Assembly (NCBI RefSeq): GCF_018873765.1
Contig: NC_057916.1
Coordinates: 14,032,001-14,096,000, forward strand
Direction: 5' to 3'
DNA: 64,000 nt
Origin: Telopea speciosissima
Taxonomy: Eukaryota; Streptophyta; Magnoliopsida; Proteales; Proteaceae
The translations under genes and the position numbers were made by a program. The notes under the pieces were generated by a model that was not told where the DNA came from, made no database searches, and worked only from the letters and a program-made list of their open reading frames with translations. Below are positions 1 through 64,000 of the stretch, in pieces (within the stretch, counting starts at the first letter, position 1; every line of letters begins with the position of its first letter).

Positions 1-1404
1 TGGGAAGAACACTATCTCGTCTCGTGGCCCCATCACCTGGGGCCAACGAGGGGATTTGTAGGGACATCGACCAAAGGATTTTTCATTTTTGTAAAAGGGT
101 GAGACGGTTACTTTAGAGGGTTATGTTTGCGCGTGACCAGACAACGTTCTTCTCTCTAACAAAAGTTATGAAATTATTGTTGAAAGAAAAAACACTATTT
201 GATAAGGCAGTAGCTGCAACATTTGAGAAATGATCTTGTAGACAACTTACCCACTTATTTGACCATGTCACATGAGATCATGGGCTTGGTTGCCCAATAA
301 AATAAGGAAATAAAAGCTAATGAAATTGTGATTGAATTAGTCAACTTAATCAATATGAATCTCAAAATTTGACATGTGATCAATTAAGATATTTCTCCAT
401 AATTGAAATTGACCACACCACCCCTGAAATTTTCCATCTCTTCTCTACCAATAGTTTTGGTCTTGGAAACTGAAATTTCATTTAATAGGTTTGGGTTCAG
501 TTTTAGGAAACCTAAATCGAACCTAAACCATACTAAACATACCCTAAAGGCTAAAATATAAGTTCTAAGATTTTAATTTCCACTTGTCCTTTCTGCCTTT
601 GTCTTTAACTGTCGATTCTCATCAGTTATCTTCTGTAGTTCTGCACGTTTCTTCTTCCGTTTCATGCTTCTTCAAAGCTAGTACAAGACATTCCCAAATC
701 TCATAGGAACTGAAGAAGTGAATTGAACAAAATCGAATCACCAAGACCATTTACGACTTGAATAAAATCGAATACATAAAAAATATCTGTCCGTATCGGC
801 CCTACTATTGTTTCATGTCAGACCTTTACCAAAATAACAAAAAGTTTCCATGCCCTAGCACTCCAATACTTTGTCCATAAAATCTAGACATGTCCATAAA
901 ATTTCAATCCCACCTGACCTACCATTGCAAGACGACAAATCTAGACATGAACATTGTTCATAAGCAATCCATATTCTGATTCCCACATAAGCATTCTCAA
1001 TCACCAAATAAATGAGTGTTTTTATTGGTGAATTTAGAACTTGACACATTCATTTAATTGTCATTTGTTTTATTCTCAAAAACATTTAATGCAGATTTTT
1101 CAACGAGAGTAAATCTGTCATCTCTCATTAAATGTTGCATTAAAAAAGAGGTAAGAAAGTAAGGTTACAAATCTATTGACAGCTTAGAGGTGTCAATAAA
1201 AAAAATCCCTAAAATAAAATACCAAATAACAAGACATTAAGAATCTAATTCACACAATAGCCCAAGGAGAAATGACAACCAATTCAGCACAAAAATTTAG
1301 TTCCATGGCTTATGATAGAATACTGTATCCCCAGAACAAAGGTCCCCAGGAAGAGGGGGGTGGTGCCAAAAGAAAAAGAGAGGGAAAAGACAAGAGATCG
1401 TAGA
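1..1404. other. Intergenic, no gene seen
   Basis: AT-rich spacer downstream of the eIF2 beta gene. Only short open frames without recognisable domains or splice context occur here. The stretch from about 1260 to 1404 probably contains the 3' untranslated region of the eIF2 beta transcript, which is read on the minus strand. Confidence 0.6.
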
Positions 1405-4400
1405 TCATGTCCCAGCCTTCCTACGTCCAACACGTGCAACAAAACCAGCCTTGATTGGAGCAACGGACCGTCCAGAACCACACTGCAAGTAAATATGGTT
1501 AGAAAGAAGAGATAAATGTCTGTCCATTACATGAGCCATCGCGAATGAATGTACAAAATTCTTCTTTTTGGTAGAAATAATTATTCATCACAAAAACCAT
1601 CAAAATGATGAAATCTGATGCATTTTATTGTAGTCATAAAGCAGTAGTGGATTGTCAAAGAAATTCTAATAAATCAAATTAGAACATAATATTCAGGCTG
1701 AGCGTCAGGCCTCACTGGATTGCAAGTATATTTTTATCATAGCTGATACAAACAACCAGTCTAGACACATGCAAATCATCATTAACCTCAGCAACAGAAA
1801 ACAATAAAGGTTTCTCATGTCATTTCATGGACAAATCTCTACTGAGGTGTAAGAATACCATATATAAGACAATTAAGTCCTACAAATACATGATAGCAAG
1901 CTATGAACAAGATTCACATCGCATATCAAGACCTTCCACATGCTTGGGCTGAACCATGGTCGTAATTTCATGTGACAAAGAAAGAAAGTTGGTTACCTGC
2001 TCGCATCTGAGAAAGAATAAACGGTTCTCCTTTGAGAGAATTGTGTCCGGACTTTTGCAGCCATTGCATATGACATATTCATCTGGAAAGAAATAAGTAC
2101 CAGTTAAGAGAGAAATGAGAAAAGACATATTATCAACAGGAAAGAGAGTAAAACTGCATCAGAATTTTGCTTCCCACTAAAGAAAAAGTGTGAAGTTACC
2201 AAGCATTCAGCTATTTATTTAATGTGGTAGTAGAGGAACTTACTGACATATCTTCGCAATATCCCTTCAAAGTTCTTGGGAGCAAATCTTCCCTTAACAA
2301 CCAATCTTTGCTGCCCATCAAGAGATCCACTCGTTCCCATTTCAGCCAATAGAAAAGTCATTACGTGCTCTGGCTGCCTATGCATCCTGAAATGAGAAAA
2401 AATTAAATATTGCGGGCACTCTTAAGTATGACAGTTAAAAAATTGAACCACATATTATACAAATCTTCTAACCATAACACATCCTACTATAGTTGTGGGA
2501 AGATTCATATGCAAATCAATAGGTTCAATGATTGGTCTCAAGTCAAAACACCCTTACAAGAAAGACAAACATGGGACCAAGGACAAAGACAAATAGACCA
2601 GGAACTCATATTGAATAAGAATTAAAATTCCAATTACCATCAGAACTTAATGCGTGAAAAAGGATGCATTTTACCACAGCGACAGCATTAAGCAAACACT
2701 AGTATAAATTCATGTCAATTTACATCACAGAAATTAAAGTAATTTCCAGTATGGAACCCAATAAAATATCTCATTCCACTGAAGGAGTAAGAAAAAAAAG
2801 GAATGAGCTCAACCCAATATTTATAAGCAATAAACAAGGAGCTCCGAAAGGCATCATAAACATCTGCAACAATACCAGCAAGCAGCAACCATAAAGAAAG
2901 GGAAGTTCTGATAAAAGAGAATAATAAAGCAAAGTTTAGGGTGCCAATCATACGTCTTGCATAGATCCATAAAGTTCACAAAGACAGTCTTTTTTGTGCC
3001 TTCACGGAGTACTTGAGGTGGCCTCATCACCGTTCTACGTCTATCTCCTGCAAGCTCAGGATTATTTTCACGCAAGATGTTGAACACCCTGCCTAAAAGC
3101 TGCATCCGTTAGAAAAAAGATATACATTAATTAACAAAATTAAAAAACATATTAATTCAAAATGTAGAAAAAGTACTGAACTAAACTCATCAAACCCTAT
3201 GCAAGTGAAAAGACAAAATGGGTGAATGAAGAAATTGAATATAAAATTCTGGGACTAACAGCACTTTATTATTAAAACACAGTCTAAATATTTGTAAAAA
3301 AGAGAAATAACAAAAGTGATCTACAACAACACACGCATGGCTCAAAGTAAGAAAGCAACGAGAAAGAAACTGTTAAAGATGATAACTTTGAATTATCCAA
3401 ATGCAAATAATTGCTCAATCACTTAATCAAAACCAGAGAGTAAAAGATTACAACATAATGACACATAAGGGAGGTCCTTGAAGAAGAGAATAACTGCAAG
3501 CAGTGTAAGTCCTAGAACAAAAAGAGTAACCACAAGCAGGGTAGGTCCTTGAAGAAAACAAGCTAAAATTTTGCCTATATAGGTACCCCCCCCAAAAAAT
3601 CACAAAAGCACACCTCTTCATATGTATAATCCCGATCACTTCCCTCCCAAGGATATCGTTGTCCAAGTACAATCCCTTCTCCTTCATCATCCTCACCTAC
3701 ATGGTCTGAATAGAGAAAAACAAATCAGTATAAGATCATTAATTACATTAAATAATGAACTAATATTATGACCGATTTGTAACAGACTTTGGAGTTTAAA
3801 CAAATTTGAAATGAGAGAACATACCATCCAAATCTTCACCTGCATCCCCATTTTCATCACTCAAAGTATCAGTTTCTACCTGCAACAACCGTACTCCAGA
3901 GATTATTTACCACCTGCTGTCGGAGAAGATATGAAAGAATAAGGTGCAAAAATGCATTAGCATTTGTGCTCAGGTGAAAAAAATGCTTGACTTACAGGTT
4001 TCTTCTTCTTTTTCTTCATGCCAGCAAAAGTATTTTCAACTCCTTCAGACACTGCATGCGAAGAATCTTATAAGTCCCCAAAGAGAAGATCAGTGTAAAA
4101 AACATCAGCACTAGATGAAATCCATTCAAAAGGAAACTCGTGGTCATCAATTTTAAATGTACCAGACAAATTTTCTGTTTTCTCAGCCAATTTTTCCACA
4201 GCATCGTCAACAGGATCTTGAATAACAACCTTCTTCTTCTTCTTCTTCTTTGTAGGATCAAATGGGGCAAGCTGCAATGAGGTGTTCACAGACCACAGAG
4301 AGTGAATTATGACAAACATGACATATTACTCATCAATATTCAGACCAAAAAATTGAAAACGAAGACAAATGGCTAGTTTTCCACTACAATTGCTTTTTAA

Positions 4401-4687
4401 AGTTCCCTGTCGTTTCTATATTTATTCAGACAGATGGGTATATCAATTTAACAACTAACCAGACAAATAGAAATTTAGGCTGAAACCAACAACATGCCCA
4501 AATTCAACTACCCACACCACAGAAAATACAATATTTTGATCCCCACTACATTCTTTATCATCTCGAATAGATAACAAGCATGTCATAGAAATTAGAATAC
4601 AACATCACTGAATAGTAGAAAAATGGATTTAAAGAAAGGCAGAGCATAGCTTACTTCTCCCACGTCAACAGGAGTTTCGTCTGTCAT
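1405..4687 (-). CDS. eIF2-beta: Translation initiation factor eIF2 subunit beta
   Basis: Encodes the beta subunit of the cytosolic eIF2 complex, which carries initiator Met-tRNA with GTP to the 40S ribosome. Nine coding exons were read from splice sites and family similarity: 4655-4687, 4163-4271, 3996-4051, 3825-3879, 3614-3705, 2954-3099, 2244-2386, 1997-2082 and 1405-1482. They join to a 265-residue protein, close to the usual plant length of about 270. The N-terminal part has two lysine blocks (first at residues 19-25) of the type used to bind eIF5 and eIF2B epsilon. The middle carries the conserved stretch [16 protein letters not shown]. The C-terminal zinc finger is complete, with cysteines 217, 220, 238 and 241. 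Every intron is GT-AG and the phases join cleanly, so the gene looks intact. The start is the only ATG before the conserved [10 protein letters not shown] segment. Confidence 0.95.
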
Positions 4688-5200
4688 GGCTGCTGCAAAT
4701 TCGCCAAAAAATGGAAAGATGCAAGTCAGAAACTGAAATTACATTAGCAAAAGAACAAAATAATTAGAATAGGAATTGATAAATACTGAATGAATGAATG
4801 AATAAAACATAACAGAACACCATCATCGAAAATGAGTAGGGAAAACCCTAATATATCGCCATCATAGGAACAGAAACAAACATAACACTCTCCCACACGA
4901 AAATAAATATCAGAAAATTTCAAACCCCAACCCTTTTCTTCTTAACAGGTCGAGGACCCTAGTTTAAAGAACGAAGAAACTTGAAGCTCCACAGAAAATC
5001 ATAATGAGATTTCTAGCAAACTATAATACCTTCTTTCTATCACTTCTAATTCTCTCTCTCTCTCTCTCTCTGTTTCTCTTCGTATGGCTATAATGGCTGT
5101 AATCGACGTCGCTTAGGTAATAAGCTTGACAAGCTGGTGCTAGGCCTTCAATTCTCTTGACATTTTTTGCCTCATTCTTTTTATTTAAATACCTTCTTTT
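4688..5200 (-). promoter_or_regulatory. eIF2 beta leader intron and promoter region
   Basis: A splice acceptor (TTTGCAG then CAGCC) lies five bases before the start codon. A good donor (AAG then GTATTATAG) occurs at about 5029, so a 5' leader intron of about 337 bp (4693-5029) is likely. A (TC)n tract at about 5051-5071, GA in gene sense, sits in the probable leader or core promoter. The exon model is inferred from signals, not from transcript data. Confidence 0.5.
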
Positions 5201-6390
5201 CATCATTATTCTTTATGTAATTTCCTTCTTATTTTTCCATATTCTCTGGTACCCTTTGTATTTTTAGTACTTAAATACTCCTTAAAAATTTAATTCCCCT
5301 ATTCCTCTCACTCTCTCACGTGTGGCCCTTCCTTATCCATCCTTGACGAATTAAAATCTTCTGCCATTCCTTGATCTTAAAATTTAGCGTGAGCTCGACA
5401 TGTGGAACATGTTTCATACAACAGGGCAAGATCGATTGATCCAATTTTTTTTTTTCTTTTTTCTAGAACTCATCACGGTTCTGTTGGATGTTGTATCTTT
5501 CACATGTCGAGCTCTCATGCCCAAACTCCAAGGGATTAGATCCAGCAACTTGATTTAAAACCATGGAAAGAGATCTTGGTCGAAACCAATCGAAACCATC
5601 AAGATATCTCAGCTTCTTGTGAAATCGAGACGAGTTAAGGTGGAGTTTAAAAAATACAGGGTTTCGGTTGGTTTTGACTAGTATCGATCATATTTCATTA
5701 GTCTCGACCTGAATACCTATATAAGTGTCACTTATCCCCATTAAAACTTAAGAAAACTTGGTTGGAAACCAGCTTGACACTTATGCCAAAAACCAGACCA
5801 AATACTTATTTATGCCTAATATCATTTAAATAAATATTTAGTATTTTATTTACTTAAGATATTATTCATAAATAAGCAAATACACCCTTATTTGAATCCA
5901 ATAAGAATAGTTAAAATCAAATTCCAAAAAGATAAAAAGTCAACCCTCTAATTCAAGAACAAAAATTGGACATTCAGTGGTAGGTGAAATTTTTAACTGT
6001 ATTTACTGAGGTTTTCTTAAATCTAAAAATCTCATAAATATTAATATGATAAAACATTGCTAAAAATAAAAAATGCACTAAAATATTCAGTTGTTTTGAT
6101 ATCTAAAAAAATATTTTCATTCACAGCGATTTTAAATAGCATTCGCGCATACCAAACTAAGTTTGACCGGAACATAAATCCTTCAATATAAATCAGATTT
6201 AAGTAGTGTTCAAAGCTTTCCAACAAATCCAGTTAAAAAAAAATATTTTCGGTTTAAAAATTTTAAAATCATTAGTTGGCTCGGCAAGAAATATGTAAAT
6301 TCGTTTTTGGTAAAAGAATATGTAAAATTGCGCGTGGTTAGTACACATTTTACTACTTACCGTCTTGCCCTGTGAAGTCATACGGAATTA
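5201..6390. other. Intergenic, AT-rich, degenerate repeats
   Basis: No gene is visible. Apart from the small foldback at 5389-5518, the stretch holds degenerate repetitive text of the GAAACCAATCGAAACC kind (about 5575-5720), which recurs in diverged form near 8000, 59.7-60.2 kb and 63.4 kb. Confidence 0.5.
5389..5518. mobile_element. Small foldback element (family J)
   Basis: The ends form an inverted repeat of 14-16 bp: GTGAGCTCGACATGTG at 5389-5404 and its near-complement at 5501-5516. About 100 bp lie between, including a T-rich run. The size and ends fit a MITE. No clean target-site duplication was found. Confidence 0.5.
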
Positions 6391-6394
6391 CAGC

Positions 6395-6545
6395 TGGCGC
6401 GTATCACTGACGTCACCTCCTTTATATAAGTATTTTCCCTCGACCGTTTTTTCTGTTCCCTCCCTTTCAAATTAACTCTATTCTCTCTTTTCCCTCTCAT
6501 TCTTTCGTTCCCTCACACCCTCACTCGCATGTAAGCATTCTGTGC
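6395..6545 (+). promoter_or_regulatory. Orphan promoter and leader-like segment, copy 1
   Basis: The segment contains TGACGTCA (a CRE/bZIP-type palindrome), then TTTATATAAG (TATA-like). A pyrimidine-rich leader follows, ending in CACTCGCAT and a donor-like GTAAGC. A diverged copy is at about 8740-8850, continuing at 9306-9360. Nothing recognisable as a coding exon follows within 2 kb, so this is likely a stranded 5' end of a duplicated gene. Confidence 0.45.
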
Positions 6546-8280
6546 CTGTACAAATTATGGGAAATTAGTTATCTGCTTTAAGTAAACATTACGTTCCTCC
6601 ATATATATACATTATGGGAAATTAGTTTTATCCAATTATGAGATCAAGGTGATTTTGTAGGTATACATTACATTACTCCATATATATACATGTACATTAT
6701 TCGAAAGGGCCAACCAATATACATCCTATCCAATCAACCCATGAGGCCATGACTCATGGACTAGACCCATGACCTATTTCTTGTTTATTTGTAACGTAAT
6801 AGGAATTTTCACTTGTGGCCTAACAAGGTAAAGATAAGGGCAAATCTTTGTCTTCTACCCGAATGAGGCAACATAAAGATATTCTGTATCCCTTAAAGGG
6901 GCAGGGTGAAAACCTTCTATAACCTTAAGAAAATTTTCTTTCAGGCATCGTCAAGGGATTCTCTCTTGTTTGAGGGGATTCGATAGTGTCCAGAGGGTAT
7001 CAACAATAATAAAGATATTTTCGAGCATTCATATATAGAGGGAAAATATTGACAATCACCAATGTCTGCCTATTTCCTTCATGCAACGTGAAAGATTACT
7101 TTCCCCAAAACAAAATGGAACTCAGACAATTCACAAAAAATAAATAAATAAATGATTGAAAATGCAAGCAAAAACACCAATACATTATGGATGCACATGA
7201 TTAAAGGGAAGTATTAATTGCATGCAAAGCATGTGGGAATGCTCTCTTTGGGATCACTCCAACAATGCAAGAGTAACCCATGGGAAAATTCTATTGCTCT
7301 GCATGCAAATAGCACTCACTTGTAATTGAATTGAGGTTAGAAAATTACCATGTGGCTAATGCAAATCATGTCCTATCCCAACTCTAGTTATTTAAGGAAT
7401 GATATTGACTGACCAAATGATAAAAGGAGTGAGACAGATACCATACCCCCTTATATTGGCATCATATATGCTTAGAGATGAATTTTGATGGGTTTTCAGT
7501 CCATAGATAAGGAGACCCACGTCATTAAATTAGGAAGAGGAGAAAGAGCTTATGAGGGGGCGTGTACATGGTCACAAGCCCACCTTTTTACAATAATAAC
7601 TCAGCCTTATCCTAACTAAATGGGGTCGGCTACATGGATCCTAGTAGAAACAAAAATTAGTAATAAGAAGTAGAAGAAGGATATTTGTTTGGGTTGGCTA
7701 CATGTTTCACCCACCTTTTTTCCCTATAGTAAATTCCAGACATTCTCTCTTAGTCTCTCATAACTTTCAATCATATATAATTCAATACACCCTATTCAGA
7801 GGTTCAAGATTTTCAAAGCTCTACTTTTTAACATTTAACATATGAGTATAGGATTCTTTGTTTGGGTTGAAATGTATACAAAGTTGGGATATTGAGTTAC
7901 ATTTGTCTACAAATTTTGGGCTCCACACAAACTAGTTGCCATCGTCCAAGAAACCCAACTGACAAAGATCAATTGACATTACTTCAAAAATTGGAATTGG
8001 ATTGGTCGAATTGACCAATTTAGATATGTATTTACTGTGATTGATCCTGATTTTGGATAAATTGATCCAGTTGATTCTAGGGTTTTAGAACCAAATCATT
8101 GAATTTTTGGATCTAAGGGGTCAATTCTTGGGTTTCTAGTGTAGGTTTAATACTTGATTTTGAATTTAAAATCATTGGTCCGTCTTGCAAGAAATACGAT
8201 AAAATTGTGCGTATAACACAAATGCTTTTTGTTCCTAAGGTGTTTAGGATCCATCAGTCGAAAAGCGGATGCCTATCAAT
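6546..8280. other. Intergenic spacer
   Basis: AT-rich and without credible coding potential. It contains the SINE-like motif at 7590-7652 and degenerate repeat text around 7980-8130. Confidence 0.5.
7588..7652 (+). repeat. Dispersed plant retroposon motif
   Basis: Contains CAATAATAACTCAGCCTTAT followed by AACTAAATGGGGTCGGCTAC and ATGGATC. As far as I recall, this short motif is scattered through many plant genomes, often after an (ACA)n-like tail. The reverse complement occurs at 38810-38866, also next to a TTGTTGTTG run. I call it a retroposon remnant. The class (SINE or LINE tail) is not settled. Confidence 0.5.
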
Positions 8281-8297
8281 TCTAGGGCTTGTAGGAC

Positions 8298-8457
8298 AGG
8301 ACCTTTATCCGCTACTGTAATTGGAGCGCTGCTATGCGCATCGTGCGGCACAGCAGTGGCCATATGTGCACAATGGGACTCGCTGTGTACACATGACTGC
8401 TGCTGCACCGCATGATGCGCACAACAATGCTCCAATTACTGCAACGGATAAAAATTC
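8298..8457. mobile_element. Foldback MITE, family B, copy 1
   Basis: A near-palindrome of about 160 bp. The left arm has TTTATCCGCTACTGTAATTG and the right arm its complement, ending GGATAAAAATTC. It is flanked by TGTAGGAC at 8290-8297 and again at 8458-8465, an 8-bp direct duplication that reads as 9 bp with one mismatch. This suggests a Mutator-type insertion. Confidence 0.75.
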
Positions 8458-8739
8458 TGTAGGACCCATTCTTTTTTTTTAAAGTAAAATTAAGGACCCA
8501 TGCAATATTTCTAAGACATCGATTTCCAGTTTAAAACCCACGTGGTGATTAGGCTGATTAGCACATGATTTTGAATTTTGATAGTTATGGCGGGACTTGG
8601 GAACAGATTTGGAAGGAGAATATTTTATTACATTTAGTGGGACCCATCAGTAGCTTTCAATTAATAACTGACTCGAGATCGATATCTTTTATTTTGGTAA
8701 GAGACTCGATCGACACCATTGACACGATTGCACGCATGT

Positions 8740-9360
8740 CTCTACAGCGGGCGTGTATCTTTGACGGCACCTTCATAAATATCTCTCCTCGACCGTTATT
8801 TCGTTTCCTCGCTTTCAAAACAACTCCAAATACTTTCCATTTTGCTTCATAGCTCAAGAGCTGATTAGCTTCGTCGTGTACAAGTCTCAATATTACCTTG
8901 TAAGAAGAGACTTTCTATTTTGTTTAGTTTCTATTTTCGAAGTAGGCAGCTGCAGCTATAAGTATTGGAGACCATAGAGTCTTTCCTCCACAATTTATGA
9001 ATGAGATTGAATTTGGCTTTGTGCTAATGGTTGTGTGATACAGTGAGGTGAGAGACCTTATAGGTGAGATACCTAGGAGAGAGTGAGAGGCTCGATCCAC
9101 CCTTACCCCCTCTACCTTTTCTATCTTCTTTTTCTTTCCGTTTGATACCCTGTGTTGTGGTTACTATTCTGAGATCTTTTATTCAACTGAGATTTTACCG
9201 TGAGTATTGTGTTACTGCTGGAATTCTATGTTGAATGTTGCAGGAGTGCTTGGGATTATAGTTGCTGGTTGGAGAAGACTGAACATACCTTGCGGCTCAC
9301 TGTCTTTCGCTCACTCACAGCCTCACTCACAGGTAATTACTCCGCGCCAGTATAAATTCT
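8740..9360 (+). promoter_or_regulatory. Promoter and leader-like segment, copy 2, split by a repeat
   Basis: Positions 8740-8850 (CCTCGACCGTTATTTC and the following pyrimidine-rich text) and 9306-9360 (CTTTCGCTCACTCACAG and a donor-like GTAATT) together match the orphan segment at 6395-6545. About 450 bp of unrelated repeat separates the two parts. The open frame starting at 9399 follows directly. Confidence 0.4.
8851..9305. repeat. Old dispersed repeat, possibly LTR-derived
   Basis: Interrupts the promoter-like segment copy 2. Its last 190 bp (9110-9300) recur at 12780-12890 plus 13167-13230. The text has a TATA-like stretch and the look of a long-terminal-repeat end, but both ends are undefined. 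Treated as a fossil of uncertain family. Confidence 0.35.
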
Positions 9361-9591
9361 AAAGTTTTAAAACTCTAACCGGAAAAATCCTTAGAGTCAT
9401 GAAACGAACTCTGTTAAGATTCGCTCCCCTCTATACTCGCCGCAATTCGCTCTCCCCTCCGAATTGCAGAAGCCCAAACCCTTTTTCTGCTTCCATCATC
9501 ACTATCACTTCAACTCCTTCTTCGAAGCTGAGGAGGTGGTTCTTCTTATCCATCAACGATAAAGCCAAACCCTTTTTCTGCTTCCATTATC

Positions 9592-10771
<1,180 letters not shown>

Positions 10772-12670
10772 TCAAAGATGCTGATTTTATGACCCCAGAA
10801 ATGCTGTTGAGCTAGATACATGTACATTATGATCTCAAAATATTTTTAGCTCTCTAATCATTGGGCATTTCTCTGTCTTTATCTCTCTGTGACTGCCTAA
10901 GAGGATCGACACACTGTTATTGGCGTGGATGAAATGCGAAGAAGATGATGTTTGGTCTGAAGACCTTCCTACATGGCGGTTCTTTCAGTGGGATGGCTTC
11001 TGTTTCTATTGTAAGACAACTCGCCAAAGGCGTTTACATCTCTTGTAATCATTCTTAATGATGGGCTTTGAGAAGATTTATCACATTTATTCCCCCTTGA
11101 AATTTTTGTTTGAAGTTTGAAAGCAGTGTGCTGCAACCTTTTGCAAGCTTTAGTGTGTTACAAAATTCACACCAATGCTAGTTACTAAATTAAACTCAAT
11201 GAGGTTGTGAAAAGTGTTCCTATGGCTTTTGGAAAAGATAGATTCGATAAAATCTTTTCCTTTCAGATAGCTTCCATCTTACATTGGATTTCATCTTTCC
11301 AAGATTTAGTGGATACTTGGATATTGCATTTTTTTTGTTGTCTACATTTTTTTCATTTATCCAAATCACTTGGATCCTGGAGTCTAATTCTATTTTTCAT
11401 TCAGGGTTTCATCCAGGGCTATGACGCAACCAATCAGTGCTTTACATGCTTAGAAGGCAACCAAAAGAAGGTACCCTGGTTTGTTTTTTAGGCAGCGTAC
11501 TGTGAAACCCTTGAAACTACTTTGCATGCTCTTAACTATAAAATTGGGCTCCTGAACTGTCTTCAGACTTGGAGGAATTAACCAGAAGAATTTTACAACC
11601 TAAAGTTGAATGGTCAATTTCTTCCTTGCCTATCAGAGCTCTCATGCCTGTTTGCATGTACATGTTCCTGCATTGTGTGCGTGCGTGTATGTGTAGAAAT
11701 AGAGGTTCAATTTCTGTAATATGGAATATTTTAATTTTTATTGGTATACCCTCCTACAGGTAACAAAAAAGAAAAAAAAAAAAAAGATTCTTAAGGTGAA
11801 TAATCATAGTTTATATTTTGGTAGTGGCTAAATTATGATTAGAAACCTTTGTTCTGTTTGCCCTCATTATTTTTTGTGAAACTGCATTACATCTGATCTA
11901 TGGTTTGGTGATTCTGGAGGCTTTTGCACTGGGTATGAGAGGTTGCAGTGTTGCAGTTAATGTTCAAATTGGTTAGTAGTTGCATCTGATTTTAATTTTC
12001 TTTTCTTTAACATGATCCATGAGTTTTAACTTTTTCATGTTTTTCCTGATAGGAAACATAGGTTTAGTGTTGTCTCTTCATTCTGTAGTGTATAACAATG
12101 CTTTTTGGTTTTTCTAGGACATAGGTGCTAAGTTCATGGAATTCCAGTAAGTTCTTCATCTCTAATCCTATTACTCCATTTTGTCATGGTTCTGGTTGTT
12201 TCAGGTATTTCGTTTCATGCATATTTATAAGGAGATCATGTAAATGTTGTTACTTGTATGGTTGATCATACTCAGGAAACCTTGGAGATTTGCACATTTA
12301 GTTGGATGCATTCCTCATCTTGCCTCTAGCCTGCATTGCTCTTTTCAATGACCGCCTAAAGTGGTCAATGAGATGGCTGATGAGTTGAAAAAGTAAGGCG
12401 TTTTACTTTTGAGATTCTGTTATGGGAATACCATTCCATTATGAGGTGTGGGCTTTTATAGGGGGGCGGGGGTGTAGTTCTTTGTTGTATTATATTATCT
12501 GTGCTCTTGCCTCCTTGGATTAATTAAAAAAAATATATTGTTAGTGTTACCAATTAAAGTGTTCCATATGTTTCGGATATTCTTTTTTCCCTTTAAATCA
12601 TATCCCTCATAGATATCTTTTGAACTTTTGACTCATGAGGAGGATTGATTTATCTGTTGCTTGATATACT
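10772..12670. other. PRP4-kinase 3' flank and unrecognised sequence
   Basis: The first few hundred bases read like the old 3' untranslated region of the kinase. Between 11200 and 12400 there are short exon-like pieces (for example 11403-11470 and 12280-12395, both near splice-like signals). I could not assign them to a family. No intact gene is supported. Confidence 0.4.
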
Positions 12671-12675
12671 TTCAG

Positions 12676-12779
12676 AGCTTGTGTGGGTATCCCTTATTCA
12701 TGTACACCATACTTTTGCAACATCAGGTTCTGATGGTGCTTTCAATTTTTGGGACAAGGACAGTAAACAGAGACTTAAG
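12676..12779 (+). pseudogene. RAE1: Isolated exon of mRNA export factor RAE1
   Basis: One exon with an acceptor-like CAG at 12673-12675 and a donor-like AAG then GTTTGG at 12780. It reads VHHTFATSGSDGAFNFWDKD and then SKQRLK, the family signature of a late WD40 blade of RAE1/GLE2, a nuclear-pore mRNA export factor. The residues just upstream are diverged from the family FHP motif. No other RAE1 exon was found nearby, so it is a captured or orphaned fragment, in the same orientation as the PRP4-kinase pieces. Confidence 0.75.
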
Positions 12780-13230
12780 GTTTGGTTGCCTTCTTTCTTT
12801 TTCTTTCCATTCGATATCCTGTGTTGTGGTTACTGTTCTGAGATTCTATCGTGAGTGTTGTGTTACTGCTGGAATTCTATGTTGAATGTTTTTTTTTGGG
12901 TGACTAAGTAATTCATTACCAAGAGAGAGGAGAAAAAAGAATTACAAAGGGCCCCAAAAGGGGAAAACCAAGCCAGCCAGCCTATACATTAGAAGAGGAG
13001 GCTGGAGCTAGCAAAGAAACATTAGAGAGACCCCAGGATTGAACAATGATTCTGTTCCTAGGGGTGTCAGTACAAGAAGAGGGGGGGGGGGACACAAGAA
13101 AACTTTGCTTTAATTTCAAAGGAAATGGAATCCCAAATCTTCTGGTAAGTCCGAGAGTTGGATGTTACGGAAGTGCTTGGGCTTATAGTTGCTGGTTGGA
13201 GAAGACTGAACATACCTTGCGGCTCACTGG
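12780..13230. repeat. Second copy of the 9110-9300 repeat, split by a retroposon
   Basis: Positions 12780-12890 and 13167-13230 together match 9110-9300 (shared words include CTGTGTTGTGGTTACT and TTGCTGGTTGGAGAAGACTG). The match is interrupted by the retroposon at 12891-13156. Confidence 0.7.
12891..13156 (-). mobile_element. Retroposon insertion (LINE or SINE 3' end)
   Basis: A 266-bp insertion starting with a T run, so the poly(A) end lies at the low coordinate and the element reads on the minus strand. It is flanked by GTTGAATGTT (12881-12890) and GTTGGATGTT (13157-13166), a 10-bp target duplication with one mismatch. The empty site is visible at about 9230-9250. No coding domain was recognised. 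Another T-run-led tail is at 22741-22900. Confidence 0.75.
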
Positions 13231-14600
13231 ACTGAGTTCTCTCTTACAATAAAAAAATTTGAGCCCCAAGATCTTCCAATCCACCCATCGGTTGCTGGCC
13301 AACTTTTGAGGTTCAAATCAACACTCCAGCTCTGCTGTTCGACAGTAATTTCAGAGTCATCTGCTGGTCCATCAACCCTGTGGTAACTAGTTACTAAGTT
13401 ATGGTCCTTGTGTATGATATTTCTTAAATTCTTAAGTTTCAGTTGGATATATATTGTTTCACATCCTTTTTGCAAATAGAATTTGTGATTCCCCTCCCCC
13501 CCCTAATCAGTAGGTCTTCCCTTATGGTATGCATTTTGAGGTTTATCTCTCTATTTTCTCTGAGCCAACTCCAATCCATAATTCTGTAAATGCTAAATTT
13601 CTGGATTCTATTAACCCTATAGAAATTTGCATAAATGCTATCTATTTTCTAAGTCCTAACTAGATCTTGATCCGCGTTTGAAAACTTCAGCACCTAAATT
13701 TTTTTGGGGATCAATGAAGCCTAATGAAGAATTTTATTTATAAGAAAAAGGAAGAATGAAATTTTACAACAAAGAGCCAGCAATAACACAAACAACTCAA
13801 GCTGTACACTATGAAAACAAAATCTGCAAACAAAACTATCTATAAATTCTGAGAAAATTTCCATCACTGGACTCTTCTCACAAAGGCCATAGCCCTCCAT
13901 ATCTTGAGACACCTTTAGACCCAAATCCCACAAATATGCAACTCCAACAATGGATGCCCATCACTTCACATCAAAATCTACAAGATGAGGTGAAAGTAGA
14001 CATAACTATCCTTCCTTCGACCCTTCTCAGAATAAGAAATCTCTTCTGAGAAAGTAAACTTGATACTTGATTGTATTTCTGAAGCATGTTCGAGGCTGTT
14101 TCTTAAGTTGGAACTCATGCTTATGGACTAATTGTCAGTTTCACTACCAGACACATGTTTGACAAACTGTCAGGCCAAACAGATAGGATTTCATATTGGT
14201 CATGCAGATATGGAAAGAAGGATCTCTTTCTCTATTTGTGGGATAAGTAGGAAAGATCCTGCTTTCTTATTGGCAGTTCCATGCAGCATGTTTCCTCTGG
14301 CGTTTTTGAAGGAGATCAATTTTTTTTATTTGGGGGATTTTGTTATTTTAGAGACTTAACCAGAAACTATACTTCATTTAGGCTACTTAGCTGGCTTTAC
14401 TCCCCCAGCATCTTGGCTGATCAAAGCCTTGAATTTTTTTCCTTCTTCCTCTTTTCTGTTCCTTATTTTTTAGTCATTCTAATTTGTGCTATTTTGAAGT
14501 GAAGATTGTAATCTACTCTGTTCACATTTCCTTCTTCCTCTTTGGCTTTGGATTTTGGGTTTTAAATCTTAGTCCAGTTCTTAGTCTGAGTTTTTCATAA
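13231..14600. other. Unassigned sequence with a possible retroposon tail
   Basis: An exon-like open stretch at about 13225-13390 (plus strand, containing FEPQDLPIHPSVAGQLL) is not recognised. From 13698 to about 13950 the text resembles another antisense retroposon tail. No gene model is supported. Confidence 0.35.
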
Positions 14601-14606
14601 TTATTT

Positions 14607-16005
14607 TTAGAAGAGAGGGAGAGAGAGAAGAAGGATCGGGACAGGGAGAAGGTCTCGGACAGGGAGAGAGATAGGTACAGGAATAGGGAGGGGGAGGGAA
14701 AGAGGGAAATTAAACTTAAATCTGATTCGAAATTAACATGTGAACCATTAAACAATCCGACACTATCACATCGAGCAAATTAAACTTGATGAAACTTAAA
14801 TTTGATTGCAAATGAACATACTATGCTAATTTTAAAGGGAATTGCATACTTGTGCTGAACTTCTAAAAAGTTGCTTGGTATTGCAACTTATTTAAATAAA
14901 AAAAAGCTGGATATTATAACACGGTGATTTTGTAGATCAAAAGTAAACTCTATCAGGTATCTAGTTCAGTTGCCCTATAACAAAACCTCTTTGACCTGAC
15001 GTAGTCTGTTGGACCTATGGAAAAGCCATGTGTACTGCGTTAGAGAAAAAATGATCTGGAATGTCCGGAAATTGACCACTCTGCCCTTTTTTCCCCTCTT
15101 GGCTCTTGCAAAATTACATCGTCTGATCCTTACAAGGGTGTGGGTTGGTAAAGCTGCAATGATTTACTGAACAGAAAATGGAATATCTAGGACTGAGATG
15201 TCTATGGAATTGTTATTCCTTTGTTATTTTATCTTTTTTATTTTAATTTTTTAGTGTTATTCTGCTTTGCTCTTGTTGGCTCTTTATAAAATTTCTTGTT
15301 ATTTATCCTTGGGTGGGTTGTCAGGTTTTTGGTTTTTGCTATAAATGCATAATAATGTGGTAGTGGAGTTATTTTACTCCCACTTGTATTATACTTCATT
15401 TATCAGATACAGTGGTTGCTCTCTCTCTCTCTCTTCCCCCACCCCTCCCAAATGACTTCTATTCTTCACTGATTTTGTCTTGAACAGTTAGTAATTTTTG
15501 CAGGGAAAAGGAGATGGTTTGCATCTTGAAAGAAGTGGTCTTCCTGACAACTGGGACGATGCAAAGGGTTATGACAGTAAGTCCTTCATCAAACCTTTCT
15601 TTGTTTTCTTTTGTCATATGCAAGCAAAAGAACTATTATGTCTCTTCGGTATCAACTGGATTTCGGGTTGACCTATCTTTTGCAGGAATTGTGCTTTGTT
15701 ATTTTCTTTTCATCGTATTCACATATTCTCTGTGTAGGCTATCGATTTGGAGAAATATTTGACAGTAGGTATGAAGTTACTGCAGCCCATGGGAAAGGTG
15801 TTTTTTCGACAGTAGTTCGTGCAAAGGACCTCAAGGCTGGGAAGGGTGATCCTGAAGAGGTGGCTATAAAAATCATACGCAATAATGACACTATGTGAAT
15901 TGATGTTACTCTTTTTGCCCTCAGATTGCTTTAGTTCTAGCTAAATATTGATTTTAACTGGATAGTGCAAGTTACTGTTGACTGTATTTCAATGCACAGG
16001 TACAC
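14607..16005 (+). pseudogene. PRP4K: PRP4-type splicing kinase, 5' part, broken
   Basis: Carries parts of the N-terminal half of a PRP4-type kinase in the correct order. There is an Arg/Asp/Glu-rich stretch at about 14610-14720 (KKDRDREKVSDRERDRYR) and an exon at 15504-15576 (GLPDNWDDAKGYDS). Another exon at 15738-15894 holds YRFGEIFDSRYEVTAAHGKG and then VFSTVVRAKDLKAG up to the VAIK-type lysine strand. The exon at 15738 starts and ends at usable splice sites. At 16000 an acceptor followed by GTACA fits the next family exon, but the sequence then runs straight into the transposon at about 16007. The C-terminal half is not downstream; a different piece of this gene type lies upstream at 9.6-10.8 kb. 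Confidence 0.8.
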
Positions 16006-16006
16006 C

Positions 16007-17561
16007 AAGTGTTAAATGCTAAAAAATGATCAAATTACCCTTTCTTCTATCTTTTCTAAAATTTTGAAAAGACCTAATTGCCCTGACCTATTGGGTAAAA
16101 TTTGAAAATACCAAAATGCCCTCATCTTCCCCAAATCATTATCTTCTTTTACATACCCAATACCACCACCATCACCACCGTGAAGCCCCACCTCCAGCAC
16201 CACCGCCACCCACCACCATTAATACCACCAATCATCTTCTTCCCCAGTTTGTTTCTCCAAAACATGAAACCTTAAACCCATTTTAGGGTTTCAAAATCCC
16301 ACTGCCGCCTAACAAGGAAATAGCCAAAACACAGCCCCGGATCGAATATTGTTAAGGATTTCTCAATCACATTACATCTGTATCCTTTGGCAAAGTTGTA
16401 AAGGGTTTGCTGAAAGACTTAAATTGATTGAATGGTTAACATCAAGAAGTTGGACAAATTATACAAAAGAGGACTAAGAAGCTCCATGTTGTTGAATGAG
16501 AAGGAGGGTAAACTTTCACAGAGAGTATTGTCAAATAGGTACAGGGCAAGCAGAAAAACCGAATTTTCAACTTGAATTTGGCAATTAAACACCGGTCATG
16601 GCTATCATTGGAAATGAGACAATGCCTGTATTACATATGTTATTGAATCAATAGGCATAGAACTGACTGACTAGCTGTGGAAAAATCTATAGAATCAAAT
16701 CATAGATTAACAATATTGTTTCTGAACTCCAGTTGAAATAATACACTTTTTCCCAAACCAGGCAGACAAATACCTACTCTGCAACCGAAAAAATTACTTA
16801 ATCAAACATCATCTACCTAAAAGGGCAGAATATTATATAACCCCCTAACCTCTAAAAGCTTCCTCTTCCATATTTTCCCTATATTAAGAACAGAGTCTTT
16901 TAACCCCTATGTATCATATCTTAATTATATCAAACCCCTGAAATGTCTTGCTTATACTATCCCTCCTCAAAAAATCTACCCATTTTGATTGATGAAATAC
17001 ACATCATTTCAAAAGAAATTAAAAGGGGGGAAAACCTAAATTTAGTCCAATCTCTCTCTCTCTCTTACACACATGGTTATTAGAAAGATTAAGCTATCAT
17101 AGTAGGTAATATGATGATAACCATACCGTGAAAATGAAGCTGTAACCACGTCTGAGGATATCACCAAGGAATTGAACTCTTGCCCACATCATCTTAACAA
17201 AATTCTCAGACATGAAGAGCCCTTCTCCACCGAAATCAACTCCATCTGTTACAAGTTTGTAACAGTGAAGCCATCTGAAATTGCAGCGGTCAAAGGACGT
17301 TTGATCAATTGCAACAATTAGATGGTTGGTGGTATTAATGGTGGTGGGTGGCGGTGGTGCCGGAGGTGGGGCTTCACGGTGGTGATGGTGGGTGGTGGTG
17401 GTGGTATTGGATATGTAAAAGAAGATAATGATTTGGGGAAGATGAGGGCATTTTGGTATTTTCAAATTTTAGTAAATAGGTCAGGGCAATTAGGTCTTTT
17501 CAAAATTTTAGATAAAATAGAAGAAATGGTAGTTTGATCATTTTTTAGCATTTAACACTTA
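16007..17561. mobile_element. 1.55-kb DNA transposon with long terminal inverted repeats
   Basis: The left TIR, about 16007-16237, begins AAGTGTTAAATGCTAAAAAA. The right TIR, about 17320-17561, is its near-complement, and the two agree over more than 200 bp including a CACCACC-rich stretch. The roughly 1.1-kb interior has no transposase-like frame, so the copy is non-autonomous. Long TIRs fit the Mutator-like group, but I saw no clean 9-bp target duplication. The left end abuts the broken PRP4-kinase exon. Confidence 0.8.
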
Positions 17562-17579
17562 GTGTGAACTTAAATGGCA

Positions 17580-18170
17580 GTAGGGGGTTTAAGCAAGGGT
17601 GGTACGTGGAATATTGAGGGGTGGTACGTGGACTTATTAGAAGTTTAGGGGGTACTTGGAATATTGGATGCATTAGAGAGGAATACGTGTATTTAACCCA
17701 TTATTTTTATACTCTCTGATTTTTAAGAACCTTAAAGAATAAGACAAGAGACAATTAAAGGAATGTATCACATTATAAATGCACCTACATGGGTATCATT
17801 CACACACTCCCTTCGAGGGATAGCGATGTCATTTGATGTGAAGATGAGCTCCACACACCTACTGCACCACCGACACTGTAATGCACCGACTGATCCATTG
17901 AAACCCAATGAGGCAACGAATCGTTGTCCAGTCCAATTCGTTGCTCAGTCCAATTCGTTGCTCTCTCCGATTGGCCCAAGGTGGGGTCCACTTCCCCCTT
18001 AATTCTCTTCGACCCCCCGCATGTTGACAGTTGACAGTTGACGGTTGATGGTTGATGGTTGACGTTTGAACGAACCCGCCAATTCTCTTTTTGCAAACGC
18101 TGCCTGCAAGTCGAAGAGAAGTAAGGAACCTAGGCTTGTTGCTCGCCAAGACCCACCATAGATCAAACCC
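17580..18170. other. Spacer upstream of the mannanase gene
   Basis: Contains short direct repeats of the GGTGGTACGTGGA type (17595-17640) and the 7-bp array at 18023-18064. Open frames here lack family similarity. Confidence 0.45.
18023..18064 (+). repeat. Six-unit 7-bp array with W-box cores
   Basis: Six contiguous units of GTTGAC(A/G) or GTTGATG. Four contain TTGAC, the core of the WRKY-bound W-box (18024, 18031, 18038 and 18059). It lies about 740 bp upstream of the mannanase start codon. A regulatory role is inference only. Confidence 0.6.
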
Positions 18171-18737
18171 TAAGTGAGAGTTTCTTCTGAAACTGGGACT
18201 TCTCCGAATGCTCTATTTCTCTCTCATTTTCTCCGCTAAAATACTACTTGGGATTAGATAGTGAGGCGTCAGCTCTCTACGGTTTCTGTGAAAACTTTAC
18301 TCTCCTCCATGTCTGTACCACTAGAGCGGTAAGCCCTAAGCCCTGCTTCCAAAGATTTACTCCAATGTTGGCCGCTTTCCTCTAGATTTACTATTTGAGT
18401 TTTCTCTCTTCCCATTCTTTGGGGTCAAGCATTTGGTTCTTCTTTGAAAATTTATCTTCTCATGTGGGGTATCCCCTACTGCGTGTCTGCACAACCATCT
18501 CAAAATCCAATTGATGAGGAGAAATTTGTTCTAATAACTTATCTTAGCAGTGATGTTTATACCTAACCTGTTACATTTGGTTCTCCCTCTGCCAGAGGGG
18601 ATGGGATGAGAAGGAAGGAACTGCAAAGCAGTAAATCATAGAATTATTTCTTTGCTTCAAAGGCAGAGAGACACCTTTTGTCTCCTTGCTACTCATGCTT
18701 TACTTTGTGACAGGCATCTACACTATCTTTTTGTGTT

Positions 18738-18752
18738 CTTTATATATATGTG
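18738..18752 (+). promoter_or_regulatory. TATA-like box of the mannanase gene
   Basis: TCTTTATATATATG lies about 60 bp before the start codon at 18806, in a plausible position for the core promoter with a short leader. A longer leader beginning near 18.2 kb cannot be excluded. Confidence 0.45.
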
Positions 18753-18805
18753 GGAAGTGGGTACAAGAATGATGGGATTTAAGTGAGTTAGGTTGAGTAG
18801 TGACC

Positions 18806-21253
18806 ATGGATCAGAGAACTACTACCTTATCAAAATTTGGATTCAGAATCATTTTCTTAATTGCCAATTTTATGTTCTTGTTTGCGAATTCGAGCTCCAA
18901 CTATCATGGGTACTCCCTTAGAGCAAGGAAAATGAAAATATTTTCATTCTTTTGCTTGTTTTTAATGCTCACCATTTTCTGGACAAAGAACTTCATTATA
19001 GTTAGTTTCCCTCGATTTATGAAATTTTATTTCTTTCATGTATCACAGGATTCATGATTTGGGTGATATTGATGGTGATGAGTGGAGGATGGTGGAGAAG
19101 AAAGGAAACCAATTCATGGTTAATGACCAGCCCTTTTACATTAATGGGTTCAATACCTACTGGTTGATGGTCTTTGCCGTTGATCAATCAACCAGGGGCA
19201 AGGTCAGTGAGATCTTCCGAGAGGCCTCTTCTGTGGGTCTTACTGTCTGTAGGACTTGGGCTTTTAACGATGGCCAATGGAGAGCACTTCAGAAATCTCC
19301 TTCATTTTACGACGAAGACGTTTTCAAGGTATCCATCCCTATGGCTCAAATTTTTTTTTTCTTCTTTATATGTTAAATAGGCTATTCTGCTCAATCTTTA
19401 GTTATGTGAAACCCCAAGTAGAATTTCAGTTTTTATGATCTTGAATTGAATGAGGAAAGAAGCATCTAATCTTTTCTTTTCCCCTTTCAACTTACAGGCA
19501 CTGGATTTTGTAATCAGTGAGGCCAAGAAGTACAAGATCAGGCTTATCTTGTCCTTGGTTAACAATTGGGAGGCATATGGAGGCAAAGCACAATATGTAA
19601 AATGGGGAAATGCTGATGGCCTGAAACTATCTTCAGATGATGATTTTTTCTCCGATTCTACTCTTAAAACCTACTATAAGAATCATGTCAAGGCAAGTAT
19701 AGCATCTTATGATTATTAGCATATTATTACATTCCAGTGGCATTTCTAACTTAAATCAAGCCTGCCACCTAATAGTGGATATATGTAGAACTGTCTAAGT
19801 GATCTATTTGATTTGATCAAAAGGAATTTACTTGGTTTATTAATATAAATTGAAGAAAAGTAAAGATTTTCCATCAATCTTTAATATGTTAACTGAAATT
19901 TCGCCAATGTTATGCAGACAGTTCTTAATAGAGTCAACACATTAACAAATGTGACCTACAAGGACGACCCCACAATTTTCGCTTGGGAGTTGATGAATGA
20001 GCCTCGATGTCCCTCGGATCCTTCTGGGGATAAATTGCAGGTTTTGATTCCTCTTGACTCGGGCTGAAACAATTTGAAACTCCACTCACACTAATGATAA
20101 TTAAATCAAAATTTTAATGGATATGCTAATTTGTCATAATAATAATGAAATTAACATTACTTTCTTCAGTTAATTGTAGTACTCACTTCTTGAAATAGTG
20201 TTTCCATGATATTGCTTCTGTGACAAAACTGTACATGGTTTCCTAGGCCTGGATACAAGAAATGGCAATCTATGTGAAAACGATTGACCCAAATCATCTA
20301 TTGGAGATCGGATTGGAAGGATTTTATGGTTCCTCAACGCCTGATAGAGTTCATTTCAACCCAAACACAGTTGCTCAACAAGTGGGAACAGATTTTATTC
20401 GGAACCACCGAGCTCTGGGTGTTGATTTTGCCTCTGTTCACATCTATGCAGACTCTTGGTGAGTTTTCATACCATTGATTGCTTCTTGTAAGTTCTGAAA
20501 TTTAGACTATTTTTAGCTTAGCAGAGTGATTCAGATATATTTATATCAGTCTTTCCACTTTGCAAAGTATATCATCTTAGAAAGAGGTTATATTGGTGCA
20601 CTTATATTATATCATAGTATTCACCCATTTCTATGTTTTATCCATGTGCACTTATATGTACATAAATGCAAACTTAGGGAAGACAACAAACGAACCTTCC
20701 TCCGATACCATATTAAATAAAATGGGATGCGCAGTGTTCGAATCCGTTTCCACATATTTCTCACTGTTTCAATGAGAAGGGATTGTTTTTCCTAAAAGAA
20801 AATTGTACTCTTTGGTGAAGGATTTCGCAATCAATTTCTGATGCTCACATCCAATTTGTCAAGTCATGGATGGGAGCTCACATCGAAGATGCTGAGAAGA
20901 CACTTGGAATGCCTGTTGTCTTTGCCGAGTTTGGTGTATCAGTAAGAGATGCTGGTTATAATGCTTCATTCAGAGATACCCTTATTAGTACAGTCTACAA
21001 CACCATCTTGGCATCCACAAAGAAAGGAGGGAGTGGTGGTGGGAGCCTTTTATGGCAACTTTTTCCAGATGGAACAGATTACATGGACGATGGGTATGCA
21101 ATTGTTCTCTCTAAATCCCAATCGACATCAAATATCATTTCTCTCCAATCTACAAGGCTTATGATCTTCAATTCCCTGTGTTCTATGAGGTGCCATTGGG
21201 GATGCAAGAAAAAGAATGTTTTGGATGGCTTTCTTTACCTTAATGATCTTTGA
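18806..21253 (+). CDS. MAN6: Mannan endo-1,4-beta-mannosidase (GH5), MAN6-like
   Basis: Secreted endo-beta-mannanase that hydrolyses beta-1,4-mannan backbones in the cell wall. Six exons: 18806-18909, 19049-19328, 19498-19692, 19918-20040, 20247-20458 and 20821-21253, giving 448 residues. The start has a strong context (ACCATGG). Residues 11-30 form a hydrophobic signal-peptide-like segment. GH5 landmarks are complete: the acid/base Glu 221 in WELMNEPRC, the nucleophile Glu 341 in FAEFG, and the conserved GFNTYW and SVHIYADSW segments. The C-terminal tail CHWGCKKKN resembles that of Arabidopsis MAN6. Intron 3 starts with GC (AAG then GCAAGT at 19693), a known non-canonical donor, and ends in a normal AG. 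The other introns are GT-AG. No disruption was seen. The exact MAN subgroup is less sure than the family. Confidence 0.95.
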
Positions 21254-22400
21254 AATGATGTATTAATCATATATTACATATAAGTCAATGAACTTGATTG
21301 AGATTGTAAATTTTACTGCTACATATTATCAGGTATTTGTTTATTATGTAAATAAGGATCTCTTCTCTCTCTCTCTCCCTCTTTCACAAACACCTAGTAG
21401 TTGTAATTGAGTTCACGGGCTCTAACCCCTGGTTTAACAATGTTCTGCTCAGGGAAGATCACCCTGTATCCAATTTCCCCTTCTTTTGAATAAATTTCCT
21501 TCATACCAAGAAAAATTCCACAATCACTTAGTCCAACTCTCGATTAGGCTCTCACTGGTATGATTTCAATTTCAAAATTTCATTGATTTCTTGAAATAAG
21601 TCAACAAATTGATTTTTGGTCAAGAAGTTGAAATTGTTTAGTTGCAAACATTGAAAATTTTTTATGAATAAGAAATTCATTTGGTAACTAATTTTTTAAA
21701 ATTAAGTTCATCTCTTCGAAGAAGAGAGAGAAGGGGGTGGAGCAGGAGAACAGGGACTCTGTTGAGAGGGAGGAGATGAGAGAGAGGGGTTGGGGGGGTG
21801 TTACCTGCTCCATCTGAACGGCTGTGAGTTGTTCATGTACGCTCAAGTACGTGAACATTCCCTGCACTCTAGAGATAGAGAGGTAGTCATAAGATTAAAG
21901 TTAAATGGCATATTTGCCTCTATTGCAAACGTGTGCTCATTTAAGGCTGTGTTTAGAACGATAGAGAAGAAAAGAAAATAGGGTGTCAATTTTAGGTTGG
22001 AACCGGGAACCAGGAACTGGATCAGAACCAATCCTCCCAATAGCTTATTGGTCTGGTTCTAGATCTACCAATAAGTTATTGGTCCGGTTCCGTATCTATC
22101 GATTAAGTTATTGGTCTCCCATTGCTTACAAAATCGATAGACCATTTAGGAGCCGTTGGAACCAAAACCGGTAGAACCAGAACAAATTCACATCCTAACC
22201 CTATATATTATATAATTAGAATACTATTGTTCTTTTTAGAGAACTGGCAGAACCAGAACAAATTCACATCAAACCCTTTAGTTTTTTAGTCTTTCACTTT
22301 GACTGGTACCACTTGTCTCATATGCTATTTTACCAAAGATTTGATTGTTAATTTAAAGGTCCATTTGGGAATATGCAAATATAAGAACATGGATCATTAT
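21254..22400. other. Intergenic with TE fragments
   Basis: Holds a half-copy of foldback family E at about 21797-21870 (CATCTGAACGGCTGTGAG and ACGTGAACATTCCCT match 39.9-40.05 kb). It also has clustered variants of TTATTGGTCCGGTTC at 22045-22110 that recur near 23090. No gene is visible. Confidence 0.45.
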
Positions 22401-22403
22401 CCT

Positions 22404-22562
22404 CTCAGGCTCCCTGCCTGGTACGGTTGTCCGATTCTTCTCATAGGGGGCGAAAATGATGACCTAACCCCCTGCCCGAACACACTGGCCGGGTGTGGTT
22501 AAGTTGTGATTTCTGTCCCCCTATGAGAGGAACCAGACAACCCGATGGGGCAGGGAACCTGA
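22404..22562. mobile_element. Foldback element, family I
   Basis: A 159-bp element whose arms match in inverted orientation over about 45 bp each. The left arm begins TCAGGCTCCCTGCC and runs to TCTCATAGGGGG; the right arm runs from CCCCCTATGAGAGG to CAGGGAACCTGA. The arms differ at several positions. No convincing target duplication was found. Confidence 0.65.
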
Positions 22563-22740
22563 CATGAAAAAAATTCTAAGAGCATACCTTAAAGTAATCC
22601 TAACTTATGCAGGTAGTGTGTTCTTACTTATTAATTGAATACAAAACAAGAAGAAGTATGGACTAGTTCTGTGATTTGAGAAAAAATGATAGCGGGTTGC
22701 ATATCTCATGTAAATGAAATTAAGATCTTATTGTAATATT

Positions 22741-22900
22741 ATTTTTTTTTTTGGTAGAAAGCAGGGCTATTGATTCATGCGAGCCCGACGCCAAAAGAAA
22801 GAAAAAAAGAAACATAACACAGATAGTGGACATGTGATACACAAGGTTTTAAACCTGTCAAGGTTCAGAAACCAGGGAGAGACATATGGTCCTAATATAC
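22741..22900 (-). repeat. Retroposon tail, antisense
   Basis: A T run is followed by GGTAGAAAGCAGGGCTATTG and about 120 bp without coding signal, the usual look of a plant LINE 3' end in reverse orientation. The far end is not defined. Confidence 0.4.
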
Positions 22901-23242
22901 ATGCCATAGGCAGGACCGGTCGGGGGAGGCAGTGGGTAACAACCACAACCTTATTGTAATATTATTGAAGATATGTACATTGTGTTAGAGATTTTTTTTT
23001 AAAAAAATTTAGATTGCTTGGAACCGTTTAAGAACTGGAACCGGCCCACCTATTAATTAATGGCCTTAGATCTCAGGTTTGGAACCAATTAGCTTATTGA
23101 TCCGGTTCTGTTCCTGTCCCCTAAGGGCCGGAACTGTTAACAAACCGGACCAATTGACACACTGGGAAAATGTTGAAGTGTTCCAAAATACTTCTTCCCC
23201 CTCCCCCATTAACATTATAACAGGACAACGGTCACATTTCAG

Positions 23243-23411
23243 GATTCAGATCCTCTACTGCCGAGCTGCCCGGCAGGACCGTGGTGCCCAGACATGGTGA
23301 GGCGCACAATGACCGCCTTACCCCCACTCGGGTAAGGCGGTCATTGTACACCTCGCCATGTCTAGGCAGCACGATCCTGCCGGGCAGCTCGGCAGTAGAG
23401 GATCCAAATTG
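23243..23411. mobile_element. Foldback MITE, family A, copy 1
   Basis: A 169-bp near-perfect palindrome. The outer arms are GATCCTCTACTGCCGAGCTG and its complement. The core reads AATGACCGCCTTACCC, a short loop, then GGTAAGGCGGTCATT. It is flanked by CACATTTCAG at 23233-23242 and 23412-23421, an exact 10-bp direct duplication (9 bp if one shared base is chance). The high identity of its arms suggests it is fairly young or well conserved. Confidence 0.85.
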
Positions 23412-23421
23412 CACATTTCAG

Positions 23422-24358
23422 CCAGATAAAGAACAAAGTGGTTGAAACTAAAGTAATATATGGTTTCATAAACTGATTATTACCTGAGGGAGAAAAAAAA
23501 GAAAGGAAAACCCACTTCACAATGATGTGAATATAATCTATGGCAAAACTATGTGGAAAATCTGATTTGGATAGATAGTCGATGGTCTGGAATGGATATC
23601 ACTCATCAAGTTTCAGACTCAAATTTAACCATTTATTCCCCATGTATTGTCATGCTTCTTGCATCCCCATATATGTCCATTGAGCACTTAATTTTGAACC
23701 AAACAGGGCCTCAGCATATTGCCTCGGCATATTGATGAATACTATTGTTCTTTTTAATTATATTCACCCTGATTAAGTTTGACTCGTCCGAGTCACCAGG
23801 TTTTGAAGATGGCAAGTCAAGTCCAGTCCTCGAAAAACCTGGCTTTTTCAACTATGCTTAGAATGCAGTAGTGAATCAGACTCAGGAACTACGACCATGC
23901 AGTTAATGGCCATGGGGTACATCCTCCGTACATCGGTTTTTTTTCTTCAAAGGTGATAACCATGAGATGAACAACTCTATATTCGATTTGCAAGTTGATA
24001 TTTTTTGAGGATGTGTTCTTTTAAAAGAATAATTCTAGTTAGAATCCAAGACCTCAGGGTGATCAGGTACTGTAACCAATTTATAGGTGGGTGAGTAAAG
24101 AAGTTCAAACTTCTTGAAAGCTGTATGTAGCTGGAGGCATACAAATGCTGGTAAGCATCCCTGAACTCATAGAGCATTTAATTGCAGAGAAAACAGATAA
24201 TTAGTTCAAGACTAGATGGTTCACAAGTTCTGGATAACAGTAGACAAGATCATTGAACGTGAATAAATGAGTACAATTTAAGAAGCAGCAGCAACCCAGT
24301 AGAATCATCAAGAGATCCATGTCTCGTAGAGCCTCCTTGGTGGACCATGAACACATTC
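23422..24358. other. Intergenic and S6 kinase 3' flank
   Basis: No gene was recognised. The part from about 24180 to 24358 is likely the 3' untranslated region of the S6 kinase on the minus strand. Confidence 0.5.
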
Positions 24359-27758
<3,400 letters not shown>

Positions 27759-30120
27759 CTTTGTAGTACAATGGGTGAAGTGAATAGCAGATGGCAGATG
27801 GATGAAGATTAATCACTTCTGTGGAATAGTCTCTCCAAATCAGGCCAGGATGCGAACAGATGAAGAAGGGTTTCTAACAATGGCCTTGAACAAGAGGAAG
27901 TTCACGTATGCAATTGGAGTTCCAAGGAATCTTGGGAGAATGCAAACCAAAATCCAAAAGAAGAAGTCGTTCTTGTTTCCCGATTTACAGGAAACAATGG
28001 ATGCTGCAGTACTTCTTGAATTCATGAAGATCAAGTTGTGAAATCTGTAGTGCAAAGTAAAAGTACTAAGTTAGTACCCACCCAAGAGTTAAGTATGTAT
28101 CATTATGACGTGCATTAGCATTTAATTTGTCCGTAGATGCATATGGAAGGCATGAGATTCATTTAGAAAAATTGAAATATATAATACACAACAAGGCTAA
28201 CAGGAATGACATAGAATGCTTCAGAAAAAAGACAGCCAAACCCTTGCAACTTTTAATTTCATTATAAATGCAGATGCAAAAAAATTGGTCACTATTAAGA
28301 ATGTATAGATAAGGAATGAAGTTTAAAAATAATTAGTTTGTCTTCATTATCAATGCCACAGTAAATTCACATTTATTTATTTATTTGATAGGTAAGCCCC
28401 AAGAAGAGTTGAACTCATGACATCTTAATTGTGAGGTGTTGTTCCTTGCCAACTGTGAAACCCCCTTGGGGATATAAATTAACATATTATTTACATGCAT
28501 ACCAAACTTTAAAAAACTAAGTACCAAATGGCATATTTTTCAAAGATCAGGAAAATTTAACATATCGTACACTTCAGCCACATTGTTCACAAATGTTTGT
28601 CTTATTTTTTTATTTTTTAGATGTTTTTGTATTTATCAAATTACATAAGTAATTTATATTAATATTTTAATGTTAATTATTACAAATTGTTCATTATATT
28701 TTCCAACGATCATCACTGCATTATATGCAAAAAATATCCAGTATAATAACTCTCCCAGATCACAAATTTACAAACTATGGTCCAACCCACATTTGGAATG
28801 TGATGCACATACCAAAGGCTCAGGATCCATCATTTGATGGTGTCCCATGTGGCAATCCTAGGGCATATCCATTCTTTGGTAACAAACAACTTGCCAAAAG
28901 AATGAATGCAACATGGCTAGATAAACGATGCTTTGATAAAATCATGAAAAAGTGCTAGTATCTTTTTCTTAGATCTTCATGGATATCTATATTGCATGTG
29001 ATAAAGGATGCCACATCCATCTCACATGTCTAGTCTCAGCCCAAAGGCCAAAGGGAGGTGAGTCAAAAGTTTGTTTAGAGTTTCTCATCAAATCTTAAAT
29101 TATCATTTTGCCATAATGTAATCTAGTTGCTTTTTTACAATTCTTACTAGTTTGTAATCACTTTTGAGTCACTTCCCCACTTGTTTGGAGATAAAAACTT
29201 GACTAGTGATTCAACTAAAAACTCTTGCTGCAAGGTGTAATTCACGACCTTGTAAAAAGATGAAGGTAGCCAACTTCAAATGGCCAAAATAATCAGTGAC
29301 ATTCGGCATGGATGTAAGATACCAATAGGATGAAAAAGACCATATTTGAGAAAGAAATAAGAATGTTGAGTAAACAAAACCAGAATCCACCTGTCAATCT
29401 ATCGATCTCTCTGTTGCTGAGGTACAGGTTAAGCAAGTAAACTCCCCAAAGTAGCATATGGTTGGATCGGCACTACCATGACCTCAATTGGGATGGTTTT
29501 TCATTATGCAAAGTGGTTCAGGTTTTACCAAAATTGGGGGGAAAATAGGGTCTTGAGCATTTTACTAGCCCATAACTCCATTCCTTTTGATTTTCCGTTT
29601 CTCCCTCAATACTTTTACTGAGAATTTTAGATTTTATACACAGGAAATTAAAGTATGTTACAACCAATTTCGATCTCAATCAGTAATACAATAAAACAAA
29701 CTAAGCATAAATCTAAGAAAAATTGTTCGAATTTAATTCCATTCAAGCAAATTCTGGAACTAATGATTAAAAGACAACCAAGCAAAACCAAAAGGATGAA
29801 AGAGATAAACGATTCAAGAGGGGAGGGAAACCAATGAGATCTTCAATTCCGTCCAAGCCCATATTCTAAAAGGTTTTTAAAAAAAAAAATCTATGCCATA
29901 ATCGTGATGAAACTCTTCAGAATTTGATTCCCAACAAAAAACGATGCAACAGGAAAAAGATTTAAAATAAAAAACGGAAACTAAAGAAGCATTAGAAGTG
30001 ACTTAAAATCAATAACGAAGTTCAAAAAACTTGCCTTTGGGGAGATCGCAGAGGAAACGAAAGGTGTTCTTGGAGCGTCTTTTGGCAAATCTTTCACGCA
30101 GGGGTGGCTTCGCTAATTAT
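27759..30120 (-). other. S6K upstream region, possible long leader intron
   Basis: Sense-strand signals suggest the leader may be spliced. A pyrimidine-led acceptor (CTATTCCACAG) lies about 55 bp before the ATG, and a donor-like AAAG then GCAAGT occurs at about 30033-30040, next to GC-richer sequence typical of a first exon. The 2.2 kb between is AT-rich and without genes apart from the SINE-like element at 28372-28473. The leader model is inference. Confidence 0.3.
28372..28473 (-). mobile_element. tRNA-derived SINE head
   Basis: Read on the minus strand it has an A-box-like stretch (CACAGTTGGCAAGG, about 28442-28455) and a B-box-like GAGTTCAACTC (28406-28416), spaced as in a tRNA gene. It ends in an ATTTATTT-type tail at the low coordinate. 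The rest is not tRNA-like, so a tRNA-derived SINE is favoured over a tRNA gene. Confidence 0.6.
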
Positions 30121-30549
30121 ACTAAACAGAAAACCTTCTTGGAATTGATGCTCGTTTTCTGTTTTTAAAACGTGGCACGACGACAATGGTTAGTCGGAAT
30201 AATTAAACTAAAATCCAGCTCAGACGAAGATACCTTTTGAGGTTAGCCCTCCCTTCCCGACTCCTTTTCCCGAATAATTAAAAAAAAAAGAATATGCATT
30301 GGATATTTGGATTTGGTTTCGAATTGGCGCCAGATTTACGCGACGACAAGTTATAGTAACATGAATTGACTAAAATACCCTTAAATACATTCTTGATTCA
30401 CAAAATTAACCTTCCTGCTTACACGATGGCGTCCCGCGTGGATCGCAAGTTGCGGAAGAGGAGAGAGCGCGCGCGCGGCGTTGTGCCGCCAGATTAGACT
30501 TTCTCGCGTGGGCTTTGATTGTCGCTGGTCAAACTTAACGTGAGAGGCT

Positions 30550-30601
30550 GGGATTCAGATCTTCTACTGCCGGGCAGCTCAGCAGTAGAGGATCCAAATT
30601 C
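30550..30601. mobile_element. Minimal 52-bp family A foldback
   Basis: Consists almost only of the two outer arms of family A: GATTCAGATCTTCTACTGCC, a few bases, then AGCAGTAGAGGATCCAAATT. It is flanked by GAGAGGCT at 30542-30549 and 30602-30609 (8 bp exact). The whole central core of family A is missing. Confidence 0.8.
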
Positions 30602-30609
30602 GAGAGGCT

Positions 30610-32693
30610 AAGAGCCTAACAGCCTTAACAACCCTCGCTTACAAGTATAAATTGAACGGCTGATGCAATACCTTACAATGTCAAGTTAGCCCCACGATAC
30701 AGTGGGTCCCATTACGGTGTTGAACGGTTGATGCAATAGCATTTTTTTTTTTTCCGTTTTAATAAAATACAATGTCATATTGTTATGATCTTGTAAAGTT
30801 TTTTTTTTTTTTTTTTTTTGATAAATGGAGACTACTGAAAAGGAAAATGTGTACAGCCAATTATAGCTTCTTTTACATAGATCATGAAGTCATGGAATGA
30901 ATTGCGGTCAATCTGTCACACACACACACACAAAAGATAGGGCATCTACTAAAGTGTTCATAGCCCATAGAATATATGAAAAATAAATGGGCGAAAAATC
31001 AGAAGAGAGTCTTTACACATTTGATATCTAGTCTGCAACATCGGTTGGTGGGAGCCAGTTTTAATCAAGAATAAATTCCACCGCAACATCTCTTGTAAAG
31101 CTAGTATTTTTTCTTTATTCGATGGCTCATATTAATTTAATTTTTAACAAGATAAGATAAGGGCGAAAATATACATTGTGAGTTAAAAATAAGGGAAAAG
31201 GTTCTATAAATAGTTGGGCTGCGATATGCTAACACCTCTTTGTTTATCTCTTTATTTTTACCAAAAAAAAAAAAATTTATTTATCACATGAAATGACTTT
31301 GTTGCCCTCCAATAAATGATATTATTTTATGGCGCTTCATTTTTTATTATTTTTATAAAAATGTAATCACACAAACCACATTCCAATCCGAAAATGTTAA
31401 CTTTTATGGCACTTCATTGGTCCCTATGTCTCTGTCTCTTGCTTAGATTCCTGCACTGCCTTTAATATGTTCTCTCAACTTTCCATATGAATGATATATT
31501 TTTTAGGACATATATTGGTAACATGCGGAACCCTCTCCCAAATAATAAAATGGAATTTAGATGGTTTAGGTTCTGAAACTGCAAATGACATATTCTAGTG
31601 TTGTGGATAATTGTAATGATAAATTATTTTTTTCTCTAATTATGAAACATGTAGTTTATTCTACCTCAATGTTTGTAACATATAATTTCTAAAATTTGTC
31701 GCTAATATATGTCTCTCTTTTTTCGATGGTCTATGTCAATTTCTCTCCTCCTCATATGAAATGACCTTTCTACCCTCCAATGTATGATACATTTTTGCCA
31801 CAGCTCATTGATGCACTCCTCTATGCAGCTTGCTCAGAGAACCCCTCTTCCATAAATTAAATAATTCGGTTGTTATGTTTTTAAATTTATCATTAAAGTA
31901 TGACTAGTGTTGGATGGTATCTTTGGTAATATATATATATGTATATATAGCTTTACAATAAAGAGTATAATTTTTATTTTTTTTCTTAAATTTGTAAAAT
32001 AATAGAGTACAGCAATTAAGTAGTTAGGGTTGTTAAAATATACTTCTCAATTTGAAAGATAAAGCAAAATATTTGTTTGTTTTCATTGACAAATCTTATA
32101 ACATTTTAATTTTGTTCAATTAAGAAGATTCAGTCGGACACGCCTCCTAGATTAGCATAGCGGGCAAGTGAATATTCTTTTAAAACACTAAACATGTTTT
32201 ATTGTAGGGAAAAGCTAATCAAAAGGGTTGGCCAAACATTTGACATGTAATAAATCATATAGAACCCAAATTTTGTGGAAAGATAAATCCAAAGTTTCCC
32301 TACTCATGTCAAATTTCAAATCAAACGGAGTTGCCCAAGTGGCAAAATAGATATTTGGACATTCTGGATCATGGGAGAATTCACAATACTAGTTGGAGTA
32401 TTGTAGATGACCATGACCATACATGGAGATGCATGCAAATACACACAAGATATCTAAGAGGCCCATACAAGGTAGGTCATGCAATTGGGTTTGGTTACTA
32501 ATTGTGACAAGTGGTCAATCCAAAGAATTTTTCATTCATCTAATGGTCAAAATTACCAAATCATTTTTCAATATGATAGATATAAATCACATTACTCGTG
32601 AGAATGGTCTCCCTCACTATCAACACAATCTCCCTAGCTAGCTCTTTTTTTTTTCTCGAAAATGAAACAAAACAAACAACCACTACAAGGACA
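30610..32693. other. TE-rich spacer
   Basis: AT-rich, without genes. It contains T runs at 30797-30819 that look like antisense retroposon tails, a (CA)n tract near 30918-30931, and diverged copies of the short repeat S at about 31225-31440 and 31716-31845. Confidence 0.45.
31716..31845. repeat. Dispersed short repeat S, copy 1
   Basis: Shares the order of words ATGAAATGACCTTTCTACCC, ACTCCTCTATGC and AGAGAACC with 38945-39065, 49770-49915 and 56935-57065. Probably a diverged MITE; ends are unclear. Confidence 0.45.
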
Positions 32694-32702
32694 GTCTGAT
32701 GG

Positions 32703-32861
32703 GAATCGTTATCCTCTCCTGTTACAGCACGATATTGTATTGCATCGTGCGGCGTTGCTGAGACCATGTGGCACAACGGGCCCCACATGTTGCACATGGC
32801 CTCTGCAGTTGCCGCACGATACAGTACAGCACCGTACAGTTACAACATAGGATAAAAATTT
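32703..32861. mobile_element. Foldback MITE, family B, copy 2
   Basis: 159 bp. Left end GAATCGTTATCCTCTCCTGT, right end ACAACATAGGATAAAAATTT. The arms are complementary around GGCCATGTG-type core words. Flanked by GTCTGATGG (32694-32702) and GTCTTATGG (32862-32870), a 9-bp duplication with one mismatch. Confidence 0.75.
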
Positions 32862-33014
32862 GTCTTATGGGGGTGTTCACTATGGATTAAAGGCAAACAT
32901 TACTAGAAGTCTAGAACAATGAATCAAATGGAAAAATACAATTAAGCATTTTCCCTTAAACAGAGCATGTGAGAGTTTAATATTGTTGGCTGGTGTCTTT
33001 GGTTCCGATGGTGG

Positions 33015-33186
33015 AAGGTTTATATTCTTATGGTGGAAGTTCTCTATGCAGCAGCGCAGATTGCACCCAGACATATGAGGATGGGCGAAATGACCATCCT
33101 ACCCCCTAAATGGGCAGCCCATGTGCCTAGGCGCAGCCTAGCTGCGCTGCTGCACAGAGAACTTCCACCTTAAGAATATAAACCTT
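33015..33186. mobile_element. Foldback MITE, family C, copy 1
   Basis: 172 bp. The left arm is AAGGTTTATATTCTTATGGT then GGAAGTTCTCTATGCAGCAG; the right arm is the near-exact complement. The core contains GGGCGAAATGACCATCCTAC. Same core words as 44367-44504 and 45659-45757, but the outermost 25 bp are specific to this copy. Confidence 0.75.
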
Positions 33187-33424
33187 GATCGATCTACATG
33201 ACAAAAATAGTAAATCAAGGTTTTTTCTTTAATTATAATTTTTTGTATATATAAAAGGTGGGTTGATATTACAAAATTAACCTTAAAACCTTTTTTTTCT
33301 ATTGAACTAATCCATGTTGCATGCATCATGATAGGACCTAGATATTAAATCTGAATGAATGATTAAGGACTTGTTTATTATTGTATCACTATTCATTATT
33401 CATTGTTCTTAATTTATTAGATGG

Positions 33425-34265
33425 TCAATATTGGTTGTTGCAATAGATCCTACTTGTCATAGATGTGGGGTGGCTAAAGAATCGATAGATCATCTCCTAT
33501 TGGAATGTCCTTTCACCAAAGCAGTTTGGTATGAGAGTCTTCTATCCTATATTCCTCCATCGGATAGAATACCAAAATTGGCGGAGTGGTTGAATAGTTG
33601 GGATCTATTGATACGCCAAGATAAGAAGGTCAATCGAGAATCTCTTTCCCAGGTTTCTTTTATATGTTGGTATTTGTGGCGTGCTAGAAATGACAGAGTA
33701 TTCAAAACAAGGATTGGAGTCCAATTGATGCTATCTCTATAGCTGAAAGAGCATTTCTTGAGTTCCAGTCAGTTATTACCTCTTCAAACCCTTCTCAAAC
33801 CAATTCGGGTGCCATTTCAAGTAATGAAGATGATCGGTGGAATGCCCCACCGTTGGGTTTTATAAAGGTGAATTGTGATGCTGCAAATCCTCAAGGAGAT
33901 ACTGCTGGCGAACTGAGAATTATTTTTAAGGATCACAATGGACGTCCTCTAAAGACACTCTATTTCTCAGGCCTTATCCTCTGCAATCCAAGGAGAAGCT
34001 CTAGCCATTAGAGAAGCACTAATGCAAGCTCGTGAATTAGGAATCACATATCTCCTTGTTGAATCAGACAACAAGGAGATTATTAGCTTTATTGAAGATC
34101 CTAATCGTGTTCCGCCGCTTGATGTTGCAGTTGTCGTTGAAGATGTTCGTGAGCTACGTTCTCCTGTTGTATCTGTTTCTTTTCTTTTTGTTTCAAGGAC
34201 TATAAATATAATTGCAGATGCCCTGACAAAGAAGACCCTGTCTATCATGTGTATGACAGATTGAC
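33425..34265 (+). mobile_element. L1-type LINE 3' part (zinc finger and RNase H)
   Basis: The 3' coding end of a plant L1-clade LINE, cut off at its 5' side; the reverse transcriptase itself is not in the window. From 33431 the frame reads the zf-RVT domain (CHRCGVAKESIDHLLLECPF, then FICWYLWRARNDRVF), running to a stop at about 33742. An RNase H domain follows in other frames: KVNCDAANPQG (first Asp), GEALAIREAL (Glu), ESDNKEI (Asp) and ADALTKK (last Asp). Reading the domains through needs at least two frame changes, so the copy is dead. A non-coding tail continues perhaps to about 34620. Confidence 0.85.
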
Positions 34266-34659
34266 CGATTACCACTCCGTGGTTTGATGATCTTTATTTA
34301 TCTGAACCCACGGATTACACACATGATTCTCATCGATAAATCTTCGTTGTTGCTGCTACTTAATAGCATTCTAGTGTGTGAGGTAGATTTCAATTCAGAA
34401 ATTCATTTCTACATTGAGTGTAAACATGTCTTTCTCGAGTTTTAAGGGGCTCTCTCATTGGGAAAGTCAATTCCTATTTCCTTTCCTACTTTTGCTTCTT
34501 AGAGGAATGATTCCCCTCCCACTTTCCTCTGATGCATTTGATTGATTTGATAGGTCTCTCAGCTCTCAACAGATAATGTACTGTGTGAACTTATTTCCTT
34601 ATTCTTAATGTAGTATGAATTATTCTGTTTTCTGGCGCCACCCAAACGCGACTCTACTA

Positions 34660-35225
34660 TCATGGTTATAGGTATCGTCATCTTATCGTCCATATCCGGC
34701 GATATGTACCAGTTTTGGATATAGCTGATCCCGATATTGTATCAATACCGTATTAATGGTATGGTATGAATAAGGAGTAAAATGATCAGAAAACTCATTT
34801 TTAAGGAGATTTAGGGATAATTTTGTCCGACATAGTCGATCTGTTCTGATATCGTATCGATATTGTATCAATTTTGCAAGTGATCGATACCCGATCCGAT
34901 ACCATGCACTAGAACCATGATCCGTGTTGGTCATGTTTTAAGTGCATGGTATCAGATCGGATATCAATTACATGCAAAACTCATACGATACGGCATGAAA
35001 CAGTTGTATCGCATAAGTTTACCTTCGATTATCCTTAAATAATGAGTTTACCTTTGATTATCTTTAAATAATGATTTTTTTTTAAAATTTATTTTACCCC
35101 TTTTTTGTACCTTTTCAATTTTCACAGATACGATATCAACACACCATCCGGATTGGTGACTTATGATATTGATACATATTGCTCAATAAGGGCAATATGA
35201 TACCAAAAGCGCAAACCATGGTGTT
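34660..35225. repeat. GATATCG-word repeat, two diverged palindromic units
   Basis: Rich in ATCGATATTGTATC and CGATATC words. Unit one (about 34660-34920) has complementary ends around CATGGTTATAGGTATCG and ACCATGCACTAGAACCATG; a second diverged unit runs to about 35225. Related text is at 46930-47050 in a MES17 intron. Confidence 0.5.
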
Positions 35226-35866
35226 GTTAAGTATCGTAACTAATATTGATTGGAGGGAATAATGATTCATATGGATCCATCGTATTGGTTACGACTTTAC
35301 AATGGTTTTTTTTTTTATTTTGGGAAAAATTTTCTGTGGGGTAATGTACAAAGCCTATCTTCAGAATGTCTAAATAATCACCCTCCATAGATGCATCCAC
35401 AGAATTATCTTTGAGAATAACTTCACGTCGAGTTTTCTCTACTATCCAACGTTGGTTGGTTCTTCTCTTCGAAGATGAAACTTACTGCTGTAACTGCATC
35501 CCCATGTAGATGCTTATCGAATTCAGACTTCTCCTATAGATAGTCGTTCACCACTATCAACTCATTAGGATCATTCCTTAAGGAATCATTTATTTTGACT
35601 CCATCTTTCTATATTTGTATTGAAGTTGCAGTAGTTTGACCTCCCTCTAGTTTGTCCTTGTACTTTCTTTCTCTTATTTGTAGAAATGCTTGCTCATGCC
35701 CAGAGACAAATGGGAGCAAAATGACCATCTCGATCGCCCCATGAACACTCTCATTAATTGCCATATTCACACAGAGGCCACGCTCTTCCACAGTGAACAC
35801 CGACACCTTTTTTTTTTTTTTAATGATTGCCTTCAATACAATTTGTAAATGGATCTGGTATTATGT

Positions 35867-36059
35867 CAATTCGGATCCTTTACTTTCGCCTGCCCCTAGT
35901 GCCATGTGCGCCCCACACACAAGTAAGGTGGAATGTACTGCCTTACCCTTGTCTGAACGCCTTGCCCGAATGGAAAATAAAGTGGTACTTTCTGTCGTGC
36001 TTATGTATGGAGATGCACGATAGTACCGAATAGACAGAAGTAGAGGAATCGGATCCCAG
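35867..36059. mobile_element. Foldback MITE, family A, copy 2 (diverged)
   Basis: Outer arms CGGATCCTTTACTTTCG and AGAAGTAGAGGAATCGGATC are complementary; the core keeps GTAAGGTGG and CTGCCTTACCC. TTATGT is repeated at 35861-35866 and 36060-36065. More diverged than the other copies. Confidence 0.55.
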
Positions 36060-36590
36060 TTATGTAGAGTATACCAATACGATGGATAAGTAAGTGCATA
36101 TTAGAAGCAAGTGGCATTTTCATATTTTTGTGTAACTTTGATCATCATTTTTTTTAACCTGTTATTGTCTATTTGCATTAGGCAGAAAATGGAATAATAA
36201 TACAAGGGGTGCTAAACCCTATATAACGGATTACAAAAATTTCAAACCAAAAATAAAATAAAAATTACAAAATTCACCAACATTTGTAATCTTCTTATTT
36301 ACAGATTTTTCCAAGACCCAATAAGCCAACGGTATAACAAAACTGAGATTGGTTTCCACCACAAGGATGGGCGTGAGCCGTGAGGGAGAGAAAGGAAGGA
36401 ACGTGCAGCTAAAGAGTGAATGAAGCAGAGAATACTATTTACTGCCAGTAGTCTACTATTACTTTTTTTTTAGCAGAAGCAGCAGGAGGGTTGATGTGAC
36501 AGGTGATGATGATGATGATGAAATGGTAATGGTAATGCCGTAATGGCCGCAGCATTTAAGTGAGTGGGAAGGCAGACGGTAATGTTGGGG

Positions 36591-36761
36591 GAATTTGGAT
36601 CGTCTCCGGCCTGCCTGCTCGTAGCAGTCTTCTATGTAATGATCGTCTTATTCCTGTTCGCGTGCCTTACCCGTGCTCAGGTAAGGCGATCATTGCGTTA
36701 TGCCTCATTAAGAGGCTGCTACGGCTATTACGGGGCAGCAGGCCATAGACGATCCTGATCC
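36591..36761. mobile_element. Foldback MITE, family A, copy 3
   Basis: 171 bp with left end GAATTTGGATCGTCTCCGGC, right end ATAGACGATCCTGATCC, and a core with GTAAGGCGATCATTG. It is flanked by an exact 9-bp duplication, ATGTTGGGG, at 36582-36590 and 36762-36770, the length expected for Mutator-type insertion. Confidence 0.85.
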
Positions 36762-36867
36762 ATGTTGGGGATGGATACTACTTGGATTGCCCAAAACCGA
36801 TGGTTATACTCTGTTCGAGGGTTTTCTGAGATCATTCATAATAATCCATAACTCTTTATTTCCCTTG

Positions 36868-37020
36868 GGAAGCAGTTTTCTGTTAGAGAGTGTGGCCTAC
36901 GCCAGCACTCACATGTGTCTATCTCTCTCTTCCTTAAAACAAGGGGGCAGAGGTGTCTTTTCACATCAAGAGGAGAGAGATAGACTCATGGGAGTGCTAG
37001 CATAGGCCACACTCCCAAAC
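36868..37020. mobile_element. Foldback element, family D, copy 1
   Basis: Left arm GAGAGTGTGGCCTACGCCAG and CACTCACATGTGTCTATCTC; right arm is its near-complement, with a loop around AAAACAAGGGGGCAGAGG. The outermost bases are uncertain. It is the uninterrupted counterpart of 37318-37622. Confidence 0.7.
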
Positions 37021-37121
37021 AGAGATCTTTTTCCCATTTCTCTTTTATCTTCTTTGAATGAAGACCGCGACAGTGTGGAAGAATTAAAATCTTTGGCACG
37101 TGCAATCAGCCGCCGGCAAAG

Positions 37122-37257
37122 AGACTAGGATCCTCTGCAGTATCGGCGGGGCAACAGTGCACATCCGACGGCACAACAGAGGCCATGTGTGCCATGTATG
37201 CCACATGGCCTCTGTTGTGCACTGTCGCCCCGCCGGTACTGCAGAGAATTTTAATAC
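37122..37257. mobile_element. Foldback MITE, family B, copy 3
   Basis: 136 bp with CTCTGCAGTATCGGCGGGGC at the left and its complement at the right. Central words CAGAGGCCATGTG and CACATGGCCTCTG are as in other family B members. Flanked by CCGGCAAAG at 37113-37121 and 37258-37266, an exact 9-bp duplication. Confidence 0.8.
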
Positions 37258-37317
37258 CCGGCAAAGGCACTGATGTAGATCCACGAATCCCTATTTCTCT
37301 CACTCTCTATCGCTGAC

Positions 37318-37622
37318 ACAGTAGTTTCCTGTCCGAGAGTGTGACCTACGCCAGCACTCCTATGTGTCTAACTCTCTCCTCTTCAAAACAAGGGGGTGTC
37401 TTGAATTTTTATCCTCTCCTGTTACTGCACGGTGCAGTATTGCATCGTGTGGCGTTGCAGAGGCCATGTGGGACCCACTCTGCAGCCGCCGCATGATGCA
37501 TTACTACACCGTGCAGTAACGGGAGAGGACAACGATTCGGGGTGTCTTTTCATATGAGGAGGAGAGAGATAGATTCATGGGAGTGCTGGCGTAGGCCACA
37601 CTCCCAGACAGAGAACTTTCTC
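37318..37622. mobile_element. Foldback element, family D, copy 2, interrupted
   Basis: The two arms (GAGAGTGTGACCTACGCCAG at the left, the complement ending at CACACTCCCAGACAGAG at the right) match 36868-37020. Its loop is split by a family B element at 37403-37539. Confidence 0.8.
37403..37539. mobile_element. Foldback MITE, family B, copy 4, nested
   Basis: Lies inside the loop of a family D element. Left end GAATTTTTATCCTCTCCTGT, right end GGGAGAGGACAACGATTC. Flanked on both sides by GGGTGTCTT (37394-37402 and 37540-37548; 10 bp if one more G is counted). The unfilled site is visible in family D copy 1. Confidence 0.88.
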
Positions 37623-37654
37623 CTTATTAAAATTTTGGGTAAAAGAATTTGACA

Positions 37655-37839
37655 ATGCAGATCGTCTACGGCCCAGCTGCCCGTAGCAGCCTGTCCGACG
37701 CAGATTGGGTCACGTGCTCAATGACCGCCTTACCCCCTGCCCAGCGCCTTGCTCAGGAGTAAGGCAGTCATTGCACGCACGGCCCTGTCACGTTGCACAA
37801 GCTGCTACGGGCAACTGGGCCGTAGGAGATCTGGATCCA
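37655..37839. mobile_element. Foldback MITE, family A, copy 4
   Basis: Arms GTCTACGGCCCAGCTGCCCG then TAGCAGC, and complement. The core has CAATGACCGCCTTACCCC and GTAAGGCAGTCATTGC. Target duplication not clear. Confidence 0.75.
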
Positions 37840-38631
37840 GAGGTACATAAAATTATTCAAACAACGAGGGTTACTTGTAATTGAACCAAATTATAGGAGA
37901 GATACATATAATTTGCTCAGGAGTAGAAGTCAAGGTATGTCACCATGGCTTCCCATCAACTGCCAAACTACAAGAGTACCACCCAAATTACATTACAATA
38001 TTATGGTAATCATAATCAAAGAAACTTTGGTCTATCATGTGCATGGCCTCAAATCATAATCATAATAGGGTTATTTATTATCTCTCGCATTTCATAGCAT
38101 GAAAACAAGATGTGGCAATGAACTCAGGCTGGTCTTCTTCACAGTGCCAGACTTGATAATGTCAATGAACTCAGGCTGATCAAATGGTGAAAAGGGGGGC
38201 CAAAGGGAGAAACATCAGAAATCTATTGCAAATATATACAACAAAACCAGGGGGGAAACTAAATATAAATTGAAGAAAAGAACTATAAATGCCGGGGAAT
38301 AATTTGAACCCTTAAAAGTTATTTTTCTAAGTGTGCATTTCATTTGCTATTGTTTTTTTGGTTGGGGGGTTGGGGGGAGGGAGAGGGGGTGGGAAATCAC
38401 CTTTAGGGAAGCTCCACCAACCGAAAATCCATCAACGTTGATCTGATGAGTTTGCTATTAGGAACAATCAGATGGGCTCGACCCCATACTCCCCTTGATC
38501 TGATGTCGATTGAGAGAGTTAAAAGAGTTAAGGGCAGGCTTAAACTGACCATAAATGAGGTTGTGAAGCATCACATGTATAGCCTGGGCCTCCTACCAAG
38601 TATGACCTCAAATAGAACCTATTAGAGGGCA

Positions 38632-38866
38632 AGGATCCACATTACCGATACCATGTAGCTAAGATTTTCTTGAAATGCTGGGCTATCCTCTTTCCTCTTA
38701 TTTATATCTTTCACTTTCCATTACTTATCTTGCTTATCAAATTTCTTTTAAGATTCTCTTACTTTCCTTTCCCATATGAGACCTTAGTTTCCTCTACTTT
38801 ATTTTTAAAGGATCCATGTAACCGATCCCATTTAGCTGAGATAAGGCTGGATTGTTGTTGTACTAT
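38632..38866 (-). repeat. Dispersed plant retroposon motif, two copies
   Basis: GGATCCATGTAACCGATCCC then ATTTAGCTGAGATAAGGCTG and a TTGTTGTTG tail at 38810-38866 is the reverse complement of the motif at 7588-7652. A shorter, more diverged copy is at about 38632-38667. Confidence 0.5.
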
Positions 38867-38944
38867 GGCTTGCCTTAAATTTGTCTACATAGAGTATTTT
38901 TTTCATGGAAAAAGATTCTTTGAACCACCAGAGTATACTACACT

Positions 38945-39065
38945 ACTCTCTTTATGTCAATCTCTCTTTCTCACATAACTGACCACGTTGGCCTTCAATG
39001 TATTATTTCATTTTATCTTATCTCATTGGTGTGCTCATCTATACCGTATGCTCAAAGAACCCTCT
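38945..39065. repeat. Dispersed short repeat S, copy 2
   Basis: Keeps the S words CTCTCTTTCTCACATAACTG, TTGGTGTGCTCATCTATACC and CAAAGAACCCTCTCC. Ends unclear. Confidence 0.45.
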
Positions 39066-39887
39066 CCTATTATTTATTTCCACTTATGAGTGGCTATCTG
39101 AACAAGCAGGAACAAGTAGATCATTCAGGCACCATGCACATGAGTGATCCAACTATTTCAACAATTTGACAAATATTTGCTTAAATCTCTAGACCAGTGA
39201 CATAAAAATTGTTTTTCTAACTCAATCATACCATCACCCACACCTCACTTTTTTTTTTTTCCTGATGAAACCATACAACCTCACTTTCATACCAAAGAAG
39301 AAATGTGTTATATTACAAAGGCCAAAAAGTATGAGTTGTAGTAATTAGATTTAAGAAAATGTCAAAAAGTTCAAATGACCAAACTTTCTGGTTCCCCTGC
39401 ATTAAGCATGTGCATAGCTTAGCAATATCTATCCAAACTTCTATTTGTTGAAATCCTTGTTCTATGGCATGATACAAACCCTGCATGATGTTTCTGACTT
39501 TTGATGCAAACATGTTCCCTGAAAGACCACAACTCAAGGAAGCAAAGAAAATATTGGAATGGAAGAGTAATACCACAGTCCACTCACAGCATAAAGAAGA
39601 TGAATCAACATATCTGTCACATATAAGGGTACATAGAGCTCTCGATCATGAGAGGGTAGTGCTTGGTACTGTTGTTACAACATCATGGTTCACAAAACCA
39701 AACATGAGATAGAGAGGAGACTAGTCTGGGTATGCTAGCACCCTATGTGTCTATCATCCCATTACTAAACGAGACAGATCCAAAATTATGGATCATTTAA
39801 TAAATGAGACAATTCTAAGATTGACCCTGTTGGGATTGGAACCAGTAATTAAGGAACCATCCCAATTCCCCAGAACCGTCCCATTTG

Positions 39888-40064
39888 GAGTTGGGCTCAC
39901 ATTCACGTACGTGAATGTATGAGAACGGCTCCCAGCTGTTCAGATGGAATCCATTCTGTGGGATCGGAATCCACTCCATGTGGGATCCCACAGAATGGAT
40001 TCCATCTGAATAGCTGGGAGCTGTTCTCGTACTATGCTCACATACGTAAACGTGAGCTGGACTC
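39888..40064. mobile_element. Foldback MITE, family E
   Basis: 177 bp. The left arm contains ACGGCTCCCAGCTGTTCAGA then TGGAATCCATTCTGTGGGAT; the right arm is the complement. The turn lies at CGGAATCCACTCCATG. Exactly flanked by TCCCATTTG at 39879-39887 and 40065-40073, a 9-bp target duplication. A half-copy lies at about 21797-21870. Confidence 0.85.
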
Positions 40065-40073
40065 TCCCATTTG

Positions 40074-42450
40074 ACACCCTCAACCTCAAGAGAGAGGAGG
40101 GAATCGGTCTCGGCCAATATCATGTAATTATAAAAACACTTGTCAATTTTGGATAATTACTCATGCCCCTTATTTAAAAATAATAATAATAATAATAACA
40201 AATGCACCCATACCAACCGTATGAGGTATTGAGTCATTTTATGACCAGTATACCCTTGATAGGGTCCTCTTCAACAATTCTGTAACTCCTCTTCCCTGGA
40301 GAAGCAAGCATCTCCAGACAAAAGACCTACAACTCTTGAATCTGCACACTGGTCAGACCTAAAACCCAGCTTCTTCATTTTATCAAACAGTTGGTAAAGG
40401 GTTGTGGGGTTTTGGTAAATTCAATTCAAAATTCTTTTTTTCTACTAAACAGTAAAAAACTGCACATATATTAAAGTATCTAATACAGGATGGTATACAA
40501 AATTACTTACATCCATCATCCAAAATGTCCACAATTTAATAGTCTCATAAAATTAAAATGTGGGGTTAGTTAACCTTTTTCAACTTAGTTTCTTGAGGAC
40601 TCAAAATATCTTAACTTACATGGTGATAGTCTTCATGTTTTCATTTCCTGCATGTTGTTGGGTGAGCTGAAACACGCGTACATCGTCTTCTTCCAAGTAA
40701 TTATCCCACACAAAATTCCTTCATCCTCCATTCAGTCCATCTCCATCACTATATCTAGCAACCCATAATACTAGAGGAATTTTCTATACACATGAACAGC
40801 AAAAGAAACTATATATGATTAATTATCATGTCAATTTACAATAAAAACTAGAAAAGTGATCTGGGAATCCCAATTCGATGGTTGGTATCAAGAGAAGAGT
40901 GGACTGGATTAGTCAGGTGCCAATTTTCATACTTACATTCAATCAAATACCCTCCCTGTGTATTGGAATGTAAACCACATACTTTTCTTCTCCATTATTT
41001 TAGGCTGAAATTAATATTAATTACAAGTGGAATGGTTTCAAAAAAAAAAAAACAAATGCTTGTTTGAAAACATGAAGAGAAGATGCCAAATGGTTGATAA
41101 ATGATTTTCAACTGCAGATATTCTAATTCTAGATATGGATAAACATAAGATACATTTTCATAGAGACCTTCATCAGTGTGGGTGACAAAAGAAAGCCATC
41201 TATAGATGACGGAAAAAGTTCCCACTGCAATGGTTAGAAATTGGGACACGAGCACGAAGGGAATCGACTATTTGAAGTCAGAACCACCATTACTACTGCA
41301 TAACTTCACATTTTTCAGGGCAAACAACTTTAGCATCACTTGTAAGACAATTGCTGAAGAAAGGGCACATGATAAAGCCAAAAACATGATGATGTGTAGT
41401 TTCACTTTACAATGTCTTAAGGGTTTCCTGAATAGTTGAGTACATGGACTTGTTTTAATAGAGAGATTTTAATACCTGAACACCCTTTGCATCTTTCAAA
41501 GATTGATTTAGAGGAGCCAAGTTTAAAACCAGCACTGGTGAATTGTTTTAGACTTCTAATCCCTATAGCAGATGACCACATGGACAAAAGTGATACTAAG
41601 ATGCAGACCATGATGATGATATGTTCTATTGTGAGACACACATTAACAACCACAGTAATCACAGTAAAAAATTATTCTACCATAACAATAATCTGATGAT
41701 AATCTTTTTTTCAAACTTTTTTATGCTACATAAGATGGTATTATAGAGACAATATCTCTACTTTTTTTCCTTCAAATGTACAGCAATAAATGGATGGAAT
41801 TTTTTTTTGTTTTTCTTTTCAAGTAGAGAATAAAAAAAGTTGCAATTTGCAAAGTTGCCTTGAAAGTATAGGAAGTGACAATTTTGTCCTATCAGATGTC
41901 ATGGTATTAGAACTCATGCCTCATAAGGTCATACTAATAAATTTCCTGATATTTTTATCTTGTTACTTATAATAAGCATAAAAACCAAAGTGGAAAGAAA
42001 ACCTATAATAAGCATATTTCTCTCTCAGTTTAAAACCAAAAGGTAGGTCATGATGCATATCAAACATTACTATGCAATTATAAAATCCTCTGAATTCTGA
42101 AAAGAAAGACAATAGTAACAAACAGGGCAAGGGTTGCCTCCGATGCCCGTGTGCAGTTTCGGGTTTCGGGCATTGTAGGGGGTTAATTACGCAACCCTGC
42201 AAATATGGGGTGTTTTAGGGATTTCAAGAAGGGGTGCTACAGTAAAATGGGTAGAACACTGGCATCATGGGAATCTTTTCTTTTCCCCCTAATATAACAA
42301 AATAATACACGATTTTCCCCTGTTTCCAACTCTACACAAACTCATAATTAAGATCAAACTGTAACAAATTATAAGAAGTAATTTATCCAAGTGATTCTCA
42401 AAATTAATTAGGAATTATGTAATAAGGTGTTTAGGATAGTTACCAAGATT
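40074..42450. other. Long AT-rich spacer
   Basis: No gene supported; frames of up to 86 codons lack domain features and overlap one another on both strands. An imperfect GC-richer foldback is visible at about 42127-42205. Confidence 0.45.
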
Positions 42451-42547
42451 AGGTATTGCCGAAACTGATGACCCTTCTACGAGTATCTGCAGCAGCAGAT
42501 TATGTTTCCATTAAATATTAATAGCTTAAAGGGGTCCAGTAAAAGAA

Positions 42548-43289
42548 TCAAACTTGGATGATTTGATAAAATAGAGTGGTAGATTGATTGAATAATTGTT
42601 GACCTGATCTTGAGATACGATGAGTGAATCGTCGTCGGTGGTACTGTTTCATTGAATCGCTCTCTGCAGCCTTTCCACCAAGCTTCTTCTTCCTGCTCTC
42701 TCTTTCAAAAATCTCAGTTTCCCTTCTTGTTTGCAAGTTTGTTGGGAGGCCTACTACCTTCTCATACCCACTCTCACCATCAAAATTAGAAACCATGAAA
42801 GTGGAATCCCCTCCATACTGAAAAATAAGAATGTCCCCTGTCTTCAGAGAGTGAAAACCAACAAAATCTCTCCAACCCTTTTGAAAAACCAAGTCTTCAC
42901 CTCTTTCTTCTACTCCAATGCTCCATGATTTACCACTCATACTGTTCTTAAGAGTTACAGTTTTTTTTACTAGTTGTTCTCTGAACTTGGAGACAATATT
43001 TCTTGGAATAACCTAATAAAAGTAATGATATATAAGAAATTAATTAACCCATTTCAATTTCAGGTAGAAGAATAAAATGGAAGAATCACATTGGATCTTG
43101 TGGAAGAAAAGAAAGGGAAAAAAAATAATAATGAAGATCAAACAAGAAACTAATAAAATTGAAGATTAGAAAATGTACCAATCCAAGATCAGGTGTGAGA
43201 ATCCTGCAGAAACGGATTTGAGTGGCTTCAAGATCGTTCCAATACCAATATTCTTGCCAATGCTTGCATTCCATGCATTTGTGTTCCAT
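42548..43289 (-). CDS. B3-domain DNA-binding protein
   Basis: Plant-specific nuclear transcription-factor type, REM-like. Exon 1 43179-43289 and exon 2 42548-43012 give 191 residues; the junction is phase 0. Residues 1-26 hold two CxxC-like spacings (HKCMECKHW). The B3 fold runs from about residue 27 (FCRILTPDLGLVIPRNIV) through WSIGVEERGEDLVFQKGW and FVGFHSLKTGDILIFQYGG to FMVSNFDGE near residue 105. A basic tail follows. The length is short for a REM protein, and only one B3 domain is present. A donor-like G then GTCAAC near 42600 and an acceptor before 42470 would give a different C-terminus (TRRRVISFGNT), so the last 20 residues are uncertain. Target DNA and role cannot be read from sequence. 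Confidence 0.8.
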
Positions 43290-43477
43290 TTTTTGCAGCC
43301 AAGAAACGAAAACCAGTAAGTAATAAGAAACTCACAATCAGCAGGAGAATGCTCTTCGTTTCGTTTTCTTTCTGTTGTGTGTGACCTAGATTGTACAGTG
43401 AGAGAGAAATAGAGGAGAAAAGTAAAGTAAATCGATCTATCAGGAAGACAACTCACTCTGAAAGACAGACAGAAATG

Positions 43478-43490
43478 TCAGATGGAGTGA
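43478..43490 (-). promoter_or_regulatory. TATA-like box of the B3 gene
   Basis: On the minus strand the sequence reads ACTATATCACTCC about 190 bp before the B3 start codon, followed by GA-rich leader text. Weak evidence. Confidence 0.3.
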
Positions 43491-44030
43491 TATAGTTTCC
43501 TTTTTAGGTCAAGGGGAAAAGAAAATAGAGTCCGATTTCCCCTGTAATCTTATTCGATCTCGAGCTCCTCGGCTCCCTTCACGTTTCGACCTAACTGCTC
43601 TATTGATGTAAGTCTGCCTCTCCTGATTTCTTTCTCTGGTTTCCTCGATCTTAGTTCTCTTTCTGAGGTTCCAAATACGAACTATTCAATATGAATTTTT
43701 AATTAATCTTGATAAATCGATCATTTATTACCTTAAGTAAGATGCCCGCCCCGTCCTAGCCCAACTTGAATATTACACAGGGTGCTTGTTATTCACTAGC
43801 TGCAGATATTGAACAGACAGCGTTTTTAGGAGAACCCCATTAGAATAACTTCTCCATTTTAATTTTATGGTCTTTTTTTGTTTTAGATTCTTCTTTTTCT
43901 CCCCTATGCAAAGAGGCAAATAACAAATTGATCCTTCCCCAGCATAAAATGAGATTAGAAAACACACTTAATTAAATCACATTTAATAACCTCCAAATAT
44001 TGATGATAAAAACATAACTGAAAACCATCA
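43491..44030. other. Spacer upstream of the B3 gene
   Basis: No gene or clear repeat was recognised in this AT-rich stretch. Confidence 0.45.
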
Positions 44031-44193
44031 AATCTAGGAGCTTTAAGACCCTGCTGTCGAGACACAATGAGGCGGTGAATGACTGCTTTACCTCTGCGGC
44101 CTTGCTCGAGCAGGGGTAAGGCGATCATTCAATGCCTCGCTGTGTCTCGGCAATACCGTCTTACTGGGCAGCTCCGCAATAGAGGATCTAAAT
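44031..44193. mobile_element. Foldback MITE, family A, copy 5, one arm shortened
   Basis: Inner arms GTCGAGACACAATGAGGCGG and complement with a GGTAAGGCGATCATT core. The right outer arm (GGGCAGCTCCGCAATAGAGG) is present, but most of the matching left outer arm is missing. Confidence 0.7.
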
Positions 44194-44366
44194 CAGTTCA
44201 TTCATAGATTAAGAAACAATGGGGGGAAAATGACTATCTACAAAGGTGGGGGGTCTAAAGGATTTGATGTAGTATAAATCCCTTTAAGATAGTGTTGTAG
44301 TGAGGCTGGTGTTAAATAATTTGTCTGCTTACTTTTTTGCCCATCTAGTATAACACATTTTGTTTA

Positions 44367-44504
44367 GGGAGAATGTTCTCTGTGCCGGGGCACAAATTGC
44401 GCCCAGAAACATGGAGGTGGGCGCAATGACCACCCTGCCCTTCTGAGTGGCAGGTCCATGTGTCTGGGCACAGTCTACACTGCGGCACAGAGAACATGAG
44501 CCTA
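44367..44504. mobile_element. Foldback MITE, family C, copy 2
   Basis: Arms GAATGTTCTCTGTGCCGGGG and CTGCGGCACAGAGAACATGA are complementary; the core has GGTGGGCGCAATGACCACCC. Lies just outside the 3' end of the first MES17 gene. Confidence 0.75.
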
Positions 44505-44844
44505 CGTTGCGGCCATGAGTGAAGGTAAATCTTGTCATTTTACATATGTACTAAAAAAATGTGCAAATGTAATTTGATCTTGATAATGAAATAAGAATGA
44601 CAAATCACTTTCAAATTATTTTAGAATCCCTTTTTTTATCTTAATTTAAAGAACTGTGAATAAAACAAAGGGTAATCAAAAGAAGATTACAAGTGCGATA
44701 CACACCAATACTGGTGTTCGTCATTTAGACAGTCTCTTTTAATTATTTACTGGAAAAAAAAATGCATAAACATGGAATTCATTAATTAAAACCCAAAATT
44801 AAATTATGAAAATTAATTGTTGGGAGGCACTGCGCACAAGCTTC

Positions 44845-47805
44845 CTAATTGCCAAGGGTAGACCTAGAGGAGGCTTTGAGCAGAATGCTAAAGAGTTCAA
44901 GGGGAGTGGAAAAGTTGGGACTATGGTCAGTCTCCAGTTCAAACACCTGAGAAGGTGGCCACATTTTAACCATCTCATCCTGCTGCTTGGGCGTAAGAAC
45001 TCGGTCATGCACTGTCTTGATGTATACCCGTTTCACTTGGTCCGCTTCCGGTCCTTCGCTGAACCTTGCCGTCTGTAGGGCTATGACCGGCGCTGGACGC
45101 ATTAGCATTGACGCTAGGATTGAGTCCTGAACCCAAAATGCAAACCAGGAATATTTCTTTAATCACTCTGAAATTCTGTGAATCATTGGTGTAGAAACTC
45201 CATCAATTAATTCTAGCACCATAGTTTTAGAAACTGGGCCAGGCTGCGAAGTGAAAATGTGTCACACTCCGGTTTAAGTGTTTAACCCAAAAAAAGGGTT
45301 GGTTCGACAACAGGTTTGGTTCAGTTTTAGAAACCATGTCTTGATTGACACTTAAAAAGAAAATTTTTCCTTTAAAAATTGTAAAAGTACTTTCACTTCA
45401 CAGGAAAAAAATAAGTTTTGAAGTATACCTCTAGAGGGCTCAAGTGGTAAAAGATTTTGCGCTGAAATTCTTTCTTAACAATGGCGCTGGTGGGTGGATG
45501 ATCCAGTCCCAATCCGAACCCTATTTCATATGCGTCCCCAAACTCAGATAAATCTGGTTGACCCTGTTTCATCGTAAAATAAATCATTAAAAAACATGGA
45601 AGATGAGAGTTGAATATAACGGAGAAAATTAACACACTTGCTATACATGTATTACATTTAAGGGAGAATGTTCTCTGTGCCGTAGTGCAGGCTGTACCCA
45701 GGCACATGGGCCTGTCACTCAGGGGGCAGGATGATCATTACATCTACCTTCATGTGCGCAACAAATATGGACATCACAGAAACCACGAAGGTGCAGCTTT
45801 GATGTAATCTATCTGTTTTCTCTATAGAATTAAATTAGAGGCGAGGCATTGTGCTTATAATTATATTGTTTTCTTTCAAAGAAATTTCCAGAGTTCACTT
45901 TCTAATCCATACCTTTTTGTAGAATACCTGATAGACTCAAATTATAAAACTTTTGATAGTAGAATATAGAAGAAGAAAAACTGGAATTTCAGAAACCCTT
46001 TGATTATTAGAGGGGCGTGGGGGAGGTATTTTTGACCCTATACAATTGGTGGCCTGAGTTATTAATAAAGAAAAAAGATAACAGTTTGATCGTGTGGACC
46101 CTTTGCCCAGACACAGGAGCATGCAAAATTATTGTCCCACCCCCAATAAGTAATAAATCCCCATTTATGTTGATGTCCACTCTCATTGACCCCGCACTGT
46201 TGCAAGGGCTATGCGACCAGCAACGATCTGTTGTCTTAATAATAATATGGAAGTTCAATCACTGGGTGACCTCACCAGTAAAGAGAAGATTCTATCTTCT
46301 CCAGAGGTGAATTAATTCTATATTTAATACTCAGTACCTAACATCCTAGTAACTATTATATCATCTATATGACATCACATAAACCATAGATATATTATTT
46401 TTCTTCTTTTTTTTCTATGGGTACTAAAACAAAGCGAGATAATCAAATGTGGGCAAGAGATCTCTATTTGGTCGTATGATCTCTACACAAGTGTCTGGGC
46501 CAATGGGTGAGAATGCCTGAGTATCTACTCAGGAAACAGAAGTGTCATCTTACGATGCCCTATGAGAAGGCATAGAAAAAAACACCAAGCTGAGATCCTT
46601 TTCCCATCAAATTTATATATAGAGCATAGAAGTAATGTAATTGTGGTTACTGGTTAGTAAATTATGAATTTATGTACCCAATGGGCCTATAGGGCCACAC
46701 AGCTCATAAAGCCCATAATGAGGGAAATACAATCAGATCTGACGACTATTCTCCTCCCCGCCCCCCACCACCACCACCACCACCACCACCACCACCCAAC
46801 CACCTTTGCTTCATCTGTGGCTTTTGGCTAAAAAATTCTGTAAGGGTATAAGGGTTTTCAAAAATAATTCTTTAAGCATTGATTCATATTTTGGGGGTCA
46901 AAGATTGAGCCCCAATACAGATTCCAATCTAACCCCGGTTTTAGGTATCGGTATCGGTATCAAATCGTCAGATACAATAAATCGATATTGTATTACTGCA
47001 AGATTTTGAAGGTGACCAATATCGATACCTGACCCATTATATCGGTGAAATGTATGAACAAGGGGTAAAATAGTAAAAAAATAATTTTGAAGGAAAACAT
47101 GAGAAAGAGAGAGGTTCATACATGGAGGACATCAAGTGGAGTGGAGAAGCCAGAACGCAACATGGTGGCAGCGACGTAGATGGCGACATGGATCTTCTTT
47201 CCAACTTTATGAATTGCATCAGTCACGCTTAACCCTCCGGCGCTGTGCCCCACCAGTATCACCTGATCATCATCATCGATCCAGTGACCCAAAATTTCAA
47301 AAAAAAAGAAAAAAAAAACATTTCTTTTGGTGTAGAAATTTGTATTAATTCACTGAGTTACACAATTAATCCAATTAGAAACTAGCTAATTAATTCAAGT
47401 CATCAGATCGATTGAAGGGGAAAAAAAAAAAAAAATGAAAATTAAAGAACTGATTTGGGAAATTTTTGAAGTAGTGGTAGTACATACTTGATCATGTGGA
47501 GGCAAGGCGGAGAGGAAGTCGATGAGAGGTTGGTTGTAGTCATCGAAGGTGAGAACGGAGGAAGCATTGGAAGGGTCGATTCCGGCGGACTTGAGGTCTA
47601 GACAGGAGACTTTGTGGCCGGAGCTCTCGAGAAGGGACCTGATCTTGTACCAGCACCATGCCCCGTGCCCTAATCCATGCACCAACACGAAGTGCAACGA
47701 CGCCGACGACGACTGCGACTCACACTCTCCTTCTACACCATCAGCTAGTGCTGCTGCTGCTGCTGCTCCTCCGTTACTCTCGTTGTTGCACGTCGTCTCC
47801 TCCAT
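44845..47805 (-). CDS. MES17: MES17-like methylesterase, copy A
   Basis: Alpha/beta hydrolase of the plant MES family. Arabidopsis MES17 hydrolyses methyl-IAA to auxin, so that activity is likely here. Exons 47488-47805, 47122-47262, 45429-45563 and 44845-45126 give 291 residues, slightly longer than the family because of an Ala-rich N-terminus. Catalytic triad: Ser 113 in VGHSAGG, Asp 239 in YIKTVHDRVL and His 266 in ETDHSP. Diagnostic stretches: LVHGLGHGAWCWYKIRSLLE, DYNQPLIDFLSALPP and MRPAPVIAL. The start ATG is in good context (CCATGGAG). Intron 2 is 1.56 kb and contains transposon pieces, including a family C arm. No transit peptide is obvious; cytosolic location is expected. Copy B, sharing exon structure, lies 4.6 kb upstream. 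Confidence 0.95.
45659..45757. mobile_element. Foldback MITE, family C, partial copy 3
   Basis: Inside intron 2 of MES17 copy A. Only the left arm (GGGAGAATGTTCTCTGTGCC) and part of the core (GGGCAGGATGATCATTACAT) remain. Confidence 0.6.
46768..46797. repeat. (CCA)n microsatellite
   Basis: About nine CCA units in intron 2 of MES17 copy A. Confidence 0.85.
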
Positions 47806-48640
47806 GGAATCTCTCCCTCTTTCAACTCTCAATTTCTGTTCTTGAATCTGGAGCCCAATTCAGAGTTTCAGACACCAATTACAGTTATATAATTAACGTC
47901 TTCTGCTCTCTCTCCTTCTCTTGTTCTTCTTGTAACCTCGGATCCAGCTGGCTTTATTTACTCCTCCTTCCAAGTGTAAGCTGAAATTTCATATTCATTA
48001 TCTTTCCACTTCAATTAAGAAACTCATTTATAGTTGCAAGACACATTTTAGGACTTGAAGAGAGAGAGAGAGAGAGAGAGAGAGATATGTGTTTGGAGGT
48101 TTTTTAAGGGAGAAACAAAGCTACCTGGTCGAGTGCCGTGCGTGCCCTTGTGGCCACGTCAAATGATTATCGTGTCTTTAGAAATTTCTAATTTTCATGG
48201 GGTCATGACAGTCATTTTATGCGGGCCTACGTTTGGGTGTAGAGACCATGTGCTGCGAGTCTATGACCACGTAGTATTTTTTTTCCTTTTTTTTACTATA
48301 TATAGTATTACGAGAGAGTTCTCTGCCTGGCAGCATGGCCTACAATGGTGCAAGGGCCAATCATAGTTCGTCCAAGAGCATCAACAAGAACAGATCTTTT
48401 ACATCCACTGGGTAGGGCTGTCATTGCACCTCCTTTTGTACGTAGACACCAGGATGTCATGTAGGGTTCTTTTCCCTACATGAATGGGATTTTTTTATTT
48501 CACAAGGGATTGGATGGTAATATTTCACGCTCATTTGTCTAGGGTGCAGGGGTTATCTGACCGGGGCAGCATTTTTTTTTTTCCGAATAATTATTGGAAT
48601 GGGATTGAATTGAAAGGAATTGAATTAAATAGAATAGAAT
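47806..48640. other. MES17-A upstream region
   Basis: Leader and promoter of copy A. Includes a (GA)n tract at about 48058-48085. The first part matches the leader of copy B (55980-56230), with CTTCTGCTCTCTCTCC and CTCCTCCTTCCAAGTGTA in both. Confidence 0.5.
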
Positions 48641-49769
48641 GATACAATAATTAAGATATATGTGTAGGCCGCACAAGAGGATATCCTTGGAAATTGGTGT
48701 TTTGTCATCAATTACATTACATCTGCTATACAACTCGAAATAATTGTCCCCACGATATATGGTTGCAATTTGTTGCAAATAAAATGATTAACTTTTTTTT
48801 GATAAACAATAAAAAAAAAAATTTGATAGTGATTCACTACGTACTATATATATTATGTGAGAATGTTAATGATACAATAATTAAGATATATGTGTAAGCC
48901 GGACAAGAGGATATCCTTGGAAATTGGTGTTTTGTCATCGATTACATTACTTCTACCATATAACTCAAAATAATTGTCCCCACGATATATGGTTGCATTT
49001 TGTTGCAAATAAAATGATTAACTTTTTTTTGATAAACAATAAAAAAAAATCGAAAGTGATTCACTACGTACTATATTATGAGAGAATGTTAATGATACAA
49101 TAATTAAGATATATGTGTAGGCCGGACAAGAGGATATCCTTGGAAATTGGTGTTTTGTCATCGATTACATTACATCTGCTATACAACTCGAAATAATTGT
49201 CCCCACGATATATGGTTGCAATTTGTTGCAAATAAAATGATTAACTTTTTTTTGATAAACAATAAAAAAAAAAATTTGAAAGTGATTCACTACGTACTAT
49301 ATTATGTGAGAATGTTAATGATACAATAATTAGGATATATGTGTAGGCCGGACAAGAGGATATCCTTGGAAATTGGTGTTTTGTCATCGATTACATTACA
49401 TCTGCTATACAACTCGAAATAATTGTCCCCACGATATATGGTTGTATTTTGTTGCAAATAAAATGATTAACTTTTTTTTGATAAACAATAAAAAAAAAAT
49501 TTGAAAGTGATTCACTACGTACTATATTATGTGAGAATGTTAATGATACAATAATTAGGATATATGTGTAGGCCGGACAAGAGGATATCCTTAGAAATTG
49601 GTGTTTGTCATCGATTACATTACATCTGCTATACAACTCGAAATAATTGTCCCCACGATATATGGTTGTATTTTGTTACAAATAAAATGATTAACTTTTT
49701 TTTGATAAACAATAAAAAAAAAAAAAATTTGAAAGTGATTCACTACGTACTATATTATGTGAGAATGTT
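48641..49769. repeat. Five-unit tandem satellite, about 226 bp per unit
   Basis: Units begin GATACAATAATTAAGATATA at 48641, 48871, 49094, 49320 and 49545 (periods 230, 223, 226, 225) and end GAGAATGTT. Each has the same internal landmarks (GGACAAGAGGATATCCTTGG, CCCCACGATATATGGTTG, CTTTTTTTTGATAAACAATA). Units differ mainly in the length of A and T runs. Unit B of the duplication retains only a short remnant near 56895-56930. Confidence 0.92.
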
Positions 49770-49915
49770 CTTGACGGCTGGAGGAGGGTATGTCCACGCC
49801 TTTCTCTTTTCTTTATATGAATTGACCTCTATGTCTTCTTCTTATGTACGAAACCGTTCCACCACACTTCATTGGTGAACTCCTCTATGCCACTGGCATA
49901 AAGAACCTTCCCTTA
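49770..49915. repeat. Dispersed short repeat S, copy 3
   Basis: GAATTGACCTCTATGTCTTC, CACACTTCATTGGTGAACTC and CTCTATGCCACTGGCATAAA. The orthologous copy in duplication unit B is at 56935-57065, so this insertion predates the duplication. Confidence 0.6.
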
Positions 49916-50159
49916 TATCATTCACAAGACTTTATTGTTTTGGATGTTTTTTTATCTTCACTGGAAAAAAAAAGAAATATGTATACTAAAAGGAGGGGGG
50001 GGGGGGGGGGAGAGTAAGATTTACAATTTGAAAAAAAAAATGCTGCTTGATCCTGGAATCTTGTGCCCAGACACAACAGTGCATGAAATTACCATCCCAC
50101 CTTCTACGTGCGCCATGCGCGCTGGTGCAAGGGCCACGTGATCAGGCAATGATCTCTTG

Positions 50160-51420
50160 ACCCTTACAAATTTTTTTTCCACCTATTTTGATTACAAATT
50201 TACAATAAGATTTTTCCAATAAAAATTCTCCATTTCTAAGTATTCTTGTTCGAGTTAATTAATTTATTTGAAAAGAAATATTTGGGCGAATAAACTTAGA
50301 CTTCAATAATATTTTTTAAATAATTGTTATAAAAAAATGTTTTGGTACTTTAATATGATTATTGTTAAATAATAAGTAAAAATACTAGTATATATTCAAT
50401 ATGCATCAAACATGTACATCATTCAGCAAACATAATGAGAGCATGTAAAATATTAATTTATTGAAAAGAATCATATTTATTACCCAAAGAAATCATATCA
50501 ATTAAAATAAACATAATATAGTAAATATCTATCTTAATAAATATATAAAAACATAGTCAACCATTTGATAAAATATTTTAAAACTATCAATTCATAGTTG
50601 TCATACAACTCATTAAACTCTCAACATACAAATCATATATATATATGATTTGTCACCAGTGCAGGGGCCAATGAGGAGTTCATAGATGTGTGGTGATCAG
50701 TTGTCCCCTTGTGTGTGGCCACAGGGAAAGCGATCAATAGTAGGAGCTTGTTGGTTGCAGGCTTGTAGTGGCAAGTGGGGAGAGAGAAAAAGGTTTAGTT
50801 TTTTTTTTTTTTTTGGGTTAAAAGAGAAAAGGTTTAATGATAATAGAGAACATGACATTGAATAGTGGAGATGTAGAGAGGAAGATGTAATGATCAATAA
50901 GATGTTAGTCTACAAGCAGAGTTTAATAAGTCAAAATCAATCAAGATCAATGGAAAATCAACCAAAACATGTCCTAACCATAGTTTTCATACAAGAATCA
51001 GACGAGCCAGATTGATCAAAATCAAGATTACTCTCGATCGATCCAATCTTTATTTTTGACATGTTTGCAAGATTCTATTACACACCGTTAGTATATAGAT
51101 TCCTCTTCCTTTGTTGCTTTATATCAAAGGTCCAAATGATTTTAAATTTTAATAATATAAACAAAAAATAATATTTTTCTTTATTTTATTTTCCACTATT
51201 TTACCCATTGAAGCAAATGAGGCCATAACTGACATACAAACAAATGATGTTACTATTGTATGTATAATTGCAAACCAACACATTAAACTATAAACCCCTC
51301 TCAAGAAAGCTTGAATTTTATCTCTTTGTCTCTGGATCCCTTGGTTTAGACCATTAAATAGTGAGTGATTGCTCATATGGCTTGCTTGGGCACCTTATTC
51401 TTCTATATTATTATGTTTTG
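50160..51420. other. AT-rich spacer inside unit A
   Basis: No gene recognised. The part near 50300-50620 is very AT-rich with many ATAAATATA-type words. Confidence 0.45.
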
Positions 51421-51937
51421 AGTTAACCTAAAGAAATTCAAGATGGTCTAGTATACCCTATAAAGAATAAGAAGGATTGTAGGTGGTCCCTGCAAGCTAG
51501 ATTTTGTTTTGAGGAGCCCAACCCACTTTGTGGACCCCTATATATATATATATATATTTGGAGGGAATAAGGGTAGGATGGGCCCACCAAAAAGAGGGCC
51601 CATCAGTTGTTGACCTTTACTATATACCCCAAATGGGTGTGGCCATGAGTAATTTATGATTCTTCTTCACAGGGACTCCTAAATCCTAGGATTGTTTTGG
51701 CTCCTTCTGTCTTTTGCTCTTGGATTTGTTTGAATAAAATGTACAGAGGTCTGCCTAATGGCTGTAACTTTGGACTTTGATGTTTGTCTAAGGAAGTAGT
51801 TAATGAATGATATTTAATCATTCTCACAATAATAATAATCTAGTAGATAAACCACAGATTAAAGATTTAGATATCTTCTTGTAGAATTTGAATTTACAAA
51901 TATGCATGAACAAAAGAGTTCTGGAAAATATTTGAAT

Positions 51938-52072
51938 TTTTTTTTTTTTCCGCACTAAATGATTAAGGGCGTGCCTAGTGTTCTGGGGAGGGTCATGTTA
52001 TTTCCTGACTTGAACCTGCAACCAATAGATCACAATGGAATAACCTTATCGTTATATTGAGGTCCACCTTTT
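51938..52072 (-). mobile_element. Au-like tRNA-derived SINE
   Basis: On the minus strand the text has an Au-SINE-like head (GATAAGGTTATTCCATTGTG) and a B-box (GGTTCAAGTCAGGAAATAAC), ending near a poly(T)/poly(A) run at 51938-51949. No matching element is seen in duplication unit B, which suggests insertion after the duplication. Confidence 0.65.
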
Positions 52073-52433
52073 TAAATATATAATAATAATTAAATAACAA
52101 AAACTATTAAAATTTATTAGTTTATTTTTTTTTTTGTTTGGTTCGGTCCATTCAAGCGCTACATTAGGGTGGATGAACAAATTGAAATTTTCATGATCAT
52201 AATTTATTTTTTGGGCCCTTGCCCTGATTAATTCAATTTTAAGGGAAAACTATGATATGTGATCCCTCTATTTTCTTATAGTAACCAATAAGATGAAAAC
52301 TTTTCTGGCTTTCCAAGTAGAATACATTCTCTTTGAATTATTTACTGAGAAAATCCATAAACATAGAATTCATTAATTAAAAAAAATTATGAAGATTAAT
52401 TGTTGGGAGGTAGTGTGCACAAATTAACTTAAC

Positions 52434-55400
52434 CTAATTGCAAAGGGTAGACGAAGAGGCTTTGAGGAGAGAGCTAAAGAGTTCAAAGGGAGTGGAAAAG
52501 ATGGGGCTATGGTCACTCTCCAGTTCAAACACCTGAGAAGGTGGCCACCTTTTAATCATCTCATCTTGCTGATCTGGCGTAAGAACACGATCGTGCAGCG
52601 TCTTGATGTAAACCCGTTTCACTTGGTCCGTTTCCGGTCCTTCACTGAACCGTGCTTGTTGTAAGGCCATGATCGGTCCCGGACGCAATAGCATTGACGC
52701 TAGGATTGAATCCTGAACCCAAAATTCCAACCAAAAATATTTGTTAATAGTGTCTCCTCTTGAATCACTGGTGTAGAGAAGCTCTATCAATTCTAGAACC
52801 AGAGTTTTTATAATTGGAATAGACAGTAAACCAAAAATGTGCCACGGTCCGGTTTAAAACTGGGTCTAAAAATAGATATGGGTTCCCTTTTTTCTCTTTT
52901 CAGAAGAAAAAACATAAAAGTTGTTAATTTGAAGTATACCTCAAGAGGGCTCAAGTTGTACATGAGCTTGCGCTGAAATTCTTTCTTAATAATGCAGCGG
53001 GTGGGAGGCTGATCCAGTCCCAATCCGAACCCTAGTTCATATACGTCTCCGTACTCGGATAAATCTGGTGCACCCTGTTTCATCGTCAAAGAAATCATTA
53101 AAATGGAAGATAGGGAATGAATTATAGGTTGATTTCGCATTATCGGATGATAAAAATAATTGTTTTTACCACTCAAGAATGCAAAATCAACTTAGAATAC
53201 ATAACAAACACATCACATAAGTTCGTAACAATTTAATGTCCAAGCTCAGGCGGGCTTTGAAGAGCATAGTAGTATATTATTAGGGATGTTAAGCTATACT
53301 TCTCTGGCTACTTTGGAGCTCTGGTTAGAATAAACCGACTGGTCTTGTATATTTACTGCATGAGTTTCCTACACCAATTAGAGAGAAAGAAAGAGAGAGA
53401 GTCAATGCGGGCCTATGGCTCATTATGTTAGAGGGTGTAGGAAGAAATATCCATTAGTATTGATGGAGATTCACTCAAACATGTGGGGAGGGGGATCACT
53501 CCCAGACTGCATGGGCTCTACACCAACATGGGGGCCAAAAGAGAGAGCACATAGGAGCATCCAACATGGGTGGAATTTTTCATTTCGAGTAGGAAGGGGA
53601 GATATTTTACCCTTCTAGTGTTTGGTGCAGGCGCCACACAGCCTTCTTTTTTCTATCTTATTATTATGGAGAAAGGTCAATGGAGAGGAGATTCTCTCTT
53701 CTCCACAGGAGAAAACATCCACAGGTGAAGTAAAAAAAACTTAATCCCTCTATCTAATACTAGTAACTTGTATATTCATCTATATATATGACATCCCATA
53801 AACAATAGATATAATCTTATGGGGCATACGAGTACATTTAATGTGTCTACTAAATTATGAGCTTATGTAATCAATTGGGCCTATTGGGCCAGCCAGCTCA
53901 TAAAAAAAAAAAAGCCCAGAATGAGGGGGAAAAACATTCAGATCCGTCGACTATTCAACTTCTTCCTTCAATTCAGTTTTGACTTTGGTTGCGTGAATTG
54001 GACAAAGAAGAAAGTCAAACTTCTAATATAGTACTATAGTAGTAGTGTTTGACCCGAAAAAATCTGGCATTGGTTGGCACTTTGGCAACTTGGGAGGCTT
54101 CAGCTTCTCCCCCACAACTCTTCCATTCTAGCCGGAATTAGGAATGTAAGAATTTGGATTCATGCTTTGGTGGTCAAAGATTGAGGCTTCATGGCAGATT
54201 CCAATCCAACGGATTTAAAGACAATTCTGTGGAGTCTAATTAGCTTAATCATCATATGGATGAAAGTTTTCTGTGGGGCGGGGCAAATGAACGCCCTCCC
54301 CCCCCATGAAAGGCCACGTTCCCCCATAGAGAATTCTTCCCCTTATCTTATATATCAATAAAAAAAAAGAAAAGTACTCTTTGGCCAGTGGGATTCTACT
54401 GCCCATGCCTAGACATAATTTGGTGGGGTGGGGGGGGAGAAAGGATTGAAATGACCGTCCTATCTCCTATAAAAGGTGAAAATCCTACCCCTTATAAAAG
54501 GCATAAATCACATCCTTCATGATGCTTCTACTCTTACTCCCATTGGTCTTCACACGCACACAAGAGTTATGTTCCCCATAGAGAACACCCCATCAAATAA
54601 GTTCAAAAAAAAAAAAAAAATCTTAATCCAAAGGTTTTAAGATGGAATAATTACTATCACTCCTAAACACTTAAGCATATATTTACTAGAAGTCTCAGAT
54701 CGGGCTTTTCTAAGGCATAGGGGTGTGCTATACATCTTTTGATGCGGTACCAGAGCGACGAGCTTCCATTTGGATGGTGCGGATTGAATTGAAAATTTAG
54801 ATTCAAAATAAAAAAATCCTCTTGTCCATCATATAGGCACCATGCTCAGCTATGCTACAACGATCTGCATCATCCAAATGGGAGCTTATCCACGAGGTGA
54901 ACTCTGAAGCTGCGCCAAAAGATATTTGGCCCACCCCTGCGCGGTAGACGGGTAGAGTAGCCCGATCTCAAAATCCCCAACTCTTAACTTCTTTTTTTTA
55001 TACTATCCTATATTTAGACTTTTACCTCTCTCTATAGGTTTCTCCTCAGAAAGAAGTGTGACAGTGCGTGTACAGAAGCAGAGAAGAGGAGATTGGTTGG
55101 TAAGAACAATAATAAAGCACGGAGACACCAAGGAGGATGAGGACAATCTGGAGAGAGAGAGAGAGAGAGATACATACATGGAGAACATCAAGGTCAGTGG
55201 AGAAGCCAGAACGCAACATGGTGGCACCGACGTAGATGGCGACATGGATCTTCTTCCCAACCTTATGAATTGCGTCAGTCACGCTCAACCCTCCGGCGCT
55301 GTGCCCCACCAGTATCACCTGCTCATCATCCATTGACCAAAATTTCAAATTTTTTTCTTCTTTTTTAGAAATTTGTATAATTAATTCACTGATACAATTA

Positions 55401-55974
55401 ATCCAATTAGAAATTAACTAAATTCATGAAATCATTGAAGTATATAGATTAAAGGATTTAATTGATTTCCACGAAGCTTGCATCATGCATGCTTCATGAT
55501 TGATCTATCATATTCATGGCTAGCTAATTTCATTTCCTTATCCTCTGTCTTCTGTGATTCTTAAAAGAAACAAGAATTTAAGATGGAGGGGTGCTTGATA
55601 TGATCAGATAATTGAGGAAAGAAGGAGGAGGTTTAATTTGAAGTAGTAGTAAGAGAAGTACATACTTGATCATGTGGAGGCAAGGCGGAGAGGAAATCGA
55701 TGAGAGGTTGGTTGTAATCATGGAAGGTGAGAACAGAGGAGGCATCGGAAGTATCGATTCCGGCGGACTTGAGGTCGAGACAGGAGACTTTGTGGCCGGA
55801 ACTTTCTAGAAGGGGCCTGATCTTGTACCAGCACCATGCCCCGTGCCCTATTCCATGCACCAACACGAAGTGCGCCGACGACGGCTTCGACTGACACTCT
55901 GTTCCTCCACCAGCAGGTAGACCTACTGCTGCTGCTGCTGCTCCGTCACTGCCGGCGTTGGCCGCTTCTCCCAT
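52434..55974 (-). CDS. MES17: MES17-like methylesterase, copy B
   Basis: Paralogue of copy A with identical intron positions. Exons 55666-55974, 55178-55318, 52940-53074 and 52434-52712 give 287 residues. Triad intact: Ser 110 (VGHSAGG), Asp 236 (YIKTLHDRVL) and His 263 (ESDHSP). Likely a methyl-IAA-type esterase as for copy A. The N-terminal Ala/Gly-rich stretch differs most between copies, while the hydrolase core is nearly the same. Intron 2 has grown to 2.1 kb through transposon insertions, including the foldback at 54695-54970. No stop, frameshift or splice damage was seen, so both copies can be functional. Confidence 0.95.
54695..54970. mobile_element. Foldback element, family H
   Basis: 276 bp in intron 2 of MES17 copy B. 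Complementary ends CTCAGATCGGGCTTTTCT and GTAGCCCGATCTCA. The inner arms match around CTTCCATTTGGATGGTGC and GCATCATCCAAATGGGAGC. No matching element is visible in intron 2 of copy A. Confidence 0.65.
55150..55171. repeat. (GA)n microsatellite
   Basis: About ten GA units just inside intron 2 of MES17 copy B, a few bases from the donor of exon 2. Confidence 0.85.
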
Positions 55975-56934
55975 GGAATCAGTTCCTTATCTCTCAATTC
56001 CTGTTCTTCAGTCTGAGCCCAATTTAGACAGTACCAATTAAGAGTTTGTAAGTAACGTCTTCTGCTCTCTCTCTCTCTCTCTCCCCTTCTCTGGTTATTA
56101 ATCTGAATGGAATGGAACGGGTCAAGCTGGCTTTTACTAACTCCTCCTTCCAAGTGTAGGCTGGAAAGTTCATATTTATTCAGCTTTCTACTTCTTCATT
56201 TAAAAAACTCCTTCGTTGTTGCAAGACGCATTTTAGACTTTTGGACTATTAGCAGCTGTGCGTATGAGAGAGAGGCGCTACTTGTAGTTTTTTTCTTCCT
56301 TTTTCTCATAATAATTAGGGGGCAAGAGATCGCTGATTGATCGTTTAACCCCTCATCTGCGTGGGACCAATAAAAACTTATGCTACATCAGATGAGATTT
56401 TTTTATTGTTTGGGAGCAAGGATCAAAATCCAGGTATTAGACTCGGGATTGATCATGGCCGATGCCAATCCAGATCGGTAAAAAATGATCAAAATCTAGA
56501 TTTTTCGGATTGGTAAAAAATATTAATAAATTATTAAAAATCAGTACAAATCGATAATAAAATAAAAAAAAGGGTTTTGAACAAAAACCCCAAAAAAATG
56601 GCAAGGATCATATCGAATCAGCCGATCCAGGGAATACCAAGAATCCCTTGATGAGTCGGTCTAAAACCCAAAAATATAGGCTCAATATGTATGATACCTT
56701 TTTCAAGACACCCATTGGTGTGGTGTGTAGATTCCTCTCCTCAATGACAATGTAGGGAACTCTCTCCCTTACAATTTCCAAAAGTTCTTTAAATTAAGTG
56801 TAACAATTAAAGTGATTTTAAAAAAAAAAATTCTTATTGACGTAGTCTCTTAAGGCATCAAATAATTTGAACCTATTACCAAAAAATAATAATAATAATT
56901 TGAACGCGATTCACTATTATATTATAGGAAAATC

Positions 56935-57065
56935 CATCAAGAGAGGGTATGTTAGCATCCTCTCTCTATCCTCTTCACGTGAATTGACCTATATGCTTTC
57001 CTATTGTAAAAAACCATTCCCCCACACCTCATTAGTGTGCTCCTCTATGCCATTAGAAAACCCTG
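56935..57065. repeat. Dispersed short repeat S, copy 4
   Basis: Counterpart of 49770-49915 in duplication unit B: GAATTGACCTATATGCTTTC, CACACCTCATTAGTGTGCTC and CTCTATGCCATTAG. Confidence 0.6.
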
Positions 57066-57739
57066 ATCCTTATTACCTTATATTATTCTCAATACTCTAT
57101 CATTGTCTAATATGTTTTTCATGTATAACGGTATACATGTATGTGAAATGACAAAATTGTAACGTTGTTAAAAAAAGAAATATATTATACTAAAATGCAA
57201 AAAAATAATAATAATAATTACAAAAATCTTTTTCACCAACTTTGATTACAAGAGTATTTTTTCAATAAAAAAAATTCTCAATTTTTATTAACGGAAAATA
57301 AAACAAGGACACAAAGTTAACTAATTGGAAATACAAACATAGTTTTTTTTTTTTTGTTTTAGGACAAAGTTTTCTTTCACCCATAGAGGATAGTTCACCC
57401 ACCATCCTAGGGTTCACAAACTCCTCTTAAGGTTTTAGTATGTTCCAAAATACCCTCTTGAAACCCACAATATATATGGGTATAGCAACAACAAAAAAAA
57501 TAAAAGTATGGATATAGACGATAATTAAACAAACTAAGACTTCAATAATATATTTAAGGGACAACGAATGTTGCTTGGTAGTGTGTTTCTCACGCTCAGA
57601 AACAAGAGCACACAAAATTACCTCCCAACCCCTCTTAAAATAAAAATCCATATGTGTTGATGGCCTTGCGTGTGTTCTCATTGGACCCTGCGTTGGTGCA
57701 GAGGTTAAACGACCAAGCAACAATGTCTTGCTTTATTTT

Positions 57740-57911
57740 TAAAGGAGAAAGAACATATGTGTACGTAGCCTATGCTAGAACCTCTTGTGTCTATTCTCTA
57801 CTCCCACAGTAGATGTAGATATATATGTCATTTCATAGCAGGGAGGAGAAAAATCGACATAAGGAAACTTGCGTATGCTACGCAGTCTGACAATGTTCTT
57901 TCTCCTGTATT
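57740..57911. mobile_element. Foldback element, family G
   Basis: Left end AAAGGAGAAAGAACATATGT, right end ACAATGTTCTTTCTCCTGTA. The arms share CGTAGCCTATGC and GCGTATGCTACGC words in inverted order. Related in layout to family D. Confidence 0.6.
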
Positions 57912-58193
57912 ATCGTTATTATTAATTAGTATTAATAATCTTTGTTTTCCATATTATTAATGTTGAGGGTCAATATGGGAGGGGCAATTTAAAATCATAT
58001 TTGTATATACTTGGATTGAGTTTGGAGAGTCATCCTTCCACCGTCCCACGTATGAAATGCTAAGATGCGTTTTGATAAAGCTGACTTCATTTTTAATTTT
58101 TTGCTTTTTTTTTATTTGTCTGATTGGTCATGTATCGTTTTTATATAGAAAAACAAGTTTTCAAGTATGATTAAGATTAAAGAGGGTTAAACT

Positions 58194-58335
58194 CAAGGGG
58201 TTAGCGCAGATGGCTTGGAGGGGACATGAGACTTCGCCTCCAGAAGCTAGGTCTTGTGATCAAACCTTTACCGTTGCATAATTTCTTGAGACCACTCGTC
58301 TGAGACTTACTAGAAGCCCATGTGTCCGGGCACAT
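58194..58335 (+). mobile_element. tRNA-derived SINE
   Basis: A-box-like TAGCGCAGATGGC at 58202-58214 and B-box-like GTGATCAAACC at 58256-58266, spaced as in a Pol III tRNA promoter. The downstream part (GAGACCACTCGTCTGAGACT) is not tRNA. No cloverleaf can be completed, so a tRNA gene is unlikely. Confidence 0.65.
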
Positions 58336-60974
58336 CTAATAGAGAATAGTACGGACAGATTAATACTGTATGAGGGGAAAAGGTTATCAAGGAGGACACA
58401 AAAGCAAAGCTGACGAAAGAGTTAAAGCTTTTAAAAAATGGGTAGGGAAGGGAAGTGCGGAGGAGAAGGTGTGGAGTGTGGGCAACAGAAAAGCACTAAC
58501 TTTGCATTATACGTCAACGCCTTCTGAAATTTCTAACATGTGAGGTGGTGGTACGTGACAACTATTAAGGTTAAGTATTGAATAATAATATAATAATAAT
58601 AATGGATTCAATTCTGTAAAAGCATAGTATATAGGGGGACTTCTCACCTCTCAAGTGGTAGTTTTATTAATTTTAACACAGCTAAGCCATCAACATTCTA
58701 CAGTTTAGATTTGGACGGAAGAGTACTATTGTAAATTTAATTTTAATGTTCAATATAAGGGTAAAATAGTCATTTTATACTAATAACTAATAACAAACTA
58801 ATATCGTTACTGTAGAGAGGGTGATTTGAGTTTAAAAAAAAAATGCAAGGGGTGATCTGAGTTTCGTTTGAAAACGAGATATTGACGTGTAATTTACCAA
58901 AAAAAAATCCCTATAAAGATTAAGGATTGTAGGCAGGTAGTCCTTGCCTCCTTGAAATTTTTTTTTTTTTTTTGGGTTAAATCCATACCCTATAGATTTT
59001 GTTTTGAGCAGCCTAACTCACTTGGTGAGGTTCCTACTCCCTATGTCTTGAAGGAATAAGGATAGGATGGGCCCACCGAAGTGGGCCCATCAGTTGTTGG
59101 CGTTTATTACTATATCCTGAAATGGGTGTGGCCATGATGAATTTATGATTCTTCTTCATAGGGACTCCTAAATCCTAGATTGTTTTGGCTCCTGTTGTTG
59201 ACGAAAGAGTTGTGCAAAGTGCAATAGGGATACCAAGAAGGGTAGGGCTGTCTTTTGCCCTTGAATTTGTTTAAATATGTAGAAAGGGGATCTGCCTAAT
59301 GGCTGTAATTTTGGACTTTCATGTTTGTCTAAGGAAGTTGTTAATGAATAATATTTAATATTTCTTGTTTGTCTAAGGAAGTTGTTAGTGAATGATATTT
59401 AATCAATCTCACAATAATAATTTACTAAATAAGTTACAAATTAAAGATTATATTTTCACTAAAAAGTTAAGCAGTGAATATTAAAAAAATATTGAAGTAT
59501 ATAGATAGATAATATGTCTACCTCGGATTACCAAAAAAAAAAAATACACGGGCAAAACTAGCTAGAGTTAACCACCTGCGATATCGTCATCAACGGTTAG
59601 TAATAATATTTGGTCCATCTATTGATGAGTGCAAGTTTAATCTGACTTGCATGATTTACACTAGAGTGTGAAATGATCAGTTTTGTTTGGTTTTGGTTGG
59701 ACTGATCGATGCCTTCAGCATTATTCGATTCAATTCATCGATCCTTAAAATGAAAAAGCAAAACCAATAAGCTATCAATCCAATCGATTTCGATCCCTTA
59801 TCAGTTGTCATATATAAAAATAACAATAATAATTAACAAAAAAAAATTTAATTAGCACCCTAAATTGAATTCCTATAGTTCGTTGTATACTTCATATTTC
59901 TTGATTTTTAGCAGTTATGATCAATTATAACCTAATGATTAAGTATATAATTAATAAATAACAAAAATTATTAAGTTTTATCAATTTATTTCAATTTTGA
60001 TTGGTTCTGTCCATTCCATCGATTTCAATTCCAACTTATCAGCCCAATTTGACTAGAACAAAATAGACTAATATTTAATTTTTAAACCAAAACCAAAATC
60101 AGAATCGCTTGATATTAAATTTTTTTTAATCACAATCAAAACCAAACTGATAAGGAATTCAATTGGTGCAGTTTTGACTTATCGATTGGTCCCATCAATT
60201 TCGAGCGAAATTTGTCACCCCTGATTTACATCATTAAAAAATGACAATAATGACTAAGTGTAAGGGTGAATCACCCACCAACTCGACATCACCCGATAAT
60301 GAGATCTATATGATCGAGAAATCTTTCATGTGGAAGATTAATCTCCTCCATGAAATGTTTAATTAAGATAAATGGGTTTTTAATTTTTTTGATAGTGATC
60401 ATTTCATTTTTCTTTTCTTGAGATTAGGATGTTGGTGCATTGCTGATTTAATTAACCATAGCAAAATTAAAGGAGCAATTTTGATCTTAGAAGATAGAAT
60501 ATATATTGCTTTGAAGAAATAAACATCTTATATTGTGGAAAGAGGAATAAAAGAAGGAAACAAGGACAAACCGAAAAAGAAGATTAATGTCAACGATTAC
60601 TAGATAACAAACCCTAACTATAAAATTTTGAAATAATTAAAAATTATTAAAGCAACCATGATTGGTAGGGATAAGGTTTGGTACTTTGATAGTGGCCTTT
60701 AACATTCAAAACATTAAAAAATGATACAAATTCATGAAAGAATTTTTATTTTTTAAGAAGTATTATATGGGGGCTGGAGCTTGGAAGGAGAGAAATGATA
60801 GAGGGATTCGTCTAGGCAATCATGACAATATGTTTGGTTCCTAAGTCTCCAAGAAAAATGGATTAACTCTAGTCAAGAGGTGGGGGTGATAATCCTAAAG
60901 GTCCTCCACCTCGGTGTTTGGTAGGACCCACTTCGGACCTTAGGAGTTCTTTAATGCTCTTTGCCCTCTTTATC
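58336..60974. other. Spacer upstream of MES17-B
   Basis: The first half belongs to duplication unit B. A local direct repeat of about 50 bp (TGTTTGTCTAAGGAAGTTGT at 59325 and again near 59370) is present. 59680-60220 is degenerate repeat text. No gene. Confidence 0.45.
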
Positions 60975-61185
60975 TTATAGTCTCTTTGGATTTTGGTTTC
61001 CTTCAGTCATGGCGGGAGTTTGAGGATCCAGCCTAGCGAAAATATGAGGGGATTTGGTCATTTCATAGGGGGTCCACATGGGACCCACCTATGAAATGAC
61101 CCAAACACCCTTTGTTTTGTTGGGCTGGATCCTCTAGCTCCCGAGTCCCACCACAATTGAAGGAGAGCCAAATTGTAGTCCCTTA
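60975..61185. mobile_element. Foldback element, family F
   Basis: Central arms TTTGGTCATTTCATAGGGGG and CCCACCTATGAAATGACCCA are complementary, flanked by GAGGATCCAGCC and GGCTGGATCCTC. Looser complementarity continues outward to about 60975 and 61185. Confidence 0.65.
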
Positions 61186-63691
61186 GAACTACTGTGGCAT
61201 ATTTTCTACTTAATAATCAAAATCATTCCTTGTTGAAGAGAGCTAAAATGTGAAGTACTCAGCATCCACTTAAATTCAAACATTTATAACACTCTCTTAG
61301 GGTTTGATTTCCCTTCTAATGGTATTGAGCTGCTCCTTATGTATGGATCAAGCATGGAATGTTCCAAGTCATTGAACATGTTGTCAATTTTTAACTTGAA
61401 TTGGTTGGTTCAATCAAACCGACCAAGCCCTTATCAGTTTGGTTTCGATTTGGACCTGAATCAGATCGATCGAAATCGAAAATCTAATCAAAACTTTTAA
61501 ATATATATAATATTTTGTTTTCATTACTCTTTGGGCAAATTTTTCCTTCATCGTACAGTGAATGTTAACCCACCATCCTAGGGTTCACAAACCCTATATA
61601 GGATTTTAGTATTTTTTTCAAAATATACACCTAATACCTCACAGATCTAAAGCCATCGTAATAAATAGATTCTCATTCACTATGGTTGAAGGAAAACTCA
61701 ATCCTTCATTATTCCATTTGAAATAAGACGAAATCAACCTATTGACAACTCTAACCTGAAAGATGAAATCAAGTGGACCCCACCCACCGTGTATTATAAG
61801 AGAGAGAGAGAGAGAGAGTGTGTGTGTGACTGACTATGAACATGTTAATTGATACAGTATGCATAATATAAGTGTGGGCCGTTGTGTTGGCATCTTCCTT
61901 GGGAACATCAATAGAGAAAGAAAAAAAGTATGAATTTGAGATAGACCCATATGAAACAAACATGAGATGGAAGCCACAAACCCACAATACACTAAATCTT
62001 GAAAGTCTTGGTTCCATCCAATTATTATTATTTCCCCCCAATTTTAAGCCTAGTGTTGTTCTTTTTCTTTTTGAGAAGAAGGTTTTGAATCCCAACTGCA
62101 AAACCAGCTTAAATTGACGAGCCAACAACAAACCCAAAAGTTGCTGGTCCTTATATATATATATTTTTTGAGAAGATAAAGGAAAACCCATTACCCACTC
62201 CTTTAAAAGATTTAATTAATGAAAGGTCCTCACTCACATGAGTTGTCTCTTTCTTTACCCTGAGACCTTATTAGAGACTGAGATTGGGTATTAGGTGATA
62301 CCCCTAGTGGCCCAATCTGATACTGATTTGACATTAGACAGCAGCAAAATCATGTGATGAAAGGTCACTCTTCAAGTGAGTGAGTGAGTGCCTATACATA
62401 TCATTTGGGGTTGGAGTGCACCAAGAAAAGGTTTCCTCTTTATGTCTCCCTTCCCTTGCTACACAAAATTAAGTTTAACTGTTCTGTGTCCTTCACAAAT
62501 TACAAGTTAGAAAGAGGGTTGCAATGAGATGGACCCGTCAATGTGTTAATTGCTGCGGAGGAGGAGAAAAAGGGGCCCCAAGCATTTGGGAAATGTGGGT
62601 CTCTCCCAAGTCCCACCCACCACCTATTGCTGTCTCCACGAGTTGGTGCGTGACAGTGCTCGACTACATCACTTTTTAATGAACTGATATCTCTCACTAG
62701 TCACTACCATTGCAATTCAAGCGTCAAACACTTAATGAAAGTGTTTTTAAGGTTAATGGAACACACACTCTCTAATCTCCACGGGGGAGAATTTAAGAGA
62801 TTAAAAGTTTTGATGGTGGTGAAACAACTTACCATTAATTTGTTCCATTAATTCAGGTTTGTGAAAAATGGATTTTGGTGGTTGATTTAATTTAATATTA
62901 TATTTATGGGAAAAAGGTGGGCATGTGACTACGATGTAGACGATCCTCATAGACTCTCTCTCTTGATCTCTTTTTATACAAATTGATACCTAGCAAAACT
63001 CTTATCTTCTTCTAGACGTGTATGGTGCCAATCGTTAGACAATAGATATTCGATTTAAGATGTGATTGAAGAACCATTGATTGTGAGTGGGGGACATTGG
63101 TGAATATATTATGTGTCAGACTATATCAATCCGAATCGGCCAATCCCATATCGATACCTTAATCCATGGCCATCGCTGCTCTACAATTGAAATGCTGAAG
63201 TCAGCTCCGCAATGCCTCATTAAAAAGCCCAAGCAATCGGTGAGGAATTAGATGGGCTGAGGCCCACACTAGTTTTGTTTCACAACCTTTTCAGAAGCCC
63301 GATGCCCGTGCTAAGTAGCTTAGGCCCATTTTCCTTCTTAGGATCCAAAAATAGATTCATTCCAATTGGGCCCAAAAACTATTATCCTGAATTGGCAACA
63401 AAATAGAAACCGAAACCGTTTAAACTGAACCATTTATTAATTAATTTCGATTTAGGGTATTGAAACCGTTAAAGAAACGATTTCTACCCTTCACATTTTG
63501 AATTGAACTGAAACTGATTCGATTAATCGAAAGTTCGAAACCGAACCAATAAACACACTTACTCTTGCCCCCTATTAAACCCTAAGGCATACACCCCTGT
63601 CCCCCGGCTGGACGTCCCAGAATCCAGTAATGGTCCTTTCAAATTGTAGAACTGTAGGCTTAGAGTTGGATAACCGCCAAGCGCCAACTCC
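61186..63691. other. Spacer, no gene supported
   Basis: Contains an (AG)n(TG)n tract at about 61800-61827 and degenerate GAAACCG text at 63400-63550. A 140-codon minus frame at 61769-62191 has no domain features and is not called. Confidence 0.45.
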
Positions 63692-63893
63692 ATGCTTCGC
63701 TTCACGGGAACAAGACTCAGAACAGCGGCGTCCGCAGGCGCTCGGAGCAACGGGTTAGCTTTCCAATCTCGGAAACGTTCCCTCGTCTTTTCCAAACCCT
63801 TCAGGTTTTACGGAACCAACGCCCCTGATGTCGACCCTGTTTCTCTTCAGATGATCAAATACGCACTCGATCACGCTAGATCTCAGAAATCAG
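63692..63893 (+). CDS. First exon of an unrecognised gene, presequence-like N-terminus
   Basis: The ATG at 63692 opens about 67 codons before a donor-like G then GTCC at 63894; the gene runs out of the window. The first about 40 residues are rich in Arg, Ser and Ala with no acidic residue (MLRFTGTRLRTAASAGARSN), a typical mitochondrial presequence. Then comes an acidic turn and DPVSLQMIKYALDHARSQK, a helix-like stretch reminiscent of TPR-type proteins. The family is not certain. Without the splice the frame would stop at about 63916. The preceding GC-richer 100 bp are the likely leader. Confidence 0.55.
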
Positions 63894-64000
63894 GTCCATC
63901 TTCCTCTCTCTCATAACCCAAAGAATGTATTTAATTTAGTTGTTATCCTCTATCCATTCCACGATGGTGGCTTCGATATTATCTGAACCATTACAAGTGG

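Follow-up and report, generated by a model that had tools for sequence, protein, structure and literature searches.

The locus examined here raises the question of whether two small foldback elements, one lying in the loop of the other, moved as a single unit or arrived separately, and, if separately, in which order and by means of which transposase. The window, i.e. the whole stretch of 64,000 nucleotides that was analysed, comprises positions 14032001-14096000 of chromosome C1 of Telopea speciosissima (assembly of 822,943,500 bases, ~823 Mb). The plant-specific LOB domain has 94 matches in this assembly and 0 in 14 control genomes, as expected for a land plant; the three controls named are prokaryotes, which makes this control a weak one. 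Between 36.87 and 37.84 kb it contains five foldback elements of four families (D, C, D with B inside, and E), all five with inverted arms that are 84-85% complementary (Table 1). A family B element lies in the loop of D copy 2 between perfect 10-bp direct repeats. This agrees with an earlier note on the locus, which had described the nesting and a target duplication of 9-10 bp; its end point for B (37539) is one base too far, and the repeat, written there with 9 bp, has 10 bp when B is delimited by its ends GAAT...ATTC. B was inserted into a pre-existing D at the window locus, and the nested pair is an ordinary nested MITE insertion of a well-known kind.

Table 1. Foldback elements of the window and their target-site duplications.
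Feature	Window position	Strand	Arms (complementarity)	Remarks
D copy 1, left 9-bp duplication ATTTCCCTT	36858..36866	+		
Family D copy 1, uninterrupted	36867..37035	+	36866-36932/36970-37036 (84%)	169 bp; ends GGGAA...TTCCC
D copy 1, right 9-bp duplication ATTTCTCTT	37036..37044	+		one mismatch
Family C MITE	37122..37257	+		CCGGCAAAG at 37113-37121 and 37258-37266
Outer MITE, family D copy 2, broken by B	37320..37623	+	37323-37385/37555-37617 (84%)	
Left target-site duplication of inner B, GGGGTGTCTT	37393..37402	+		
Inner MITE, family B	37403..37538	+	37403-37454/37487-37538 (85%)	136 bp; ends GAAT...ATTC; family consensus 159 bp
Right target-site duplication of inner B, GGGGTGTCTT	37539..37548	+		
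D copy 2, right duplication TATTAAAAT	37625-37633			deduced from the L089 paralogue
Family E MITE	37653..37838	+		absent from paralogous segment L090; own duplication 5/9 here
Second window copy of family B	32703..32861	+		159 bp if the end is 32861 (last base changed)

The earlier note had taken the nearby uninterrupted D copy 1, with a span of 36868-37020, to show the pre-insertion site. The element extends beyond that span on both sides and has a 9-bp duplication of its own, and it is not the exact empty site, because D copy 2 lacks 6 loop bp that are present in D copy 1. The exact site is instead provided by a paralogous segment located 7.8 Mb from the window locus on the same chromosome and in inverted orientation (L089/L090). 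L089 is a D copy without B at C1:21900280-21900520 on the reverse strand, and its loop is of the same subtype as that of D copy 2: the 6 bp present in D copy 1 and in the other 29 aligned copies are missing from both. When the window flanks are joined minus B and one duplication, an exact match of 28 bases to L089 runs across the junction. Over the 3.2 kb of L090, collinear pieces of homology to the window extend between 37320 and 38211 and leave out both B and E; stretches of L090 of up to ~540 bases are unmatched in the window. A search with 37840-38215 returned 51 candidates, and among the best 40, which were scored, L090 was the best match for the segment as a whole (92%, 90% and 97% over three pieces). 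The ~79 bases immediately right of E (37840-37918) are a dispersed repeat, most of the listed places having 79-90% identity, so this part alone would not prove paralogy. Weaker partial matches occur on C1 near 24.6 and 27.3 Mb, and we therefore appear to be dealing with a small group of related segments. On the basis of these sequence comparisons, we treat L090 as a paralogue with D in place ahead of B and E; since L090 has the same D without B and without E, D preceded both at the window locus. The divergence from the respective consensus, 7.4% for the window B and 11.0% for D copy 2, agrees with this order.

The left terminal bases and the left target duplication of D copy 2 are gone, and its right end is kept. 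The D of L089 is flanked by TATTCAAAT and CATTAAAAT, which match at 7/9 positions, and the window has TATTAAAAT on the right. The start of homology between the window and L090, at 37319/37320, coincides with the left margin of D copy 2, and no homology was found left of this copy in the comparison with the 3.2-kb L090. A rearrangement breakpoint at the MITE is possible.

The empty paralogue also bears on the reading that B and D are one composite moving as a unit, to which their co-occurrence at the window locus lends itself. L089 carries D without B, and a blastn comparison with one D copy placed 0 of the other 27 B loci inside a D; two of these loci (L018 and L026) have a whole or fragmentary D within 1.5 kb. 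No second B-in-D composite was present among the best 40 scored of 4376 candidates, and the 30 fetched D copies, one of which is the window's, match 167-169 of 169 bases without B, in a search that favours uninterrupted copies. With other B copies lying outside D and no second composite, the composite unit was rejected as far as sampled, and we regard it as exceedingly improbable. Families B and D are dispersed, independent units. The earlier note had named two outcomes that would speak against its reading, the two palindromes always occurring as one unit and direct repeats without a constant length; neither was seen in our samples, the repeats being of near-constant length (9-10 bp for B, 9 bp for D).

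If B had a preference for palindrome loops, i.e. for cruciform or hairpin DNA, as a target, the nesting would not be accidental. The target at the window locus does sit in the middle of a strongly folding palindrome (-75.8 kcal/mol), and none of 60 flanking controls was as stable. However, at 27 B sites including the window's, a median fraction of 0.38 of the flanking segments equalled or exceeded the site in stability, with values of 0.05 or less at two sites, one of them the window locus, and of 0.1 or less at five. As foldback DNA is not enriched over these sites, the preference is not supported, and we consider it very improbable.

The duplications of family B were followed across the genome. 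The search with B gave 842 first-look candidates, of which the best 40 were scored, and a 23-base pattern of the B end occurred 294 times (reversed pattern, 0). The sample consisted of 41 sites, namely 39 of the 40 scored places together with L091 and L114, which were picked from the pattern search; L029 (truncated) and L092 (a B end) were left out, and L027 is the same place as L018. Both ends were intact in 26 of the 41 sites. Among these, the best duplication length was 9 bp in 13 copies, 10 bp in 11, 11 bp in one and 12 bp in one, the last being spurious (6/12 matches, one copy). Thus, 25 of the 26 had a best length of 9-11 bp; perfect duplications were 9-mers in eight copies and 10-mers in seven, and at most one mismatch was found in 21. 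When left and right flanks of different B copies were cross-paired, 4000 draws yielded no perfect 10-mer and no repeat of at least 9 bp that was perfect or had a single mismatch. The duplications are 53% A/T, compared to 61% in the flanks. Element length was 135-159 bp in 25 of the 26 intact copies and 333 bp in one. The second B copy of the window is flanked by GTCTGATGG and GTCTTATGG (8/9 matching).

The 333-bp copy (L091, C3:22861560-22862040) was suspected to hold a D element, but its extra length turned out to come from a tandem expansion within B, the units of which measure ~87 bp by eye; the copy is bounded by a perfect 10-bp duplication, GAATAGCGTG.

For family D, 3419 first-look candidates were obtained and the best 40 scored. 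Intact ends were present in 23 of the 30 fetched copies, all 23 with a length of 169 bp, and the best duplication length was 9 bp in 21 of them; L047 and L057 departed from this, the latter lying in a poly-A tract. Counted over 9 bp, the duplication was perfect in 17 of the 23 copies, and all but L044 and L047 (21 of 23) had no more than one mismatch. The cross-paired flank control reached this level (9 bp, at most one mismatch) in 1.8% of cases, the D flanks being A/T-rich. A/T makes up 95% of the D duplications and 61% of the flanks, and many D targets are A/T-rich without being strict repeats.

Arrays of D were seen at two places. At L093 (C9:5474650-5475350), three D copies adjoin in a TA tract, two in a row and a third that is diverged and inverted; the array at L094 (C3:9515000-9515660) consists of an inverted D, a D-like relative and a D. 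The search with family C gave 667 candidates (best 40 scored), and its duplication CCGGCAAAG is known from the window copy alone. The loop of C shares the word CAGAGGCCATGTG with B, a sequence likeness hinting at an exchange of loop modules. Family E (L095-L101) has a length of 186-190 bp and ends CAATGCAGATC.../...GATCTGGATCC; six of its seven fetched copies have perfect 9-bp duplications and the seventh one of 8/10, and the window copy has none intact.

The earlier note had further proposed that D was active before B. For the window locus, this is borne out by the paralogous D without B. It does not carry over to the families in general: the mean divergence from consensus was 5.7% for sampled D (n=29) and 8.5% for sampled B (n=24), both samples being biased towards close relatives of the window copies. 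Sampled D is not more diverged than sampled B, so the family-wide claim is not supported; moreover, a single nesting dates one pair of insertions and hence gives no order at the family level. Since all B and D copies but two were chosen as best matches to the window's own copies, the rates and divergences reported here are not those of the whole families.

As to the machinery, the Mutator-type integrase suggested earlier fits the duplication lengths (9-10 bp for B, 9 bp for D) and the inverted ends; no transposase-bearing element with these ends appeared in partial searches. Both families have duplications in the range described for Mutator-like elements (8-11 bp, mostly 9) and the often-long terminal inverted repeats of this group, with arms of 52-67 nt that are 84-85% complementary in B and both D copies. 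Being short, non-coding, of high copy number and of near-uniform length, B and D qualify as MITEs. An assignment to another cut-and-paste superfamily with 8-10-bp duplications, such as hAT or Merlin-like elements, would be compatible with the lack of a transposase linked to B or D ends. The hAT duplication is 8 bp, and this was the best length in one of 23 D copies, one lying in a poly-A tract, and in none of 26 B copies. In addition, plant MULEs are described as having long foldback arms and duplications of 8-11 bp, above all 9 (PMC4486113, PMC5907723), so that we hold another superfamily to be very improbable and retain the MULE assignment.

A profile search for the MULE domain gave 827 candidates, and all of the best 150, which were scored, lay over the curated cut-off; by hand count, 44 of these 150 are in open frames of 600 aa or more. 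The domain was also matched in three of 14 control genomes, the three controls named being prokaryotes, and it also occurs in domesticated plant genes. The number of matches is therefore not a number of transposons, and FAR1-type domesticated host genes may be among the matches. Partial searches by ends found no coding element that shares B or D ends. Thirty-four D-like ends (control, 1) are not followed by the usual MITE interior, and most of these places resemble, by eye, a MITE with an internal deletion. Two B-like ends are without the usual interior (control, 0); reading each over 3 kb revealed neither a good partner end nor an open frame of at least 120 codons. When part of the listed B and D places was compared by eye with the 150 listed MULE-domain places, the nearest pairs noticed lay ~15-17 kb apart.

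We propose the following multistep scenario, which we consider very probable as a whole: (i) a D element entered an ancestral segment at a TATTAAAAT-like target; (ii) this segment was later duplicated, its nearest relative now lying 7.8 Mb away in inverted orientation; (iii) in the window copy, B then entered the loop of D through a staggered cut of 10 bp that duplicated GGGGTGTCTT, and E inserted in the right flank; (iv) B and D, which at ~160 bp cannot encode a transposase, were most likely moved by a MULE transposase made elsewhere in the genome. We infer the transposase class, its supply in trans and the cut-and-paste mode from these features; no coding partner was found, so mobilisation in trans is itself a deduction. 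A more far-reaching reading, in which D would be a microsatellite-targeted MULE MITE with many copies that seed recombination, the homology to L090 starting at D copy 2 as if a rearrangement had broken there, and the transposase of B would cut with a stagger that is not fixed, yielding 9 and 10 bp with about the same frequency, appears unlikely to us.

Tm1 is reportedly a Mutator/Foldback element of nematodes. The available text of PMC12595863 contains no mention of nesting. Related systems are described in four papers. MuTAnT of Medicago truncatula is a small foldback Mutator-like element with G-run ends, 9-bp duplications and TA-rich targets (PMC4486113), in which family D resembles it. However, the ends differ by eye (GGGGTTTGCTAGAACA against GGGAAGCAGTTTTCTGT, MuTAnT being compared via its mask), and a putative autonomous partner is reported for MuTAnT, whereas none was found here for D (PMC4486113). 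SaTar elements of guayule and rice are non-autonomous MULEs with microsatellite targets, end-to-end arrays and 10-bp duplications (PMC5907723). The D copies at L093 and the array at L094 resemble these arrays, and 11 of the 26 B copies have a duplication of that length. In contrast, SaTar arrays are reported there as uniformly non-nested, while D is here broken by B, and the SaTar families are at least 380 bp long among those listed (PMC5907723), B and D being far shorter. Two duplication lengths in one family, as in B with 9 and 10 bp, are also known from Muta1 of Aedes aegypti, for which 60 events in yeast gave 8 bp in 21 cases and 9 bp in 39 (PMC5225508); Muta1, however, is an autonomous animal element, and its lengths are one base shorter than those of B. 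In maize and rice MULEs, for which the criterion of an 8-11-bp duplication was used, other elements including a MITE are inserted (PMC3903597); the hosts in those cases are coding MULEs and the MITE named is Tourist-like, whereas the host in the window is a MITE, D. A literature search with five end words of the families gave no match in the papers searched. B and D are new families for which no published name was found, of a kind, nesting and target habits already known.

The window locus is unusually readable in that the occupied site, a perfect duplication and a paralogous empty site are present in one assembly, and with all three at hand, neither the order nor the junctions have to be reconstructed from a consensus. 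The near-equal split between 9 and 10 bp in family B could serve to test how MULE transposases set the stagger. Rfam at gathering scores gave no match. Elsewhere in the window, a 226-bp unit is repeated five times in tandem at 48638-49769 (95% matches). Eight open frames were scanned, and those at 24359-27755 and 42548-42937 match a protein kinase domain, a kinase C-terminal domain and a B3 DNA-binding domain, so the window carries genes.
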